47,469 nucleotides of DNA, taken from contig JAJQFT010000006.1 of assembly GCA_021200975.1 (NCBI GenBank), forward strand, positions 1 to 47,469, given 5' to 3'. The stretch comes from Bacillota bacterium. Its GTDB lineage: Bacteria; Bacillota; Clostridia; Oscillospirales; Oscillospiraceae. Under the pieces are notes generated by a model. That model searched no databases. It was not told the DNA's origin and worked only from the letters and a program-made list of their open reading frames with translations. Made by a program: the position numbers and the translations under genes. This document shows positions 1-47,469 of the stretch, in pieces (positions within the stretch are counted from its first letter, which is position 1; the number at the start of each line of letters is the position of its first letter).

Positions 1-90
1 TCTAATGAACATACTCTTTCCTTTTTTTCGGTCTCACATCATTGACAAATGGACATCGCAAAGAATTCCCGGCTTTTTCTCGACACGGGT

Positions 91-119
91 TTGACTTTTT
101 TCCGGCTTTGGTGTACAAT
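91..119 (+). promoter_or_regulatory. Promoter of rnpB
   Basis: TTGACT (91-96) and TACAAT (114-119) are separated by exactly 17 bp. They lie about 7 bp before the first base of the RNase P RNA P1 helix, so initiation near 126 would yield the RNA with almost no leader. This is a sigma-A type promoter. Confidence 0.85.
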
Positions 120-125
120 ATGTCC

Positions 126-467
126 GACCAGATTAGACAGCCGCGCGCAGCGCCCGAAAGGGTCTGTGTGAGGAAAGTCCGGGCTCCACAGGGCAAGGAT
201 AACGGGTAACGCCCGCCGGGGGTGACCCCAGGACAAGTGCAACAGAAAGATACCGCCCGGCGCAGGCCGGGTAAGGGTGAAAAGGTGCGGTAAGAGCGCA
301 CCCAGCCTATGGAGACATAGGTTTTATGCTGTAAACTCTATCCGGAGCAACACCGTGGAGGGACATTCGGCCGGCCCGGCCGTCCCGAGGAGGTGGCTGG
401 AACCTGTCGGCAACGGCAGGTCTAGATAGATGGCTGTTCAAACAGAACCCGGCTTACAGATCCGGTC
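126..467 (+). ncRNA. rnpB: RNase P RNA (bacterial type A)
   Basis: This is the catalytic RNA of RNase P, which cleaves the 5' leader from pre-tRNAs. The conserved core is visible in order: GAGGAAAGTCCGGGCTCC at about 169-186, ACAGAAA (about 242), CCGGAGCAACACCG (about 342), AGATAGATGGCTGTTC (about 425) and the 3' block AACAGAACCCGGCTTACAG (441-459). The ends were set from the P1 helix, where GACCAGATT at 126-134 pairs with GATCCGGTC at 459-467 with one mismatch. A strong promoter sits directly upstream and a rho-independent terminator directly downstream, so it is a single-gene unit converging on ileS. Confidence 0.97.
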
Positions 468-476
468 ACACAAAAG

Positions 477-520
477 CAAAGCCGGCAGGCTGCCTCGCAG
501 CCCCCGGCTTTGTTGTTTTT
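477..520 (+). terminator. Rho-independent terminator of rnpB
   Basis: CAAAGCCGG (477-485) pairs with CCGGCTTTG (504-512), followed by TTGTTTTT. It lies between the convergent ends of rnpB and ileS and may also act on the ileS transcript. Confidence 0.85.
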
Positions 521-557
521 AAGTGCGCTCGGAATCAGGGGAATCCTTCGAGCGGTC

Positions 558-3359
558 TTACAGCTCCACGTCCAGCTTGGCGACGACGGCAGCGCAGCGC
601 GGGCAAAGGCCATTCTCGTCCGGCTGCAGCGTATGCATCCAGCAGCGGGGGCATTTACTGCCCTTGGCCTCGGTTACGGCGATGTGTGTGCCGGCAAAGC
701 GGCTCTCGCCGCGCGTCGCACGCTCGGGCGCAGCCTCCCCACTGGCGAAGGAGGAAACGATGCACACCTCGGCCATGTTGACGTCGGCAATCTGCGCAAG
801 CGCTTGCGCGCCCTCCTCACTCTCGGCGCTAACGCTCACATGCGCCTCAAGCGCCTTGCCGATGCGCTTTTCCGCGCGGGCAAGCTCCAGAACGCCGTTG
901 ACATCCTCGCGCAGGGCAATCACGGTGCTCCATTTCTCCATTGTCTGCGCGTCGAGGCAGTATTCCGCGCAGCCCTCCGGCATCTGGTTGAGCAGGATAT
1001 TGCGCGCATCATCGCCCGCGCGGTGCGGCATCTTGTGCCAGATCTCGTCGCAGGTGAAGGCGAGAATGGGGGCAAAGAGCTTCGCCAGAGCGTCCACAAT
1101 CCGGTACAGCGCCGTCTGCGCGCTGCGGCGGCGCAGCCCTGCAGCCTGCTCGCAATAGAGGCGATCCTTGAGAATATCGAAGTAGAAGCTCGACAGCTCC
1201 ACCACACAGAAATCGTTGATTGCATGGGTAACAACATGGAATTCATAGCGGTTATAGGCCTCGCGGCAGGTCTTCACCAGCGCATCGAGCTTTGTGAGCG
1301 CCCAGCGGTCAAGTTCCTCCATCTGCTCGGGCGGCACGAGCTGCTCCGTGTCAAAGTCATTGAGGTTGCCGAGGCAGTAGCGCGCAGTATTGCGGAATTT
1401 GAGGTAATTCTGGCTGAGCTGCTTAAAAATTTCTTTCGAGCAGCGAACATCCGCATGATAGTCGGACGATGCCGCCCAGAGGCGCACGATATCCGCGCCG
1501 TATTCCTTAATCAAGTCCGCCGGGTCGATGCCGTTGCCGAGGCTCTTGTGCATCGCGCGGCCCTGGCCGTCCACCGTCCAGCCGTGGGTCAGCACCTGCT
1601 TGAACGGCGCGCCGCGGTCGAGCGCGCCCACACTCGTGAGCAGCGAGGCTTGGAACCAGCCGCGGTACTGGTCGGCTCCCTCCAGATAGACATCCGCCGG
1701 CCAAAGCTCTGGTGTGTCGCGCATGAGCGAGGCATAGTGCGTCGAGCCGGAATCGAACCAGCAGTCGAGCGTGTCTTTCTCCTTGCGGAATTCCCTGCAG
1801 CCGCAGTACGGGCAGGTGAAGCCCTCCGGTACCAGCTCCATCGCTTCGCGCTCAAACCACACGTTCGAACCAAATTCATCGAATAGCTTTGACAGCTTTT
1901 CAATCGATTCCGGATTGGAGATCGGCTTCCCGCAGGACTCGCAGTAGAACACCGGGATCGGCAAGCCCCAGCGGCGCTGGCGGGAAATGCACCAGTCGGC
2001 GCGCTCGCGCACCATGCTTGCCATACGCTCGCCGCCCCATGCGGGGTACCACTGCACATTCTCAATGGCAGCAATGGCCTTATCCTTGAACGATTCCACC
2101 GAGCAGAACCACTGCGCTGTCGCGCGGAAAATGACAGGCTTCTTGCAGCGGTCGTGGTGCGGGTAGGAATGGACGATTTCCTCGCTGGCAAAGAGCATCC
2201 CGTCGGCGCGCAAATCCTCGAGGATTACGGGGTTGGATTGTTCGGTGCTCAGGCCCGCATACTTCCCGGCGTAGTCGGTGTGGCGGCCATAGTCGTCCAC
2301 CGGCACGACCAGCTCGATGCCGTAGCGCATACAGGTATTGTAGTCGTCCGCGCCGAAGCCGGACGCTGTGTGGACACAGCCGGTGCCGGAATCCATCGTA
2401 ACGTACTCCGCGTTCACCAGCCGGGAGGTATGCCCCTGCAGGAAGGGATGGCGCGCGGTCATATTCTCAAAATACTGGCCGGGGAAGGTCGCAAGCACCT
2501 CGTAGTGCTCCACGCCCCCGATGCGCATGACGCGCTCTACCAGCGCCTCAGCAAGGATATAGGTCTCGCCGTTCTCTGCCCGGACGAGCGCATAGCTTTC
2601 GCGCGGGTGCAAGCAGATAGCCATATTGCCGGGAAGCGTCCAGATGGTCGTCGTCCAGATGAGGAAGTAGGCTCTTTCCATATCAAAATCCGCAAGCTTC
2701 CCGAGATGGTCGAGCACCGGGAACTTGACGTAAACCGTCGTACAAGGGTCGTCCTTATACTCGATATCGGCCTCCGCCACGGCGGTGACACAGCTCGGGC
2801 ACCACGCGACAGGCTTCAGCCCCTTGTAGATATAGCCCTTGTCAAACATACGGCCAAAAACCTTGACCTCCTGCGCCTCAAAATGCTTGTCCATCGTGCG
2901 GTAGGGCTGCTCCCAGTCACCCACAACGCCGAGCCTGCGGAAGCCCTCGCGCTGCTTATTGATGAAATCCTGCGCAAAATCCTCGCAGGCGTCACGGAAC
3001 TCGGGCACAGATAAGTCCTTATTGAGCTTCTTCTTGGAGGTTTCGATCGCGCGCTCGATGGGCAGGCCGTGGTTGTCCCAGCCGGGGACGTAGGGGGTAT
3101 AGTAGCCCATCATCGCATGACTGCGGACAATAAAATCCTTCAGGCACTTATTCAGCGCGTGCCCCATGTGAATGTAGCCATTGGAAAACGGAGGGCCGTC
3201 ATGCAGCACAAAGGGCGGCAGATCCCGGTTCTTCTCGAGCATGGCGCGGTATAAATCCTGCTCCTGCCACGATTTCAGCATCTCCGGCTCGCGCGCGGGC
3301 AGTCCGGCCTTCATGGGGAAGTCGGTCTTGGGGGTGATGATGGTATTTTTGTAATCCAT
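558..3359 (-). CDS. ileS: Isoleucyl-tRNA synthetase
   Basis: Class Ia aminoacyl-tRNA synthetase that charges tRNA-Ile in the cytoplasm; about 933 residues, normal for the family. The HIGH motif appears as HMGH at residues 64-67. The second signature appears as AMHKSLGN in the catalytic domain, a KMSKS variant. The C-terminus carries the two-CxxC zinc finger (CPRCWMH and CPRCAAVV). The editing CP1 domain is recognisable (WTTTIWTLPGN). I chose the ATG at 3359 because AGGAGG precedes it by about 8 bases; the open frame extends 18 codons further but into the terminator stem of the T-box leader. Expression is expected to be governed by that T-box. It is the last gene of a sepF-divIVA-ileS unit. 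Confidence 0.97.
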   Translation of the reverse strand: MDYKNTIITPKTDFPMKAGLPAREPEMLKSWQEQDLYRAMLEKNRDLPPFVLHDGPPFSNGYIHMGHALNKCLKDFIVRSHAMMGYYTPYVPGWDNHGLPIERAIETSKKKLNKDLSVPEFRDACEDFAQDFINKQREGFRRLGVVGDWEQPYRTMDKHFEAQEVKVFGRMFDKGYIYKGLKPVAWCPSCVTAVAEADIEYKDDPCTTVYVKFPVLDHLGKLADFDMERAYFLIWTTTIWTLPGNMAICLHPRESYALVRAENGETYILAEALVERVMRIGGVEHYEVLATFPGQYFENMTARHPFLQGHTSRLVNAEYVTMDSGTGCVHTASGFGADDYNTCMRYGIELVVPVDDYGRHTDYAGKYAGLSTEQSNPVILEDLRADGMLFASEEIVHSYPHHDRCKKPVIFRATAQWFCSVESFKDKAIAAIENVQWYPAWGGERMASMVRERADWCISRQRRWGLPIPVFYCESCGKPISNPESIEKLSKLFDEFGSNVWFEREAMELVPEGFTCPYCGCREFRKEKDTLDCWFDSGSTHYASLMRDTPELWPADVYLEGADQYRGWFQASLLTSVGALDRGAPFKQVLTHGWTVDGQGRAMHKSLGNGIDPADLIKEYGADIVRLWAASSDYHADVRCSKEIFKQLSQNYLKFRNTARYCLGNLNDFDTEQLVPPEQMEELDRWALTKLDALVKTCREAYNRYEFHVVTHAINDFCVVELSSFYFDILKDRLYCEQAAGLRRRSAQTALYRIVDALAKLFAPILAFTCDEIWHKMPHRAGDDARNILLNQMPEGCAEYCLDAQTMEKWSTVIALREDVNGVLELARAEKRIGKALEAHVSVSAESEEGAQALAQIADVNMAEVCIVSSFASGEAAPERATRGESRFAGTHIAVTEAKGSKCPRCWMHTLQPDENGLCPRCAAVVAKLDVEL

Positions 3360-3375
3360 TGGAAAATCCTCCTGA

Positions 3376-3625
3376 AAAAATAAAAGCGCCAATGTCCCTG
3401 CATAAAGAGACAAAGGCGCAAAACCTCTGCGGTACCACTCTCATTCCGGGATTCCTCCCGGCACTCGAAACGCGTTCTAACGCTCGCGGGGCGGCGCAGC
3501 CTACCTTTCGGTGCGCAGCTCGGAGGGGATATGCGCACACCGCGGCCGCCGCTCTCTCAGCATTTGAGCGGCTCTCTTAGGCCGGAGGGAATGCACACCT
3601 GTCCTCGTCTTGGCTATGGAAGCTT
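3376..3625 (-). promoter_or_regulatory. T-box leader of ileS, isoleucine (ATC) specifier
   Basis: Read on the minus strand, the 270-nt gap between divIVA and ileS contains a classic T-box riboswitch. An AGAGAGC...GAGAGAGCGGC Stem I apical region lies near 3560-3585. A candidate specifier triplet ATC (Ile) is at 3528-3530. The conserved T-box AGTGGTACCGC lies within 3424-3439. An intrinsic terminator follows, with stem arms GCGCC (3415-3419 side) and GGCGC (3386-3390 side) and then a T run near 3376-3385. Uncharged tRNA-Ile pairing with the ACC bulge would favour the antiterminator and ileS transcription. The outer 5' boundary is approximate. Confidence 0.9.
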
Positions 3626-3638
3626 TCTCAGCCCCGCG

Positions 3639-4367
3639 TTAGCGGTGACTGGTGGGGTCGTAGTTGCGGCCGAATTGCAGGTTGGCAAAGCGGGCGCTGG
3701 TGCTGGTATCCGAGCGCGGATGCTTGGGCTCCGCCTTGGGCGCGTCGTCGCCGGTGGTGCCCACGAGGGCTTCGAGGCTGAAGGCAATTTCGTTCGCCAC
3801 GGCATCGGTATCGTCCTCCGCCGGCGCGCCGCCCGGCTGGCCCGCGGCTGCATTTTCCCCGTCGAAATCGTAGACCGGCTTGCTCTCAGCGGTCTTTTCG
3901 GCCTGCGGCTTCGCCGGATTCGCCTGCTTGATGCGCTCAAGCGTTTGGATGCAGCCCTTGAGCTGCTCCTCCAAATCATTGATCTTGGCGGCTGCCGCGC
4001 GGCGAGCCTCCTCCACCCGGGCGGCCTCCTCGGCGATGCGGGCATCGGCGTTGCGGGCATTCTCCGCTGCGGCGGCATTGGCGTCGTTGAGCATCTGGGT
4101 GCATTTTACCTCCGCCTCTTTTACCATCTTGTCGCAGGTTTTCTGCGCGTTGATGATGGCGTCCTTCATGCTGGCCTCGTTCGCACGATACTCCTCGAGC
4201 TTGGTCACGAGCACACGCATCTTGCTCTTGAGCAGGGCGTTTTCCTTATACAGGGTAACATAGTCCTCTGTAAGCGGGCCAAGAATCTCGTCCACCGACT
4301 GCTTATCGTAGCCGTTGAACACAGCGTTGCTAAAAGAAATCTGATCGATTTGCTGCGGTGTAATCAT
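3639..4367 (-). CDS. divIVA: DivIVA-domain cell division protein
   Basis: A 242-residue DivIVA/GpsB-type protein. The N-terminal membrane-targeting region is recognisable (ITPQQIDQISFSNAVFNGYD, then SVDEIL). A long charged and Ala-rich coiled coil follows at about residues 30-150. The last ~90 residues are acidic and low-complexity and probably disordered. Family members bind negatively curved membranes at septa and poles and recruit division or cell-wall factors. It lies 27 bp downstream of sepF and upstream of the ileS T-box, matching the usual end of the division and cell-wall cluster in Firmicutes, although ylmG and ylmH, often found between them, are absent here. Confidence 0.9.
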   Translation of the reverse strand: MITPQQIDQISFSNAVFNGYDKQSVDEILGPLTEDYVTLYKENALLKSKMRVLVTKLEEYRANEASMKDAIINAQKTCDKMVKEAEVKCTQMLNDANAAAAENARNADARIAEEAARVEEARRAAAAKINDLEEQLKGCIQTLERIKQANPAKPQAEKTAESKPVYDFDGENAAAGQPGGAPAEDDTDAVANEIAFSLEALVGTTGDDAPKAEPKHPRSDTSTSARFANLQFGRNYDPTSHR

Positions 4368-4394
4368 GGCGTATCCTCTCTCTAAATTCTAAGC

Positions 4395-4910
4395 TCAAAC
4401 GTAGCTTTCGGTTTCGGTAGGAACATTCTCCAAGTCGCCCACCACGTCCATGTGCGACGGACAGAACAGGTAGGTAGACTGCGCAATTTTTTTCACCGTG
4501 CCGTCCAAGCTATAGGTGCAGCCGGAAAGGAAATCCACCACGCGGCGCGCCATTGCCTTGTCTACATTCTCCATATTCACCACCACGGCCTTGCGGTTAC
4601 GCAAATCGTCCGCCGCCTTGGAGGTTTCGTTAAACGCCGCAGGATGGAACAGCACCACCTCCTGCTTATTGCTCATACTTACCACCTGACCACGGAAGCT
4701 GGAAGCCGACGCCGTGGAGGCAGCGCCTGTGGCGGGGGCACCGGCGGGAGCGGTGGCTGCGCCGGACTCGGCGCCTGCGGAAGCGGAATATGGATTGCGG
4801 CGGCGGGCCGGGCGCTCTTCCGGCTCCTCGTCGGTTTCGTAATCGTCGTCGTAATCCTCGTCGTCAGCATAAGGCTGCGCAAATTTCTTGAAATTATCCC
4901 ATAAACCCAT
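4395..4910 (-). CDS. sepF: Cell division protein SepF
   Basis: A 171-residue SepF, the protein that tethers and bundles FtsZ at the membrane. The N-terminal amphipathic membrane anchor is present (MGLWDNFKKFAQP). An acidic Asp/Glu-Tyr stretch and a Pro/Ala/Ser-rich linker follow (about residues 20-80). The globular SepF domain then has its hallmark order: VVSMSNKQEVVLFHPAAF, ADDLRNRKAVVVNMENVD, ARRVVDFLSGCTYSLDG, and FLFCPS-like TYLFCPSH near the end. I chose the ATG at 4910, preceded by GGGAGGA, over an in-frame ATG nine codons upstream. It is first in the sepF-divIVA-ileS unit with a strong promoter about 90 bp upstream. Confidence 0.93.
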   Translation of the reverse strand: MGLWDNFKKFAQPYADDEDYDDDYETDEEPEERPARRRNPYSASAGAESGAATAPAGAPATGAASTASASSFRGQVVSMSNKQEVVLFHPAAFNETSKAADDLRNRKAVVVNMENVDKAMARRVVDFLSGCTYSLDGTVKKIAQSTYLFCPSHMDVVGDLENVPTETESYV

Positions 4911-4997
4911 TTTATATGTGTCCTCCCAAAGCTGCATCCTATAAGGATGGAACCGAATTCTTCAACGCCGCCGACATGGGCAGACGTAGCTGCTTAT

Positions 4998-5026
4998 ATT
5001 ATCCTATTTTTTTCTCATTATGTCAA
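4998..5026 (-). promoter_or_regulatory. Promoter of sepF-divIVA-ileS
   Basis: On the minus strand TTGACA (5026-5021) and GATAAT (5003-4998) are 17 bp apart, a near-consensus sigma-A promoter. Initiation near 4990 gives an ~80-nt leader before sepF. Confidence 0.85.
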
Positions 5027-5114
5027 CAAGAAAATTTGTGAATTTTTAATTTTTTTGCATTGGGAGGCGTTTTTTTGTGAAAAAAAGGCGATTTCGCGGC
5101 AGGCAAACGCGCGC

Positions 5115-5138
5115 AAGCGGCGGAAAAATCCGCCGCTT
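5115..5138 (-). terminator. Hairpin after hfq, probable terminator
   Basis: AAGCGGCGG (5115-5123) and CCGCCGCTT (5130-5138) form a 9-bp perfect stem with a 6-nt loop, 11 bp beyond the hfq stop. No T run follows immediately; the first T tract on the minus strand is about 40 bp further on. The terminator assignment is therefore tentative. Confidence 0.5.
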
Positions 5139-5148
5139 GGGGTGTTTC

Positions 5149-5382
5149 CTAGGGGATGCTGGGGGCAGCCGCCTTCAGCGGCTTCATGGGGGCGAGGGTG
5201 GAAATGGCATGCTTGTAAATCATTTGCTGCTTTCCGTCGCTCACCAGCACGACCACGAAGCTGTCGAACCCGGCAACCGTGCCGCGCAGCTGGAAGCCGT
5301 TCATCAAAAACAGCGTGACCGGGACCTTGTCCCGGCGAACCTCCTTGAGAATGGCATCCTGCAAATTGATGGCTTCTGACAT
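5149..5382 (-). CDS. hfq: RNA chaperone Hfq
   Basis: A 77-residue Sm-fold Hfq with the expected order: [29 protein letters not shown] forms the helix and first strands (Sm1), and the Sm2 signature is YKHAISTL at about residues 56-63. Hfq forms a hexamer that binds small RNAs and mRNA U or A-rich tracts. It follows miaA by 44 bp, the classic miaA-hfq order. The start has AGAAGGAG about 7 bases upstream. The C-terminal tail is very short, as is usual for Gram-positive Hfq. Confidence 0.96.
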
Positions 5383-5426
5383 AAGTACTCCTTCTTTCTG
5401 TTGGGATGTACCTATGCTACCATTTT

Positions 5427-6365
5427 TCAGGCGTCGAAATCCCGCAAATGCTGTAGGGCGCGCGCAAGAATTTCTTCGTCGGTGGTGCTTTCCTCCCGTA
5501 GGAGCCAGTGCATCGCCGCATTACGGCGGAACCATGTGCGCTGTCGCTTGGCGTAGCGCCGCGAGGCGCGCTGCACCTGCGACGTCGCCTCCCGAAGCGG
5601 CTCCTCCCCTTTTATGACCGCAACGAATTCCTTATATCCAATCGCCTGCATGGCCGTGCAGCGCTCCGGTACACCGGAATTCAGGAGGCCGCGGATTTCC
5701 TCCAGCAGTCCCATCTCCAGCATCTGCTCCACGCGCAGGTCGATGCGCCGGTATAGCACGGCGCGGTCGGTAAAGTCCAGCCCAAGCCAAACTGGCGCGA
5801 ATCTCGGCGGAAGCGCGCGGGTGCGCGCGTCGTGGTCGGTGATGGTTTCACCGGTTTCACGATAGATTTCCAGCGCGCGCAAGATGCGCTTGCGGTCGGC
5901 CGCGGGGAGGCGCGCCGCTGCGGCGGGATCCACCGCGCGCAGCTGCTCGCGCATTGCCTCCATGCCGCGGCGATTGGCCTCGGCCTCTAGCTCCGCCCGC
6001 ACGCCGGTATCGGGGATCGGCGCGAAATCCGTGCCTCGGATGAGATTATCCATGTATAGTCCCGTGCCGCCCGCGACAATGGCAGTCTTCCCGCGTGCAA
6101 GAATATCCTCTACGATAGGCGTCGCCATCGCGCAGTAGCGGCTGACGGAGAAATCCTCGTCCGGCTCGGCAACATCGAGCATATAGTGCGCGACGGCGCG
6201 CATCTCCTCCCGGCGCGGCTTGGCGGTGCCAATATCCATGCGGCGATAGACCTGCATGGAGTCGCAGGAAACCACCTCCCCGTCCAGCGCCTCGGCCAAA
6301 GACACCGCAAGCGCGGTTTTTCCGGAGGCCGTGGGGCCAGCCAAGCAAATAAGCCTCGAGTGCAT
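5427..6365 (-). CDS. miaA: tRNA dimethylallyltransferase MiaA
   Basis: A 312-residue enzyme that transfers a dimethylallyl group to N6 of A37 in tRNAs reading UNN codons. The P-loop is GPTASGKTA at residues 10-18. The substrate-specific motif [18 protein letters not shown] follows near residue 34. The tRNA-binding [13 protein letters not shown] and C-terminal AIGYKEF motifs are present, and the end carries the basic QRTWFRRN region. Length matches the family. It begins 10 bp after mutL and is followed by hfq, so mutL-miaA-hfq are probably cotranscribed. Confidence 0.97.
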
Positions 6366-6375
6366 CGCGCGCCCC

Positions 6376-8289
6376 CTATGTCCGCTTGAACTGCTTTTCG
6401 AGCAGCTTCTTGCTCAGCGTGATGCAGATAGGACGGCCATGCGGGCAGTATTTCAGCTCGCTTGTGGACATCACCTTATCCACAAGCGCGCGCAGCTCGG
6501 CAGGGTCGGTAACCCAGCCGGCCTTGATCGCCGCCTTACAGGCGACGGTGTGGAGCATTTCGTCGCGCACAGAATCGGGGCTGTCTGCCCGCCCGGCGAG
6601 CAGGTGCGCCGCAAGCTCCTGAAGCGTATCGGCTGCATCGGGCAGGGGCAGATCCATCGGGATTTGCCGCACAAGCACGGTATTGTCCCCAAATTCCCCA
6701 ATTTCAAAGCCCAGCGCCTGCATTTTCTCCGGCTCGGCCAGCAGCGCAGCGGCCTCCTCGGGAGCCAGCTGCACCGGCAGCGGCGTCAGCAGCATTTGGG
6801 AGGTGATTTTTTCCGGGTTGGCCTTGAGCTTATCGAACAGGATGCGCTCGTGCGCCGCGTGCTTATCAATCAGGAATGCCTCATCCCCCTGCTCCACAAG
6901 AATGTACGAGCGGTACAGCTCTCCCACCAGCTTCCATGGCTTTTCCTGCGGCATGGGCAGCTGCACCTGCTCCGGCTCGGGAGCTGGCGCAGGCTCCGGT
7001 GTCGACGCAGGCTCCGGCATCGGCGGCGACGCCACCGGCATCCGAACCGGCTCACGCACAAGCTGCGGCCGCTGCCGCTCCACAGCGGCGGCCACCGAGG
7101 CGGCCACCGAGGCCGCCGCCTGCGGCTCGACCTTGGGCGCATTTTGCAGCGCCGTGGAAAGCTCCCGGTATTCCTGCGGCGTCATCGTGCGGAAGAAATC
7201 GCGCTGCGGCGCGGCGGTACGGGCGCGGGCAGGCTCGCGCGGGTCGGGCACGGGAGCCTCCGGCGCGGCGGGGCGCTGCGGGAAACGCACCGGCGGGCGA
7301 TCCGTCGTCTGGTTCAGCGCGGCAAGCACCCCATAGTGAACACAGTCGAACACATTTTTCTCAGAAAGAAACTTTACCTCCGTCTTTGCCGGGTGGACAT
7401 TGACATCGACAGCCGCCGCGCTCAGATGCAGGTGCAGCACGCAGGCGGGAAATTTTCCCACCATCAGCTGGTTGCGGTAGGCCTCCTCCAGCGCCGATAC
7501 GAGCAGGCGAGACTTCACCGGCCGACCGTTGACGAAGAAGGTCTGCAAATTTCGGCTGGGGCGAGCGTCCGTGGGCTTGCTCACAAAGCCCGTAAGGGAA
7601 TACTCCTCCCACCGGCTTTGCACGCGCACCATTGCGCCGCTCTCGCGGCCATAGACGCAGTAGACGGCGCTTTGCAGCTCCCCATCCCCGGGCGTAACAA
7701 GCTGCTGCTTGCCATCGCGCAGGAAGGTAAAGCTCACCTCCGGGTGCGCGAGCGCCTGCAGCTGCACCGCCGAGGCAACGCGCGCGCCCTCGTAGGAATC
7801 GGACTTCATGAATTTCATCCGCGCGGGCGTATTGAAGAATAGATCGCGCACAAGAATCGTCGTGCCGTCCGGGCAGCCGATCTCGGAATTCTCAAGCAGC
7901 TCGCCACCCTCTAGGCGCAGGCTTGTACCCGCGATGCTGCCGGGCGTTTTCGTCATCAGCTCCACGCGGCTTACCGAAGCAATCGCCGCCAGCGCCTCGC
8001 CGCGGAAGCCCATCGTTTCAATCGCCGCCAAATCCTCCGCGCTGCGCAGCTTGGAGGTTGCGTGGCGCTTGAAGGCAGTAACCGCGTCGCCGCGCTCCAT
8101 GCCGCTGCCGTTATCCGTCACGCGCAGGAAGGTCATGCCGCCGTCCCGAATTTCAATGATGACCTTGCTCGCGCCCGCGTCCACGGCGTTTTCCAGCAGC
8201 TCCTTGGCCACGCTCGCGGGGCGCTCGACCACCTCGCCCGCAGCAATCAGGTTCGCGATGTGCGGGGATAGCTCAATCACCTTCGGCAT
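6376..8289 (-). CDS. mutL: DNA mismatch repair protein MutL
   Basis: A 637-residue MutL that links MutS mismatch recognition to downstream repair. The N-terminal GHKL ATPase is complete: AAGEVVERPASVAKELLENA (Bergerat motif I), DNGSGM (motif II) and GFRGEAL (motif III). A Pro/Ala-rich linker spans roughly residues 340-450. The C-terminal dimerisation/endonuclease domain carries DKHAAHER, a Lys-for-Gln variant of the DQHAxxER metal motif, plus ACKAAIKAG and CPHGRP, so latent endonuclease activity is expected. I chose the ATG at 8289 because GGAGGAGG lies about 7 bases upstream. The start overlaps the lgt stop by 17 bp, indicating translational coupling. Confidence 0.95.
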   Translation of the reverse strand: MPKVIELSPHIANLIAAGEVVERPASVAKELLENAVDAGASKVIIEIRDGGMTFLRVTDNGSGMERGDAVTAFKRHATSKLRSAEDLAAIETMGFRGEALAAIASVSRVELMTKTPGSIAGTSLRLEGGELLENSEIGCPDGTTILVRDLFFNTPARMKFMKSDSYEGARVASAVQLQALAHPEVSFTFLRDGKQQLVTPGDGELQSAVYCVYGRESGAMVRVQSRWEEYSLTGFVSKPTDARPSRNLQTFFVNGRPVKSRLLVSALEEAYRNQLMVGKFPACVLHLHLSAAAVDVNVHPAKTEVKFLSEKNVFDCVHYGVLAALNQTTDRPPVRFPQRPAAPEAPVPDPREPARARTAAPQRDFFRTMTPQEYRELSTALQNAPKVEPQAAASVAASVAAAVERQRPQLVREPVRMPVASPPMPEPASTPEPAPAPEPEQVQLPMPQEKPWKLVGELYRSYILVEQGDEAFLIDKHAAHERILFDKLKANPEKITSQMLLTPLPVQLAPEEAAALLAEPEKMQALGFEIGEFGDNTVLVRQIPMDLPLPDAADTLQELAAHLLAGRADSPDSVRDEMLHTVACKAAIKAGWVTDPAELRALVDKVMSTSELKYCPHGRPICITLSKKLLEKQFKRT

Positions 8290-9166
8290 AGTTTTCCTCC
8301 TCCGCCTCGGGGCCCGCTTCCGGCTCCCGCGCAGCCTCCTGCGCCGCGCGCTCCACCTGATGCACATACAGCGACTGCGGGTCGTGCTTGCGTCTGGCGT
8401 TATAGATGAGCACAAGCGTCGCCGTCAGGCAGCTCAGCGCCGCCAGCACCTGGCTGACGCGCAGCGATCCGAGATAGAGGCTGTCGGTGCGCAGCCCCTC
8501 GATCCATGCGCGGCCAAAGCCGTACCACGCAACATAGCCCAGCGCGATCTGCCCGTCGTAGCGCCGCCTCTTGGATAGAAAATGCAGCAGAAGGAAGCCG
8601 GCCAGACACCATACGGATTCATACAGGAAGGTGGGATGATAGTAGGTCGTGGTGCCGTAAACCGTCGTGAGCCCCATGCGGAAGAAGCTGTCCGTCTCTG
8701 CGCCGAAGGCCTCGCGATTGAAGAAATTGCCCCAGCGGCCGATGCACTGACCAATCAGGAAGCCAAGGCTGACCAAATCCAGCAGCGCGGGCGCCTTGAT
8801 TTTCTTCACCACGCACAGCACGATCACGCCAATCGCCGCGCCAATCACGCCGCCATAGATGGCGAGCCCTCCCTTCCAGATATACAGCACGGAGATGGGG
8901 TTCGCGGCATACTGCTCCCACTGAAAGACGCAGTAGTACAGCCGCGCGCAGAGCACCGCGAACGGCACAATGCACAGCACGCCATCGGTAATGTCGTCCT
9001 CCTTGATGCCGAATTCGTGGCTGCGGCGCCACGCATAGGCGACCGCGAGCATCAGCCCCACGGCAATCAGCACGCCATAAATATGGATGGTGAGCGGCCC
9101 GATGGTGAAGTAGCTCGGCGGATTTATCGAAATCCCAAACGAGGGAAAGGAAATGGTGGTATACAT
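8273..9166 (-). CDS. lgt: Prolipoprotein diacylglyceryl transferase
   Basis: A 297-residue polytopic membrane enzyme that transfers diacylglycerol from phosphatidylglycerol to the lipobox cysteine of prolipoproteins. The Lgt signature GRWGNFFNREAFG is at about residues 137-149, and the conserved HPTFLYESVW segment and several transmembrane helices are visible. The ATG at 9166 is preceded by AGGAGGA; an extended frame upstream has no support. The C-terminal ~25 residues are acidic and not family-conserved. It is the first gene of the lgt-mutL-miaA-hfq unit. At least two lipoproteins in this window (at 15470 and 41965) are its likely substrates. Confidence 0.95.
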   Translation of the reverse strand: MYTTISFPSFGISINPPSYFTIGPLTIHIYGVLIAVGLMLAVAYAWRRSHEFGIKEDDITDGVLCIVPFAVLCARLYYCVFQWEQYAANPISVLYIWKGGLAIYGGVIGAAIGVIVLCVVKKIKAPALLDLVSLGFLIGQCIGRWGNFFNREAFGAETDSFFRMGLTTVYGTTTYYHPTFLYESVWCLAGFLLLHFLSKRRRYDGQIALGYVAWYGFGRAWIEGLRTDSLYLGSLRVSQVLAALSCLTATLVLIYNARRKHDPQSLYVHQVERAAQEAAREPEAGPEAEEENYAEGD

Positions 9167-9220
9167 GCTCTGTCCTCCTACCGCGGCGTGAAATCGCCGC
9201 TTGCTTTTGTAGCTGCACCC

Positions 9221-9226
9221 ATTATA
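9221..9226 (-). promoter_or_regulatory. Probable -10 box of lgt operon
   Basis: TATAAT on the minus strand lies ~55 bp before the lgt ATG, but no good -35 hexamer sits 16-18 bp upstream (best is TTCCTA). It is back-to-back with the prmA promoter. It may need an activator or have an extended -10. Confidence 0.5.
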
Positions 9227-9270
9227 TAACATTTTTTTGAAAATAGGAAGTACCTGAACGAAATTTCCGG

Positions 9271-9299
9271 TTGCGAAATTTCGGTTTTTGCGCTACAAT
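9271..9299 (+). promoter_or_regulatory. Promoter of prmA
   Basis: TTGCGA (9271-9276) and TACAAT (9294-9299) have a 17-bp spacer. Transcription would start ~20 bp before the prmA start codon. Confidence 0.75.
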
Positions 9300-9323
9300 G
9301 GTAAAAAAGGAAGGGGGATGCGC

Positions 9324-10259
9324 ATGGCTTGGCTGGAAATCACCGTCCGCACCGCCGGGCGGGACGCGCAGGCGGTGTCAGCCGCGCTCACCGCCGCCGG
9401 GTTTTCCGACCTGGTGGTGGAGGACGAGCAGGAGCTGGAGGCCTTTCTCGACGAAAATCGCGCCTGCTGGGACTATATCGACGAGAGCCTGCAAAAAAAG
9501 CTGCGCGGGCTTTCGCAGATTCGCCTCTATCTGGAGCAGGACGATACGGCCTCGGCCACGCGCCTGCGCGTCGTGCTTGACCGGCTGGGGCTGCAGATGG
9601 AGGCTGTGCCACTGGACGAAACCGACTGGTCGGAAAGCTGGAAGGCAAATTATCCGCCCGTGGAGGTCGGCGCCGGCCTCGTCGTGCTGCCCTGCTGGCT
9701 CGCGCGGGAGGACTGCGGCGAACGCACGCCGATTATTCTCGACCCCGGGCTTACCTTTGGCACCGGCGCGCACCCAAGCACCCAGATGGCGATGGAATTT
9801 CTCGAGGCGCTTGCCTTCCCCGGCTTCCGCTGCCTCGACCTCGGCAGCGGGAGCGGCATCCTCTCCATCACCGCCCTGCGGCTGGGGGCATCCGCCGCGC
9901 TCGGCGTCGATATCGACCCCAAGGCCGAGGACATGGCGCGCGAAAACGCCGCCTACAACGGCTTCTCCTCCCCCGCCTTTACCGCCTGCACCGGCGATGT
10001 GACCGCCGACCGCGCGCTCATGGCGCGCCTGTCTGAGCAGGCATGGGACGTAGTAATGGTAAACATCGTCGCGGACGTAATTCTTGCTCTCGCGCCCGTG
10101 CTGCCGCGCTTCCTGCACCCGGGCAGCGTGCTGATGTGCTCTGGAATCCTCGGCTCCCGGCTGGAGGATGTCCGCGCCGGGCTACGGCAAGCCGGCCTCA
10201 CCATTACCGCCGTCAAGGAAAAAGAGGACTGGCGGAGCCTCACCGCAAAAAGGAGTTAA
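9324..10259 (+). CDS. prmA: Ribosomal protein L11 methyltransferase
   Basis: A 311-residue SAM-dependent enzyme that trimethylates ribosomal protein L11. The N-terminal substrate-recognition domain (residues 1-~110, starting MAWLEITV) is followed by the Rossmann methyltransferase domain. This has IILDPGLTFGTGAHPSTQ, the SAM-binding CLDLGSGSGILSI at about residue 170, and VMVNIVADVI, the NxxA/P-type catalytic motif of the family. I preferred the ATG at 9324 over 9318 because the AGGGGG ribosome-binding site is better spaced and PrmA proteins typically begin MxW. It overlaps the signals of the next gene by 2 bp. Confidence 0.95.
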   Translation: MAWLEITVRTAGRDAQAVSAALTAAGFSDLVVEDEQELEAFLDENRACWDYIDESLQKKLRGLSQIRLYLEQDDTASATRLRVVLDRLGLQMEAVPLDETDWSESWKANYPPVEVGAGLVVLPCWLAREDCGERTPIILDPGLTFGTGAHPSTQMAMEFLEALAFPGFRCLDLGSGSGILSITALRLGASAALGVDIDPKAEDMARENAAYNGFSSPAFTACTGDVTADRALMARLSEQAWDVVMVNIVADVILALAPVLPRFLHPGSVLMCSGILGSRLEDVRAGLRQAGLTITAVKEKEDWRSLTAKRS

Positions 10260-10260
10260 T

Positions 10261-11289
10261 ATGCTTTCCTATCGTATCCGAATGTTTCTGCGCCGCGCGG
10301 TTCCGGCAGTACTGCTGGTGCTGCTGGCCGTGCTGTTGGCGCTGCTGGTGGTCTTTCTGTGGCTCGGGCGATACATCCTCTACACCCGAGACGGCGCGGT
10401 GCTTGATTTCTCGCTGTCGCAGGAATTTGCCGATGGCGTAGCCGCTGTCGAACCCGAGGCCACCGATGCCGTAGAGATCTACTACAATCAGGGCGACAAC
10501 CTAATCAGCACCGAAACCTCCAACGACCTCACCCAGCTGAGCGGCTACTACATCACCGCCGATATGCTCAAGTCGGATTTTGCGGCGGTTTACGCCACCG
10601 TGCAGCAGCTCAGCGCCTCCACGCCTGTGATGCTCGATGTAAAGAGCATCAAAGGAGAGTTCTACTACACCTCCAGCAATGGCAGCAGCGCAAGCAGCAT
10701 CAGCGCCTCAGATGTGGACGAGCTGATTGCCTACCTGCATCAGTCCGGGCACTATGTCATCGCCCGGATGCCCGCCCTGCGGGACTACTACTACGGGCTC
10801 AACCACGTCAACGACGGCGTGTTCGTATCGAATCGCCTCTCCCTGTGGATGGACAGCGATGCCTGCTACTGGCTCAACCCCAACGCCGAGGGAACGGTGA
10901 CCTACCTCGTTTCCATCATCACCGAGCTTCGCACACTCGGGGTGGACGAGGTCGTGCTATACGATTTTTCCGTTCCGGTGAACGACAACATCTATTTCAC
11001 CGACGACCGGACGGAATCGCTGAACGCATTGGCCGCCGACCTCGTGCGCGTATGCACCACCGACACCTTCGCCCTATCCTTTGAGAATACCGACTCGAGC
11101 TTTACGCTGCCAGACGGGCGAACTCGGCTCTACTTCTCCGATGTGGAGGCCGCAAGCGCCGATTCCTATGCCTATCGCCTCGCAGAGGCGGAGGATCGGC
11201 CTGTGCGGGTCGTATTCCTGACGGAGCTGATGGACACCCGCTTCTCGGCCTATGGGGTGCTGCATCCGCTGGACTATGAAAATTCGTGA
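10261..11289 (+). CDS. Membrane-anchored putative glycoside-hydrolase-like protein (DUF4015-like)
   Basis: 342 residues. An N-terminal signal anchor with a long Leu/Val-rich helix (about residues 10-35) puts the rest outside the cell. The body resembles the DUF4015 'putative glycosyl hydrolase' TIM-barrel family. It has a barrel strand VMLDVKSIKGEFYY at about residue 120, YVIARMPALRD near 170, and WMDSDACYWLNP, a typical strand-6-like segment of these proteins, near 200. The function of the family is not established; a cell-wall or polysaccharide role is guessed from the fold. It starts one base after the prmA stop, with AGGAG inside the last prmA codons, so it is translationally coupled. The assignment is from motif appearance only. 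Confidence 0.65.
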   Translation: MLSYRIRMFLRRAVPAVLLVLLAVLLALLVVFLWLGRYILYTRDGAVLDFSLSQEFADGVAAVEPEATDAVEIYYNQGDNLISTETSNDLTQLSGYYITADMLKSDFAAVYATVQQLSASTPVMLDVKSIKGEFYYTSSNGSSASSISASDVDELIAYLHQSGHYVIARMPALRDYYYGLNHVNDGVFVSNRLSLWMDSDACYWLNPNAEGTVTYLVSIITELRTLGVDEVVLYDFSVPVNDNIYFTDDRTESLNALAADLVRVCTTDTFALSFENTDSSFTLPDGRTRLYFSDVEAASADSYAYRLAEAEDRPVRVVFLTELMDTRFSAYGVLHPLDYENS

Positions 11290-11321
11290 ATTATCTGTAA
11301 AGTTTTCCTTTTTTCGTTCTA

Positions 11322-11331
11322 CCCCCCCCCC
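11322..11331 (+). repeat. C10 homopolymer between genes
   Basis: An uninterrupted run of ten C lies 33 bp after the preceding stop codon and ~70 bp before the next start. It could be a phase-variable spacer or an assembly-sensitive tract. No gene is read through it. Confidence 0.6.
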
Positions 11332-11358
11332 TGACTTATCCTCCTGTGTACTATATGA

Positions 11359-11373
11359 TTGTGCTTAGCACAA
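11359..11373. promoter_or_regulatory. Perfect inverted repeat, possible operator
   Basis: TTGTGC-TTA-GCACAA is a perfect 6-bp dyad with a 3-bp centre, 28 bp before the start of the small membrane protein. Position and symmetry suit a repressor site near the transcription start. The binding protein is unknown. Confidence 0.4.
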
Positions 11374-11400
11374 CCATATTTAATTAAGGAGGAACCGCAA

Positions 11401-11700
11401 ATGCTTGAGCTTCTCGCCCTATTGCTTGGTCTTGCGAGCTGGTGCCTGCCAATCCTCTGCCTGCTTCGCCGCAAGCATATTTCGCACCCGAAAATCTCCG
11501 CGCTTCAGTCCGGCAGCCTTGTGCTTTGCGCGATTGCGCTGTACATCCCCTCCCTGAGCCAGTACCTTGAGGTTCTGGAGAAGGATTACAGCGCTATGAT
11601 CGACTGCGCCACGGCGTTCCATCTGGCCTCTGCCGTGCTGCTGGCCGTTACCCTCGCGCTGAACCTGATTGTATGGGGCGCGTGCAGAAAGCAGATCTGA
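11401..11700 (+). CDS. Small membrane protein of unknown function
   Basis: 99 residues with three predicted membrane segments: LELLALLLGLASWCLPILCL at 2-21, SGSLVLCAIALYIPSLS at about 39-55, and ASAVLLAVTLALNLIVWGAC at about 76-95. There is a short basic loop (RRKHISHPK) and a basic C-terminus (RKQI). AAGGAGGAACC precedes the ATG with good spacing, and a strong terminator follows, so it is probably a monocistronic real gene. I do not recognise the family. Small three-helix proteins of this shape are common in Clostridia without assigned function. Confidence 0.75.
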   Translation: MLELLALLLGLASWCLPILCLLRRKHISHPKISALQSGSLVLCAIALYIPSLSQYLEVLEKDYSAMIDCATAFHLASAVLLAVTLALNLIVWGACRKQI

Positions 11701-11712
11701 CCGAATTCCTAC

Positions 11713-11753
11713 AAGCGGGGAGCCGCAGCGTGCGGTTCCCCGTGCCGCTTTTT
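11713..11753 (+). terminator. Rho-independent terminator
   Basis: CGGGGAGCCGCA (11716-11727) pairs with TGCGGTTCCCCG (11731-11742) through one G-U, with a 3-nt loop. TGCCGCTTTTT follows. It terminates the small membrane protein gene. Confidence 0.8.
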
Positions 11754-11804
11754 GGGCGATTTAGGCAAAGCCCGGGCTGGGAGGATTTTGTTCAAATCCG
11801 CCAC

Positions 11805-11833
11805 TTGAAATTTTTCCGGCAAAATGGTATACT
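11805..11833 (+). promoter_or_regulatory. Promoter of the MATE-kinase fusion gene
   Basis: TTGAAA (11805-11810), a 17-bp spacer and TATACT (11828-11833). The ~150-nt leader to the start codon contains a weak GCAC...GTGC hairpin followed by CTCTTTTTTT (about 11939-11969). This could act as an attenuator but matches no riboswitch I recognise. Confidence 0.75.
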
Positions 11834-11988
11834 TCCACTCGAATTTCATAGGCGATGAACGACACACGCAGCGCGCAAGCGCATAAGTCTGATCACGGTA
11901 CGGATTTTGCGTCATGTGTTTGGTTTTTTGCATTTTCAGCACATGCGTATGCGTGCGCTCTTTTTTTGCCCAAAATCAAGGAGGAAAT

Positions 11989-13971
11989 ATGGAAAATTCA
12001 AATTATCTCGGCACAGAAAAAATCGGCACGCTGCTGCGCAGGTTCGCGGTTCCGTGCATCTTCTCGCTCATTATCTCCTGCCTGTACAACATTGTTGACC
12101 AGATTTTCGTAGGCAACGGCGTAGGCTACTTGGGGAATGCCGCCACCGGCGTAATATTTCCGATTACGGTCGTGGGCTGGGGGCTTAGCCTGTTTTTCGG
12201 CGACGGCGCTGCCGCCGCTCTGAGCGTTTCCCTCGGCAGGGGCGACACAAAGGACATTCCTCGCAGCGTCGCCAACGCGGTGATGGGTGCCTTCTTCTCC
12301 GGCGTGGTCGTAATCCTTGTGGCCTATTCTTGGGGCGACGGCCTGCTTCGTCTGATCGGCGCGACCGATGCCAATATTCAAATGGCGCACGAATACGGCA
12401 TGATTATCTACGCCGCCATGCCCTTTGCGATGACGCAGAACGCTTTGGCCTCCATCATTCGCGCGGATGGCAGCCCCAAGTATGCGATGGCGGCCATGCT
12501 GACCGGCGCGGTAATCAACATCATCGGCGACCCGCTTGCCATCTTTGTACTGCACATGGGCATTCAGGGCGCGGCCTGGGCGACGATTGCGGGGCAGCTT
12601 GTCAGCTTCGGGATCTGCGCCGCCTACCTCGGCCGCTCGCGGACATTCCGGGTGCATTTTAGCAGCTTCCGGCCGAGCCTCCGGCTGCTCAAGCCCGTGC
12701 TGGCCTTGGGCACGTCGAGCCTGCTGACGCAGCTTTCCATCGTTGTAATTACCGTTGTCAATAACATCCTGCTTGTGAAATACGGCGCGCAGTCGGTCTA
12801 TGGGGCGGATATTCCCTTGGCGGCATTCGTGGTGATTATGAAGCTTTTTCAAATCATGCTGAATATCGCCATCGGCATCGCCGCCGGCGCGCAGCCCATT
12901 GTAGGTTACAATTACGGCGCGAAAAACTACACGCGCGTGCGGGAGCTGTTAAAAAAGATTCTCCAATGGACGGCCATTGTGGGTCTAATCTGCACGATTC
13001 TCTTTGAGGCGGTCCCCGGTGTGTTTATCCGGATGTTCGGCTCGGCGGACGACCCGATTTACTTCGATTTTGCGGTGCTCTGCCTGCGCATTTACCTCGC
13101 ACTTATCCTCGTAACCTGCGTGCAGAAGGTTTGCGCCATTTTCCTGCAATCGATTGGCAAGGCCAAAGCCTCTGCTCCCCTCTCGGTTCTGCGCGATGTG
13201 CTGCTGATTGTCTTCTCCCTGCTGATTCCGGCTCTGCTGCCGAGCAATATGGGCGTCACCGGCATTTTCTGGGCTGCTCCCATCGCCGACCTTGCTGCCA
13301 TTTTGCTTACTGTTCCGGTCATGCTGCGCGTGTGGAAGGAGCTGAGCCGCGATTGCGCGGCCAGCACGCCTGCGGCCGCGATCGTTCCCTCGCATCCGGG
13401 CACAATCGTAACCATCGCGCGCGAGCATGGTTCAGCGGGCAAGCGAATTGGTCAGCTCGCGGCGCAAAAGCTCAGTATCCCCTGCTACTATAAGGAGCTG
13501 GTCGCCGTCGCAGCGCAGGAGAGCGGCCTCGCGCAGGAATTTATTTCCGGCATCAACTCGGACGCAAACGCCGTCATGCGCGAGCTCTACCTCTCCACCG
13601 ACCCGGTGCAGCGTGCGGTCGCCGCGCAGGAAAAGGCCATCCGCAAAATTGCCGAGGCAGGCTCGTGCGTCCTCATCGGGCGGTCGGCAGATTATGTGCT
13701 GCGCAGCCACGAGGACGTGGTGCGGGTCTTCCTCTACGCGCCCAAGAGCTACCGCGAGAAGAAGGTCATGGAGATGTACGGCGACAGCCCGGAGGCTGCC
13801 AAAAAGAGCATCGCCCGCGCCGACGCAGCCAGAGCCGCCTACTATCGCAGCGTTTCTGGGCAGGATTGGGGCGATGTTCACGGCTATGAGCTTTGCATTG
13901 ACGCATCCATCGGCGAGGAGGCCGCGGCGCAGCTGATTTGCGATTATGTAAACCGCCGAAGCAGCAAATAG
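11989..13971 (+). CDS. MATE transporter fused to cytidylate-kinase-like domain
   Basis: 660 residues in two parts. Residues 1-~455 are a MATE/NorM-type multidrug and toxin extruder of about 12 helices, with family-typical CLYNIVDQIFVGNGVG, a MAHEYGMIIYAAMPF segment, and the second half beginning near AQPIVGYNYGAKNYTRVREL. Residues ~470-655 are a cytidylate-kinase-2 type domain. They open with TIAREHGSAGKRIGQLAA (P-loop-like) and include IGRSADYVL, VFLYAPKSYREKKVME and the late ARAAYYRSVSGQDWG segment. The start follows GGAGGAAAT. No stop or frameshift separates the domains. MATE proteins use Na+ or H+ gradients, so the kinase domain might sense or modify a nucleotide or the transported compound; that is inference. 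Confidence 0.88.
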   Translation: MENSNYLGTEKIGTLLRRFAVPCIFSLIISCLYNIVDQIFVGNGVGYLGNAATGVIFPITVVGWGLSLFFGDGAAAALSVSLGRGDTKDIPRSVANAVMGAFFSGVVVILVAYSWGDGLLRLIGATDANIQMAHEYGMIIYAAMPFAMTQNALASIIRADGSPKYAMAAMLTGAVINIIGDPLAIFVLHMGIQGAAWATIAGQLVSFGICAAYLGRSRTFRVHFSSFRPSLRLLKPVLALGTSSLLTQLSIVVITVVNNILLVKYGAQSVYGADIPLAAFVVIMKLFQIMLNIAIGIAAGAQPIVGYNYGAKNYTRVRELLKKILQWTAIVGLICTILFEAVPGVFIRMFGSADDPIYFDFAVLCLRIYLALILVTCVQKVCAIFLQSIGKAKASAPLSVLRDVLLIVFSLLIPALLPSNMGVTGIFWAAPIADLAAILLTVPVMLRVWKELSRDCAASTPAAAIVPSHPGTIVTIAREHGSAGKRIGQLAAQKLSIPCYYKELVAVAAQESGLAQEFISGINSDANAVMRELYLSTDPVQRAVAAQEKAIRKIAEAGSCVLIGRSADYVLRSHEDVVRVFLYAPKSYREKKVMEMYGDSPEAAKKSIARADAARAAYYRSVSGQDWGDVHGYELCIDASIGEEAAAQLICDYVNRRSSK

Positions 13972-14034
13972 AAAATCGACCGAAGAGCCGTTTCGAAGGA
14001 ATATTATCGGATAATCTCCAAGCAAACATCCATG

Positions 14035-14080
14035 AAAATCGGCTGGATTGCCATTCAACGGCAATCCAGCCGATTTTTAT
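14035..14080 (+). terminator. Strong terminator hairpin
   Basis: An 18-bp perfect stem: arm AAAATCGGCTGGATTGCC at 14035-14052, complementary arm at 14060-14077, 7-nt loop, T run at the end. It terminates the MATE gene and is also at the 3' end of the minus-strand remnant. A degenerate copy of the left arm is found near 43144. Confidence 0.85.
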
Positions 14081-14290
14081 AAAAGCGCTTTCGTTTTTCG
14101 TGCGAGATACAGCGCAGGTTGGTAATATACCCATCCTTCCGATACCCTTGCTTGGAAAAGCGCAAAGCGTGTTCGGGCCGATGGTCGGCAATGTATCTTT
14201 TGAAGGACGGAGCGGACTTGTCTTCGCCCCCTTTGGCTTCGGCAGGGATGATTCCGGTTCCATAGAAAGAGGAATTACGCACATTTTTCT
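14077..14290 (-). pseudogene. C-terminal remnant of a DUF4143-type AAA ATPase, frameshifted
   Basis: On the minus strand a ~65-residue frame contains IIPAEAKGGED, APSFKRYIADHRPEHALRFS and GYRKDGYITN. This resembles the C-terminal PD-(D/E)XK-like end of DUF4143 ATPases, including the xPxEVK-like motif. After ITNL the frame should continue PLYLARKTKALL and stop. That continuation is present one base out of frame, ending at TAA 14079-14077, so one base is missing near 14112-14114. Upstream of ~14290 no family sequence can be followed, so most of the gene (about 350 residues) is gone. These ATPases are widespread orphan or toxin-antitoxin-like genes. The family call is from memory of its conserved end. 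Confidence 0.65.
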
Positions 14291-14388
14291 AAGCAGGCAG
14301 CTTACAGATTTTCGAGATTGCGAAATGCCCCGTGTCCTTTTGAATTTGCCAGATGCGCTTTTTCCCCAATCAATGACCGCAAAGTATT

Positions 14389-14433
14389 GACGCCGCCCCA
14401 AGGAACCCTTTCGGATTCCCCGAGGCGGCGCCG
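14389..14433 (-). terminator. Terminator-like hairpin after the sugar operon
   Basis: CGCCGCC (14391-14397) pairs with GGCGGCG (14424-14430), with an inner GGAACC/GGATTCC stem. It lies 20 bp beyond the last permease stop. The following T tract is weak. Confidence 0.5.
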
Positions 14434-14449
14434 TTTGGAAGAAAAGAGC

Positions 14450-15433
14450 TTATTCAGCGGTACAGGCGGATTCCCCGCCCCTGTGGACGAGCCGCTTAAT
14501 GGCCGCGCCCAGCTCCGGGTTGCCCGTAAGGGACATCAGCACAAGAATCAGCACCGCGATGCAGGCGTTCGTGAAGGCTGTGGGGATGCCCAGCACCAGA
14601 AGCAGCAGCTTAATAATCTGCATACAGAAGCTGCCAACAAACATACTGATTACCAGATTGTTTTTCCCAAAGCTGAGTGCCTTGCCCACAAGATAGCTCA
14701 TCATGGCGTCGAAGGCGGTGTTCAGCGTTCCCATCTGCGTGGTCGCCACCATAATGCCCGTAGAGCACAGGGATGCTGCGGCGTAGGCTCCGGCAAAGCC
14801 GCCGGAAATCACCAGGCACAGCGACTTGACCTTTACCGCCTTGATGCCGTTGGTCATGGCAATCCGCCCGTCGCTTCCCACCGCGCGCACTTGATAGCCG
14901 AACCGCGTCCGATAGAGCAGGAACCACGCTACCGCCATGGCGGCGATACCATAGATCAGGTTCCACGGGTAAATTCCCAGCACCACATAACCGGTGGAGG
15001 AAATGTTGATCCCCGAGCCGCCGGACAGGATGGAGCCCAAGCATTCATACAGAAACAACAGACCCACGGTAACAATGATGGTGGGGATTCTGGTGAGATA
15101 GTACATCCCGCCGCTTACGCAGCCGCAGAGCGCGCCGATGAGGATGCTCCCAAGGATAATCCCCGGCAGTCCAAGCCCAAGGCTCACGGAGATCCTCCCG
15201 GCGACAATCGCGGACAGGACGGCCTCCGAGCCAATCGCCAGATCCCAGTTGCCGCAGGCAAAGTTGAACATCAGCCCGCAGGAAAGCACCGTCGGGAACA
15301 GGCTCTGCTTGAACAGGGACGGAAGGTTGTTCAGCGTAATTTCCGGAAATACCGCAAGCATAATCAGGAAGATACCAATCGGAATTGCGAGCATCAGCAG
15401 ATAGCTTCCTGCCATTTTTGCCGCTTTTGACAT
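14450..15433 (-). CDS. Sugar ABC transporter permease (second)
   Basis: A 327-residue inner-membrane permease of the RbsC/BPD_transp_2 family with about 9-10 hydrophobic segments. Family features include the early NFACGNWDLAIGSEAVLSAI, GGMYYLTRIPTIIVTVG, and the coupling loop IAMTNGIKAVKVK-LCLVISGGFAGAYAAA. The start at 15433 is chosen for GGTAGG upstream; spacing is fair, and an ATG ten codons earlier (15463) is possible. It is the last gene of the operon, 36 bp after the binding-protein gene. With the permease at 16630 it presumably forms a heterodimer, because the two sequences differ. Confidence 0.88.
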   Translation of the reverse strand: MSKAAKMAGSYLLMLAIPIGIFLIMLAVFPEITLNNLPSLFKQSLFPTVLSCGLMFNFACGNWDLAIGSEAVLSAIVAGRISVSLGLGLPGIILGSILIGALCGCVSGGMYYLTRIPTIIVTVGLLFLYECLGSILSGGSGINISSTGYVVLGIYPWNLIYGIAAMAVAWFLLYRTRFGYQVRAVGSDGRIAMTNGIKAVKVKSLCLVISGGFAGAYAAASLCSTGIMVATTQMGTLNTAFDAMMSYLVGKALSFGKNNLVISMFVGSFCMQIIKLLLLVLGIPTAFTNACIAVLILVLMSLTGNPELGAAIKRLVHRGGESACTAE

Positions 15434-15469
15434 GACGCACCTACCTTTCCACGGGACTTCCAAGCCAAA

Positions 15470-16585
15470 TCAGCGGCTGGAAATCTCTTCTTTAATCCAG
15501 TCGGAGCTGTAGGAGTTCCAGAATTCTGTAAGCTCCTCCAGATTGACATCGCTGTTGTAGCGATAGAGCATACTCTGGATAATCTCCTCGTCGTAAATCT
15601 GGATGGTGGTATCGTTATAATAGTTTTCAAAGAATTGCAAGTCCTCGGAATCGGTCAAAATCAGGAACGGGAAGGTCAGCCCGAGCTTGTCCTCGGAAAG
15701 CGGGTGGCCGTCGATGGCATTGTACAGCGCGGCGAACGCCTGCAGGCACAGAGGCGCCTGCCCGCCAACGGCGCCGTAGAGCAGCCCCTCCTCGAAGGCC
15801 TCCTCCATGCCGTCAAAGGTATCAAAGGTCACAAAGCCCACAGTTTCCCCTGTGGATTCCTTATGCGAGCGCAGAGTATTCAGCACGATTTCCGCATTGC
15901 CCAGCGAGCCGGACATAAGCCAGATGGCTTCCACGTCGGAATAGGTATCGAGAATATTCTGCACATCGGACTGCACGCCGGTGACATCCTGGCTGATATC
16001 AAACTCCGCGACAATATTTACATCGTAATCCTCGCAGGCGCTGTACATGCCCTCCATGCGAAGCAGGGAGGTCGCGCTGTGGGTGTTGCCGCCCACGGCG
16101 ATGTTGCGAATTCCCTGCTCCGCCAGAATGTGGATGGTTTCGTAGCTGGTGGAAACCGTATCCTCAATGGCGTAGCCCACATAGTAGTCCAGCGCAGACA
16201 GGGTTTCGGTGGTTTCGTCGCTCGCGGGCATACGGAACATCACTTGGAAATATACCTCGTTTTCTTCACAGGTAGAGGCAATCGAGGTCATGGCGACATC
16301 GTCGAGCGTCAGGCACAGGATGCCGTCGCAGCCGGCGGCAATCAGGTTCTCCGCGTCCGTAAGCTGGGAAGCCGCGTCATAAGAGCCGAGCGCCCATTGG
16401 ATTTCCAAGTCCTCCACCACCTCGGCGGCATAGTTCAGGTAGGAATATACCAGCTGGCCGAGGGAGTCATCCTTGCTGTAAAAGATAACGCCAATTTTGA
16501 CGGCGCCGCCCTCTTCGGTGGTGGTGCAGCCGTACATGGATAGTGCCATTGCCAAGCAAAGCAGCAGAACGATACATTTTTTCAT
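15470..16585 (-). CDS. Sugar-binding lipoprotein of the ABC transporter
   Basis: 371 residues. A lipoprotein signal peptide is clear, with lipobox SMYGC, so the mature protein starts at Cys19 and is anchored to the outer membrane face. The rest is a type I periplasmic-binding fold of the ribose/galactose-binding (Peripla_BP_4) group, beginning VKIGVIFYSKDD, with hinge-type segments AENLIAAGCDGILCL and VEAIWLMSGSLGNAEIVL. The C-terminal ~60 residues (DTTIQIYDEE onward) form an extra acidic and aromatic tail. AGGAGG lies 8 bases upstream of the chosen ATG. It sits between the two permeases. The substrate cannot be read from sequence; the operon suggests a beta-glucoside. Confidence 0.88.
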   Translation of the reverse strand: MKKCIVLLLCLAMALSMYGCTTTEEGGAVKIGVIFYSKDDSLGQLVYSYLNYAAEVVEDLEIQWALGSYDAASQLTDAENLIAAGCDGILCLTLDDVAMTSIASTCEENEVYFQVMFRMPASDETTETLSALDYYVGYAIEDTVSTSYETIHILAEQGIRNIAVGGNTHSATSLLRMEGMYSACEDYDVNIVAEFDISQDVTGVQSDVQNILDTYSDVEAIWLMSGSLGNAEIVLNTLRSHKESTGETVGFVTFDTFDGMEEAFEEGLLYGAVGGQAPLCLQAFAALYNAIDGHPLSEDKLGLTFPFLILTDSEDLQFFENYYNDTTIQIYDEEIIQSMLYRYNSDVNLEELTEFWNSYSSDWIKEEISSR

Positions 16586-16629
16586 TTTTGTTAGCCTCCT
16601 ATTTTTGTTGTTGGGTTTTGTGAATGCAC

Positions 16630-17562
16630 TTATGCGGTCACGCTGTCGGCACGCTTTCGGTAGGAAATCAGAACCAGCAGCAGAAATACGGCGCCCTTGA
16701 TCACGTTCACAAAGTCGGCGTTGACGCCGCACAGGACGAGGATGTTGTTCAGGATGGTCAGCGATAACGCGCCTATCACAGCGGAGCGGATGTATGCCTT
16801 AGAGCCGCCTGTCAGCGGCATCCCGCCGATGGTAAGGCCAATCAGCGCGTTTACCTCGTAGCTGCCGGTGGAGTTGCTCAGGCCGCCGGTACGCACGCTT
16901 GTCATGAAGGCCACAACGCCCGCGCACAGTCCGCTGGCGGCAAAGGAAAAAATCAGATAGCGGTCCACGGGAATGCCGCTGAGCTTGGCGGCGGCGCGGT
17001 TTACGCCGATGGCTTTGTTGTACTGGCCGACCTTCGTATACTCAAACGCCACAAAGCCCAGCGGCACCACAATGACGCAGGTAATCAGGTAAAAGGACGG
17101 CGTATTCAGCCCGCTCAATGCCGGCGAAGCCGACCATGTCTGGCTCTGGGTGATGGTGCTCAGGATTGCCGAGCAAAGGCGCATGATGCACATGCCCACG
17201 ATGAAGGCCACCACCCGGAGCTTCGTAACCAGCACACCAACCAGCGCGCCCATAGCAAAGCCAATCAGCAGGCAGACAACCAGAAAGGCCCATGTGGGCA
17301 AATCCCGGAAAAATACAATCGCGATGACCATCGTAAGCCCCATGATGCCGCCGTTCGCGAAATCCATGTCGCCGTGCGCCATCACAAAGGCCGTGCCAAC
17401 GCTGATAACCATCAGCATACTGGACTGAATCATGATGTTGCGCAGGTTCTTCGCAGCGAGGAAGGTGCTGCCTCCAAGCGCAATGGAAACCAGAATCAGC
17501 AGAAGCAATCCAAGATAGGGCGCAAATTTCTTTGCGATTCGATAAAATCGGGAGTTTTTCAT
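16630..17562 (-). CDS. Sugar ABC transporter permease (first)
   Basis: A 310-residue RbsC-type (BPD_transp_2) permease. The conserved family region is SVGTAFVMAHGDMDFANGGIMGL at about residues 53-75, followed by ALVGVLVTKLRVVAFIVG. The later coupling loop is INRAAAKLSGIPVDRYLIFSFAASGL-like, and GLTIGGMPLTGGSKAYIRSAVIGAL precedes the last helices. It begins 13 bp after the ATPase gene stop. It is the partner of the permease at 14450. Confidence 0.9.
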   Translation of the reverse strand: MKNSRFYRIAKKFAPYLGLLLLILVSIALGGSTFLAAKNLRNIMIQSSMLMVISVGTAFVMAHGDMDFANGGIMGLTMVIAIVFFRDLPTWAFLVVCLLIGFAMGALVGVLVTKLRVVAFIVGMCIMRLCSAILSTITQSQTWSASPALSGLNTPSFYLITCVIVVPLGFVAFEYTKVGQYNKAIGVNRAAAKLSGIPVDRYLIFSFAASGLCAGVVAFMTSVRTGGLSNSTGSYEVNALIGLTIGGMPLTGGSKAYIRSAVIGALSLTILNNILVLCGVNADFVNVIKGAVFLLLVLISYRKRADSVTA

Positions 17563-17575
17563 ATCCGCACACCCC

Positions 17576-19087
17576 CTAGATGATTTTTTCTACAATCATG
17601 TGCTCTGTCAGCTCCGCAGAGCGCATGAATTCGCCGGAAACGGCGCCGTCCTTGATGACCAGAATGCGGTCGGCCATGCCAATCACCTCCGCCATCTCCT
17701 CCGAGAGCATGACGATGGATTTTCCATCCGCCTTCATTTGGCAAATCAGGTCATAAATCGCGGCCTTGACACCGACATCGATACCCCGCGTGGGGCAGTC
17801 CATAATCAGGATGTCCGCCTGATTGGCCAGCCACTTCGCCACCACTACCTTCTGCTTATTGCCGCCGGAAAGCTCGCTGACCAGCTGCTCTAAGCTGCTG
17901 CACTTGATATTCAGCGCCTTCGCCTGCTCCTGCGCGGTTTGGCGCAGGTGGCGTTTATTGAGCAGAAATCCAATTTTCTTCTGGTCGAAGCAGGTAATGG
18001 AGATGTTCTCCTGGATGGACGATTGCAGGAACAGCGATTCGGAATCGCGATCCTTCGGCAGGTAGGCGATGTGCGCCTTTACTGCCTGCACTGTGCCGCG
18101 GATAGGTTGACTGGCCTTGCCGACCGTGACCGTCCCGCTGTCGATGCGGATGCCGCCAAACAGCGCCTTTGCCAGCTCGTGCATCCCGCTGTCGGAAAGG
18201 CCGCAGATGCCCAAAATCTCCTGCCTGTGCAGTGCAAGAGAAACATCCCGGATGGCGCTGCCCGCATTCAGGTGCGTCGCCTGAAGGACGGTTTCCTCCG
18301 CGCAGTATCTGGGCACAAAATCCTCGCGGTAGTAGTGTCCCAGATTCTCGCGTCCGATCATCCGGCTGCGCATCGCGCCGGGCGTCATGCCCTCTCCTTG
18401 CAGCGTATCGACGTAGCAGCCATCGCGCAGCACCGTGGCCGTATCGCAGACGCGGATGATCTCGTCCAAATCGTGCCCGATGAAGATGACGCTCTTTCCC
18501 TCGCTTCGCAGGCGTTCGATGATGGCGTAAATTGCCTCCCGCCCCGCCAGCGAAAGCGCCGAGGTAGTCTCGTCCACAATCAGGATTTGCGGGTCGGCAT
18601 ACATCACGCGCGCGACCTCCACGAGCTTGCGCTCCTCAAATTTATAGCGCTCCACACGCTCCGCCGGGTCAATCTGGTCGGCGCCGATGGCATGGAGGAT
18701 CTCGGCGGCAGCCTTCTGCATTTTCCGCTTGCTGATGCCGAATTTTCCCCGGAAATCATTCTCCCTGCCGATAAACAGGTTCTCCGCCACCGTCATGCCG
18801 TCAATCGTGCCGCGCTCCTGCAGCAGGATGCCAATCCCCTGCCGCCGGGCATCCAGCACGGAGCTGGGGCGGTATTCCTCTCCGCGGTAGCGCATTTTTC
18901 CGGTGTCGGGCCTCAGAGAGCCGCAAACCATCGCGGCCAGCGTGGATTTACCGGAGCCGTTCTCGCCAATCAGACCACGGACTTCTCCGGGATACAGGCG
19001 CAGCGATACATCCTGCACCGCTTGAATGGTGCCGAAGGTCTTGGACATATTCTCCAAAACCAGTATTGGCGTTTTTCCATTTTCCAT
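17576..19087 (-). CDS. RbsA-type sugar ABC transporter ATPase
   Basis: 503 residues, two fused nucleotide-binding domains like RbsA/MglA. NBD1 has Walker A GENGSGKST (about residues 41-49), a Q-loop GILLQE and Walker B ILIVDETTSAL, but its signature is degenerate (KFEERKLVEVARVM where LSxxQQQ is usual). NBD2 has a degenerate Walker A (GLSDSGMHELA), a good signature LSGGNKQKVVVAKWLA, and Walker B LIMDCPTRGIDVG with Cys in place of the catalytic Glu. One composite ATP site (Walker A/B of NBD1 plus signature of NBD2) is intact, as in much of this family. It energises the two permeases of this operon. Confidence 0.92.
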   Translation of the reverse strand: MENGKTPILVLENMSKTFGTIQAVQDVSLRLYPGEVRGLIGENGSGKSTLAAMVCGSLRPDTGKMRYRGEEYRPSSVLDARRQGIGILLQERGTIDGMTVAENLFIGRENDFRGKFGISKRKMQKAAAEILHAIGADQIDPAERVERYKFEERKLVEVARVMYADPQILIVDETTSALSLAGREAIYAIIERLRSEGKSVIFIGHDLDEIIRVCDTATVLRDGCYVDTLQGEGMTPGAMRSRMIGRENLGHYYREDFVPRYCAEETVLQATHLNAGSAIRDVSLALHRQEILGICGLSDSGMHELAKALFGGIRIDSGTVTVGKASQPIRGTVQAVKAHIAYLPKDRDSESLFLQSSIQENISITCFDQKKIGFLLNKRHLRQTAQEQAKALNIKCSSLEQLVSELSGGNKQKVVVAKWLANQADILIMDCPTRGIDVGVKAAIYDLICQMKADGKSIVMLSEEMAEVIGMADRILVIKDGAVSGEFMRSAELTEHMIVEKII

Positions 19088-19111
19088 GATCTTGACCTCA
19101 TTTCCCGTCTG

Positions 19112-19774
19112 TCAAATCGTCTGCGATTCCGGCTCCTCCCATGTGACGGTATCCGGCGTCTGCCACAGGTACCAGGAATAGCCCTCGCTGTCGGCGATGA
19201 CGGCATAGAGCTGGCCGTCCTCGGTATACTTGTCGCGCAACACCCTGCCGCCGAATTCCACAACCTTTTTCAGCGTTTCGTCGATGCTGTCCACCTCAAT
19301 CATGAATAGAGGGTCGGTTCCGGTTGGGTCGTCTTTTTTGGGGCGGAGGTAGCCGTAGATAAAGCTCGGCACGCTTGGCTCCCAGTTCTCGTTGCCCGGG
19401 CCGGTGGCGCAGAACATCAGGGGATTCTCCGGGTCGGTATTTTCGCAGGTGTAAATATCCCAGTCGAAAATATCCTTATAAAAGTCGTACATCACCTTGG
19501 CATCGTCGTAGCCCAGCACAAAGCGGCGAATGCGGCCGTGGCGCGAATGGGCCGGGAAATGCCGGGGCGGGTGGTAATGGGTATCATAGCGGTCCCAATC
19601 GGGAATCACCTTCGGCGGATCCACATGAATGCGGCGCTGGGAAATGTCCTCCCCCGGCTCGGAGAGATAAACCTCCGGCCCCATGCCGCAGGTGGGACAA
19701 ACGGGCGGGATGTGCGCTTCATCACACTTCCAGACGAAACCGCAGTTATAGCAGGTATAGATTCTGTTCATCAT
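19112..19774 (-). CDS. VOC-family protein with N-terminal rubredoxin-like domain
   Basis: 220 residues. The first ~35 residues form a rubredoxin or zinc-ribbon knuckle pair: CYNC at 8-11 and CPTC at 26-29, each followed by Gly. Residues ~75-210 form a vicinal-oxygen-chelate (glyoxalase/bleomycin-resistance) fold, RRFVLGYDDAKVMYDFYKDIFDWDI through VVEFGGRVLRDKY and YAVIADSEGYSWYLW. Two adjacent start codons (19774 and 19771) follow AGGAGG; the second has better spacing. It is paralogous to the next protein: both end in a TWEEPE motif. Its role in the sugar operon is unknown. It could be an isomerase, epimerase or redox-linked enzyme. Confidence 0.8.
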   Translation of the reverse strand: MMNRIYTCYNCGFVWKCDEAHIPPVCPTCGMGPEVYLSEPGEDISQRRIHVDPPKVIPDWDRYDTHYHPPRHFPAHSRHGRIRRFVLGYDDAKVMYDFYKDIFDWDIYTCENTDPENPLMFCATGPGNENWEPSVPSFIYGYLRPKKDDPTGTDPLFMIEVDSIDETLKKVVEFGGRVLRDKYTEDGQLYAVIADSEGYSWYLWQTPDTVTWEEPESQTI

Positions 19775-19783
19775 GCGTCCTCC

Positions 19784-20323
19784 TTATTCTTCCTTGTCGT
19801 AGCCTGCCTCCGGCTCCTCCCATGTGCGGGAGGCAGGGCATTTCCACAGGTAAATCTTGTGGCCGGCAGGGTCCTCGATGTACGCCCCGCTGAACCAGTT
19901 GGCGTCCTCGTTGCCATCGTCGGCGGCGGTGGTATTGTAGCCCAGAATCTTTCCGCCGTGAGCCACCACCTTCTCGAGCGTGTTGGTGATAGGCTCGTCC
20001 ATGTGTACCTCCATCATGAAGAAGTGGCGCTCGGTGCCGTCCTTGTCGTAGTACAGTCGGGTATTCATCAGCCCGGGAACCAGCCCCTCATAGCCAATCT
20101 GGGAGGGGCCGGTGGCGACAAATAGCGGGCGATGCTCGTAATCATCGATGCCCAGCACCACGGCGTCAATCATATCCCAGCCAAATACATTGACAAAGAA
20201 TTTCTGCGCCCGCTCGAAATCCCGGTAAAAGATTCGGCCAAAGCGCACCCTGCCGTGCAAATCCTTCTTCGGATACTTCTTGGGCGGGCGGTAGGGGTAG
20301 CTTGCGGTGGTTTTTTCAGCCAT
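19784..20323 (-). CDS. VOC-family protein
   Basis: 179 residues, a single VOC domain pair: GRIFYRDFERAQKFFVNVFGWDM opens it, and TLEKVVAHGGKILGY and GAYIEDPAGHKIYLWKCP close it. It lacks the rubredoxin module of its downstream paralogue but shares the terminal RTWEEPE. VOC enzymes bind a metal between beta-alpha-beta-beta-beta units and catalyse isomerisation, ring opening or epimerisation. A sugar-keto intermediate substrate is conceivable here, but not shown. The start at 20323 follows AAGGAG; the earlier in-frame ATG has no ribosome-binding site. Confidence 0.8.
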   Translation of the reverse strand: MAEKTTASYPYRPPKKYPKKDLHGRVRFGRIFYRDFERAQKFFVNVFGWDMIDAVVLGIDDYEHRPLFVATGPSQIGYEGLVPGLMNTRLYYDKDGTERHFFMMEVHMDEPITNTLEKVVAHGGKILGYNTTAADDGNEDANWFSGAYIEDPAGHKIYLWKCPASRTWEEPEAGYDKEE

Positions 20324-20380
20324 AAGACATTCTCCTTTTCCTATTTTGATATATCGCAACAGGCGCTTGCCGCCTGCCGG

Positions 20381-22758
<2,378 letters not shown>

Positions 22759-22787
22759 TTTTCCTCACCTCTTGCAAAAAGATAGGC

Positions 22788-22816
22788 TTGACATGGTTTT
22801 CCGTTCGTGATACAAT
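22788..22816 (+). promoter_or_regulatory. Consensus promoter of the TetR-type regulator
   Basis: TTGACA (22788-22793) and TACAAT (22811-22816) with a 17-bp spacer, in the 109-bp divergent gap between the sugar operon and the regulator. No equally good minus-strand promoter is visible, so the operon promoter may be weak and regulated. Confidence 0.85.
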
Positions 22817-22867
22817 TTGGAAAGGTATAAGGGGGAGTATTTCAATTCTAAAGGAGGGCATGATTTT

Positions 22868-23461
22868 ATGCGATACGGGACATCCAGCAATATAGAAGAA
22901 GCCATCCAGGAGGCATTTTCGTCCCTTATGGAGCAGCAGCCCTACTCTGCCATTCGCGTTACGCAGATTATCCGCGCTGCGCATATCAGTCACCAATCCT
23001 TCTACCGCTTCTACCAGAACAAGGCCGAATTGGCCGTGAATTTCTTCAGCGACCAGCTGCTCTCCGCGGTTGTAATCAGCGGCAAGCAGGCGACCTTCCG
23101 GGAAATCATGATGAACATATTGCAGATCATCCGCAATAACTCCGCGGTCTACGCGCATCTGCTCTGCGACAAGGAGGGAAGCCTGATTTTTCCGGAGATC
23201 CTCACCCAGATGTCCTCTGAGTGGACGGGCTTTTTCCCCGCGTGGGCAACGACGGTAATCAATTCTCAGTTTTTGATTGATTGGGCAAACGACGGCTTTC
23301 AGGAATCTCTGGAGCAGACCTATGCAAAGTTCGTCTACAATCTTCCGGCATACGAGCTGCTTTCGGAGACGGAGCTGAAGGAGCGGATTCGGCAGTACGA
23401 ATCCCGCCGCAGCACCGATTTCCTGCCAAAGCGCCACAAGTTCGTCTCCAAGAAGCGGTAG
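22868..23461 (+). CDS. TetR-family transcriptional regulator
   Basis: 197 residues. The N-terminal helix-turn-helix is typical: SNIEEAIQEAFSSLMEQQPYSAIRVTQIIRAAHISHQSFYRFYQNKAELA, with recognition helix around ISHQSFYRF (about residues 40-48). The C-terminal ligand domain is diverse, as usual. The tail is basic (LPKRHKFVSKKR). I chose the ATG at 22868, with AAAGGAGGG 9 bases upstream, over an upstream in-frame ATG lying at the promoter. Its divergent placement suggests it controls the eight-gene carbohydrate operon and itself; I see no clear long operator dyad in the gap. Confidence 0.88.
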   Translation: MRYGTSSNIEEAIQEAFSSLMEQQPYSAIRVTQIIRAAHISHQSFYRFYQNKAELAVNFFSDQLLSAVVISGKQATFREIMMNILQIIRNNSAVYAHLLCDKEGSLIFPEILTQMSSEWTGFFPAWATTVINSQFLIDWANDGFQESLEQTYAKFVYNLPAYELLSETELKERIRQYESRRSTDFLPKRHKFVSKKR

Positions 23462-23742
23462 AGCTTGGCAAAATTTATAAATTTTGCCCCGATTTTGGAG
23501 GTCATTTTCAATATATCACACAGGAAAATCGCCGGGAAGTATAATTCGGCCTTTTTCTCGCCATCTGATTACAGGCGTCGCTTTTTGTCACATTTTCCCC
23601 TTTCGGACTGCCTGCCGGGATGGTGCCCTCGCCTGCGGGGTCTGTACCTCCCCTGAGGCGCAAAAAAATCCGGGCCCTGCTTCAGCAGGCCCGTTTTTTG
23701 CGCTTACGCAAATTATTTCGATGCTTGGTAAGCATTTTGCAG
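23462..23742. other. Intergenic stretch with palindrome and bidirectional terminator
   Basis: About 280 bp without a supported gene (433 bp between the two coding regions). It holds a perfect 22-bp palindrome at 23467-23488, six bases after the regulator stop (GGCAAAATTTA followed by its exact complement), a TATAAT-like box near 23540 without a convincing -35, and the terminator at 23659-23702. No known RNA was recognised. Confidence 0.6.
23659..23702. terminator. Bidirectional terminator hairpin
   Basis: GCGCAAAAAAA, then CGGGCC(C)TGC paired with GCAGGCCCG around a TTCA loop, then TTTTTTGCGC. A runs and T runs on both sides allow termination in both directions. Confidence 0.75.
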
Positions 23743-23770
23743 TTGCAATTTCCGGCAGAGATGGTATAAT
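23743..23770 (+). promoter_or_regulatory. Promoter of the secreted transglutaminase-like protein
   Basis: TTGCAA (23743-23748), a 16-bp spacer and perfect TATAAT (23765-23770). The ~120-nt leader precedes a start with AGGAAAGGGA. Confidence 0.75.
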
Positions 23771-23894
23771 GAGAGTGTAATTTTTCGGGCCGCCTCCATG
23801 GCGTACACCGTTATTCTCCCGGCAGCCGGAAATATCGTTTGAAAGGCGTTATTTGCGCCTCAAAACTCCACCATTTGAAAGGAAAGGGATTTAG

Positions 23895-26777
23895 ATGAGG
23901 AAACAATGCACTAGGGTGCTAGCCATCCTTCTGGCGCTGCTGATGTGCCTGAGCACCCTGCCTGCCGCATCGCTCGCAGCACAGCAGAGCGCTGCGGAGT
24001 CCGGCAGCGTGCCAGCAACGGAGGATGCCTCTACACCGGAGGCCACAGGCTCTCAAGAACCGTACACCGAGGTAGTCCGCTACGTCAACCCGCTCTATGC
24101 TGACATTGTTTGTGAAGACGACCTGCCTCTGCCGGAGGCTTCGGTCACCGCAGCAGACAGCGCATCCTATTTCACCACACTCGATGAAGCAGCCGAAGAG
24201 ATGCGCACGCAGATGGAGGCAAGGACAGAAACAATCAACATTCTGTACGCAACCGACAGCTATGATTCTACTCTGGCAAGGGCCATCTTTTATGCCGCCG
24301 TGGAGCACACCGGTGTCCCCACGCAGGGCGATTATCTTCTGCGGCAATATGGCGGATGGACCGCCTCAATCAGCCGTTACTCCAGCGGTGGGCTATATTA
24401 TATAACGTTTAGCTACGCAATGTCCTACTACACAACCGCAGAACAGGAGGCGGAGCTTACCGCCGTGCTGACCGAGCTTATGGACGGCATGGATTTGGAG
24501 AATCAGAGCGACTACGAAAAAATCAGTACCATCTATGCCTACATCTGCACCCATGTTACCTATGACTACGCAAATCTGTCCGACGAGGATTACAAGCTCA
24601 AATATACTGCCTATGCGGCACTAATAAACGGAACCGCCGTCTGCCAGGGATATGCGCTGCTTTTCTATCGCATGGCGCTGGAGGCCGGGGTGGACGCCCG
24701 TTTGATTTCCGGTACCGGTAATGGCGGTTCACACGCATGGAATATTGTGAAAATCGGCAAATACTACTACAATGTGGACGCTACGTGGGATGCCTCCTAT
24801 TACAGCGTGCTAGGCAGATACAACTACTTCCTGCGCTGCGACAGCACTTTTGATGACCACACCCGAGGCGATGATTATTCCTCGGTGGATTTCTATGCGG
24901 CGTATCCTATGGGCAGTATGGATTATGATGCGTCTGCAGCTTCGGAGCCGGGCGCCGTTGCCATCAGCGGTGCGAACTTCCCGGACGAAAGCTTCCGCGC
25001 CTATGTATCCGACAGCTTCGATGCCAATGGGGACGGTGTGCTCTCCGCCGAAGATATTGCGTGTGTAACCGAGATTGATGTTCACGATTGCGGCATTTCC
25101 GATTTGACAGGCATCGAGCACTTTTCCTCGCTGATGAGCCTGAACTGTGACGGCAATCAGCTTACCAGCCTGGATCTCAGCAGTAACACCGCGCTGGCGA
25201 CCCTGTCCTGCACAGGCAACACCTACACGGTTTCTGTCGATTCGGACGGCTGCTTTGATTTGAGCACCCTGCCGGGCAGCTTCAACACGGCGAACGCCTC
25301 CTCTTGGGCCGGATTTACCTCCGCCGGATCAAGCAGAACCGTATCCGTCAGCGGCTCGACCCTCACCACAGCGGTATCCACCGCATCCGTCTGTTACACC
25401 TATGACTGCGGGAACGGGGCCTCTGCCGGCTTCACGCTTCTGGTAACCCCCGTCGTGGAGCCCATTTCCGATTGCACGCTCACCCTTTCTTATACCTCTG
25501 TCACCTATAATGGCGCTGCCCACGAGCCGTCGGTAACTGCCGTGCATGGCACTACGACTCTGACGCAGGGAACGGATTACACGGTTTCCTATAGCAACAA
25601 CGTCAATGCAGGCACAGCCACCGTTACGGTTACCGGCATTGGGGATTACACTGGCACCACAGAGCTTTCTTTCACAATTGGGAAAGCCGCTCAGACGCTG
25701 AGCGCCGAAATTTCCGCCGCCTCCCTTACCATTGGGAAAACCGCTCAAATCACGGCGGCCGCTGCGGGCAGCATCAGCTACGTCTCCTCTGATACCAGTA
25801 TTGCCACAGTCAGCAGCAGCGGGCTTGTGACGGCTGTCGCCGCAGGCAGCGCAACAATCACGGTCAAGGCCGCGGCTACAGACAATTATTATTCCACGGC
25901 CAGCACCATCACGATTACGGTATCGGCGCTTGCGACCCCGGTAATTTCCTCCGTTTACAGCACCGTCCAAACCTCCGCGAAGGTTACATGGGGCTGCGTG
26001 GATGGCGCGGATGGATACCAGCTCTACCGCTCCACGGAAGCGGACGGCGTTTACACCTGCGTGAAAACCATCACCAGCGGAACAACCACGAGGTATACCA
26101 ATGTCGGCCTGACCATTGGGCAGACCTACTACTACAAGGTTCGCGCCTACGTCACTCTTTCCGATGGCAGTCGGATATATTCCGGCTTCTCCGAGGTGCG
26201 CTATATGCCCGCTGCTGTCGTCTTTGAAAAGGTATATAGCAACTCTACCAGCCGTATTCGCCTCCTTTGGAGCGAGGTCAGCGGTGCCGAGGGCTATCAG
26301 ATTTGGCGCGCCGATAGTGAGGACGGCGTATACAAGATTGTCAAGACCATTACCAGCGGCGAAACCGTCGCCTACAGCAATACCGGCCTGGAAAGCGGCA
26401 AGACCTACTACTACAAGATGCGCGCCTACACCACGGTGGATGGCAGCAAGGTATTTGGTGCTTATTCCGATGTGTATACGGTGGCTGTGATGCCGGAAGC
26501 GCCGACTCTTGCGGCAGCCAGCAGCTCCTCCGGCATCGCAAAGTTGAGCTGGAATGTCGTAAGCGGCGCAGCCGGCTACCAGATTTGGCGCGCCGACAGC
26601 GCGAATGGAACCTATACCCTGGTAAAAAGCATCACCAGCGGCTCCACAATCCGCTATTCTAACAGCGGCCTCACCAGCGGTAAGACTTACTATTACAAAG
26701 TACGCGCCTACACGGAGGTAAACGGCAACAAGACCTTCGGGGCATATTCCGAGGTTCAAAGCGTCACCGTTAAATAA
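23895..26777 (+). CDS. Secreted transglutaminase-like, Ig-like and fibronectin-III repeat protein
   Basis: 960 residues with a signal peptide (KQCTRVLAILLALLMCL, cleavage after about residue 29). A transglutaminase/protease-like core spans about residues 200-300 with Cys250 (TAVCQGYALLF), His280 (GSHAWNI) and Asp295 (VDATWD) as a complete triad. Next come an EF-hand/dockerin-like DANGDGVLS and a short LRR-like piece (residues ~350-440), an MBG-type Ig-like module (~530-600), a Big_2-type Ig-like module (~610-680) and three FN3-like repeats of ~95 residues (~690-960), each ending in a KVRAY- or KMRAY-containing strand. No sortase signal or membrane anchor is seen at the C-terminus. Probably an extracellular protease or crosslinking surface protein. 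It is monocistronic. Confidence 0.85.
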   Translation: MRKQCTRVLAILLALLMCLSTLPAASLAAQQSAAESGSVPATEDASTPEATGSQEPYTEVVRYVNPLYADIVCEDDLPLPEASVTAADSASYFTTLDEAAEEMRTQMEARTETINILYATDSYDSTLARAIFYAAVEHTGVPTQGDYLLRQYGGWTASISRYSSGGLYYITFSYAMSYYTTAEQEAELTAVLTELMDGMDLENQSDYEKISTIYAYICTHVTYDYANLSDEDYKLKYTAYAALINGTAVCQGYALLFYRMALEAGVDARLISGTGNGGSHAWNIVKIGKYYYNVDATWDASYYSVLGRYNYFLRCDSTFDDHTRGDDYSSVDFYAAYPMGSMDYDASAASEPGAVAISGANFPDESFRAYVSDSFDANGDGVLSAEDIACVTEIDVHDCGISDLTGIEHFSSLMSLNCDGNQLTSLDLSSNTALATLSCTGNTYTVSVDSDGCFDLSTLPGSFNTANASSWAGFTSAGSSRTVSVSGSTLTTAVSTASVCYTYDCGNGASAGFTLLVTPVVEPISDCTLTLSYTSVTYNGAAHEPSVTAVHGTTTLTQGTDYTVSYSNNVNAGTATVTVTGIGDYTGTTELSFTIGKAAQTLSAEISAASLTIGKTAQITAAAAGSISYVSSDTSIATVSSSGLVTAVAAGSATITVKAAATDNYYSTASTITITVSALATPVISSVYSTVQTSAKVTWGCVDGADGYQLYRSTEADGVYTCVKTITSGTTTRYTNVGLTIGQTYYYKVRAYVTLSDGSRIYSGFSEVRYMPAAVVFEKVYSNSTSRIRLLWSEVSGAEGYQIWRADSEDGVYKIVKTITSGETVAYSNTGLESGKTYYYKMRAYTTVDGSKVFGAYSDVYTVAVMPEAPTLAAASSSSGIAKLSWNVVSGAAGYQIWRADSANGTYTLVKSITSGSTIRYSNSGLTSGKTYYYKVRAYTEVNGNKTFGAYSEVQSVTVK

Positions 26778-26811
26778 CCAATCCCTGCGCTGAAATAAAA
26801 GAATAGAAACC

Positions 26812-26852
26812 GCACCCCATTCGCCCAGATCATCGTCCGGCAAATGGGGTGC
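26812..26852 (+). terminator. Hairpin after the secreted protein
   Basis: GCACCCCATT (26812-26821) pairs with AATGGGGTGC (26843-26852) around a 21-nt loop, 34 bp after the stop. No long T run follows. A second 10-bp perfect hairpin (26967-26990, loop AAAC) lies just beyond the clpP-like gene on the other strand. Confidence 0.55.
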
Positions 26853-27023
26853 AATTCTAGCAATTCTATTTGTATCTGCGGCAAAGGCGGCCTGCATCCA
26901 GGTAGCCTTTGAGAAAAACGGCTTGTCATAGAGTTCGGCTGGGTTTTGCAATCCGGCCGAACATGTGCCCGCTGCCAAACGGCAGCGGGCCTCGGCCGTG
27001 CGGTTTCAACGTGCCTACCTCCT

Positions 27024-27602
27024 CTATTGCTCAAACCCTGTGAAGATTGCGTCCGCTAAGCCGTATGCCACCGCTTCTGCAGAATCCAGAAAATAATCCC
27101 GATCACAATCCTCCGCAATCTGCTGGAAGTCCTTGCCTGTGTTCTGCGCAAGGATCCTATACAGCGCATCGTTGGTCTTCCGAATATGGCTCGCAGTACG
27201 CAGGATGTCAGCCGCCTGCCCCGATACGCCGCCCAAAGCCTGATGAATCATCATCTCTGTATGGGGCGCAATATACCGCTTTCCTTTTGTCCCTGCCGAG
27301 GCTAGTACTGCGCCCATTGATGCAACGCTTCCCATGGCAATCGTTCGGATGTCACAGCCGCAGGTTGTCATGGTGTCCAGGATGGCAAATCCTGCGGTCA
27401 CGCTGCCGCCATGGCTCTGAATCCAAAGTGTAATATCCTCATCGCTGCTCGCGGCGAGCTGGTTGATTTGGCAGCAGATTTCCGACGCCATCGCATCGGT
27501 AATTTCGCCGACAAGGTAGATCCTTCTGCGCCTGTATTCCTCCGAAATGCAGTCGGAAAACGCATATCCCGTGGGGGTCGTAACTTTAATAGCAGGTATC
27601 AT
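27024..27602 (-). CDS. ClpP-like serine protease carried by the conjugative element
   Basis: 192 residues, ClpP family. The complete catalytic triad is visible: Ser95 in GSVASMGAVLA, His120 in EMMIHQALGG and Asp169 in CDRDYFLD, with the same spacing as E. coli ClpP (Ser97, His122, Asp171). The N-terminal processing loop is shorter and different from housekeeping ClpP, and there is no adjacent clpX. It begins 12 bp after the traG stop and runs in the same direction, so it belongs to the mobile-element operon. ClpP paralogues next to type IV coupling proteins are known cargo of Clostridial conjugative elements; their role is unclear. Confidence 0.88.
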   Translation of the reverse strand: MIPAIKVTTPTGYAFSDCISEEYRRRRIYLVGEITDAMASEICCQINQLAASSDEDITLWIQSHGGSVTAGFAILDTMTTCGCDIRTIAMGSVASMGAVLASAGTKGKRYIAPHTEMMIHQALGGVSGQAADILRTASHIRKTNDALYRILAQNTGKDFQQIAEDCDRDYFLDSAEAVAYGLADAIFTGFEQ

Positions 27603-27614
27603 ATATTTCCCTTC

Positions 27615-28930
27615 TTAGTGCTTGTTACCAGAATCGGTAAAGAATGAACTGGGTCTTCTTCGGCGTCTGCTCCAGCTGAGATAATCGGCCTCGTCTGTAT
27701 AGGTCATCTCGGGCTCGGGGTATCTGCCAGAAATCCTCTTTCTGTCTCCTGTTGATGCAAACGGGATGTGCGCAGCTCTCCTCTCCACATCCAGAGCATA
27801 ATCGGCAGCCGAGTAGCGCAGGACATCGGTTGGCGTCGTGCACCTTTTCGCGGCAGGTCGTCCCCCGATAGCATAGGCCTCAATGCTGGGAAGCATGGTG
27901 CAAAAGCGGATATTCTCGGACAGATTCATGTAAATCGCTTCCTTATAATTCCAAGCCTTCTCCAGCGTCATCAGCTCCGCCTGGGAGCACAGCGGTTTTT
28001 CCGAGCCATCTGGAGTAATGCGGGTTCTGCCCAGCTTGGCTTCCAGCTCGCTCAGCAGTGAAAGCTCCGTGGAGCCCATGTAGAGAATGGATTCGCAATT
28101 CGCCAGCAGCGCCTCAGGATTGGCATATCGCTGCCGCAGAAGCGCCATGCTCTGAATGCAGAGGTAGTAACGAATATTTCGTGAGCGATGAGTTGCCAGC
28201 GCCTTGTCCATATCTGGAATAGGGATGCTTGCAAATTCATCTAGGATGAAATTCATCCGTGTTTGGAGCTTGCCGCCATTACGTAGATAAGCCTTGTTAA
28301 TCAGAAAGCTCTGAATTTGGCGGAGGATAATCCCCAGAATGGGGTCAGCGGTGGAGGTCGTGTCATCCGTCACCAGATACAGCGCGGTTTTCGGCTTCAG
28401 CAGATCCTCCAGCGTGAAGCTGCTGTGAGAAACCATTGCGGCCAGCCTGGGGTTCTGTCCAAACGGAGCCAGCAAGCTGGAGGCCGTGATGAGGATGGAG
28501 CGGAATGTGTTTTCGGCCGAGCTTAGGCATTGCTTCAGAGCAGCTTTTGCGGTATTCTCAGGCATGTACGCAAGCAGTTTTTGCACCGAATCTGCGCCAT
28601 CAATCGTATTGTAATCGCCCCAGTTCACGACATTGACCTGCTCGATTTGGGGATATGCGTCCATCATAATCGCGCCAGTACCGTTCAGCCATAATACTGC
28701 GGTCTCTGTCCAAAAAATATCCTTTGTCATAGCTCTTTCTTTATCGGCGAGCGTATTGACAATATCCGACAGGAGGCTCAGCCCTTTTTCCATGTCGCCG
28801 CTCCTGCAAACCTCCGCCGGATGGCGAAGGATATTGAAGCAGTCCTTATCCATTGTGCGAAAATCCAGACAAAGGACCCTGTAGCCATGGCTCTGAAGGA
28901 ATCCCGATGTTCGGTTGAACAGCTTTTGCG
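27615..28930 (-). CDS. traG: Type IV coupling protein (TraG/VirD4), exon 2
   Basis: C-terminal 438 codons of a T4SS coupling ATPase, which brings relaxase-bound DNA to the conjugation channel. It begins right after the group II intron with ...QKLFNRTSGFLQSHGY and continues LDFRTMDKDCFNILRHPAEV, a typical TraG motif. Walker B is FILDEFASI; ALATHRSRNI follows. The C-terminus is basic (SRRRRRPSSFF). Joined to exon 1 (31617-31926) after intron removal it gives 1626 nt, exactly 542 codons including stop. Without splicing the exon lacks a start; an internal ATG at 28853 would yield a protein without the Walker A region. Confidence 0.9.
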
Positions 28931-29018
28931 ATAGGTAAGCGTTTGAAGTAATCTCCGGCTTTTCCCCCGCTTAGCACCGTGCGCGAACCTTTCGATTCAC
29001 ACGGCGCCCCATCAATGT

Positions 29019-30833
29019 TTACCTATATTCGAGTTTACAGTTGCCAGCCAACAGCCGGAATTTGTTGAGTTTTGTTATGTTGAGCTTGCAGTTTTTCAGC
29101 CTGTCCAGATATTTTTGGATGGTTACCGGGTCGGTTGCATGAATGAGCTTATGAATATCCCCCGTCACCAGCGCCAGATTGGAGTAATTATCCTTTCCAC
29201 CGCTGGACTTTGGCGTAATGTGGTGGACTTCCATATCTCCCAACAGCAGAGGCTCTTTGCAAATTGCACATTTCCCACGTTGAGCGACATAAAGGGAAAT
29301 GCGGTTGTCGTTCAACTCGGTACTCTGCCCCTGTATGGGATGCTCCATGAGGCTTTGCAGAATAATAGGGCTGATTGCCTTTTGCATCTCATGGATTTTG
29401 GCCCGTCCCTTTTCCGAGTAATTGCAGATGTTGGGGGAGAAGCACATGGGCGGCGTGGTCTTCACTCCGTTAATTGGAAAGAGCGCCAACCCCGCCACGT
29501 AGAATATTTTCCCGGTAAAATCACCGTAGAATTGCTGGAATGCCTGACTTCGCAGGCCGGTCTTACTGCGATGGTTCTTTGTCCTGCATAGGAGTGCCTT
29601 TCTGACGTCAAAGGCGATACGGTCAAAGTCGAGGTATACATTGGTTGCGATTTTGTAGTATTCATGCAGGCCCAGCACCATAGCGTTGAACTGCATCACG
29701 CTCCACTGGTTTGGCTCCCTGCCGATTCTCCCAATGGCTGTGCGTATGTTTTCCCTGCACTTTTTCTGCGCCTTGTCTGCCATGTGTGATTTCAGCACCC
29801 ATTTTCCGCTTTTAGGGCGGAGCTTCAGCTTAAAGCCGAGAAAGTCTGAGTATCCCTTTTTCAGATTGACGATTTTGGACTTTTCCGGGCTGATTTCCAG
29901 CCCAAGCCGTTCCTTCAGCCACATTGTTGTTGCCGCAAATATTTTCTTAGCGTCGCCACGGCATTTACAGAACAGCTTGAAGTCGTCCGCATACCGCACT
30001 AAATACACCCGTTTCAGCGTCCCGTTCCCTTTGTAATGAGGGCGGCTTCTGTACCGTCGCAGTTGAGGAAATTCCTCCCACTGGCTGGCAATCCACCAAT
30101 CCAGCTCATTTAGCACAACATTGGATAACAGTGGGCTGAGAATACCTCCTTGTGGCACGCCTTTTGCCGGAATACCCTCTCCCTGAATAGGTGCTTTCAA
30201 CATTTTGGACAGGACGCATAATAAACGCTTGTCCTGTATGCCCAGCGTCCAGAGCTGTTTCAGCAGTTTTCCGTGGTTCACGTTGTCAAAGAAGCCCTTG
30301 ATGTCCACATCCACCACATAGCGGCATTTTGAGATATTTACCAGATACATTGCCCTGGCCACTGCATGATGGGCGCTTCGGTTTGGGCGAAAGCCGTAGC
30401 TGTGCTTGTAGAATTTCGCTTCACAGATTGGCTCCAAAATTTGCTTGATACACTGCTGAACAATGCGGTCTTCCATAGTGGGGATGCCCAGCGGGCGCAT
30501 ACGCCCATCCGGTTTTGGGATTTCTACGCGGCGGACTGGATGGGGATGAAAATTTTCCAGCCGTTTCCGCACATAGGCAATCAAATCCTCCGGCTGGTTC
30601 TCTCCCATTTCAACGATGGTGGTTGCGTTTACGCCTTTAGTTTTACTGCCCTTATTTTTCTTAATGGCGCGATAAGCCAGCAGGATATTCTGCTCGCTGG
30701 CAATTAGCTCCATTAAGTGTGTGAAAACTTCACCGCGCTGACTTTTTGCGTATAATTCGTCAAATAAGTCTTGGGTGCTGTAATACTCATTATTTCTGAG
30801 CGATTGCTTTTTCTTTGCTTTGTTGGCTGCCAT
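29019..30833 (-). CDS. ltrA: Group II intron reverse transcriptase/maturase with HNH domain
   Basis: 604 residues. The RT domain has the group II order: RRVEIPKPDGRMRPLGIPTM, the RT3-type DVDIKGFFDNVNH, GVPQGGILSPLLSN, and the catalytic YADDFKLF (about residue 290). The maturase X domain follows. The C-terminus is an HNH endonuclease zinc-type domain (CAICKEPLL, MEVHHITPKSSGGKDNYSNL), giving target-primed retrohoming capacity. The protein splices its own intron and mobilises it. I preferred the ATG at 30833 over a GTG at 30845 because the only plausible Shine-Dalgarno (GGAGTG) overlaps the GTG. The frame is intact with all catalytic residues. Confidence 0.95.
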   Translation of the reverse strand: MAANKAKKKQSLRNNEYYSTQDLFDELYAKSQRGEVFTHLMELIASEQNILLAYRAIKKNKGSKTKGVNATTIVEMGENQPEDLIAYVRKRLENFHPHPVRRVEIPKPDGRMRPLGIPTMEDRIVQQCIKQILEPICEAKFYKHSYGFRPNRSAHHAVARAMYLVNISKCRYVVDVDIKGFFDNVNHGKLLKQLWTLGIQDKRLLCVLSKMLKAPIQGEGIPAKGVPQGGILSPLLSNVVLNELDWWIASQWEEFPQLRRYRSRPHYKGNGTLKRVYLVRYADDFKLFCKCRGDAKKIFAATTMWLKERLGLEISPEKSKIVNLKKGYSDFLGFKLKLRPKSGKWVLKSHMADKAQKKCRENIRTAIGRIGREPNQWSVMQFNAMVLGLHEYYKIATNVYLDFDRIAFDVRKALLCRTKNHRSKTGLRSQAFQQFYGDFTGKIFYVAGLALFPINGVKTTPPMCFSPNICNYSEKGRAKIHEMQKAISPIILQSLMEHPIQGQSTELNDNRISLYVAQRGKCAICKEPLLLGDMEVHHITPKSSGGKDNYSNLALVTGDIHKLIHATDPVTIQKYLDRLKNCKLNITKLNKFRLLAGNCKLEYR

Positions 30834-31616
30834 AAGTCGGCTCACTCCAATTTCTTGAAGGGTTTGCCTCTCTTAGTCATACTCGAACCTTATGCAGAAT
30901 GATTTTACTCACTTGAACTGTAACTTCGATTTATTGTAAAACACTGACTGGCGGCTATCCCTCCACGGCTTTCTTAGCTCCGCTTCATTGGTACTGTGCC
31001 GCCACATTCACCAGCGCAAGGCAGGTTGTATCCGAAGATTTTTCCCTGCCGCCACTTCATAGAGGTCAATCTCTCCGCGTCGCTGGCTTACCACGTTCCG
31101 ATTGTCCTATCCATGTTCAGCACCCGTAGGTCTTCTCTATAAGCCTGTCTGCTTGCCGCCGCCTGTAACGGCGCAGGGACTTTCATAAAGGGCGAGTTTT
31201 ACTTATCCCCACAGACCTCACACGATGGTGAGATTGGCCCGTTCGGCCAATACCCTATTTAGACCCGTACAATCAAGAATACGTCTCCGCCGTGCTGTAA
31301 CACAGTGGATTCTAACCATAGATGCTTACTTGGACTCCCGGCCTATCACGCACTCGACCACCTCTGGTTCGCTGTTCCTGTACCGCTTTCACGTCTTTAG
31401 GGTGCGCTCTCAGCCGACTTCACCGAGCTTATGACACTTTCGCCCTTGACCGCGTCCATGCCATTCGGAGTATTAGAGCAGGCGTTTCCGGGCGTTACCC
31501 CTTCATTCCACCTGTCAGACAATCAGTTCTATGAAACCTTTTCAGAAGCTCCTTTCAATCTCCTGCTTTTTCTTTTGGCTCCACGCCCAACCTTTTCAGT
31601 TAGGAACGTGTCGCAC
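30834..31616 (-). ncRNA. Group II intron ribozyme domains I-III (5' non-coding part)
   Basis: A 783-base stretch without a supported gene. Short open frames here are unsupported. It is bounded by the intron 5' splice site and the maturase start and should fold as domains I-III plus the start of domain IV. Exon-binding sequences were not assigned. Confidence 0.8.
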
Positions 31617-31926
31617 CCCCTTTCGGGTCCGTTATCACCATATTTTCTTCAGCCAGTCCTGCTGTAGCGATGAGCGGCATGAATCCGCATAAGCTTTTCT
31701 TCATTCCGCTGGCAGCCAAAATTGCTGTGTGCCCATCTGAGGCGTCTATATAAGCGGTCTTCCCGTCGGAAATGATGGGCAGGCCACCAGCGGGAATCTT
31801 TTTGGAGCCAGATACTTCCACCCGCGCCATGCGCTTTTTTACCTCCTCGGTCGCGGTCCAATAGGTTAAAGGTGTCGTGTAGGTGTATCCTGCGTAAAAC
31901 GCCTCATATTGCTTCTTTTTCTCCAT
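31617..31926 (-). CDS. traG: Type IV coupling protein (TraG/VirD4), exon 1
   Basis: First 103 codons plus one base of the coupling protein. It starts at 31926 after GGGAGGT and ends ...VITDPKG|G at the intron boundary. It lacks the N-terminal transmembrane helices of classical VirD4, so the product resembles soluble TraG-like proteins. The nucleotide-binding loop AASGMKKS is a degenerate Walker A (Gly positions replaced, Lys-Ser kept). The start overlaps the upstream gene's end by 23 bp, implying translational coupling. If the intron is not removed, translation terminates a few codons inside it. Confidence 0.88.
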
Positions 31927-32674
31927 ACCATACCTCCCTTTGGCTATCAAGAGCCTTCATAAGCCTCTCATATTCTTTTTGTGGCAGTATGTATTTCACG
32001 ATTGGTTCTCTTTTGGCAAAGAAGTCGGCGAGCTTGCTGGCGTTGATTCTATTGCCGCAGTATCCGCGGAGATCTTGCAGGAGGGCAAAGACCGTGTCTT
32101 CGCAGAAGCCCTCCTCATCCATGAGCTTGCAAAGCAGCTCCTTGACAAGGGAGTCACAATAAATGGATTGCTTTTCCAGCATTGTATCCACTTTTTTCGG
32201 TGCAGGAGGGTTTTCTTCTGGTTCCTCCACATCGCAGGGGATATCACGAAGAAGAATTGTAAGCGTCTTGCTGACCAGCGCCTTTGCCTCCCGCTGGTTC
32301 TTGTTGTCCGCGAAGAAAATATACTTCCAGCAATCGCTCATGTCCGCCAGGAATTGCAGCGTGATTTGAAAAAATGCCTCCTCGTGCCCGAGGTAGTTGG
32401 ACAGGTCGATCAGGATATATCCGTGGAAAGTATCTCTGCGGCCAGCCGCTTCGGCCGCTATCCCCTGCAGCCGTTTGAGCTCCCCGAAGCTCTTATCAAA
32501 TGGGGCTGCATAACGCAGCTCGAAGCAGAAAGAAGGCTTGTTCCCCTCAAACCATTCTGGGTGCTGCTTCTTTGCCTCAGAAACGATTGCCTCCGCGCGC
32601 GCCTTTTGCGGCGCGCCGTTACCTAGTAATAGAACATTTTCAGGCTGATGATTTCCATAATGCTGAATTTCCAT
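31904..32674 (-). CDS. Unknown protein of the conjugative element
   Basis: 256 residues, soluble, no signal peptide. It starts MEIQHYGNHQPENVLLLGNG and contains YILIDLSNYLGHEEAFFQITLQFL-like alpha/beta segments and a C-terminal helical, charged region (KLMDEEGFCEDTVFALLQDL). The early VLLLGNGAPQKA and later HGYILIDLSNY have the spacing of a P-loop-like fold but lack a GKS/T, so I do not call an ATPase. The ATG follows GAAAGGGGG. It overlaps traG by 23 bp, which ties it functionally to the conjugation module. I do not recognise the family. Confidence 0.7.
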   Translation of the reverse strand: MEIQHYGNHQPENVLLLGNGAPQKARAEAIVSEAKKQHPEWFEGNKPSFCFELRYAAPFDKSFGELKRLQGIAAEAAGRRDTFHGYILIDLSNYLGHEEAFFQITLQFLADMSDCWKYIFFADNKNQREAKALVSKTLTILLRDIPCDVEEPEENPPAPKKVDTMLEKQSIYCDSLVKELLCKLMDEEGFCEDTVFALLQDLRGYCGNRINASKLADFFAKREPIVKYILPQKEYERLMKALDSQREVWYGEKEAI

Positions 32675-32714
32675 TTTTACGTTCCCCCTTTCAATCCTCT
32701 ATGCTTCGATAGGC

Positions 32715-32897
32715 CTACCCCGTTGGCGGTGCCCGAACGATATTCAGCCGTCGTTCGTCGCTGCGGATAAACTCTACGCCATATCCGCCTGGCGCTGCCG
32801 GGAAACTTTCTTCGATTCTGCGTATCAAAATGCCCTGCCCTTTTCTATAGGCAGCAGTTAAGGCTCGGCAGTCATTGGATGCTTTGTATTTGTTGAA
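32715..32897 (-). pseudogene. Possible 3' remnant of another element gene
   Basis: On the minus strand an open stretch of ~60 codons without any start codon reads ...TAAYRKGQGILIRRIEES and ...GYGVEFIRSDERRLNIV before TAG at 32717-32715. It overlaps the 3' end of the TPR gene by 26 bp. Composition looks protein-like, but neither start nor family is evident. It could be a truncated gene C-terminus or chance. Confidence 0.3.
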
Positions 32898-33642
32898 TTA
32901 CGCCATTTAGGAGATTTTGCAGAAGGATATCGTCCGGATACCGTTCTACATGCTGTCTCATAATTTCGTATTCTTCCAGCAAATACCCCCGTCGCTCCGC
33001 CGAATTTGAGGAAATCTGTGCCATAATGGCTAAAGCAATTTCATATTCCCGGTAGCTGTCGTATGTCTTTGACTCCTCAAAAATGGCTTTACGCAGCTCA
33101 TGCATTTTCCGATAATAGCCCATTTGGCTTTCCCGCATGGATTCCGCAACATCGCCGAGATTTTCATAGGTTTCGGCAATTGCGCGGCGATCTGCAATTG
33201 CTCCCGTCTGTTCTGCTATTTCTTCCTCCAGCTCCAAGCATTGGGTAAGGTACCGGATGGATCCCGACGGATCCTTTGCATCGGCAGCAATCCGGCCAAG
33301 TCTCTTATAAGCCGCCGCAAGCGCGCGGCGGGCTTCTACCGTGCCGGTCTGCTTTGCAACGGCTTCCCTATGCGCGAGACTCTTTGTATAGTAGTATTTT
33401 GCAGATGCCCGTTTGTTCCATTTAAGCGCGCCGCTTCCAAGCATTTCATAGCTCGTTGCCAGAATGCAGCGGTCTTCTGCCGCCCCAGTTTCTGCCACAA
33501 TTGCCTCCGCCAGGGCGAAAGCTTTGTCATAGTAGCTCCTCGATTGCCGATGATCCCGCTCCGCTTCCGCCGCATTGCCCAGCCTCCAATTTTCCTCGAA
33601 TTCCTCCCGCATTTTCTGCACCATGTTTCCTTCCGCCTGCAT
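32872..33642 (-). CDS. TPR-repeat protein
   Basis: 256 residues made almost wholly of paired helices. At least four tetratricopeptide-like units of ~40-45 residues are visible, each with A-x-x-x-Y/L-G...A..Y patterns: SRSYYDKAFALAEAI, ATSYEMLGSGALKWNK, AAAYKRLGRIAADAK and AETYENLGDVAESMRE, each followed by a linker with ETGA or QTGA. TPR proteins mediate protein-protein contacts; a cytoplasmic role is likely, because there is no signal peptide. I preferred the ATG at 33642, preceded by AAGGAG at about 11 bases, over in-frame ATGs upstream (33771) that lack ribosome-binding sites. Confidence 0.65.
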   Translation of the reverse strand: MQAEGNMVQKMREEFEENWRLGNAAEAERDHRQSRSYYDKAFALAEAIVAETGAAEDRCILATSYEMLGSGALKWNKRASAKYYYTKSLAHREAVAKQTGTVEARRALAAAYKRLGRIAADAKDPSGSIRYLTQCLELEEEIAEQTGAIADRRAIAETYENLGDVAESMRESQMGYYRKMHELRKAIFEESKTYDSYREYEIALAIMAQISSNSAERRGYLLEEYEIMRQHVERYPDDILLQNLLNGVIQQIQSIQ

Positions 33643-33771
33643 TTTTCCTGTGCTCCTTTCCTTCCTCTCAGGGCTTGTCTTTGCCATGAGGCGAGATTTT
33701 CGGTCAATACGCTTGAAGCGATTAGAAGAGATCCTGTCTCCAAGGCGCAAAAATTCCCCTAAAAATCGCAA

Positions 33772-34274
33772 AGAGAAAATCGACTATGCGCATAGGGGAA
33801 TACAATACATATCAATTTGGATGGGTAATCGGGTAGCCGGGGATGGCGTCCTCGCGGCGTGATCGCTCAATGCAATGCTGAACGCGCCGCCGTCCCATTG
33901 GCGTCTAAAAAATATAGACCCGCACCAGTCCAGATTCAAACGTATCCCATCTGTGCGAGCCTTTCTTTCGCGCGCGCTTTTCAAGCTTTTATTTTATTGG
34001 ACAAGCGCGCAAGCCGGTACAGAACTGTACCTGTCCATCTCTCCTTTTCTTCAGCAGCCTTCCCTCCTCTTTTAACCGTGAAAATCCGCGCAAAAACGCA
34101 ACGTTTGCACTATACCACGATAATTCAAAATCGACAAGAGGAAAAAATGATTTTTTTGACTTTTTTTCGCTTCATTAATTGCAGCAGGAAGTAATGATTA
34201 CTTTTTCTACACTTCGGTCTCGCTTCTATTGTAATGTTACATATTTTAAGGCGACAATCACAAATTCTACTTGA
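33772..34274. other. AT-rich intergenic region between the mobile element and CRISPR locus
   Basis: About 500 bp (630 from the TPR start chosen) with no supported gene. Base composition turns clearly AT-rich between ~34080 and 34290, unlike either flank. A TTGACA at 34271-34276 has no -10 box at normal spacing. No att-like direct repeat was identified. It probably contains the junction between the mobile element and the truncated csm6. Confidence 0.5.
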
Positions 34275-34766
34275 CAAATACCACATATCTTTCTGGGCTA
34301 TTCGGTCGAAGAACTGTGCTGCAAGGATGGTGAGGGTGTGTACAAGTTAAATCAGAAGGAAATTGAGGAAAAGGATGCGGACCTGTGGCAGCATATCAAC
34401 AAGAGTTACGGAGGCAACTTCCGTAAATCCCCCCTCAGTGCAGACAATTTGCTAACAATTCTGGAGTATTACAAGGACACTGTGAAGACACTGACACCGG
34501 AGAAATACGAGGAATTCGAAGCCTTACGACACTTTGAGAAGAAGGTGCGCAATTTGGCAGCTCATACCATCACCTCCATCTCTAAGGAAGATATCGAAAA
34601 CGCCTGTGGTGAATCGCCGGATGCCTACCTGTATATTCTGCACCACCAGTTCGAAAATCTCTACAGCCAGGAGCTAAATCTCAGTCAGGAGCCGGAGGAG
34701 AAGCATAAGCTATGGGACTGCTATCGCAAGATGAACGAGGCCATCATCCAGGAGCTGGATCGCTAG
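34275..34766 (+). pseudogene. csm6: Truncated csm6: HEPN ribonuclease domain only
   Basis: The open frame starts after a TGA at 34272-34274. A GTG at 34338 could start a 142-residue product, but protein-like sequence (FLGYSVEEL, KDGEGVYKLNQ) extends upstream of it, so the 5' end has been lost. The remainder matches the C-terminal HEPN region of Csm6. The catalytic R-x4-H is present as RNLAAH in HFEKKVRNLAAHTITSIS at about residues 68-85 of the GTG-started frame. Full Csm6 is ~400 residues with an N-terminal CARF domain that binds cyclic oligoadenylate; that domain is absent. It precedes the CRISPR array and csm operon on the same strand. Confidence 0.75.
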
Positions 34767-34963
34767 TGGCTCGTCCGGCGCGAACCGCCCGTCTCGCTAG
34801 TGCGTTTTTCCGCCTCTGTGGGGCGGTTCGCGTCGAAAAAATGGGCACTTTTCCAAAAAAACATTGATATGTGCCCTGTTCTGCGGTATTTTTTCTCAGC
34901 GGCTTCGGCAAAAACGACGGGATGCATTCCTCCTTCCGGCAGCTTTTTTGTGCAGAACTGCTG
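34767..34963 (+). promoter_or_regulatory. CRISPR leader region with long hairpin
   Basis: The 197 bp before the first repeat contain a perfect 12-bp inverted repeat, CGCGAACCGCCC (34779-34790) with GGGCGGTTCGCG (34821-34832), separated by 30 nt. A/T-rich tracts follow (34836-34910). The leader assignment comes from its position upstream of the intact repeats. No clear promoter was identified. Confidence 0.5.
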
Positions 34964-35120
34964 GAAGCAACTCACGCCCCGCAAGGGGACGGAAACATTT
35001 TCAGGTTATTACATACAAAATCGATTCTTGAAGCAACTCACGCCCCGCAAGGGGACGGAAACTGGCTTCAGCAATCTGCGTTAAAATATCGCCCATGAAG
35101 CAACTCACGCCCCGCAAGGG
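34964..35120 (+). CRISPR. Short CRISPR array, 2 spacers
   Basis: Two full 33-bp repeats (34964-34996 and 35030-35062) begin GAAGCAACTCACGCCCC and end GGGGACGGAAAC. The third (35097-35120) matches for 24 bp and then diverges, so it is the degenerate terminal repeat. Spacers are 34997-35029 (33 bp) and 35063-35096 (34 bp). The repeat ends ...ACGGAAAC, a plausible 8-nt 5' handle, and the degenerate copy is on the right, so transcription is plus-strand, into cas10. The inner CCCCGCAAGGGG dyad fits a Cas6 hairpin. The repeat type matches the III-A genes that follow. Confidence 0.93.
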
Positions 35121-35212
35121 CAAGGAGGAGCGCAGCTCCGGAAGAGCCGCTTGACGGTGGACGGGGACTTTGCCTTGTGGCTTCTGCGATGTGCGATTGC
35201 ATGAAAATAATA

Positions 35213-35228
35213 CACCCCGCGAGGGGAC
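35213..35228 (+). repeat. Possible fourth, strongly degraded repeat
   Basis: CACCCCGCGAGGGGAC resembles the repeat core CGCCCCGCAAGGGGAC with two changes, 93 bp after the last array unit and just before the cas10 start. It may be a relic of a longer array or a chance dyad. Confidence 0.35.
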
Positions 35229-35254
35229 ATCCCAACAACAAGGAGGGAACGCAT

Positions 35255-37454
35255 TTGCAAAACAAAACTGCAGAGCTTACCCGCGCCTGCCTGCTGCGCA
35301 CCGCCGGGCTGCCTGTGCCGATATCCTCCGCTGAATCAGAGATTATCGCGCCGGCTCAGCGGCTGGCCGCCGGCGGGCAACCGCTCACCGAACCGCCCCG
35401 GCGGCTGCTGCGCCCGGTGTTCACGCACCTGAATGGTGAACATGGCGGCTCTGTGCTGGAGCCGGAGCCGCTGAGCGGCATTGCCCAGATGCCGAAGAAA
35501 GAAGAAACGGCAGTCTACCGCCCCGAAGCGGTGCAGGCCCGGCTGGACGAGGTACGAGCTGGGTGTGCTAAGCTGCCCCATGGAGAGGACGGCATTGCGC
35601 CGCTGCTGGGTCTGCTGGAGAAGCAGCTGACCAATTTACCCGCTCCGGTGGAGGGCAGCGACGACATTTCCCTCTATGACTACTGCAAGCTCACGGCGGC
35701 CATCTGCAGCTGCATAGCGCACAGAGAAGATCCCGCCACCCTGGATCGGCTGCAAAAAGAGGGCTGTTTTTTGCTCTATTCAGCGGATTTTTCCGGGATT
35801 CAGAGCTTTATCTACACGGTACATACCCATGGCGCTCTCCGGGCTCTTCGCAGTCGCTCCTTTGTGCTGGAGCTGCTGATGGAGCATTACATGGATGAAC
35901 TGCTGGATGCCTGCGGCGTCAGCCGGGCCAATCTGCTCTACAGCGGCGGCGGCCACTGCTACCTGCTGCTGCCCAACACCGAAACCGTAAAAACCGCCTT
36001 GACCGACTGGAATCGGCGGTTCAACGACTGGCTGGCGGAACAGTTCGGTACCCGTCTGTTTCTGGCGCATGGCTGGGCAGAGTGCACCGGGGACGAGCTG
36101 CTGAACATCCCAGCGGAGGATAGCCCCCAAAAGGACATGTTCCATCGGGTATCCAGCGAGGTTTCCCGGCACAAGCTCCATCGATTCTCCGCCAACCAGC
36201 TGCGCCGCCTGAACAGCGGTCGGGCCGACGGCACCGACCGAGAGTGCAAGGTCTGCGGCCAAGCAAATGTGGTTCGCGGGAGCAACGGCTCCGACGGCGA
36301 CCGCTGCTATTGGTGCAACCTGTTTGAGACCATTTCCGGCGGTCTGTTACAGGAGGAACAATTCTTCTTCTGGGTGGGAGACCTGCCCAAAGGAGAGCGC
36401 AGCTTCTCCCTGCCCACGGTGGAAGGGGCGATCGGCATGGCGCTGACAAATGGGGCTCAGGTGGATGCTCGGCTGCAGGCGGGGCGACGGCCCCGGCGGA
36501 TCTACAGCGTTAACCAGTACTGCCCCACCCTTCCCCGCTGCACCATCCTCCACATAGGGAACTACGCCAGCGCCACGGATATGGAGGCATTGGCCGGGGT
36601 CAGCGAGGGTATCCCGCGCATCGGCGTCTGCCGGATGGACGTGGACAATCTGGGTCAGTCCTTTGTGGCGGGCTTTGAGCGACCCGATGAACCGGGCGCC
36701 GCCGAAAAGAGCCGATATGTCAGCCTCGTACGGACGGCGGCCTTCTCCCGGCGAATGAGCCTTTTTTCAAAGGCTATATCAACAGCATCCTCTCCGGCGC
36801 GTATGGCGAAAAAAAGCCGCTGAACGTGACGGTGGTGTACTCCGGCGGGGATGATGTGTTTCTGGTAGGAGCCTGGAACGACGCCATCGAAGCCGCCAGC
36901 CGCATCCGAGCCGCGCTGCGGGAATACACCTGCGGGGCGCTGACCATCAGCGGCGGCGTAGGCGTGTTTCAGGCGAAATTCCCGATTCGGGTGGCCGCCG
37001 CCGAGACGGCCAGACTGGAGGACAAGGCCAAGGGGCTGGAGCACCCGGAGAAGGACGGCATCGCCCTCTTCGGGGCGGAAACGGAGCATTGCTATCACTG
37101 GGATGTGTTCCTCCAGTCCGTCCAGGGGGAAAAGCTGGGTCTGCTGGAGTCGTTCTTCGGCGGCGAGGATGCGGATCGGGGCAGCTCCATGCTCTACAAC
37201 ATTCTGGATCTGCTGCGCCAGGCGCAGGCGGATACCAGCAGGATGCCGCTGGCCCGTTATGCCTATCTGCTGTCCCGGCTGGCACCGCCCAACAGCGCAC
37301 CGGACAAAAAGAAAAAGGCCTATAAAGCCTTTTCAGAGAAGATGTATCAATGGGGCTGGAGAAGGAGGAGCGCGGACAGCTGCTCACCGCCATCCAGCTC
37401 TATGTGTACCTGCACCGAAAAGCGGGATCAGCAGCAGAAGGGAGAGCCAAGTAA
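35255..37454 (+). pseudogene. cas10: cas10/csm1 with HD region deleted and two frameshifts
   Basis: Csm1/Cas10 is the large subunit of the type III-A complex. The TTG at 35255 follows AGGAGG by 8 bases and gives QNKTAELTRACLL, where family members continue HDIGK. Here it jumps to RTAGL and AESEIIAPAQRLAAG, the end of the HD region, so ~80-100 residues with the HD nuclease residues are missing in frame. The middle is intact, including a four-Cys zinc site (CKVC, CYWC). At T6 (36762-36767) one base is missing; the next frame continues FFKGYINSILSGAYG and holds the cyclase motif YSGGDDVFLVG. At G4 (37352-37355) a second base is missing; the corrected end is GLEKEERGQLLTAI...GRAK, stop at 37454, overlapping csm2 by one base (TAATG). 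Confidence 0.9.
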
Positions 37455-37936
37455 TGTCATGGAATAACAACAACTATGGGCACGGCGGCGGTCACGACCA
37501 GGGGCGCGGAGCCCGCAACGGATATAAGGGCGGCAGAAGTGACGACCAGAACGCGCCCCAGGAGCCCATCGTCGCAAAGGAGCTGCCTGCCGACTATGTA
37601 GACGCGGCGGAAAAGGTGATGCAATCCAATTACCAGCAGATCACTACCAGCAAGCTGCGCAACCTGCTCAGTCTGTTTGTCGACACCTATAACGCGGAAA
37701 CCCTTCTCACCGACGACAGGCTGCAGCCCGCCAGCATAAACGCCCTGACCATGGCGCGAATCCGAATGCTCTACGAGGCAGGGCGCGACCCAAAGGTGAA
37801 AGGCTTTATTAAAGTTGCCGAGCTACTGCCCTACCTGAAGGACATCGGCGATAGCCGGGAAAAAATGATCAACTACTATCACTATCTGGAGGCTCTGGTG
37901 GCCTACCACAGATACTATGGCGGAAGGGAGAACTGA
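37454..37936 (+). CDS. csm2: Csm2, small subunit of the type III-A complex
   Basis: 160 residues. An N-terminal Gly/Asn-rich, disordered leader (MSWNNNNYGHGGGHDQGRG) precedes the helical Csm2 core (about residues 45-160). This has SNYQQITTSKLRNLLSLF, the most conserved family segment, then ARIRMLYEAGRDPKVKGFI, and ends in HYLEALVAYHRYYGG. Csm2 subunits line the crRNA-target duplex along the Csm3 backbone. The ATG overlaps the corrected cas10 stop, and csm3 begins 4 bp after its stop. The frame is intact. Confidence 0.93.
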   Translation: MSWNNNNYGHGGGHDQGRGARNGYKGGRSDDQNAPQEPIVAKELPADYVDAAEKVMQSNYQQITTSKLRNLLSLFVDTYNAETLLTDDRLQPASINALTMARIRMLYEAGRDPKVKGFIKVAELLPYLKDIGDSREKMINYYHYLEALVAYHRYYGGREN

Positions 37937-37940
37937 CACA

Positions 37941-38626
37941 ATGACTTACGGTAAATTGATGATCTGCTGTGAGCTGGAGGTTCGCACCGGCATGCACATT
38001 GGCGGCAACAGCGGCTTTTCCGCCATTGGTGCAGTGGACAGCCCGGTGATCCGCGACCCCCGCACCGGCGACCCCATTGTGCCGGGCAGCAGCCTGAAGG
38101 GGAAGCTGCGCACCCTGCTGGCGCGCAGCTACAGCTTCGCCAACGGAAGGATAGAGCAGCTGCCGGAGATCGAGCAGGATGACGCGCGCATCAAGCGTCT
38201 GTTCGGCGCTGCCCAGCCGAAGGTAATCCCCTCACGGCTCCAGTTTGCGGATGCCTTTGTCACCAACAAGGCGGAGCTGCAAAACGTGGGCTTGACAGAG
38301 GTCAAGACAGAAAACGGCATCAACCGCAGAAACTCTGTGGCCAATCCCCGCCAGGTGGAACGGGTGGTGGCCGGAACCAAGTTCGCCGTCCGCATCGTGT
38401 ACAACATCGTAGACAGCGCACAGATTGCGGAGGATATGGATACCCTGGCCGCCGGGTTCAAGCTGCTGCAAATGGACTACCTGGGGGCCACGGCTCCCGG
38501 GGCAGTGGCAGGGTCAGCCTGCATGGGTTCCAGGTGAAATCCTTTGAAGAGGAATTTGATGACGCCGCAAACCAAGCGGAGGAGCAGTTCAAAGGGGTAG
38601 AGGATTATGAATTACTGCCTGTATAA
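37941..38626 (+). pseudogene. csm3: csm3 backbone subunit with C-terminal frameshift
   Basis: RAMP protein that forms the Csm backbone and cleaves target RNA. Asp33, in AIGAVDSPVI, is at the same position as the catalytic Asp33 of Streptococcus thermophilus Csm3, and the RAMP loop PIVPGSSLKGKLR is present. The frame is open to ...LLQMDYLG (near 38487). One base is then missing in a G5 run (38483-38487), so the apparent product ends at TGA 38535-38537 after ~15 aberrant residues. Correcting it gives GHGSRGSGRVSLHGFQVKSF and an end at TAA 38624-38626, including the Gly-rich loop expected of Csm3. The restored 3' end would overlap csm4 by 20 bp. Confidence 0.9.
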
Positions 38627-39581
38627 GCTGCAATTCGACTCCCCTGTCCACTTTGGCCCCTCCGACACAGCCCTTTCCCTCTACTCTTCGGAGGAACACT
38701 TCTGCGCGGACACGCTGTTTTCCGCCCTGTGTCACAGCGCCCTTTCCCTGGGCGGCTCGGCTCAGGTGGAGGCGTTGTGCCGGTGGGCACGGGAGGGTAC
38801 GCTGCTGCTCAGCGACGGCCTGCTGTGGCAACGGGAGCAGCTTTATCTCCCAAAGCCCTGTTGGAACGGCAAATTCTCTGAGGAGCTTCCCACCCGGCAG
38901 CGCAAGGCGCTGAAAGCGCTGAACTGGGTGCCTGTGTCGCAGTTTGCGGCGTTTACCGCATCTCTCCATGGCGGCGATGCCTACAACGCCTCACAGCAAT
39001 CGGAGATCGGGCGGCACACCGAAGTGGAGCGAGCCAGGGTCAGCCGCCAGCAGGAGGACACAGAGCCTTACTATGTGGGCGCGTTTGCGTTCAGCGAGGA
39101 CACCGGCCTGTACGTCCTGGCGGGATGCGGGACGGAGGAGCAGCAGTCCACGGTGGCAAAGCTGCTGGATGGGCTGGGCTGGACCGGCATCGGCGGCAAG
39201 GTCAGCTCCGGTTACGGAAAGTTCCATGTTGCCCAGACCATTCCGTTGTCCGGAGCCTGCACTGGGGACGCCCGCCGGCTGTATGACCAGCTGAACGATG
39301 GGGTCGCGCCGCATCAGCTGCTACTGACGACCAGCCTGCCCCGGGAGGATGAGTTGGATGCCGTGATGGAACACGCCTGTTGTCAGGTGGTGCGTCGAGG
39401 CGGCTTCGTTCAACCAGGTGTCGCTTCCAGCACAGCTCAAAAGAAGCAGACGCAATATTTTCTGGCCGCAGGCGCGGTGCTGGAGCAGCGCTTTTCCGGC
39501 GACCTGTTCAATGTGGGCGGCAGCGGAGCCACGCCGGTTTTCCGCTACGCGAAGCCCATGTTTCTGGGGGTGGAGATATGA
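38607..39581 (+). CDS. csm4: Csm4, crRNA 5'-handle binding subunit
   Basis: 324 residues. The RAMP (Cas5-like) protein opens NYCLYKLQFDSPVHFGPSD, followed by SLYSSEEHFCADTLFSALCHSA, the typical Csm4 beginning. The central Gly-rich loop is GLGWTGIGGKVSSGYGKF at about residues 190-207. Csm4 binds the 8-nt 5' handle of the crRNA and contacts Cas10. The frame is intact. The ATG lies within the corrected csm3 end, and its stop overlaps the csm5 start by 4 bp (ATGA). Confidence 0.93.
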   Translation: MNYCLYKLQFDSPVHFGPSDTALSLYSSEEHFCADTLFSALCHSALSLGGSAQVEALCRWAREGTLLLSDGLLWQREQLYLPKPCWNGKFSEELPTRQRKALKALNWVPVSQFAAFTASLHGGDAYNASQQSEIGRHTEVERARVSRQQEDTEPYYVGAFAFSEDTGLYVLAGCGTEEQQSTVAKLLDGLGWTGIGGKVSSGYGKFHVAQTIPLSGACTGDARRLYDQLNDGVAPHQLLLTTSLPREDELDAVMEHACCQVVRRGGFVQPGVASSTAQKKQTQYFLAAGAVLEQRFSGDLFNVGGSGATPVFRYAKPMFLGVEI

Positions 39582-40684
39582 AGGAACAGAACCATTTGCG
39601 GGTGTACGACCTGACTCTCACTGTCCAGTCCCCCCTCTTTGTAGGCACAGGGCGGAGCCTGGCCAAAAACGAATATCTCTACGACCCCAACCGGGGGAAG
39701 GTCTCCTTTGTGGATGAGCAGGCATTCCTCTCCCTGCTGGCAAACCGGGGGCTGGTGAACAAATACGAGGAATATATCCTGTCGGGAGATACGTCGCTTT
39801 TTCGCTTTTTACGCAATACCTGTGGTTTGAGCCCTAGGGACATCGACCAAATTGCGCCCCGTACCATCCAGGCTGGAAATGCCATGGGCGAAAACGGGAA
39901 TAAGGCGCAGATCTATTCCTTCCAGCGCAGCAGCGCGGGTCGCGCCTATATCCCCGGCAGCAGTCTGAAGGGTGCGCTGCGCACAGTCTGGCTGGCTGCC
40001 CGGATGCTGGAGGAGGAGAATCATTCTGACCGGCGGTTTCATCAGCCGGATCCCAACAGGGCCAACAAGAGACGTCCCACTAACCCGATTCCGGAAGAGA
40101 ACTATGTCAGCCTGCTAAACTGCAACGAAGAGCGGAGAAGCGACGCGGTAAACAGCATTTTCCGTGGCATCTCCGTCTCCGACAGCGAGCCGATCTCCGA
40201 CCGGGCGTTTATCCTATGCCGAAAGTGGGACATTCATCCCAGCGGCGGCGCTCACAGCATTAACCTGATTCGGGAGTGCGTTCGGCCCGGCACGACCATC
40301 CGTTTCCATGTGACGCTGGATCAGTTCCTGCTGAACCAGCGCATAACCGCAAAGAGCCTGATGGCGGACATTGCCATTTTCGCACAGTTTTACCGGGAGC
40401 ATTACCTCTCCCATTTCACTCTGCCCGAACATGCCGTTGACCCTCTCAATGACCGCTGTCTGTTCTTGGGTGGCGGTCCCGGCCTGTTCTCCAAGTCGCT
40501 GGCCTACCCCTACTGGGGAGATGACGATGCGCTGAGGGATGTCAGCGCATTCCTGAACGCCTTTTTCCCGCAGCACAAACACGACAATGACCTTGATCGG
40601 GGCATTTCTCCCCGGACGCTGAAATATACCGAGTACAACGGCCTGCTGTATCCTTTCGGCATTTGCGAGGTATCCTTCCAATGA
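39578..40684 (+). CDS. csm5: Csm5, crRNA 3'-end subunit
   Basis: 368 residues. RAMP protein with HLRVYDLTLTVQSPLFVGTG at the start and the RAMP/Csm5 motif YIPGSSLKGALRTVW at about residues 120-135. Csm5 caps the distal end of the Csm filament and assists crRNA maturation. The ATG overlaps the csm4 stop and its own stop overlaps the cas6 start, so csm4-csm5-cas6 are tightly coupled. The frame is intact. I rejected a longer upstream start overlapping most of the csm4 3' end. Confidence 0.93.
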   Translation: MKEQNHLRVYDLTLTVQSPLFVGTGRSLAKNEYLYDPNRGKVSFVDEQAFLSLLANRGLVNKYEEYILSGDTSLFRFLRNTCGLSPRDIDQIAPRTIQAGNAMGENGNKAQIYSFQRSSAGRAYIPGSSLKGALRTVWLAARMLEEENHSDRRFHQPDPNRANKRRPTNPIPEENYVSLLNCNEERRSDAVNSIFRGISVSDSEPISDRAFILCRKWDIHPSGGAHSINLIRECVRPGTTIRFHVTLDQFLLNQRITAKSLMADIAIFAQFYREHYLSHFTLPEHAVDPLNDRCLFLGGGPGLFSKSLAYPYWGDDDALRDVSAFLNAFFPQHKHDNDLDRGISPRTLKYTEYNGLLYPFGICEVSFQ

Positions 40685-41442
40685 AGCAGTATCGCTTTTT
40701 ACTCTCCAACCGCGACCAGCCAGAGGCACGGATACCGGCAAGTCAGGCCTACGCCCTCTATGCGTGGCTGCTGTCCCAACTGCCGGAGGAGGTGGGAGAT
40801 GTTCTCCACCAGCAGGGGGAGACGCCGCTAGCGCAACACTTGCATTATGACTTCAAGAAAAAGGAAACCATTTGGATCCTGACATTTCTGGCAGACTGGC
40901 TAACAGAGGCCGCAGAGCCTGCCTTGTCAGGGATTTCCTGCGTTCCGCTACATAGCGGGCCGCTGTATGCCCAGCTGCTCTCTTGCCATGAGGTACCGTC
41001 TGCCCCGGAACTGATCGAGCAGACGCGACAGATCAGCTTGGAACGCTATACTACATGGAACTTGCTGTCTCCGGTATCCTTCCGCCAGAATAATCGCTAT
41101 GTCATTTTCCCTCAGGAGCGACTGATTTTACAAAGTTTGATTGCCAAATGGAACTTGAGCTTCCCTAAGTACTCTCTGGAGGATGCCGACGCATTCCATG
41201 CATTGGAGGCCGGGATCCGTATTGTGGACTATCGTCTACACACCTGCCGTTATTCTCTGAAGAATACCAAAATCCCTGGTTTTTCTGGCTCCATGACCAT
41301 GGAATCCCGTCTCCCTGCCCCCTTAGAGGAGATTTGGAAGCTGCTGACCCTCTTTGCCCCGTACTGTGGGCTGGGTATCAAAACCACATTGGGAATGGGT
41401 GGCGTACTGCCGCTTTTCAACGATAGCTCACCAGCATTCTAA
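40681..41442 (+). CDS. cas6: Cas6 crRNA endoribonuclease
   Basis: 253 residues with two ferredoxin-like RAMP halves. The C-terminal Gly-rich loop GLGIKTTLGMGGV (about residues 231-243) is the Cas6 hallmark. It would cut the array transcript within each repeat, leaving the ACGGAAAC-type handle. The start is fixed by the ATGA overlap with csm5. A candidate catalytic His is not certain; His residues lie at about 52 and 55 (HLHY) and further on. The frame is intact. It is the last gene of the locus; no cas1 or cas2 follows. Confidence 0.9.
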   Translation: MKQYRFLLSNRDQPEARIPASQAYALYAWLLSQLPEEVGDVLHQQGETPLAQHLHYDFKKKETIWILTFLADWLTEAAEPALSGISCVPLHSGPLYAQLLSCHEVPSAPELIEQTRQISLERYTTWNLLSPVSFRQNNRYVIFPQERLILQSLIAKWNLSFPKYSLEDADAFHALEAGIRIVDYRLHTCRYSLKNTKIPGFSGSMTMESRLPAPLEEIWKLLTLFAPYCGLGIKTTLGMGGVLPLFNDSSPAF

Positions 41443-41510
41443 TAAAACTTATGAAATCTTGCCTAGAATGTCAATAGTTGGGGCAGCGGGAAATAAGAAA
41501 AGATTCCTGT

Positions 41511-41536
41511 CGTGCCGGGGCGAAGGCTCCGGCACG
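41511..41536. terminator. Hairpin between convergent cas6 and peptidase remnant
   Basis: CGTGCCGG (41511-41518) with CCGGCACG (41529-41536), a 10-nt loop, then ATTATTTATAT on the plus strand. It is likely the end of the csm operon transcript. Confidence 0.6.
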
Positions 41537-41537
41537 A

Positions 41538-41837
41538 TTATTTATATATAATTTTCATATACTCATGTATTACAAAATAATCGGCGCTATCGCTTCCTAT
41601 GCTCTTTCCTTCCGTGGCTGACCAGCCGCCCCACACATACGGAGTACCAGACGCGGCGATTGCCACGGCTTCGTCAATGAACCGCTGGGCGTAGTCGTTC
41701 ACATAATCGGACTCCGCCTGCACTTGCTCAAAGACCATGCCTGTAGAAGCAAAACAGCTAATGGCCATGACGAGTGCCATAAACAACGCAACCTGTCGCT
41801 TAAACCAGCCATTAGCTTTCCATGTGCTTGTGTGCAT
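41538..41837 (-). pseudogene. Truncated NlpC/P60-type secreted peptidase remnant
   Basis: A 99-residue frame with a signal peptide (KRQVALFMALVMAISCFAS, then VQA). A domain start typical of NlpC/P60 (C40) cell-wall peptidases follows: FIDEAVAIAASGTPYVWGGW. At the point where the family has DCSG with the catalytic Cys, this frame reads SDSADYF and ends ~15 residues later. The catalytic Cys, His and the remaining ~80 residues are absent, and no other frame restores them. The ATG at 41837 follows AAAGGGGA. It is either a broken gene or a short secreted protein of other use. Confidence 0.6.
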
Positions 41838-41910
41838 ATTTTGATGTCCCCTTTCAATGCTTGTCGCATCACAATTTTTCCTGAATAGTATAGAAGAGCC
41901 GCTCAAATGA

Positions 41911-41942
41911 AAAGAAGGCGACCGATTGGAATCGATCGCCTT
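41911..41942 (-). terminator. Terminator of the CAP-domain lipoprotein gene
   Basis: On the minus strand AAGGCGATCGATT pairs with AATCGGTCGCCTT through one G-U, tight loop, followed by CTTTTCATTT. It is 22 bp after the stop. Confidence 0.7.
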
Positions 41943-41964
41943 GTGCGTTTAGATTTGACTTGCC

Positions 41965-42966
41965 TTAGTCTCCGATGAGCACCATCGCACAATACGTTGT
42001 GCCATCATCAGTAACGTAAATACTGACTGCAATACCATACACATCTTCCAACAGCATGGACGAGCGATGTGACGCCGACGAATAAAAGGCATTGAAAAAA
42101 TCGTCGGCCGAAGCGGCCCCGCAGGAAACATTTTCCGCATGCGTATAATCGCCATTAATAGTGTGCCCGCACGTACTACCGTCAGGTCGTCTGTGTCCAA
42201 AGACTACACTCAGCTCCTGCGAACGAATATCCGCCCACGCATCCCACTCGCTGCTTGTCCACAACTGCGACAGCCCATTTTCGGCCCGCAGCTGATTGAC
42301 ATATGCCACAAGCTCCGCTTCCGCTGCCTGAATTTCGGCATTTGTCAGATTTTCCTTTGCTACTACGTGTGCCAGATACTCTCGATATCCACAAGTTGAG
42401 CACTTATACTCATCGATGGCATAATCATACAGCTGGAACTCCGTCTGAATCTCTCTATTCGCCAGCACCATGTCGTGTTCCGTGCAGATATCTTCATCGG
42501 TGTCTTCGGGGATCTGCGGGTCGCTCGAATAATATCCGTTGTCTCCCTCTGTCTCTCCTGTCGAGCCCTGATTGGAAGTAGTCGGAGTCGTGGACTGATT
42601 GCTGCTCCCTTGGTTAGAGCTCGTGGTTTCCTGCGGCTCGGTCGCGGTCGTTGACTCTGTTGCGGCTGGCGTCGTTACCTGTGTAGTCGCGGTCGTAGCT
42701 TCCGTCGCTGCCTCTGTTACGGCCGCTGTTTCTTCTGTTGCCTCTGTCGGTTCCGCCGCACCCGTTTCGCCAGGCTGCGATTCCGGTTCCTCTGTCGGCG
42801 CAGAAGCCTCAGTCGCAGGCGCCGCGCTCGTTTCCCCTGCTTCCTCCGTCTCGCCTGCTCCGCTTTCCGTGCTGCTGGCGGCCAGCATTTCGCCGCCCGA
42901 CGCCGCACACGCCGCAAGCGAAAGCGCAAGAACCAATGCCAGCAGCGGAATAATCCATCTTTTCAT
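41965..42966 (-). CDS. CAP-domain (SCP/PR1-like) lipoprotein with low-complexity linker
   Basis: 333 residues. Lipoprotein signal peptide with lipobox SLAAC (Cys20), so Lgt-modified and surface-anchored. Residues ~25-150 are a Thr/Glu/Ala/Ser-rich low-complexity linker with repeated TEAT/TTAT units that probably spans the cell wall. Residues ~155-190 form a small Cys-containing region (CTEHDM, CSTCGY). Residues ~200-333 are a CAP/SCP domain: AYVNQLRAENGLSQLWTSSEWDAWADIRSQEL, a FGHRRPDG cavity His, YTHAENV, and HRSSMLL near the end. The His-Glu cavity residues are kept. Bacterial CAP proteins have unclear activity. A good promoter and terminator make it monocistronic. Confidence 0.87.
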   Translation of the reverse strand: MKRWIIPLLALVLALSLAACAASGGEMLAASSTESGAGETEEAGETSAAPATEASAPTEEPESQPGETGAAEPTEATEETAAVTEAATEATTATTQVTTPAATESTTATEPQETTSSNQGSSNQSTTPTTSNQGSTGETEGDNGYYSSDPQIPEDTDEDICTEHDMVLANREIQTEFQLYDYAIDEYKCSTCGYREYLAHVVAKENLTNAEIQAAEAELVAYVNQLRAENGLSQLWTSSEWDAWADIRSQELSVVFGHRRPDGSTCGHTINGDYTHAENVSCGAASADDFFNAFYSSASHRSSMLLEDVYGIAVSIYVTDDGTTYCAMVLIGD

Positions 42967-43012
42967 TTCTATATTCCTCCCAATGACACGCTTTTTCTAT
43001 GAATCCACGCAT

Positions 43013-43041
43013 ATTCTAGCATATTTTTACACGGATTGCAA
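43013..43041 (-). promoter_or_regulatory. Promoter of the CAP-domain lipoprotein gene
   Basis: On the minus strand TTGCAA (43041-43036), a 17-bp spacer and TAGAAT (43018-43013), ~47 bp before the ATG; GGGAGGA is the ribosome-binding site. Confidence 0.8.
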
Positions 43042-43308
43042 CTTGAAAAACAAATATTTTGGGAGCTAATTTAATACGAAGACTCACATCGACCAATAGG
43101 CTTAAAAAGCATATTTTTTGCAACGGTCAAATAAATCCGGATTAAAACCGGCTGGATTTCCATTTCGATTGTAATCCACCAATCCATTGGAACATCTTGG
43201 TATCACCGCCATGGTCGGGTATGTTTCGGAGTTGTTCTGTTTCTTGGGGGTCATTTAATGATAACACATCGTTGCGGCCTTCTCAGTTTTTTGAGGATCC
43301 ATATCCTT
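43042..43308. other. Intergenic stretch with degenerate hairpin repeat
   Basis: 267 bp with no supported gene. AAAACCGGCTGGATTTCCATT near 43144-43164 is ~86% identical to the left arm and loop of the terminator at 14035, followed by a weak AATCCACC partner arm. The minus strand also has a ~40-codon start-less frame (…DPQETEQLRNIPDHGGDTK…) that looks protein-like but is unassigned. Confidence 0.4.
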
Positions 43309-44240
43309 TTAGCGCACGCAATCACCGAGAGGTTCGTTTTGGGCGTTTTCAAGATATTCCCGCAGAGCGGGGTACGCGGCCTGTGCGTCGCGGCAGCCCT
43401 GCCAGTACCAGCGGCCGAGCTTCTCCATGTCCCGCTCGAGCTTCGCTGCCGACCATGTCACGCTGGGCGCAATCACAAAAACGCGCCCGGCATCCTCCAG
43501 TGTCTGCAGCTCGTCGCACTCGGCATTGTAACGGCGGTGCGACCACGAGAGCTTTTCGGCGAAGGCGGGATAGTTCCGGTAGATTTGCAGCGACAGCGTC
43601 TCCTGCTTCTCCGGGTCGGGGTAACGGAAGTCCCGGTGGCGGGTGCGGATGACGAGGATTTTCTCATATCCCTCCTCCATCGCCCAGCGGTAGGGAATGT
43701 GGACGCAGCAGCCGCCATCCAAGCAGGGCTTACCCTCCACATACACGATTTTTGACACAAAAGGCATGGAGGCCGAGGCCTGCACGCCCAGAAGAACGTC
43801 GGAGCAGTTCGACCTCTCCCAGAATTCCGGCTCGCCGGTTTCCAGATTCGTCGCCACGGCGACAAAACGGCGGGTAGGGTCGGCAAAGCGCGCCTCGTCC
43901 AGCGCTTCAGGCAGGTGGCGCAGGCAGAAATCGAAGTTGATGATACCGCCATACTCCGGAAATGCCGAAAGCTGACATAGCGCGGGTCGTTCCGCAGCTC
44001 CAGATTGACGCGCGCCGAGCGACCGATTTGCCCGGAAATATAGTTGATGGCGCTCAGCGCGCCGGCGGAAACGCCGACGGCACAGGCCATATTGATATCC
44101 TTCTGCATCAGCACATCCATCACGCCCTGCGCGTAAACGCCGCGGAATGCGCCGCCCTCAACGGCGAGACAGCCCGGCGTAACGCGCGTGCCGGCGCGCC
44201 CGGCAGGGAGCCGATTCATACCGGAATATACCTTACTCAT
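43309..44240 (-). pseudogene. Patatin-like phospholipase, frameshifted
   Basis: N-terminal frame from 44240: CLAVEGGAFRGVYAQGVMDVL gives the oxyanion GGxRG-like motif, and VGVSAGALSA contains the nucleophile Ser in GxSxG. The frame is correct to ...DPRYVSFRHF near 43965. One base is missing in the GG at about 43956-43957; the correct continuation REYGGIINFDFCLRHLPEALDE is in the next frame. That frame carries the catalytic Asp in CLDGG and ends at TAA 43311-43309. So the Ser-Asp dyad is split between frames and the gene as sequenced is not functional. Family members are acyl hydrolases of the RssA/YjjU type. The start overlaps the upstream transporter stop (ATGA). Confidence 0.85.
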
Positions 44241-45139
44241 ACACTTACCTTCTTACGCACTCGATTTGGAAGCTGCGAGACAATCACGGCTGCAAACACC
44301 AGCGCGCAGCCGATTTTTTCGCTGCCGCTTAGATTTTCGTGGAGAATCAGCCAGCCGAAAAGTGCCGCGAATACCGATTCGAGGCTCATCAGCATCGCAG
44401 CCGGAGCGGGCGCGACCCGCCTCTGCCCGACAATTTGGAAATAGTACGCGATACCCATCGAGAGAATGCCCGCATAGGCGATCGCAGGAAATGCCATCGC
44501 GGCGCTGCGCGCGCTCGGCTGCTCAAAGGCGAGCATACATCCGGTAGAAAGCACCGCTACCACCAGCGCCTGCACGCAGTTGAGCCGCACCGCGTCCACC
44601 TGCGGCGCAAAGCGGTCGATCAGCGTAATTTGCACCGCGAACGCTGCGGCGCACAATAGGAGCAGAAAATCCCCCGGTTCGATGTGCTCCACCTGCGCGC
44701 AGCTGAGCATATACAGCCCCGCCACCGCGACAAGAATCGCCGCCACCGCATTCCAGCGGATGCGCCTGCCAAGGAAAATGCCAAAAAATGGCACAAAAAC
44801 AATATACATCGCCGTGAGGAAGCCCGCCTTACCGGCATCCGTCGTTACCAGCCCGACCTGCTGCAGCGAGGAGGCGACAAAGAGCGCGCTGCCGCAGGCA
44901 ATTCCGGCAAGCCAGAGCCGCCGGTCCGCCCACCTGCGCCAGAAGTGCTTCCAATCCCGGATTTCCATCACCGCCGCGAGCAGCAGGAGCGTGAGAACCG
45001 CAAGCGTGCAGCGGCAGGCCTGAAAGGTAAAGGGGCCGACATAGTCCATGCCAAGCGACTGCGCGATGAACGCGCTACCCCATATAACCGTCCCGGCGAG
45101 CAGCGCCGCGGAGCCTTTCACACTTTCTTTCAAAATCAT
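44237..45139 (-). CDS. EamA-type drug/metabolite transporter (DMT)
   Basis: 300 residues with about ten hydrophobic helices arranged as two EamA repeats. Repeat 1 begins AALLAGTVIWGSAFIAQSLGM and contains TTDAGKAGFLTAMYIVFVP, a typical end of the first repeat. Repeat 2 begins GDFLLLLCAAAFAVQITLIDRFA and closes with PAPAAMLMSLESVFAALFGW. The C-terminus is basic (PNRVRKKVSV). DMT members export amino acids or metabolites; the substrate is not predictable. The ATG at 45139 is slightly better placed after AGGG than the GTG at 45142. It is cotranscribed with the patatin gene downstream and divergent from pepF. Confidence 0.9.
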   Translation of the reverse strand: MILKESVKGSAALLAGTVIWGSAFIAQSLGMDYVGPFTFQACRCTLAVLTLLLLAAVMEIRDWKHFWRRWADRRLWLAGIACGSALFVASSLQQVGLVTTDAGKAGFLTAMYIVFVPFFGIFLGRRIRWNAVAAILVAVAGLYMLSCAQVEHIEPGDFLLLLCAAAFAVQITLIDRFAPQVDAVRLNCVQALVVAVLSTGCMLAFEQPSARSAAMAFPAIAYAGILSMGIAYYFQIVGQRRVAPAPAAMLMSLESVFAALFGWLILHENLSGSEKIGCALVFAAVIVSQLPNRVRKKVSV

Positions 45140-45181
45140 CACCAGCCCTTATTGTAGCACAGAAAATCGTGGATTTCAAGG

Positions 45182-45210
45182 TTGGCATTTTCCCGGAAGT
45201 GTGATATAAT
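45182..45210 (+). promoter_or_regulatory. Promoter of pepF
   Basis: TTGGCA (45182-45187), a 17-bp spacer and TATAAT (45205-45210); transcript start is ~25 bp before the GTG start codon. Confidence 0.85.
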
Positions 45211-45242
45211 GAAAGAAAAGGATACCAAAGGGAGGAAAAATC

Positions 45243-47051
45243 GTGCCGGAAAAGAAAGGATTGCCCGCGCGCAGCGAAATTGCCAAAGCCGACCGCTGGC
45301 AGCTCGGCGATTTATTCGCAAGCGACGAGGCGTGGGAGGCGGAATTTGCCGCCGTACAGCGTGAATGCGCAAGGGGCGTGGCGTGGAAAGGTCGTCTGGG
45401 CGAGAGCGCGCGCTCGTTATACGAATATCTGCATTGGCAGGAGGCGCTGAGCATCCGCTGCAACGCACTCGGGAACTACGCCGCCCGCAAGGGGGACGAG
45501 GATACCCGCATCTCACAATATCAGGCGATGCTGGGGCGCTTCGGCGCGCAAATGGCCGAAGCGCGCGCGCTCACCGCCTTCGAAACGCCGGAAATTCTCG
45601 CAATTCCCGATGCAAAATTGGAGGGCTTCTTCGCTGACGAGCCAAAGCTCGCGCGCTATCGCCGCCAGATTGGCGAAATTCGCCGCCGCAGGGCGCACAC
45701 GCTCTCCGAGCCGGAGGAAAAGCTTCTCGCCGCCGCAGAGGAAATGGCCGACGCGCCAGACAGCGTATACACCGCCTTTGCGAACGCGGATTTGCAATTC
45801 CCCGACGCCGTGGACAGCACCGGGGCATCGCACCCGGTTTCCGCCGCAAGCTTTGCCTCGCTGGAGGAAAGCCCCGACCGTTCGCTGCGCAGGAGCGCCT
45901 ACGAGAGCGTCTACACGACCTACGCCGGCTTCCGGCATACTGCAGCCGGTTTACTGAACGCGCAGGGCAAGCAGCTAAAGTTCTTTGCCGACGCACGGAA
46001 GTACCCGTCTACGCTTGATGCCGCGCTCGACCGCACGAATGTGCCGCGCGCCGTCTACGAGAATCTGATTGCCACCGTTCACCAGAACCTCGACAAGATG
46101 CACCGCTATGTGCGCCTGCGCAAGAGGCTCCTCGGGGTGGACGAGTTGCATTTCTATGATGTATACACCCCCTTGGTGCAGGAGGCGCAGCGGCGGATTC
46201 CCTACGCTGAGGCGAAGCAGATGGTCTACGACGCGCTCTGGCCGCTTGGCGACGAGTACCGCGCGATCCTGCAGCAGGGCTTTGACTCCCGCTGGATTGA
46301 CGTCTATCCGAATGCCGGGAAGCGCTCCGGCGCCTACAGTGCGGGCGCGGCCGTACATCCTTATGTGCTGATGAATTATTCCGGGAATCTCGACAGCGTG
46401 TTCACCCTCGCGCACGAGATGGGGCACGCGCTGCATTCGTGCTACTCCGACCGGCATCAAGCGAGCGTGGACAGCCACTACCCCATCTTTGTCGCGGAGG
46501 TGGCCTCCACCTGCAACGAGGCGCTGCTGATGGAGCATCTGCTCGGCAAGACGCCGCGCGGCAAGGAGCGCGCGTACCTGATCAACCACTTTTTGGAGCA
46601 GTTCAAGGGAACGCTCTACCGCCAGACGATGTTCGCCGAGTTTGAACTGCTTGCTGGGGAGCAAATCGGGGCGGGCAAAACCCTCACCGCCGATTCCCTC
46701 TGCGAGGCCTACAAGCGGCTCAACGCCGAATATTTTGGGCCGGACATGGTAGTGGATGACCAGATTGCGATGGAATGGGCACGGATCCCGCATTTTTACT
46801 ACAATTACTATGTCTTCCAGTACGCCACCGGCTACTGCGCTGCGATTGCGCTCTCGCGCCGGATCCTGCGGGAGGGCGAGAGCGCCGCGAAGGATTACCT
46901 CGGCTTCCTCAGCAGCGGCTGCACCAAGCCGCCCATCGAGCTGCTGCGGGGCGCGGGGGTGGACATGGCTTCGCCCGAGCCGGTCAATTCCGCGCTGGCG
47001 CTGTTCGGCGAGCTGCTCGATGAAATGGAAGCGCTGGCAGAGGGAATGTAA
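45243..47051 (+). CDS. pepF: Oligoendopeptidase F (M3B metallopeptidase)
   Basis: 602 residues, the usual length. The zinc site is AHEMGHALHS at about residues 394-403, with the third ligand Glu in VAEVASTCNEALLMEHLL about 25 residues later. Conserved family blocks AGFRHTAAGLLNAQGKQLKFFA, SGAYSAGAAVHPYVLMNY and FYNYYVFQYATGYCAA (as HFYYNYYVFQY) are present. It degrades short peptides in the cytoplasm; there is no signal peptide. The start is GTG at 45243 after AAAGGGAGG. The next small gene starts 1 bp after its stop codon. Confidence 0.96.
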   Translation: MPEKKGLPARSEIAKADRWQLGDLFASDEAWEAEFAAVQRECARGVAWKGRLGESARSLYEYLHWQEALSIRCNALGNYAARKGDEDTRISQYQAMLGRFGAQMAEARALTAFETPEILAIPDAKLEGFFADEPKLARYRRQIGEIRRRRAHTLSEPEEKLLAAAEEMADAPDSVYTAFANADLQFPDAVDSTGASHPVSAASFASLEESPDRSLRRSAYESVYTTYAGFRHTAAGLLNAQGKQLKFFADARKYPSTLDAALDRTNVPRAVYENLIATVHQNLDKMHRYVRLRKRLLGVDELHFYDVYTPLVQEAQRRIPYAEAKQMVYDALWPLGDEYRAILQQGFDSRWIDVYPNAGKRSGAYSAGAAVHPYVLMNYSGNLDSVFTLAHEMGHALHSCYSDRHQASVDSHYPIFVAEVASTCNEALLMEHLLGKTPRGKERAYLINHFLEQFKGTLYRQTMFAEFELLAGEQIGAGKTLTADSLCEAYKRLNAEYFGPDMVVDDQIAMEWARIPHFYYNYYVFQYATGYCAAIALSRRILREGESAAKDYLGFLSSGCTKPPIELLRGAGVDMASPEPVNSALALFGELLDEMEALAEGM

Positions 47052-47052
47052 G

Positions 47053-47319
47053 ATGGAAGAATTGTTCCTCCCCACGCTGCACACCTTCGCCAATAACAAT
47101 ATTTTCACCGGCTCGGTGGGACTTTTCCGCTTCCGGGTGTCGCCGAACGTGGTCATGCGCACCCCCAAGGAGGTGGATCTCGAGCAAAGCTCTATGACGT
47201 GCGAATATTGGCACGGCCTGTACTGCTACGAAAAAAGCGAAATGGAGGGTGCTCGGGAATTTCCCATGTCCGAGCAGGGAAAGGCCGATATGAAGGCATG
47301 GCTCGAGAGCCATATTTAG
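47053..47319 (+). CDS. Small hypothetical protein downstream of pepF
   Basis: 88 residues, MEELFLPTLHTFANNNIFTG through DMKAWLESHI; no signal peptide, no membrane segment, mildly acidic. It contains alternating hydrophobic strands (GSVGLFRFRVSPNVVM), an EYWHGLYCYEKSEME segment and a helical end. It begins 1 bp after the pepF stop, with AGAGGGAAT inside the end of pepF as ribosome-binding site, so it is cotranslated. The composition looks like a real, conserved protein, but I do not recognise the family. Confidence 0.75.
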   Translation: MEELFLPTLHTFANNNIFTGSVGLFRFRVSPNVVMRTPKEVDLEQSSMTCEYWHGLYCYEKSEMEGAREFPMSEQGKADMKAWLESHI

Positions 47320-47339
47320 TATTTTATGTTGATAAGCTT

Positions 47340-47469
47340 CGCGGGGGGGGGGGGGGGGGCGGCCGGGGGGGGGGGGGGGTGGGGGTGGGGGGGGGGGGGT
47401 GGGGGTGGTGGGGGGGGTGGGGTGCGCGGGGTGGGGGGGGGGCGGGGCGCGCGGCGGGGGGGGGGGGCG
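47340..47469. other. Poly-G low-complexity contig end (artefact)
   Basis: From about 47340 to the end the sequence is G runs broken by sparse T and C. Nothing biological is visible. This is typical of two-colour sequencing dark-cycle poly-G reads extended into a contig end. Confidence 0.93.

Follow-up and report, generated by a model that had tools for sequence, protein, structure and literature searches.

In type III CRISPR systems whose Cas10 lacks the HD nuclease domain, the outputs left are RNA cleavage by Csm3 and cyclic oligoadenylate for Csm6. A published survey recorded a recognisable HD domain in 65% of type III-A loci (PMC11229360), so that its absence is common. Here we describe an HD-less type III-A (Csm) locus that likely stopped working only recently. 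It lies in a stretch of DNA (the window) that covers bases 1 to 47,469 of a contig of 52,714 bases, from an assembly of 1.89 Mb that is 97.6% complete. Family searches name every gene of a plus-strand operon, csm6–array–cas10–csm2–csm3–csm4–csm5–cas6, at ~34,293–41,442 (Table 1), and the type III-A gene set, cas10/csm1 with csm2–csm5, is present. Two genes, cas10 and csm3, are frame-broken and csm6 is reduced to its HEPN half, while the remaining cas genes are open.

Table 1. Positions of the locus features and the neighbouring block in the window
Feature	Position	Strand	Evidence or remark
Neighbouring block: ClpP, VirD4/TraG-like T4CP, group II intron, two genes without assigned function	27024..33771	-	ORF scans
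csm6 3' remnant, HEPN domain, CARF half missing	34293..34766	+	PF09659, TIGR02672
Promoter-like -35/-10 before array	34864..34892	+	intergenic stretch conserved with L001
CRISPR repeat 1	34961..34996	+	weak CRISPR-DR10 match, below gathering score
Spacer 1	34997..35026	+	no protospacer found
CRISPR repeat 2	35027..35062	+	repeat search
Spacer 2	35063..35093	+	no convincing protospacer
Degenerate terminal repeat	35094..35129	+	81% identity
Repeat-like hairpin just 5' of cas10	35210..35232	+	last repeat of G127 (L117) in same place
cas10/csm1 fragment A, 522 aa, HD-less, ends in wrong frame	35255..36823	+	TIGR02578
cas10/csm1 fragment B, GGDD half of palm 2 and C-terminal part	36826..37467	+	TIGR02578, other frame
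csm2, open	37454..37936	+	PF03750 E 5.3e-22
csm3, broken near 38486, last ~40 residues lost	37941..38537	+	TIGR02582 E 2.3e-52
csm4, open	38607..39581	+	TIGR01903 E 5.5e-63
csm5, open	39578..40684	+	TIGR01899 E 1.6e-19
cas6, open	40681..41442	+	PF10040 E 1.8e-16; Cas6_IIIa E 1.5e-45
Terminator-like hairpin after cas6	41509..41538	+	site count in region not above shuffles

Among GTDB contigs we found one orthologous locus, L001 (Clostridiales bacterium C.4_4, JAJQBR010000011.1), which is likewise HD-less and has the identical gene order from csm6 to cas6 but, unlike the locus in the window, has every gene whole. The two Csm4 proteins are 80% identical, and nucleotide identity across the genes is 75–86%. 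Csm4 matches occur in three of the 199 genomes searched as relatives, and Cas10 matches at 1e-30 in nine of the 394 genomes of the order, the genome itself being counted in both cases. Synonymous divergence from L001 (34293–41442) is uneven, lowest in csm3 and csm4 (~0.47) and highest in cas6 (1.24) and csm6 (1.8), a pattern that suggests mosaic exchange of sequence.

Alignment to a complete III-A relative, a check proposed in an earlier note on this DNA, exposed the lesions in cas10 and csm3. In cas10, internal one-base frame-breaking differences from L001 lie near 36763, 37352 and 37422, the last touching the final residues only; the gene is thus frame-broken as the earlier note had held, albeit with three such differences rather than the two it counted. 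In csm3 there is a single internal one-base difference of this type, near 38486, in agreement with the one frameshift read there before (these counts leave out gaps at the extreme ends of the cas10 and csm3 alignments). The genes that had been called intact, csm2, csm4, csm5 and cas6, are all open with no net frame change inside: csm4 aligns gap-free, the gaps in csm2 and csm5 sum to whole codons, and cas6 differs in length near the gene end only. The window contains no one continuous Cas10 bearing the GGDD cyclase motif. Fragment A covers positions 64–547 of the 753 in TIGR02578 (in the frame read from 35177), and fragment B, with GGDD in this second frame, covers positions 564–736.

A search with fragment A scored 8000 candidates, of which 601 passed and the best 120 were listed. 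After the window's own protein, the best matches among those listed were P0002, P0003 (the Cas10 of L001), P0004 and P0006 (58–77% identical, 708–738 aa), together with the partial P0005 (79% identical over 67%). No near-identical second copy was found among the 120 listed of 601 (the next being 75–79% identical). When 18 of the listed Cas10 proteins were placed in a tree with fragment A, the latter grouped with P0002, P0003 and P0005 (support 93) inside a larger clade (97). The HD domain is absent from the window's Cas10 in an alignment with ten relatives (A1), but its columns are also missing in P0002, P0003, P0004 and P0006, the closest full-length proteins among those listed. Most of them are missing in P0008 as well, while P0007, P0009, P0014, P0058 and P0079 have HD columns (a Pfam HD domain is listed for the last four, not for P0007). 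Since these closest full-length relatives, that of the intact L001 among them, are HD-less too, the absence was most likely inherited, and while the earlier note was right that the domain is missing, its reading of this as a step of decay is not supported.

The adaptation genes give a similar picture. Searches for Cas1 and Cas2, which the earlier note had missed at the locus, detected neither in the window's 97.6% complete assembly nor in the genome of L001. Six of the 12 genomes tested yielded no Cas1 (the window's, that of L001, G127, G460, G414 and G343), and in the other six it was found (G052, G333, G319, G213, G489 and G736); Cas2 was found in none of five tested (the window's, that of L001, G127, G460 and G414), in a search whose control was positive in seven of 14 known genomes. 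The absence of both genes thus looks inherited rather than a product of decay, as the earlier note had taken it to be. Counting against an inherited absence of Cas1 is G052, a genome of the same genus with a Csm4 match, in which Cas1 is present; the lineage may have lost Cas1 relative to part of the genus, but outside the recent breakage of this locus.

Csm6 is made up of a CARF sensor and a HEPN RNase, of which the window contains the HEPN half alone. The remnant matches PF09659 (E 2.7e-14, profile positions 74–193 of 193) and, under the family cut-off, positions 311–433 of 433 in TIGR02672; its reading frame is open from a GTG at 34338 and it retains R-x4-H, which we take to be the HEPN motif. 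Homology to the closest Csm6 relative begins at ~34293, just past an in-frame stop at 34272, although weaker alignments extend upstream to 34188 or 34104, through this stop. The Csm6 CARF family was absent from the window's assembly in a family search that detected it in all four relatives tested, and the Csm6 of L001 as query matched only the remnant in this assembly, which bears out the earlier description of csm6 as a remnant (a search with PF22206 misses the known Csm6 of L001 and is hence uninformative on Csm6). The L001 protein, full-length at 448 aa, belongs to a different Csm6 branch: when the remnant was placed in a quick tree with 24 of 120 listed Csm6 proteins, it grouped with P0126–P0128 (support 92), apart from L001 Csm6 and P0123, which fall together (98). 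P0123 and P0002 are probably encoded on one contig, both contigs being 115,694 in length. The end branch of the remnant is 0.59, compared with 0.29 for P0126. Judged from these trees, the mismatch with the Cas10 relatives would mean either that csm6 was exchanged or that the remnant is misplaced through fast change.

The array is, as first described, a two-spacer array, with two good repeats and one degenerate one. No further array with this repeat was found elsewhere in the assembly (allowing up to 2 mismatches). With cas6 open, the repeats may be processed by Cas6. Searches of the spacers against phage gave matches only at E of 2 or more; of four spacer words of 18–20 nt sought in viral contigs, one gave a single match, which agrees with the spacer at 24 of 31 positions and is unconvincing. 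The intergenic stretch before the array is conserved with L001, aligning with a score of 62 where 100 shuffles reached 20 at most. The array of L001 has six repeat-like units in place of our two-spacer arrangement; at 6143–6558 of L001 these form two tandem three-repeat modules, each having two spacers and an aberrant final repeat. We also considered whether the hairpin before cas10 could be a regulatory element of a new sort. This is unlikely, as G127 carries the last repeat of its array at that place, and as local alignment of the cas10 leaders of the window and L001 matches no more than 14 nt, around the ribosome-binding site; the hairpin is probably what is left of the final repeat of the array.

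The observed breaks could reflect real decay or faulty sequence. We consider it unlikely that the frame breaks of cas10 and csm3 stem from errors in the assembly consensus, leaving the csm6 truncation as the only real lesion in an otherwise complete Csm complex. In keeping with such errors, all four indels (three in cas10, one in csm3) have a homopolymer of at least 4 no more than 8 nt away, as do 20% of background positions; csm2, csm4, csm5 and cas6 are open; and dN/dS against L001 is still low in seven cas pieces (0.11–0.24; 0.31 for the csm6 remnant, where synonymous sites are saturated). The window's Cas10 has 29 unique substitutions up to residue 503 (P0002 13, P0003 21, P0004 40) and an end branch of 0.16, compared with 0.08–0.13 in P0002–P0005. 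Low dN/dS and this modest acceleration therefore give no sign of long relaxed evolution, and the purifying selection still visible in the alignments would fit either a recent breakage or assembly errors behind some of the indels. However, conserved genes of the same genome are rarely broken: a homology-based test, run on a genome sample as 93 comparisons over 33,635 aa, yielded two frameshift candidates, and none in nine comparisons (3,812 aa) of the window with G018 (two in 87 in the opposite direction). The internal stops listed in this test numbered 31 in the genome sample and three in the window against G018. With L001, two sites were found in the cas genes versus 0.11 expected (P 0.006), in a comparison that is uneven in that G018 is more distant than L001 and that frames of shorter length were admitted. 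These two sites are in cas10 and csm3, and a third arises through an antisense open frame; at the upper 95% background rate, P for the enrichment is 0.06. A codon model made four frameshift calls in a 480-kb sample and two in the window, in cas10 and a patatin gene (P 0.06 over the whole window; for a 10-kb stretch picked after the fact, two versus 0.08 expected, P 0.003). The patatin-like phospholipase gene (43309–44240, minus strand) is frameshift-split, with positions 1–70 of the Patatin profile in one frame and 151–183 in another. The local enrichment of frameshifts favours real decay, without being decisive, and we rank such decay, which we regard as likely, ahead of the unlikely assembly errors. 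Counting against decay, the csm6 remnant keeps an open frame and its HEPN motif. That the cas10 and csm3 breaks at homopolymers are reversible slippage switches, in a population with on and off versions of Csm, seems to us very improbable. Hardly more probable is a system that still works, with Cas10 produced as a pair of fragments or through frameshifting, and with a HEPN-only protein acting without CARF. In favour of this, fragment B has a GTG two bases past the stop of fragment A and the low dN/dS of 0.11; against it, the palm domain is where the split falls, rescue would be needed at four separate frame changes, and the closest full-length Cas10 relatives among those listed are unsplit.

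If the locus has decayed, the question arises of what began it. The earlier note had placed an insertion or rearrangement at the start of the loss, and the csm6 break does lie near a block that bears a group II intron and a T4CP gene (the nearest gene of the block is ~520 nt away), with a dip in G+C (42% at 34000–34499; ~51% to the left and 52–60% to the right). However, insertion alone does not explain the state of csm6, because its 5' CARF half was not found in the assembly, and no repeats of at least 18 nt flank the block (searched from a 14-nt exact seed, to which short target-site duplications are invisible). For the adjoining conjugative element of the earlier note, in which a relaxase, an integrase and a T4SS ATPase would be expected beside the coupling protein, the 20 selected ORFs scanned gave only T4CP and ClpP as markers, and no relaxase or integrase. 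That an inserting mobile element cut csm6 and began the decay we think rather improbable. The VirD4 coupling protein is closest to the CD1115 family, below its cut-off, and one of the two genes without assigned function has weak TPR matches. Interrupting the VirD4/TraG-like gene is a group II intron that carries an RT/HNH protein (28926–31531, minus strand). When 80 other genomes of the genus were searched, 12 had a T4CP match at 1e-20; the best is that of G010, where the T4CP gene is followed by one for ClpP. Eight same-genus loci (2.8–17 kb) around an EamA gene contain neither block nor cas genes; what they have in common with the window is EamA plus one or two further genes of the right flank. 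A short minus-strand frame (41541–41906) with a weak NlpC/P60-like match (E 0.03) ends ~100 nt from cas6 and is perhaps a truncated gene.

For the likely decay of this locus we propose the following course. In intact relatives Cas10 has no DNase domain, and, as the protein families suggest, binding of target RNA would take effect only via RNA cleavage by Csm3 and signalling to Csm6, with the Cas10 palm producing the cyclic oligoadenylate that Csm6 senses. Loss of the csm6 sensor half would have removed the sole signalling effector that Csm6 searches found, and probably lifted selection on the remaining genes. Small homopolymer indels could then have become fixed, splitting Cas10 before GGDD and removing the C-terminal part of Csm3, with the array, cas6 and structural subunits persisting as presumed relics. 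In a lineage without an HD nuclease, losing Csm6 signalling would thus be a plausible reason for the collapse, provided that the lesions came in this order. Immunity has probably been lost; this loss and the order of the lesions are both inferred. The earlier conclusion that most immunity is probably gone, with csm6, cas10 and csm3 damaged, agrees with this.

Taken together, this is a type III-A CRISPR locus, apparently broken recently and otherwise ordinary. It offers an example of an HD-less type III lineage in which the entire complex may become dispensable once the sensor of Csm6 is lost, and of how absences common to intact relatives (HD, Cas1, Cas2) can pass wrongly for decay. Besides L001, the closest counterparts are the nuclease-deficient, cyclase-positive Cas10 type III systems covered by the survey (PMC11229360): like the window's lineage, they combine a missing HD domain with a cyclase motif and a Csm6 effector. 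The locus in the window differs from them in having its cyclase motif in a separate frame and a Csm6 without its sensor.
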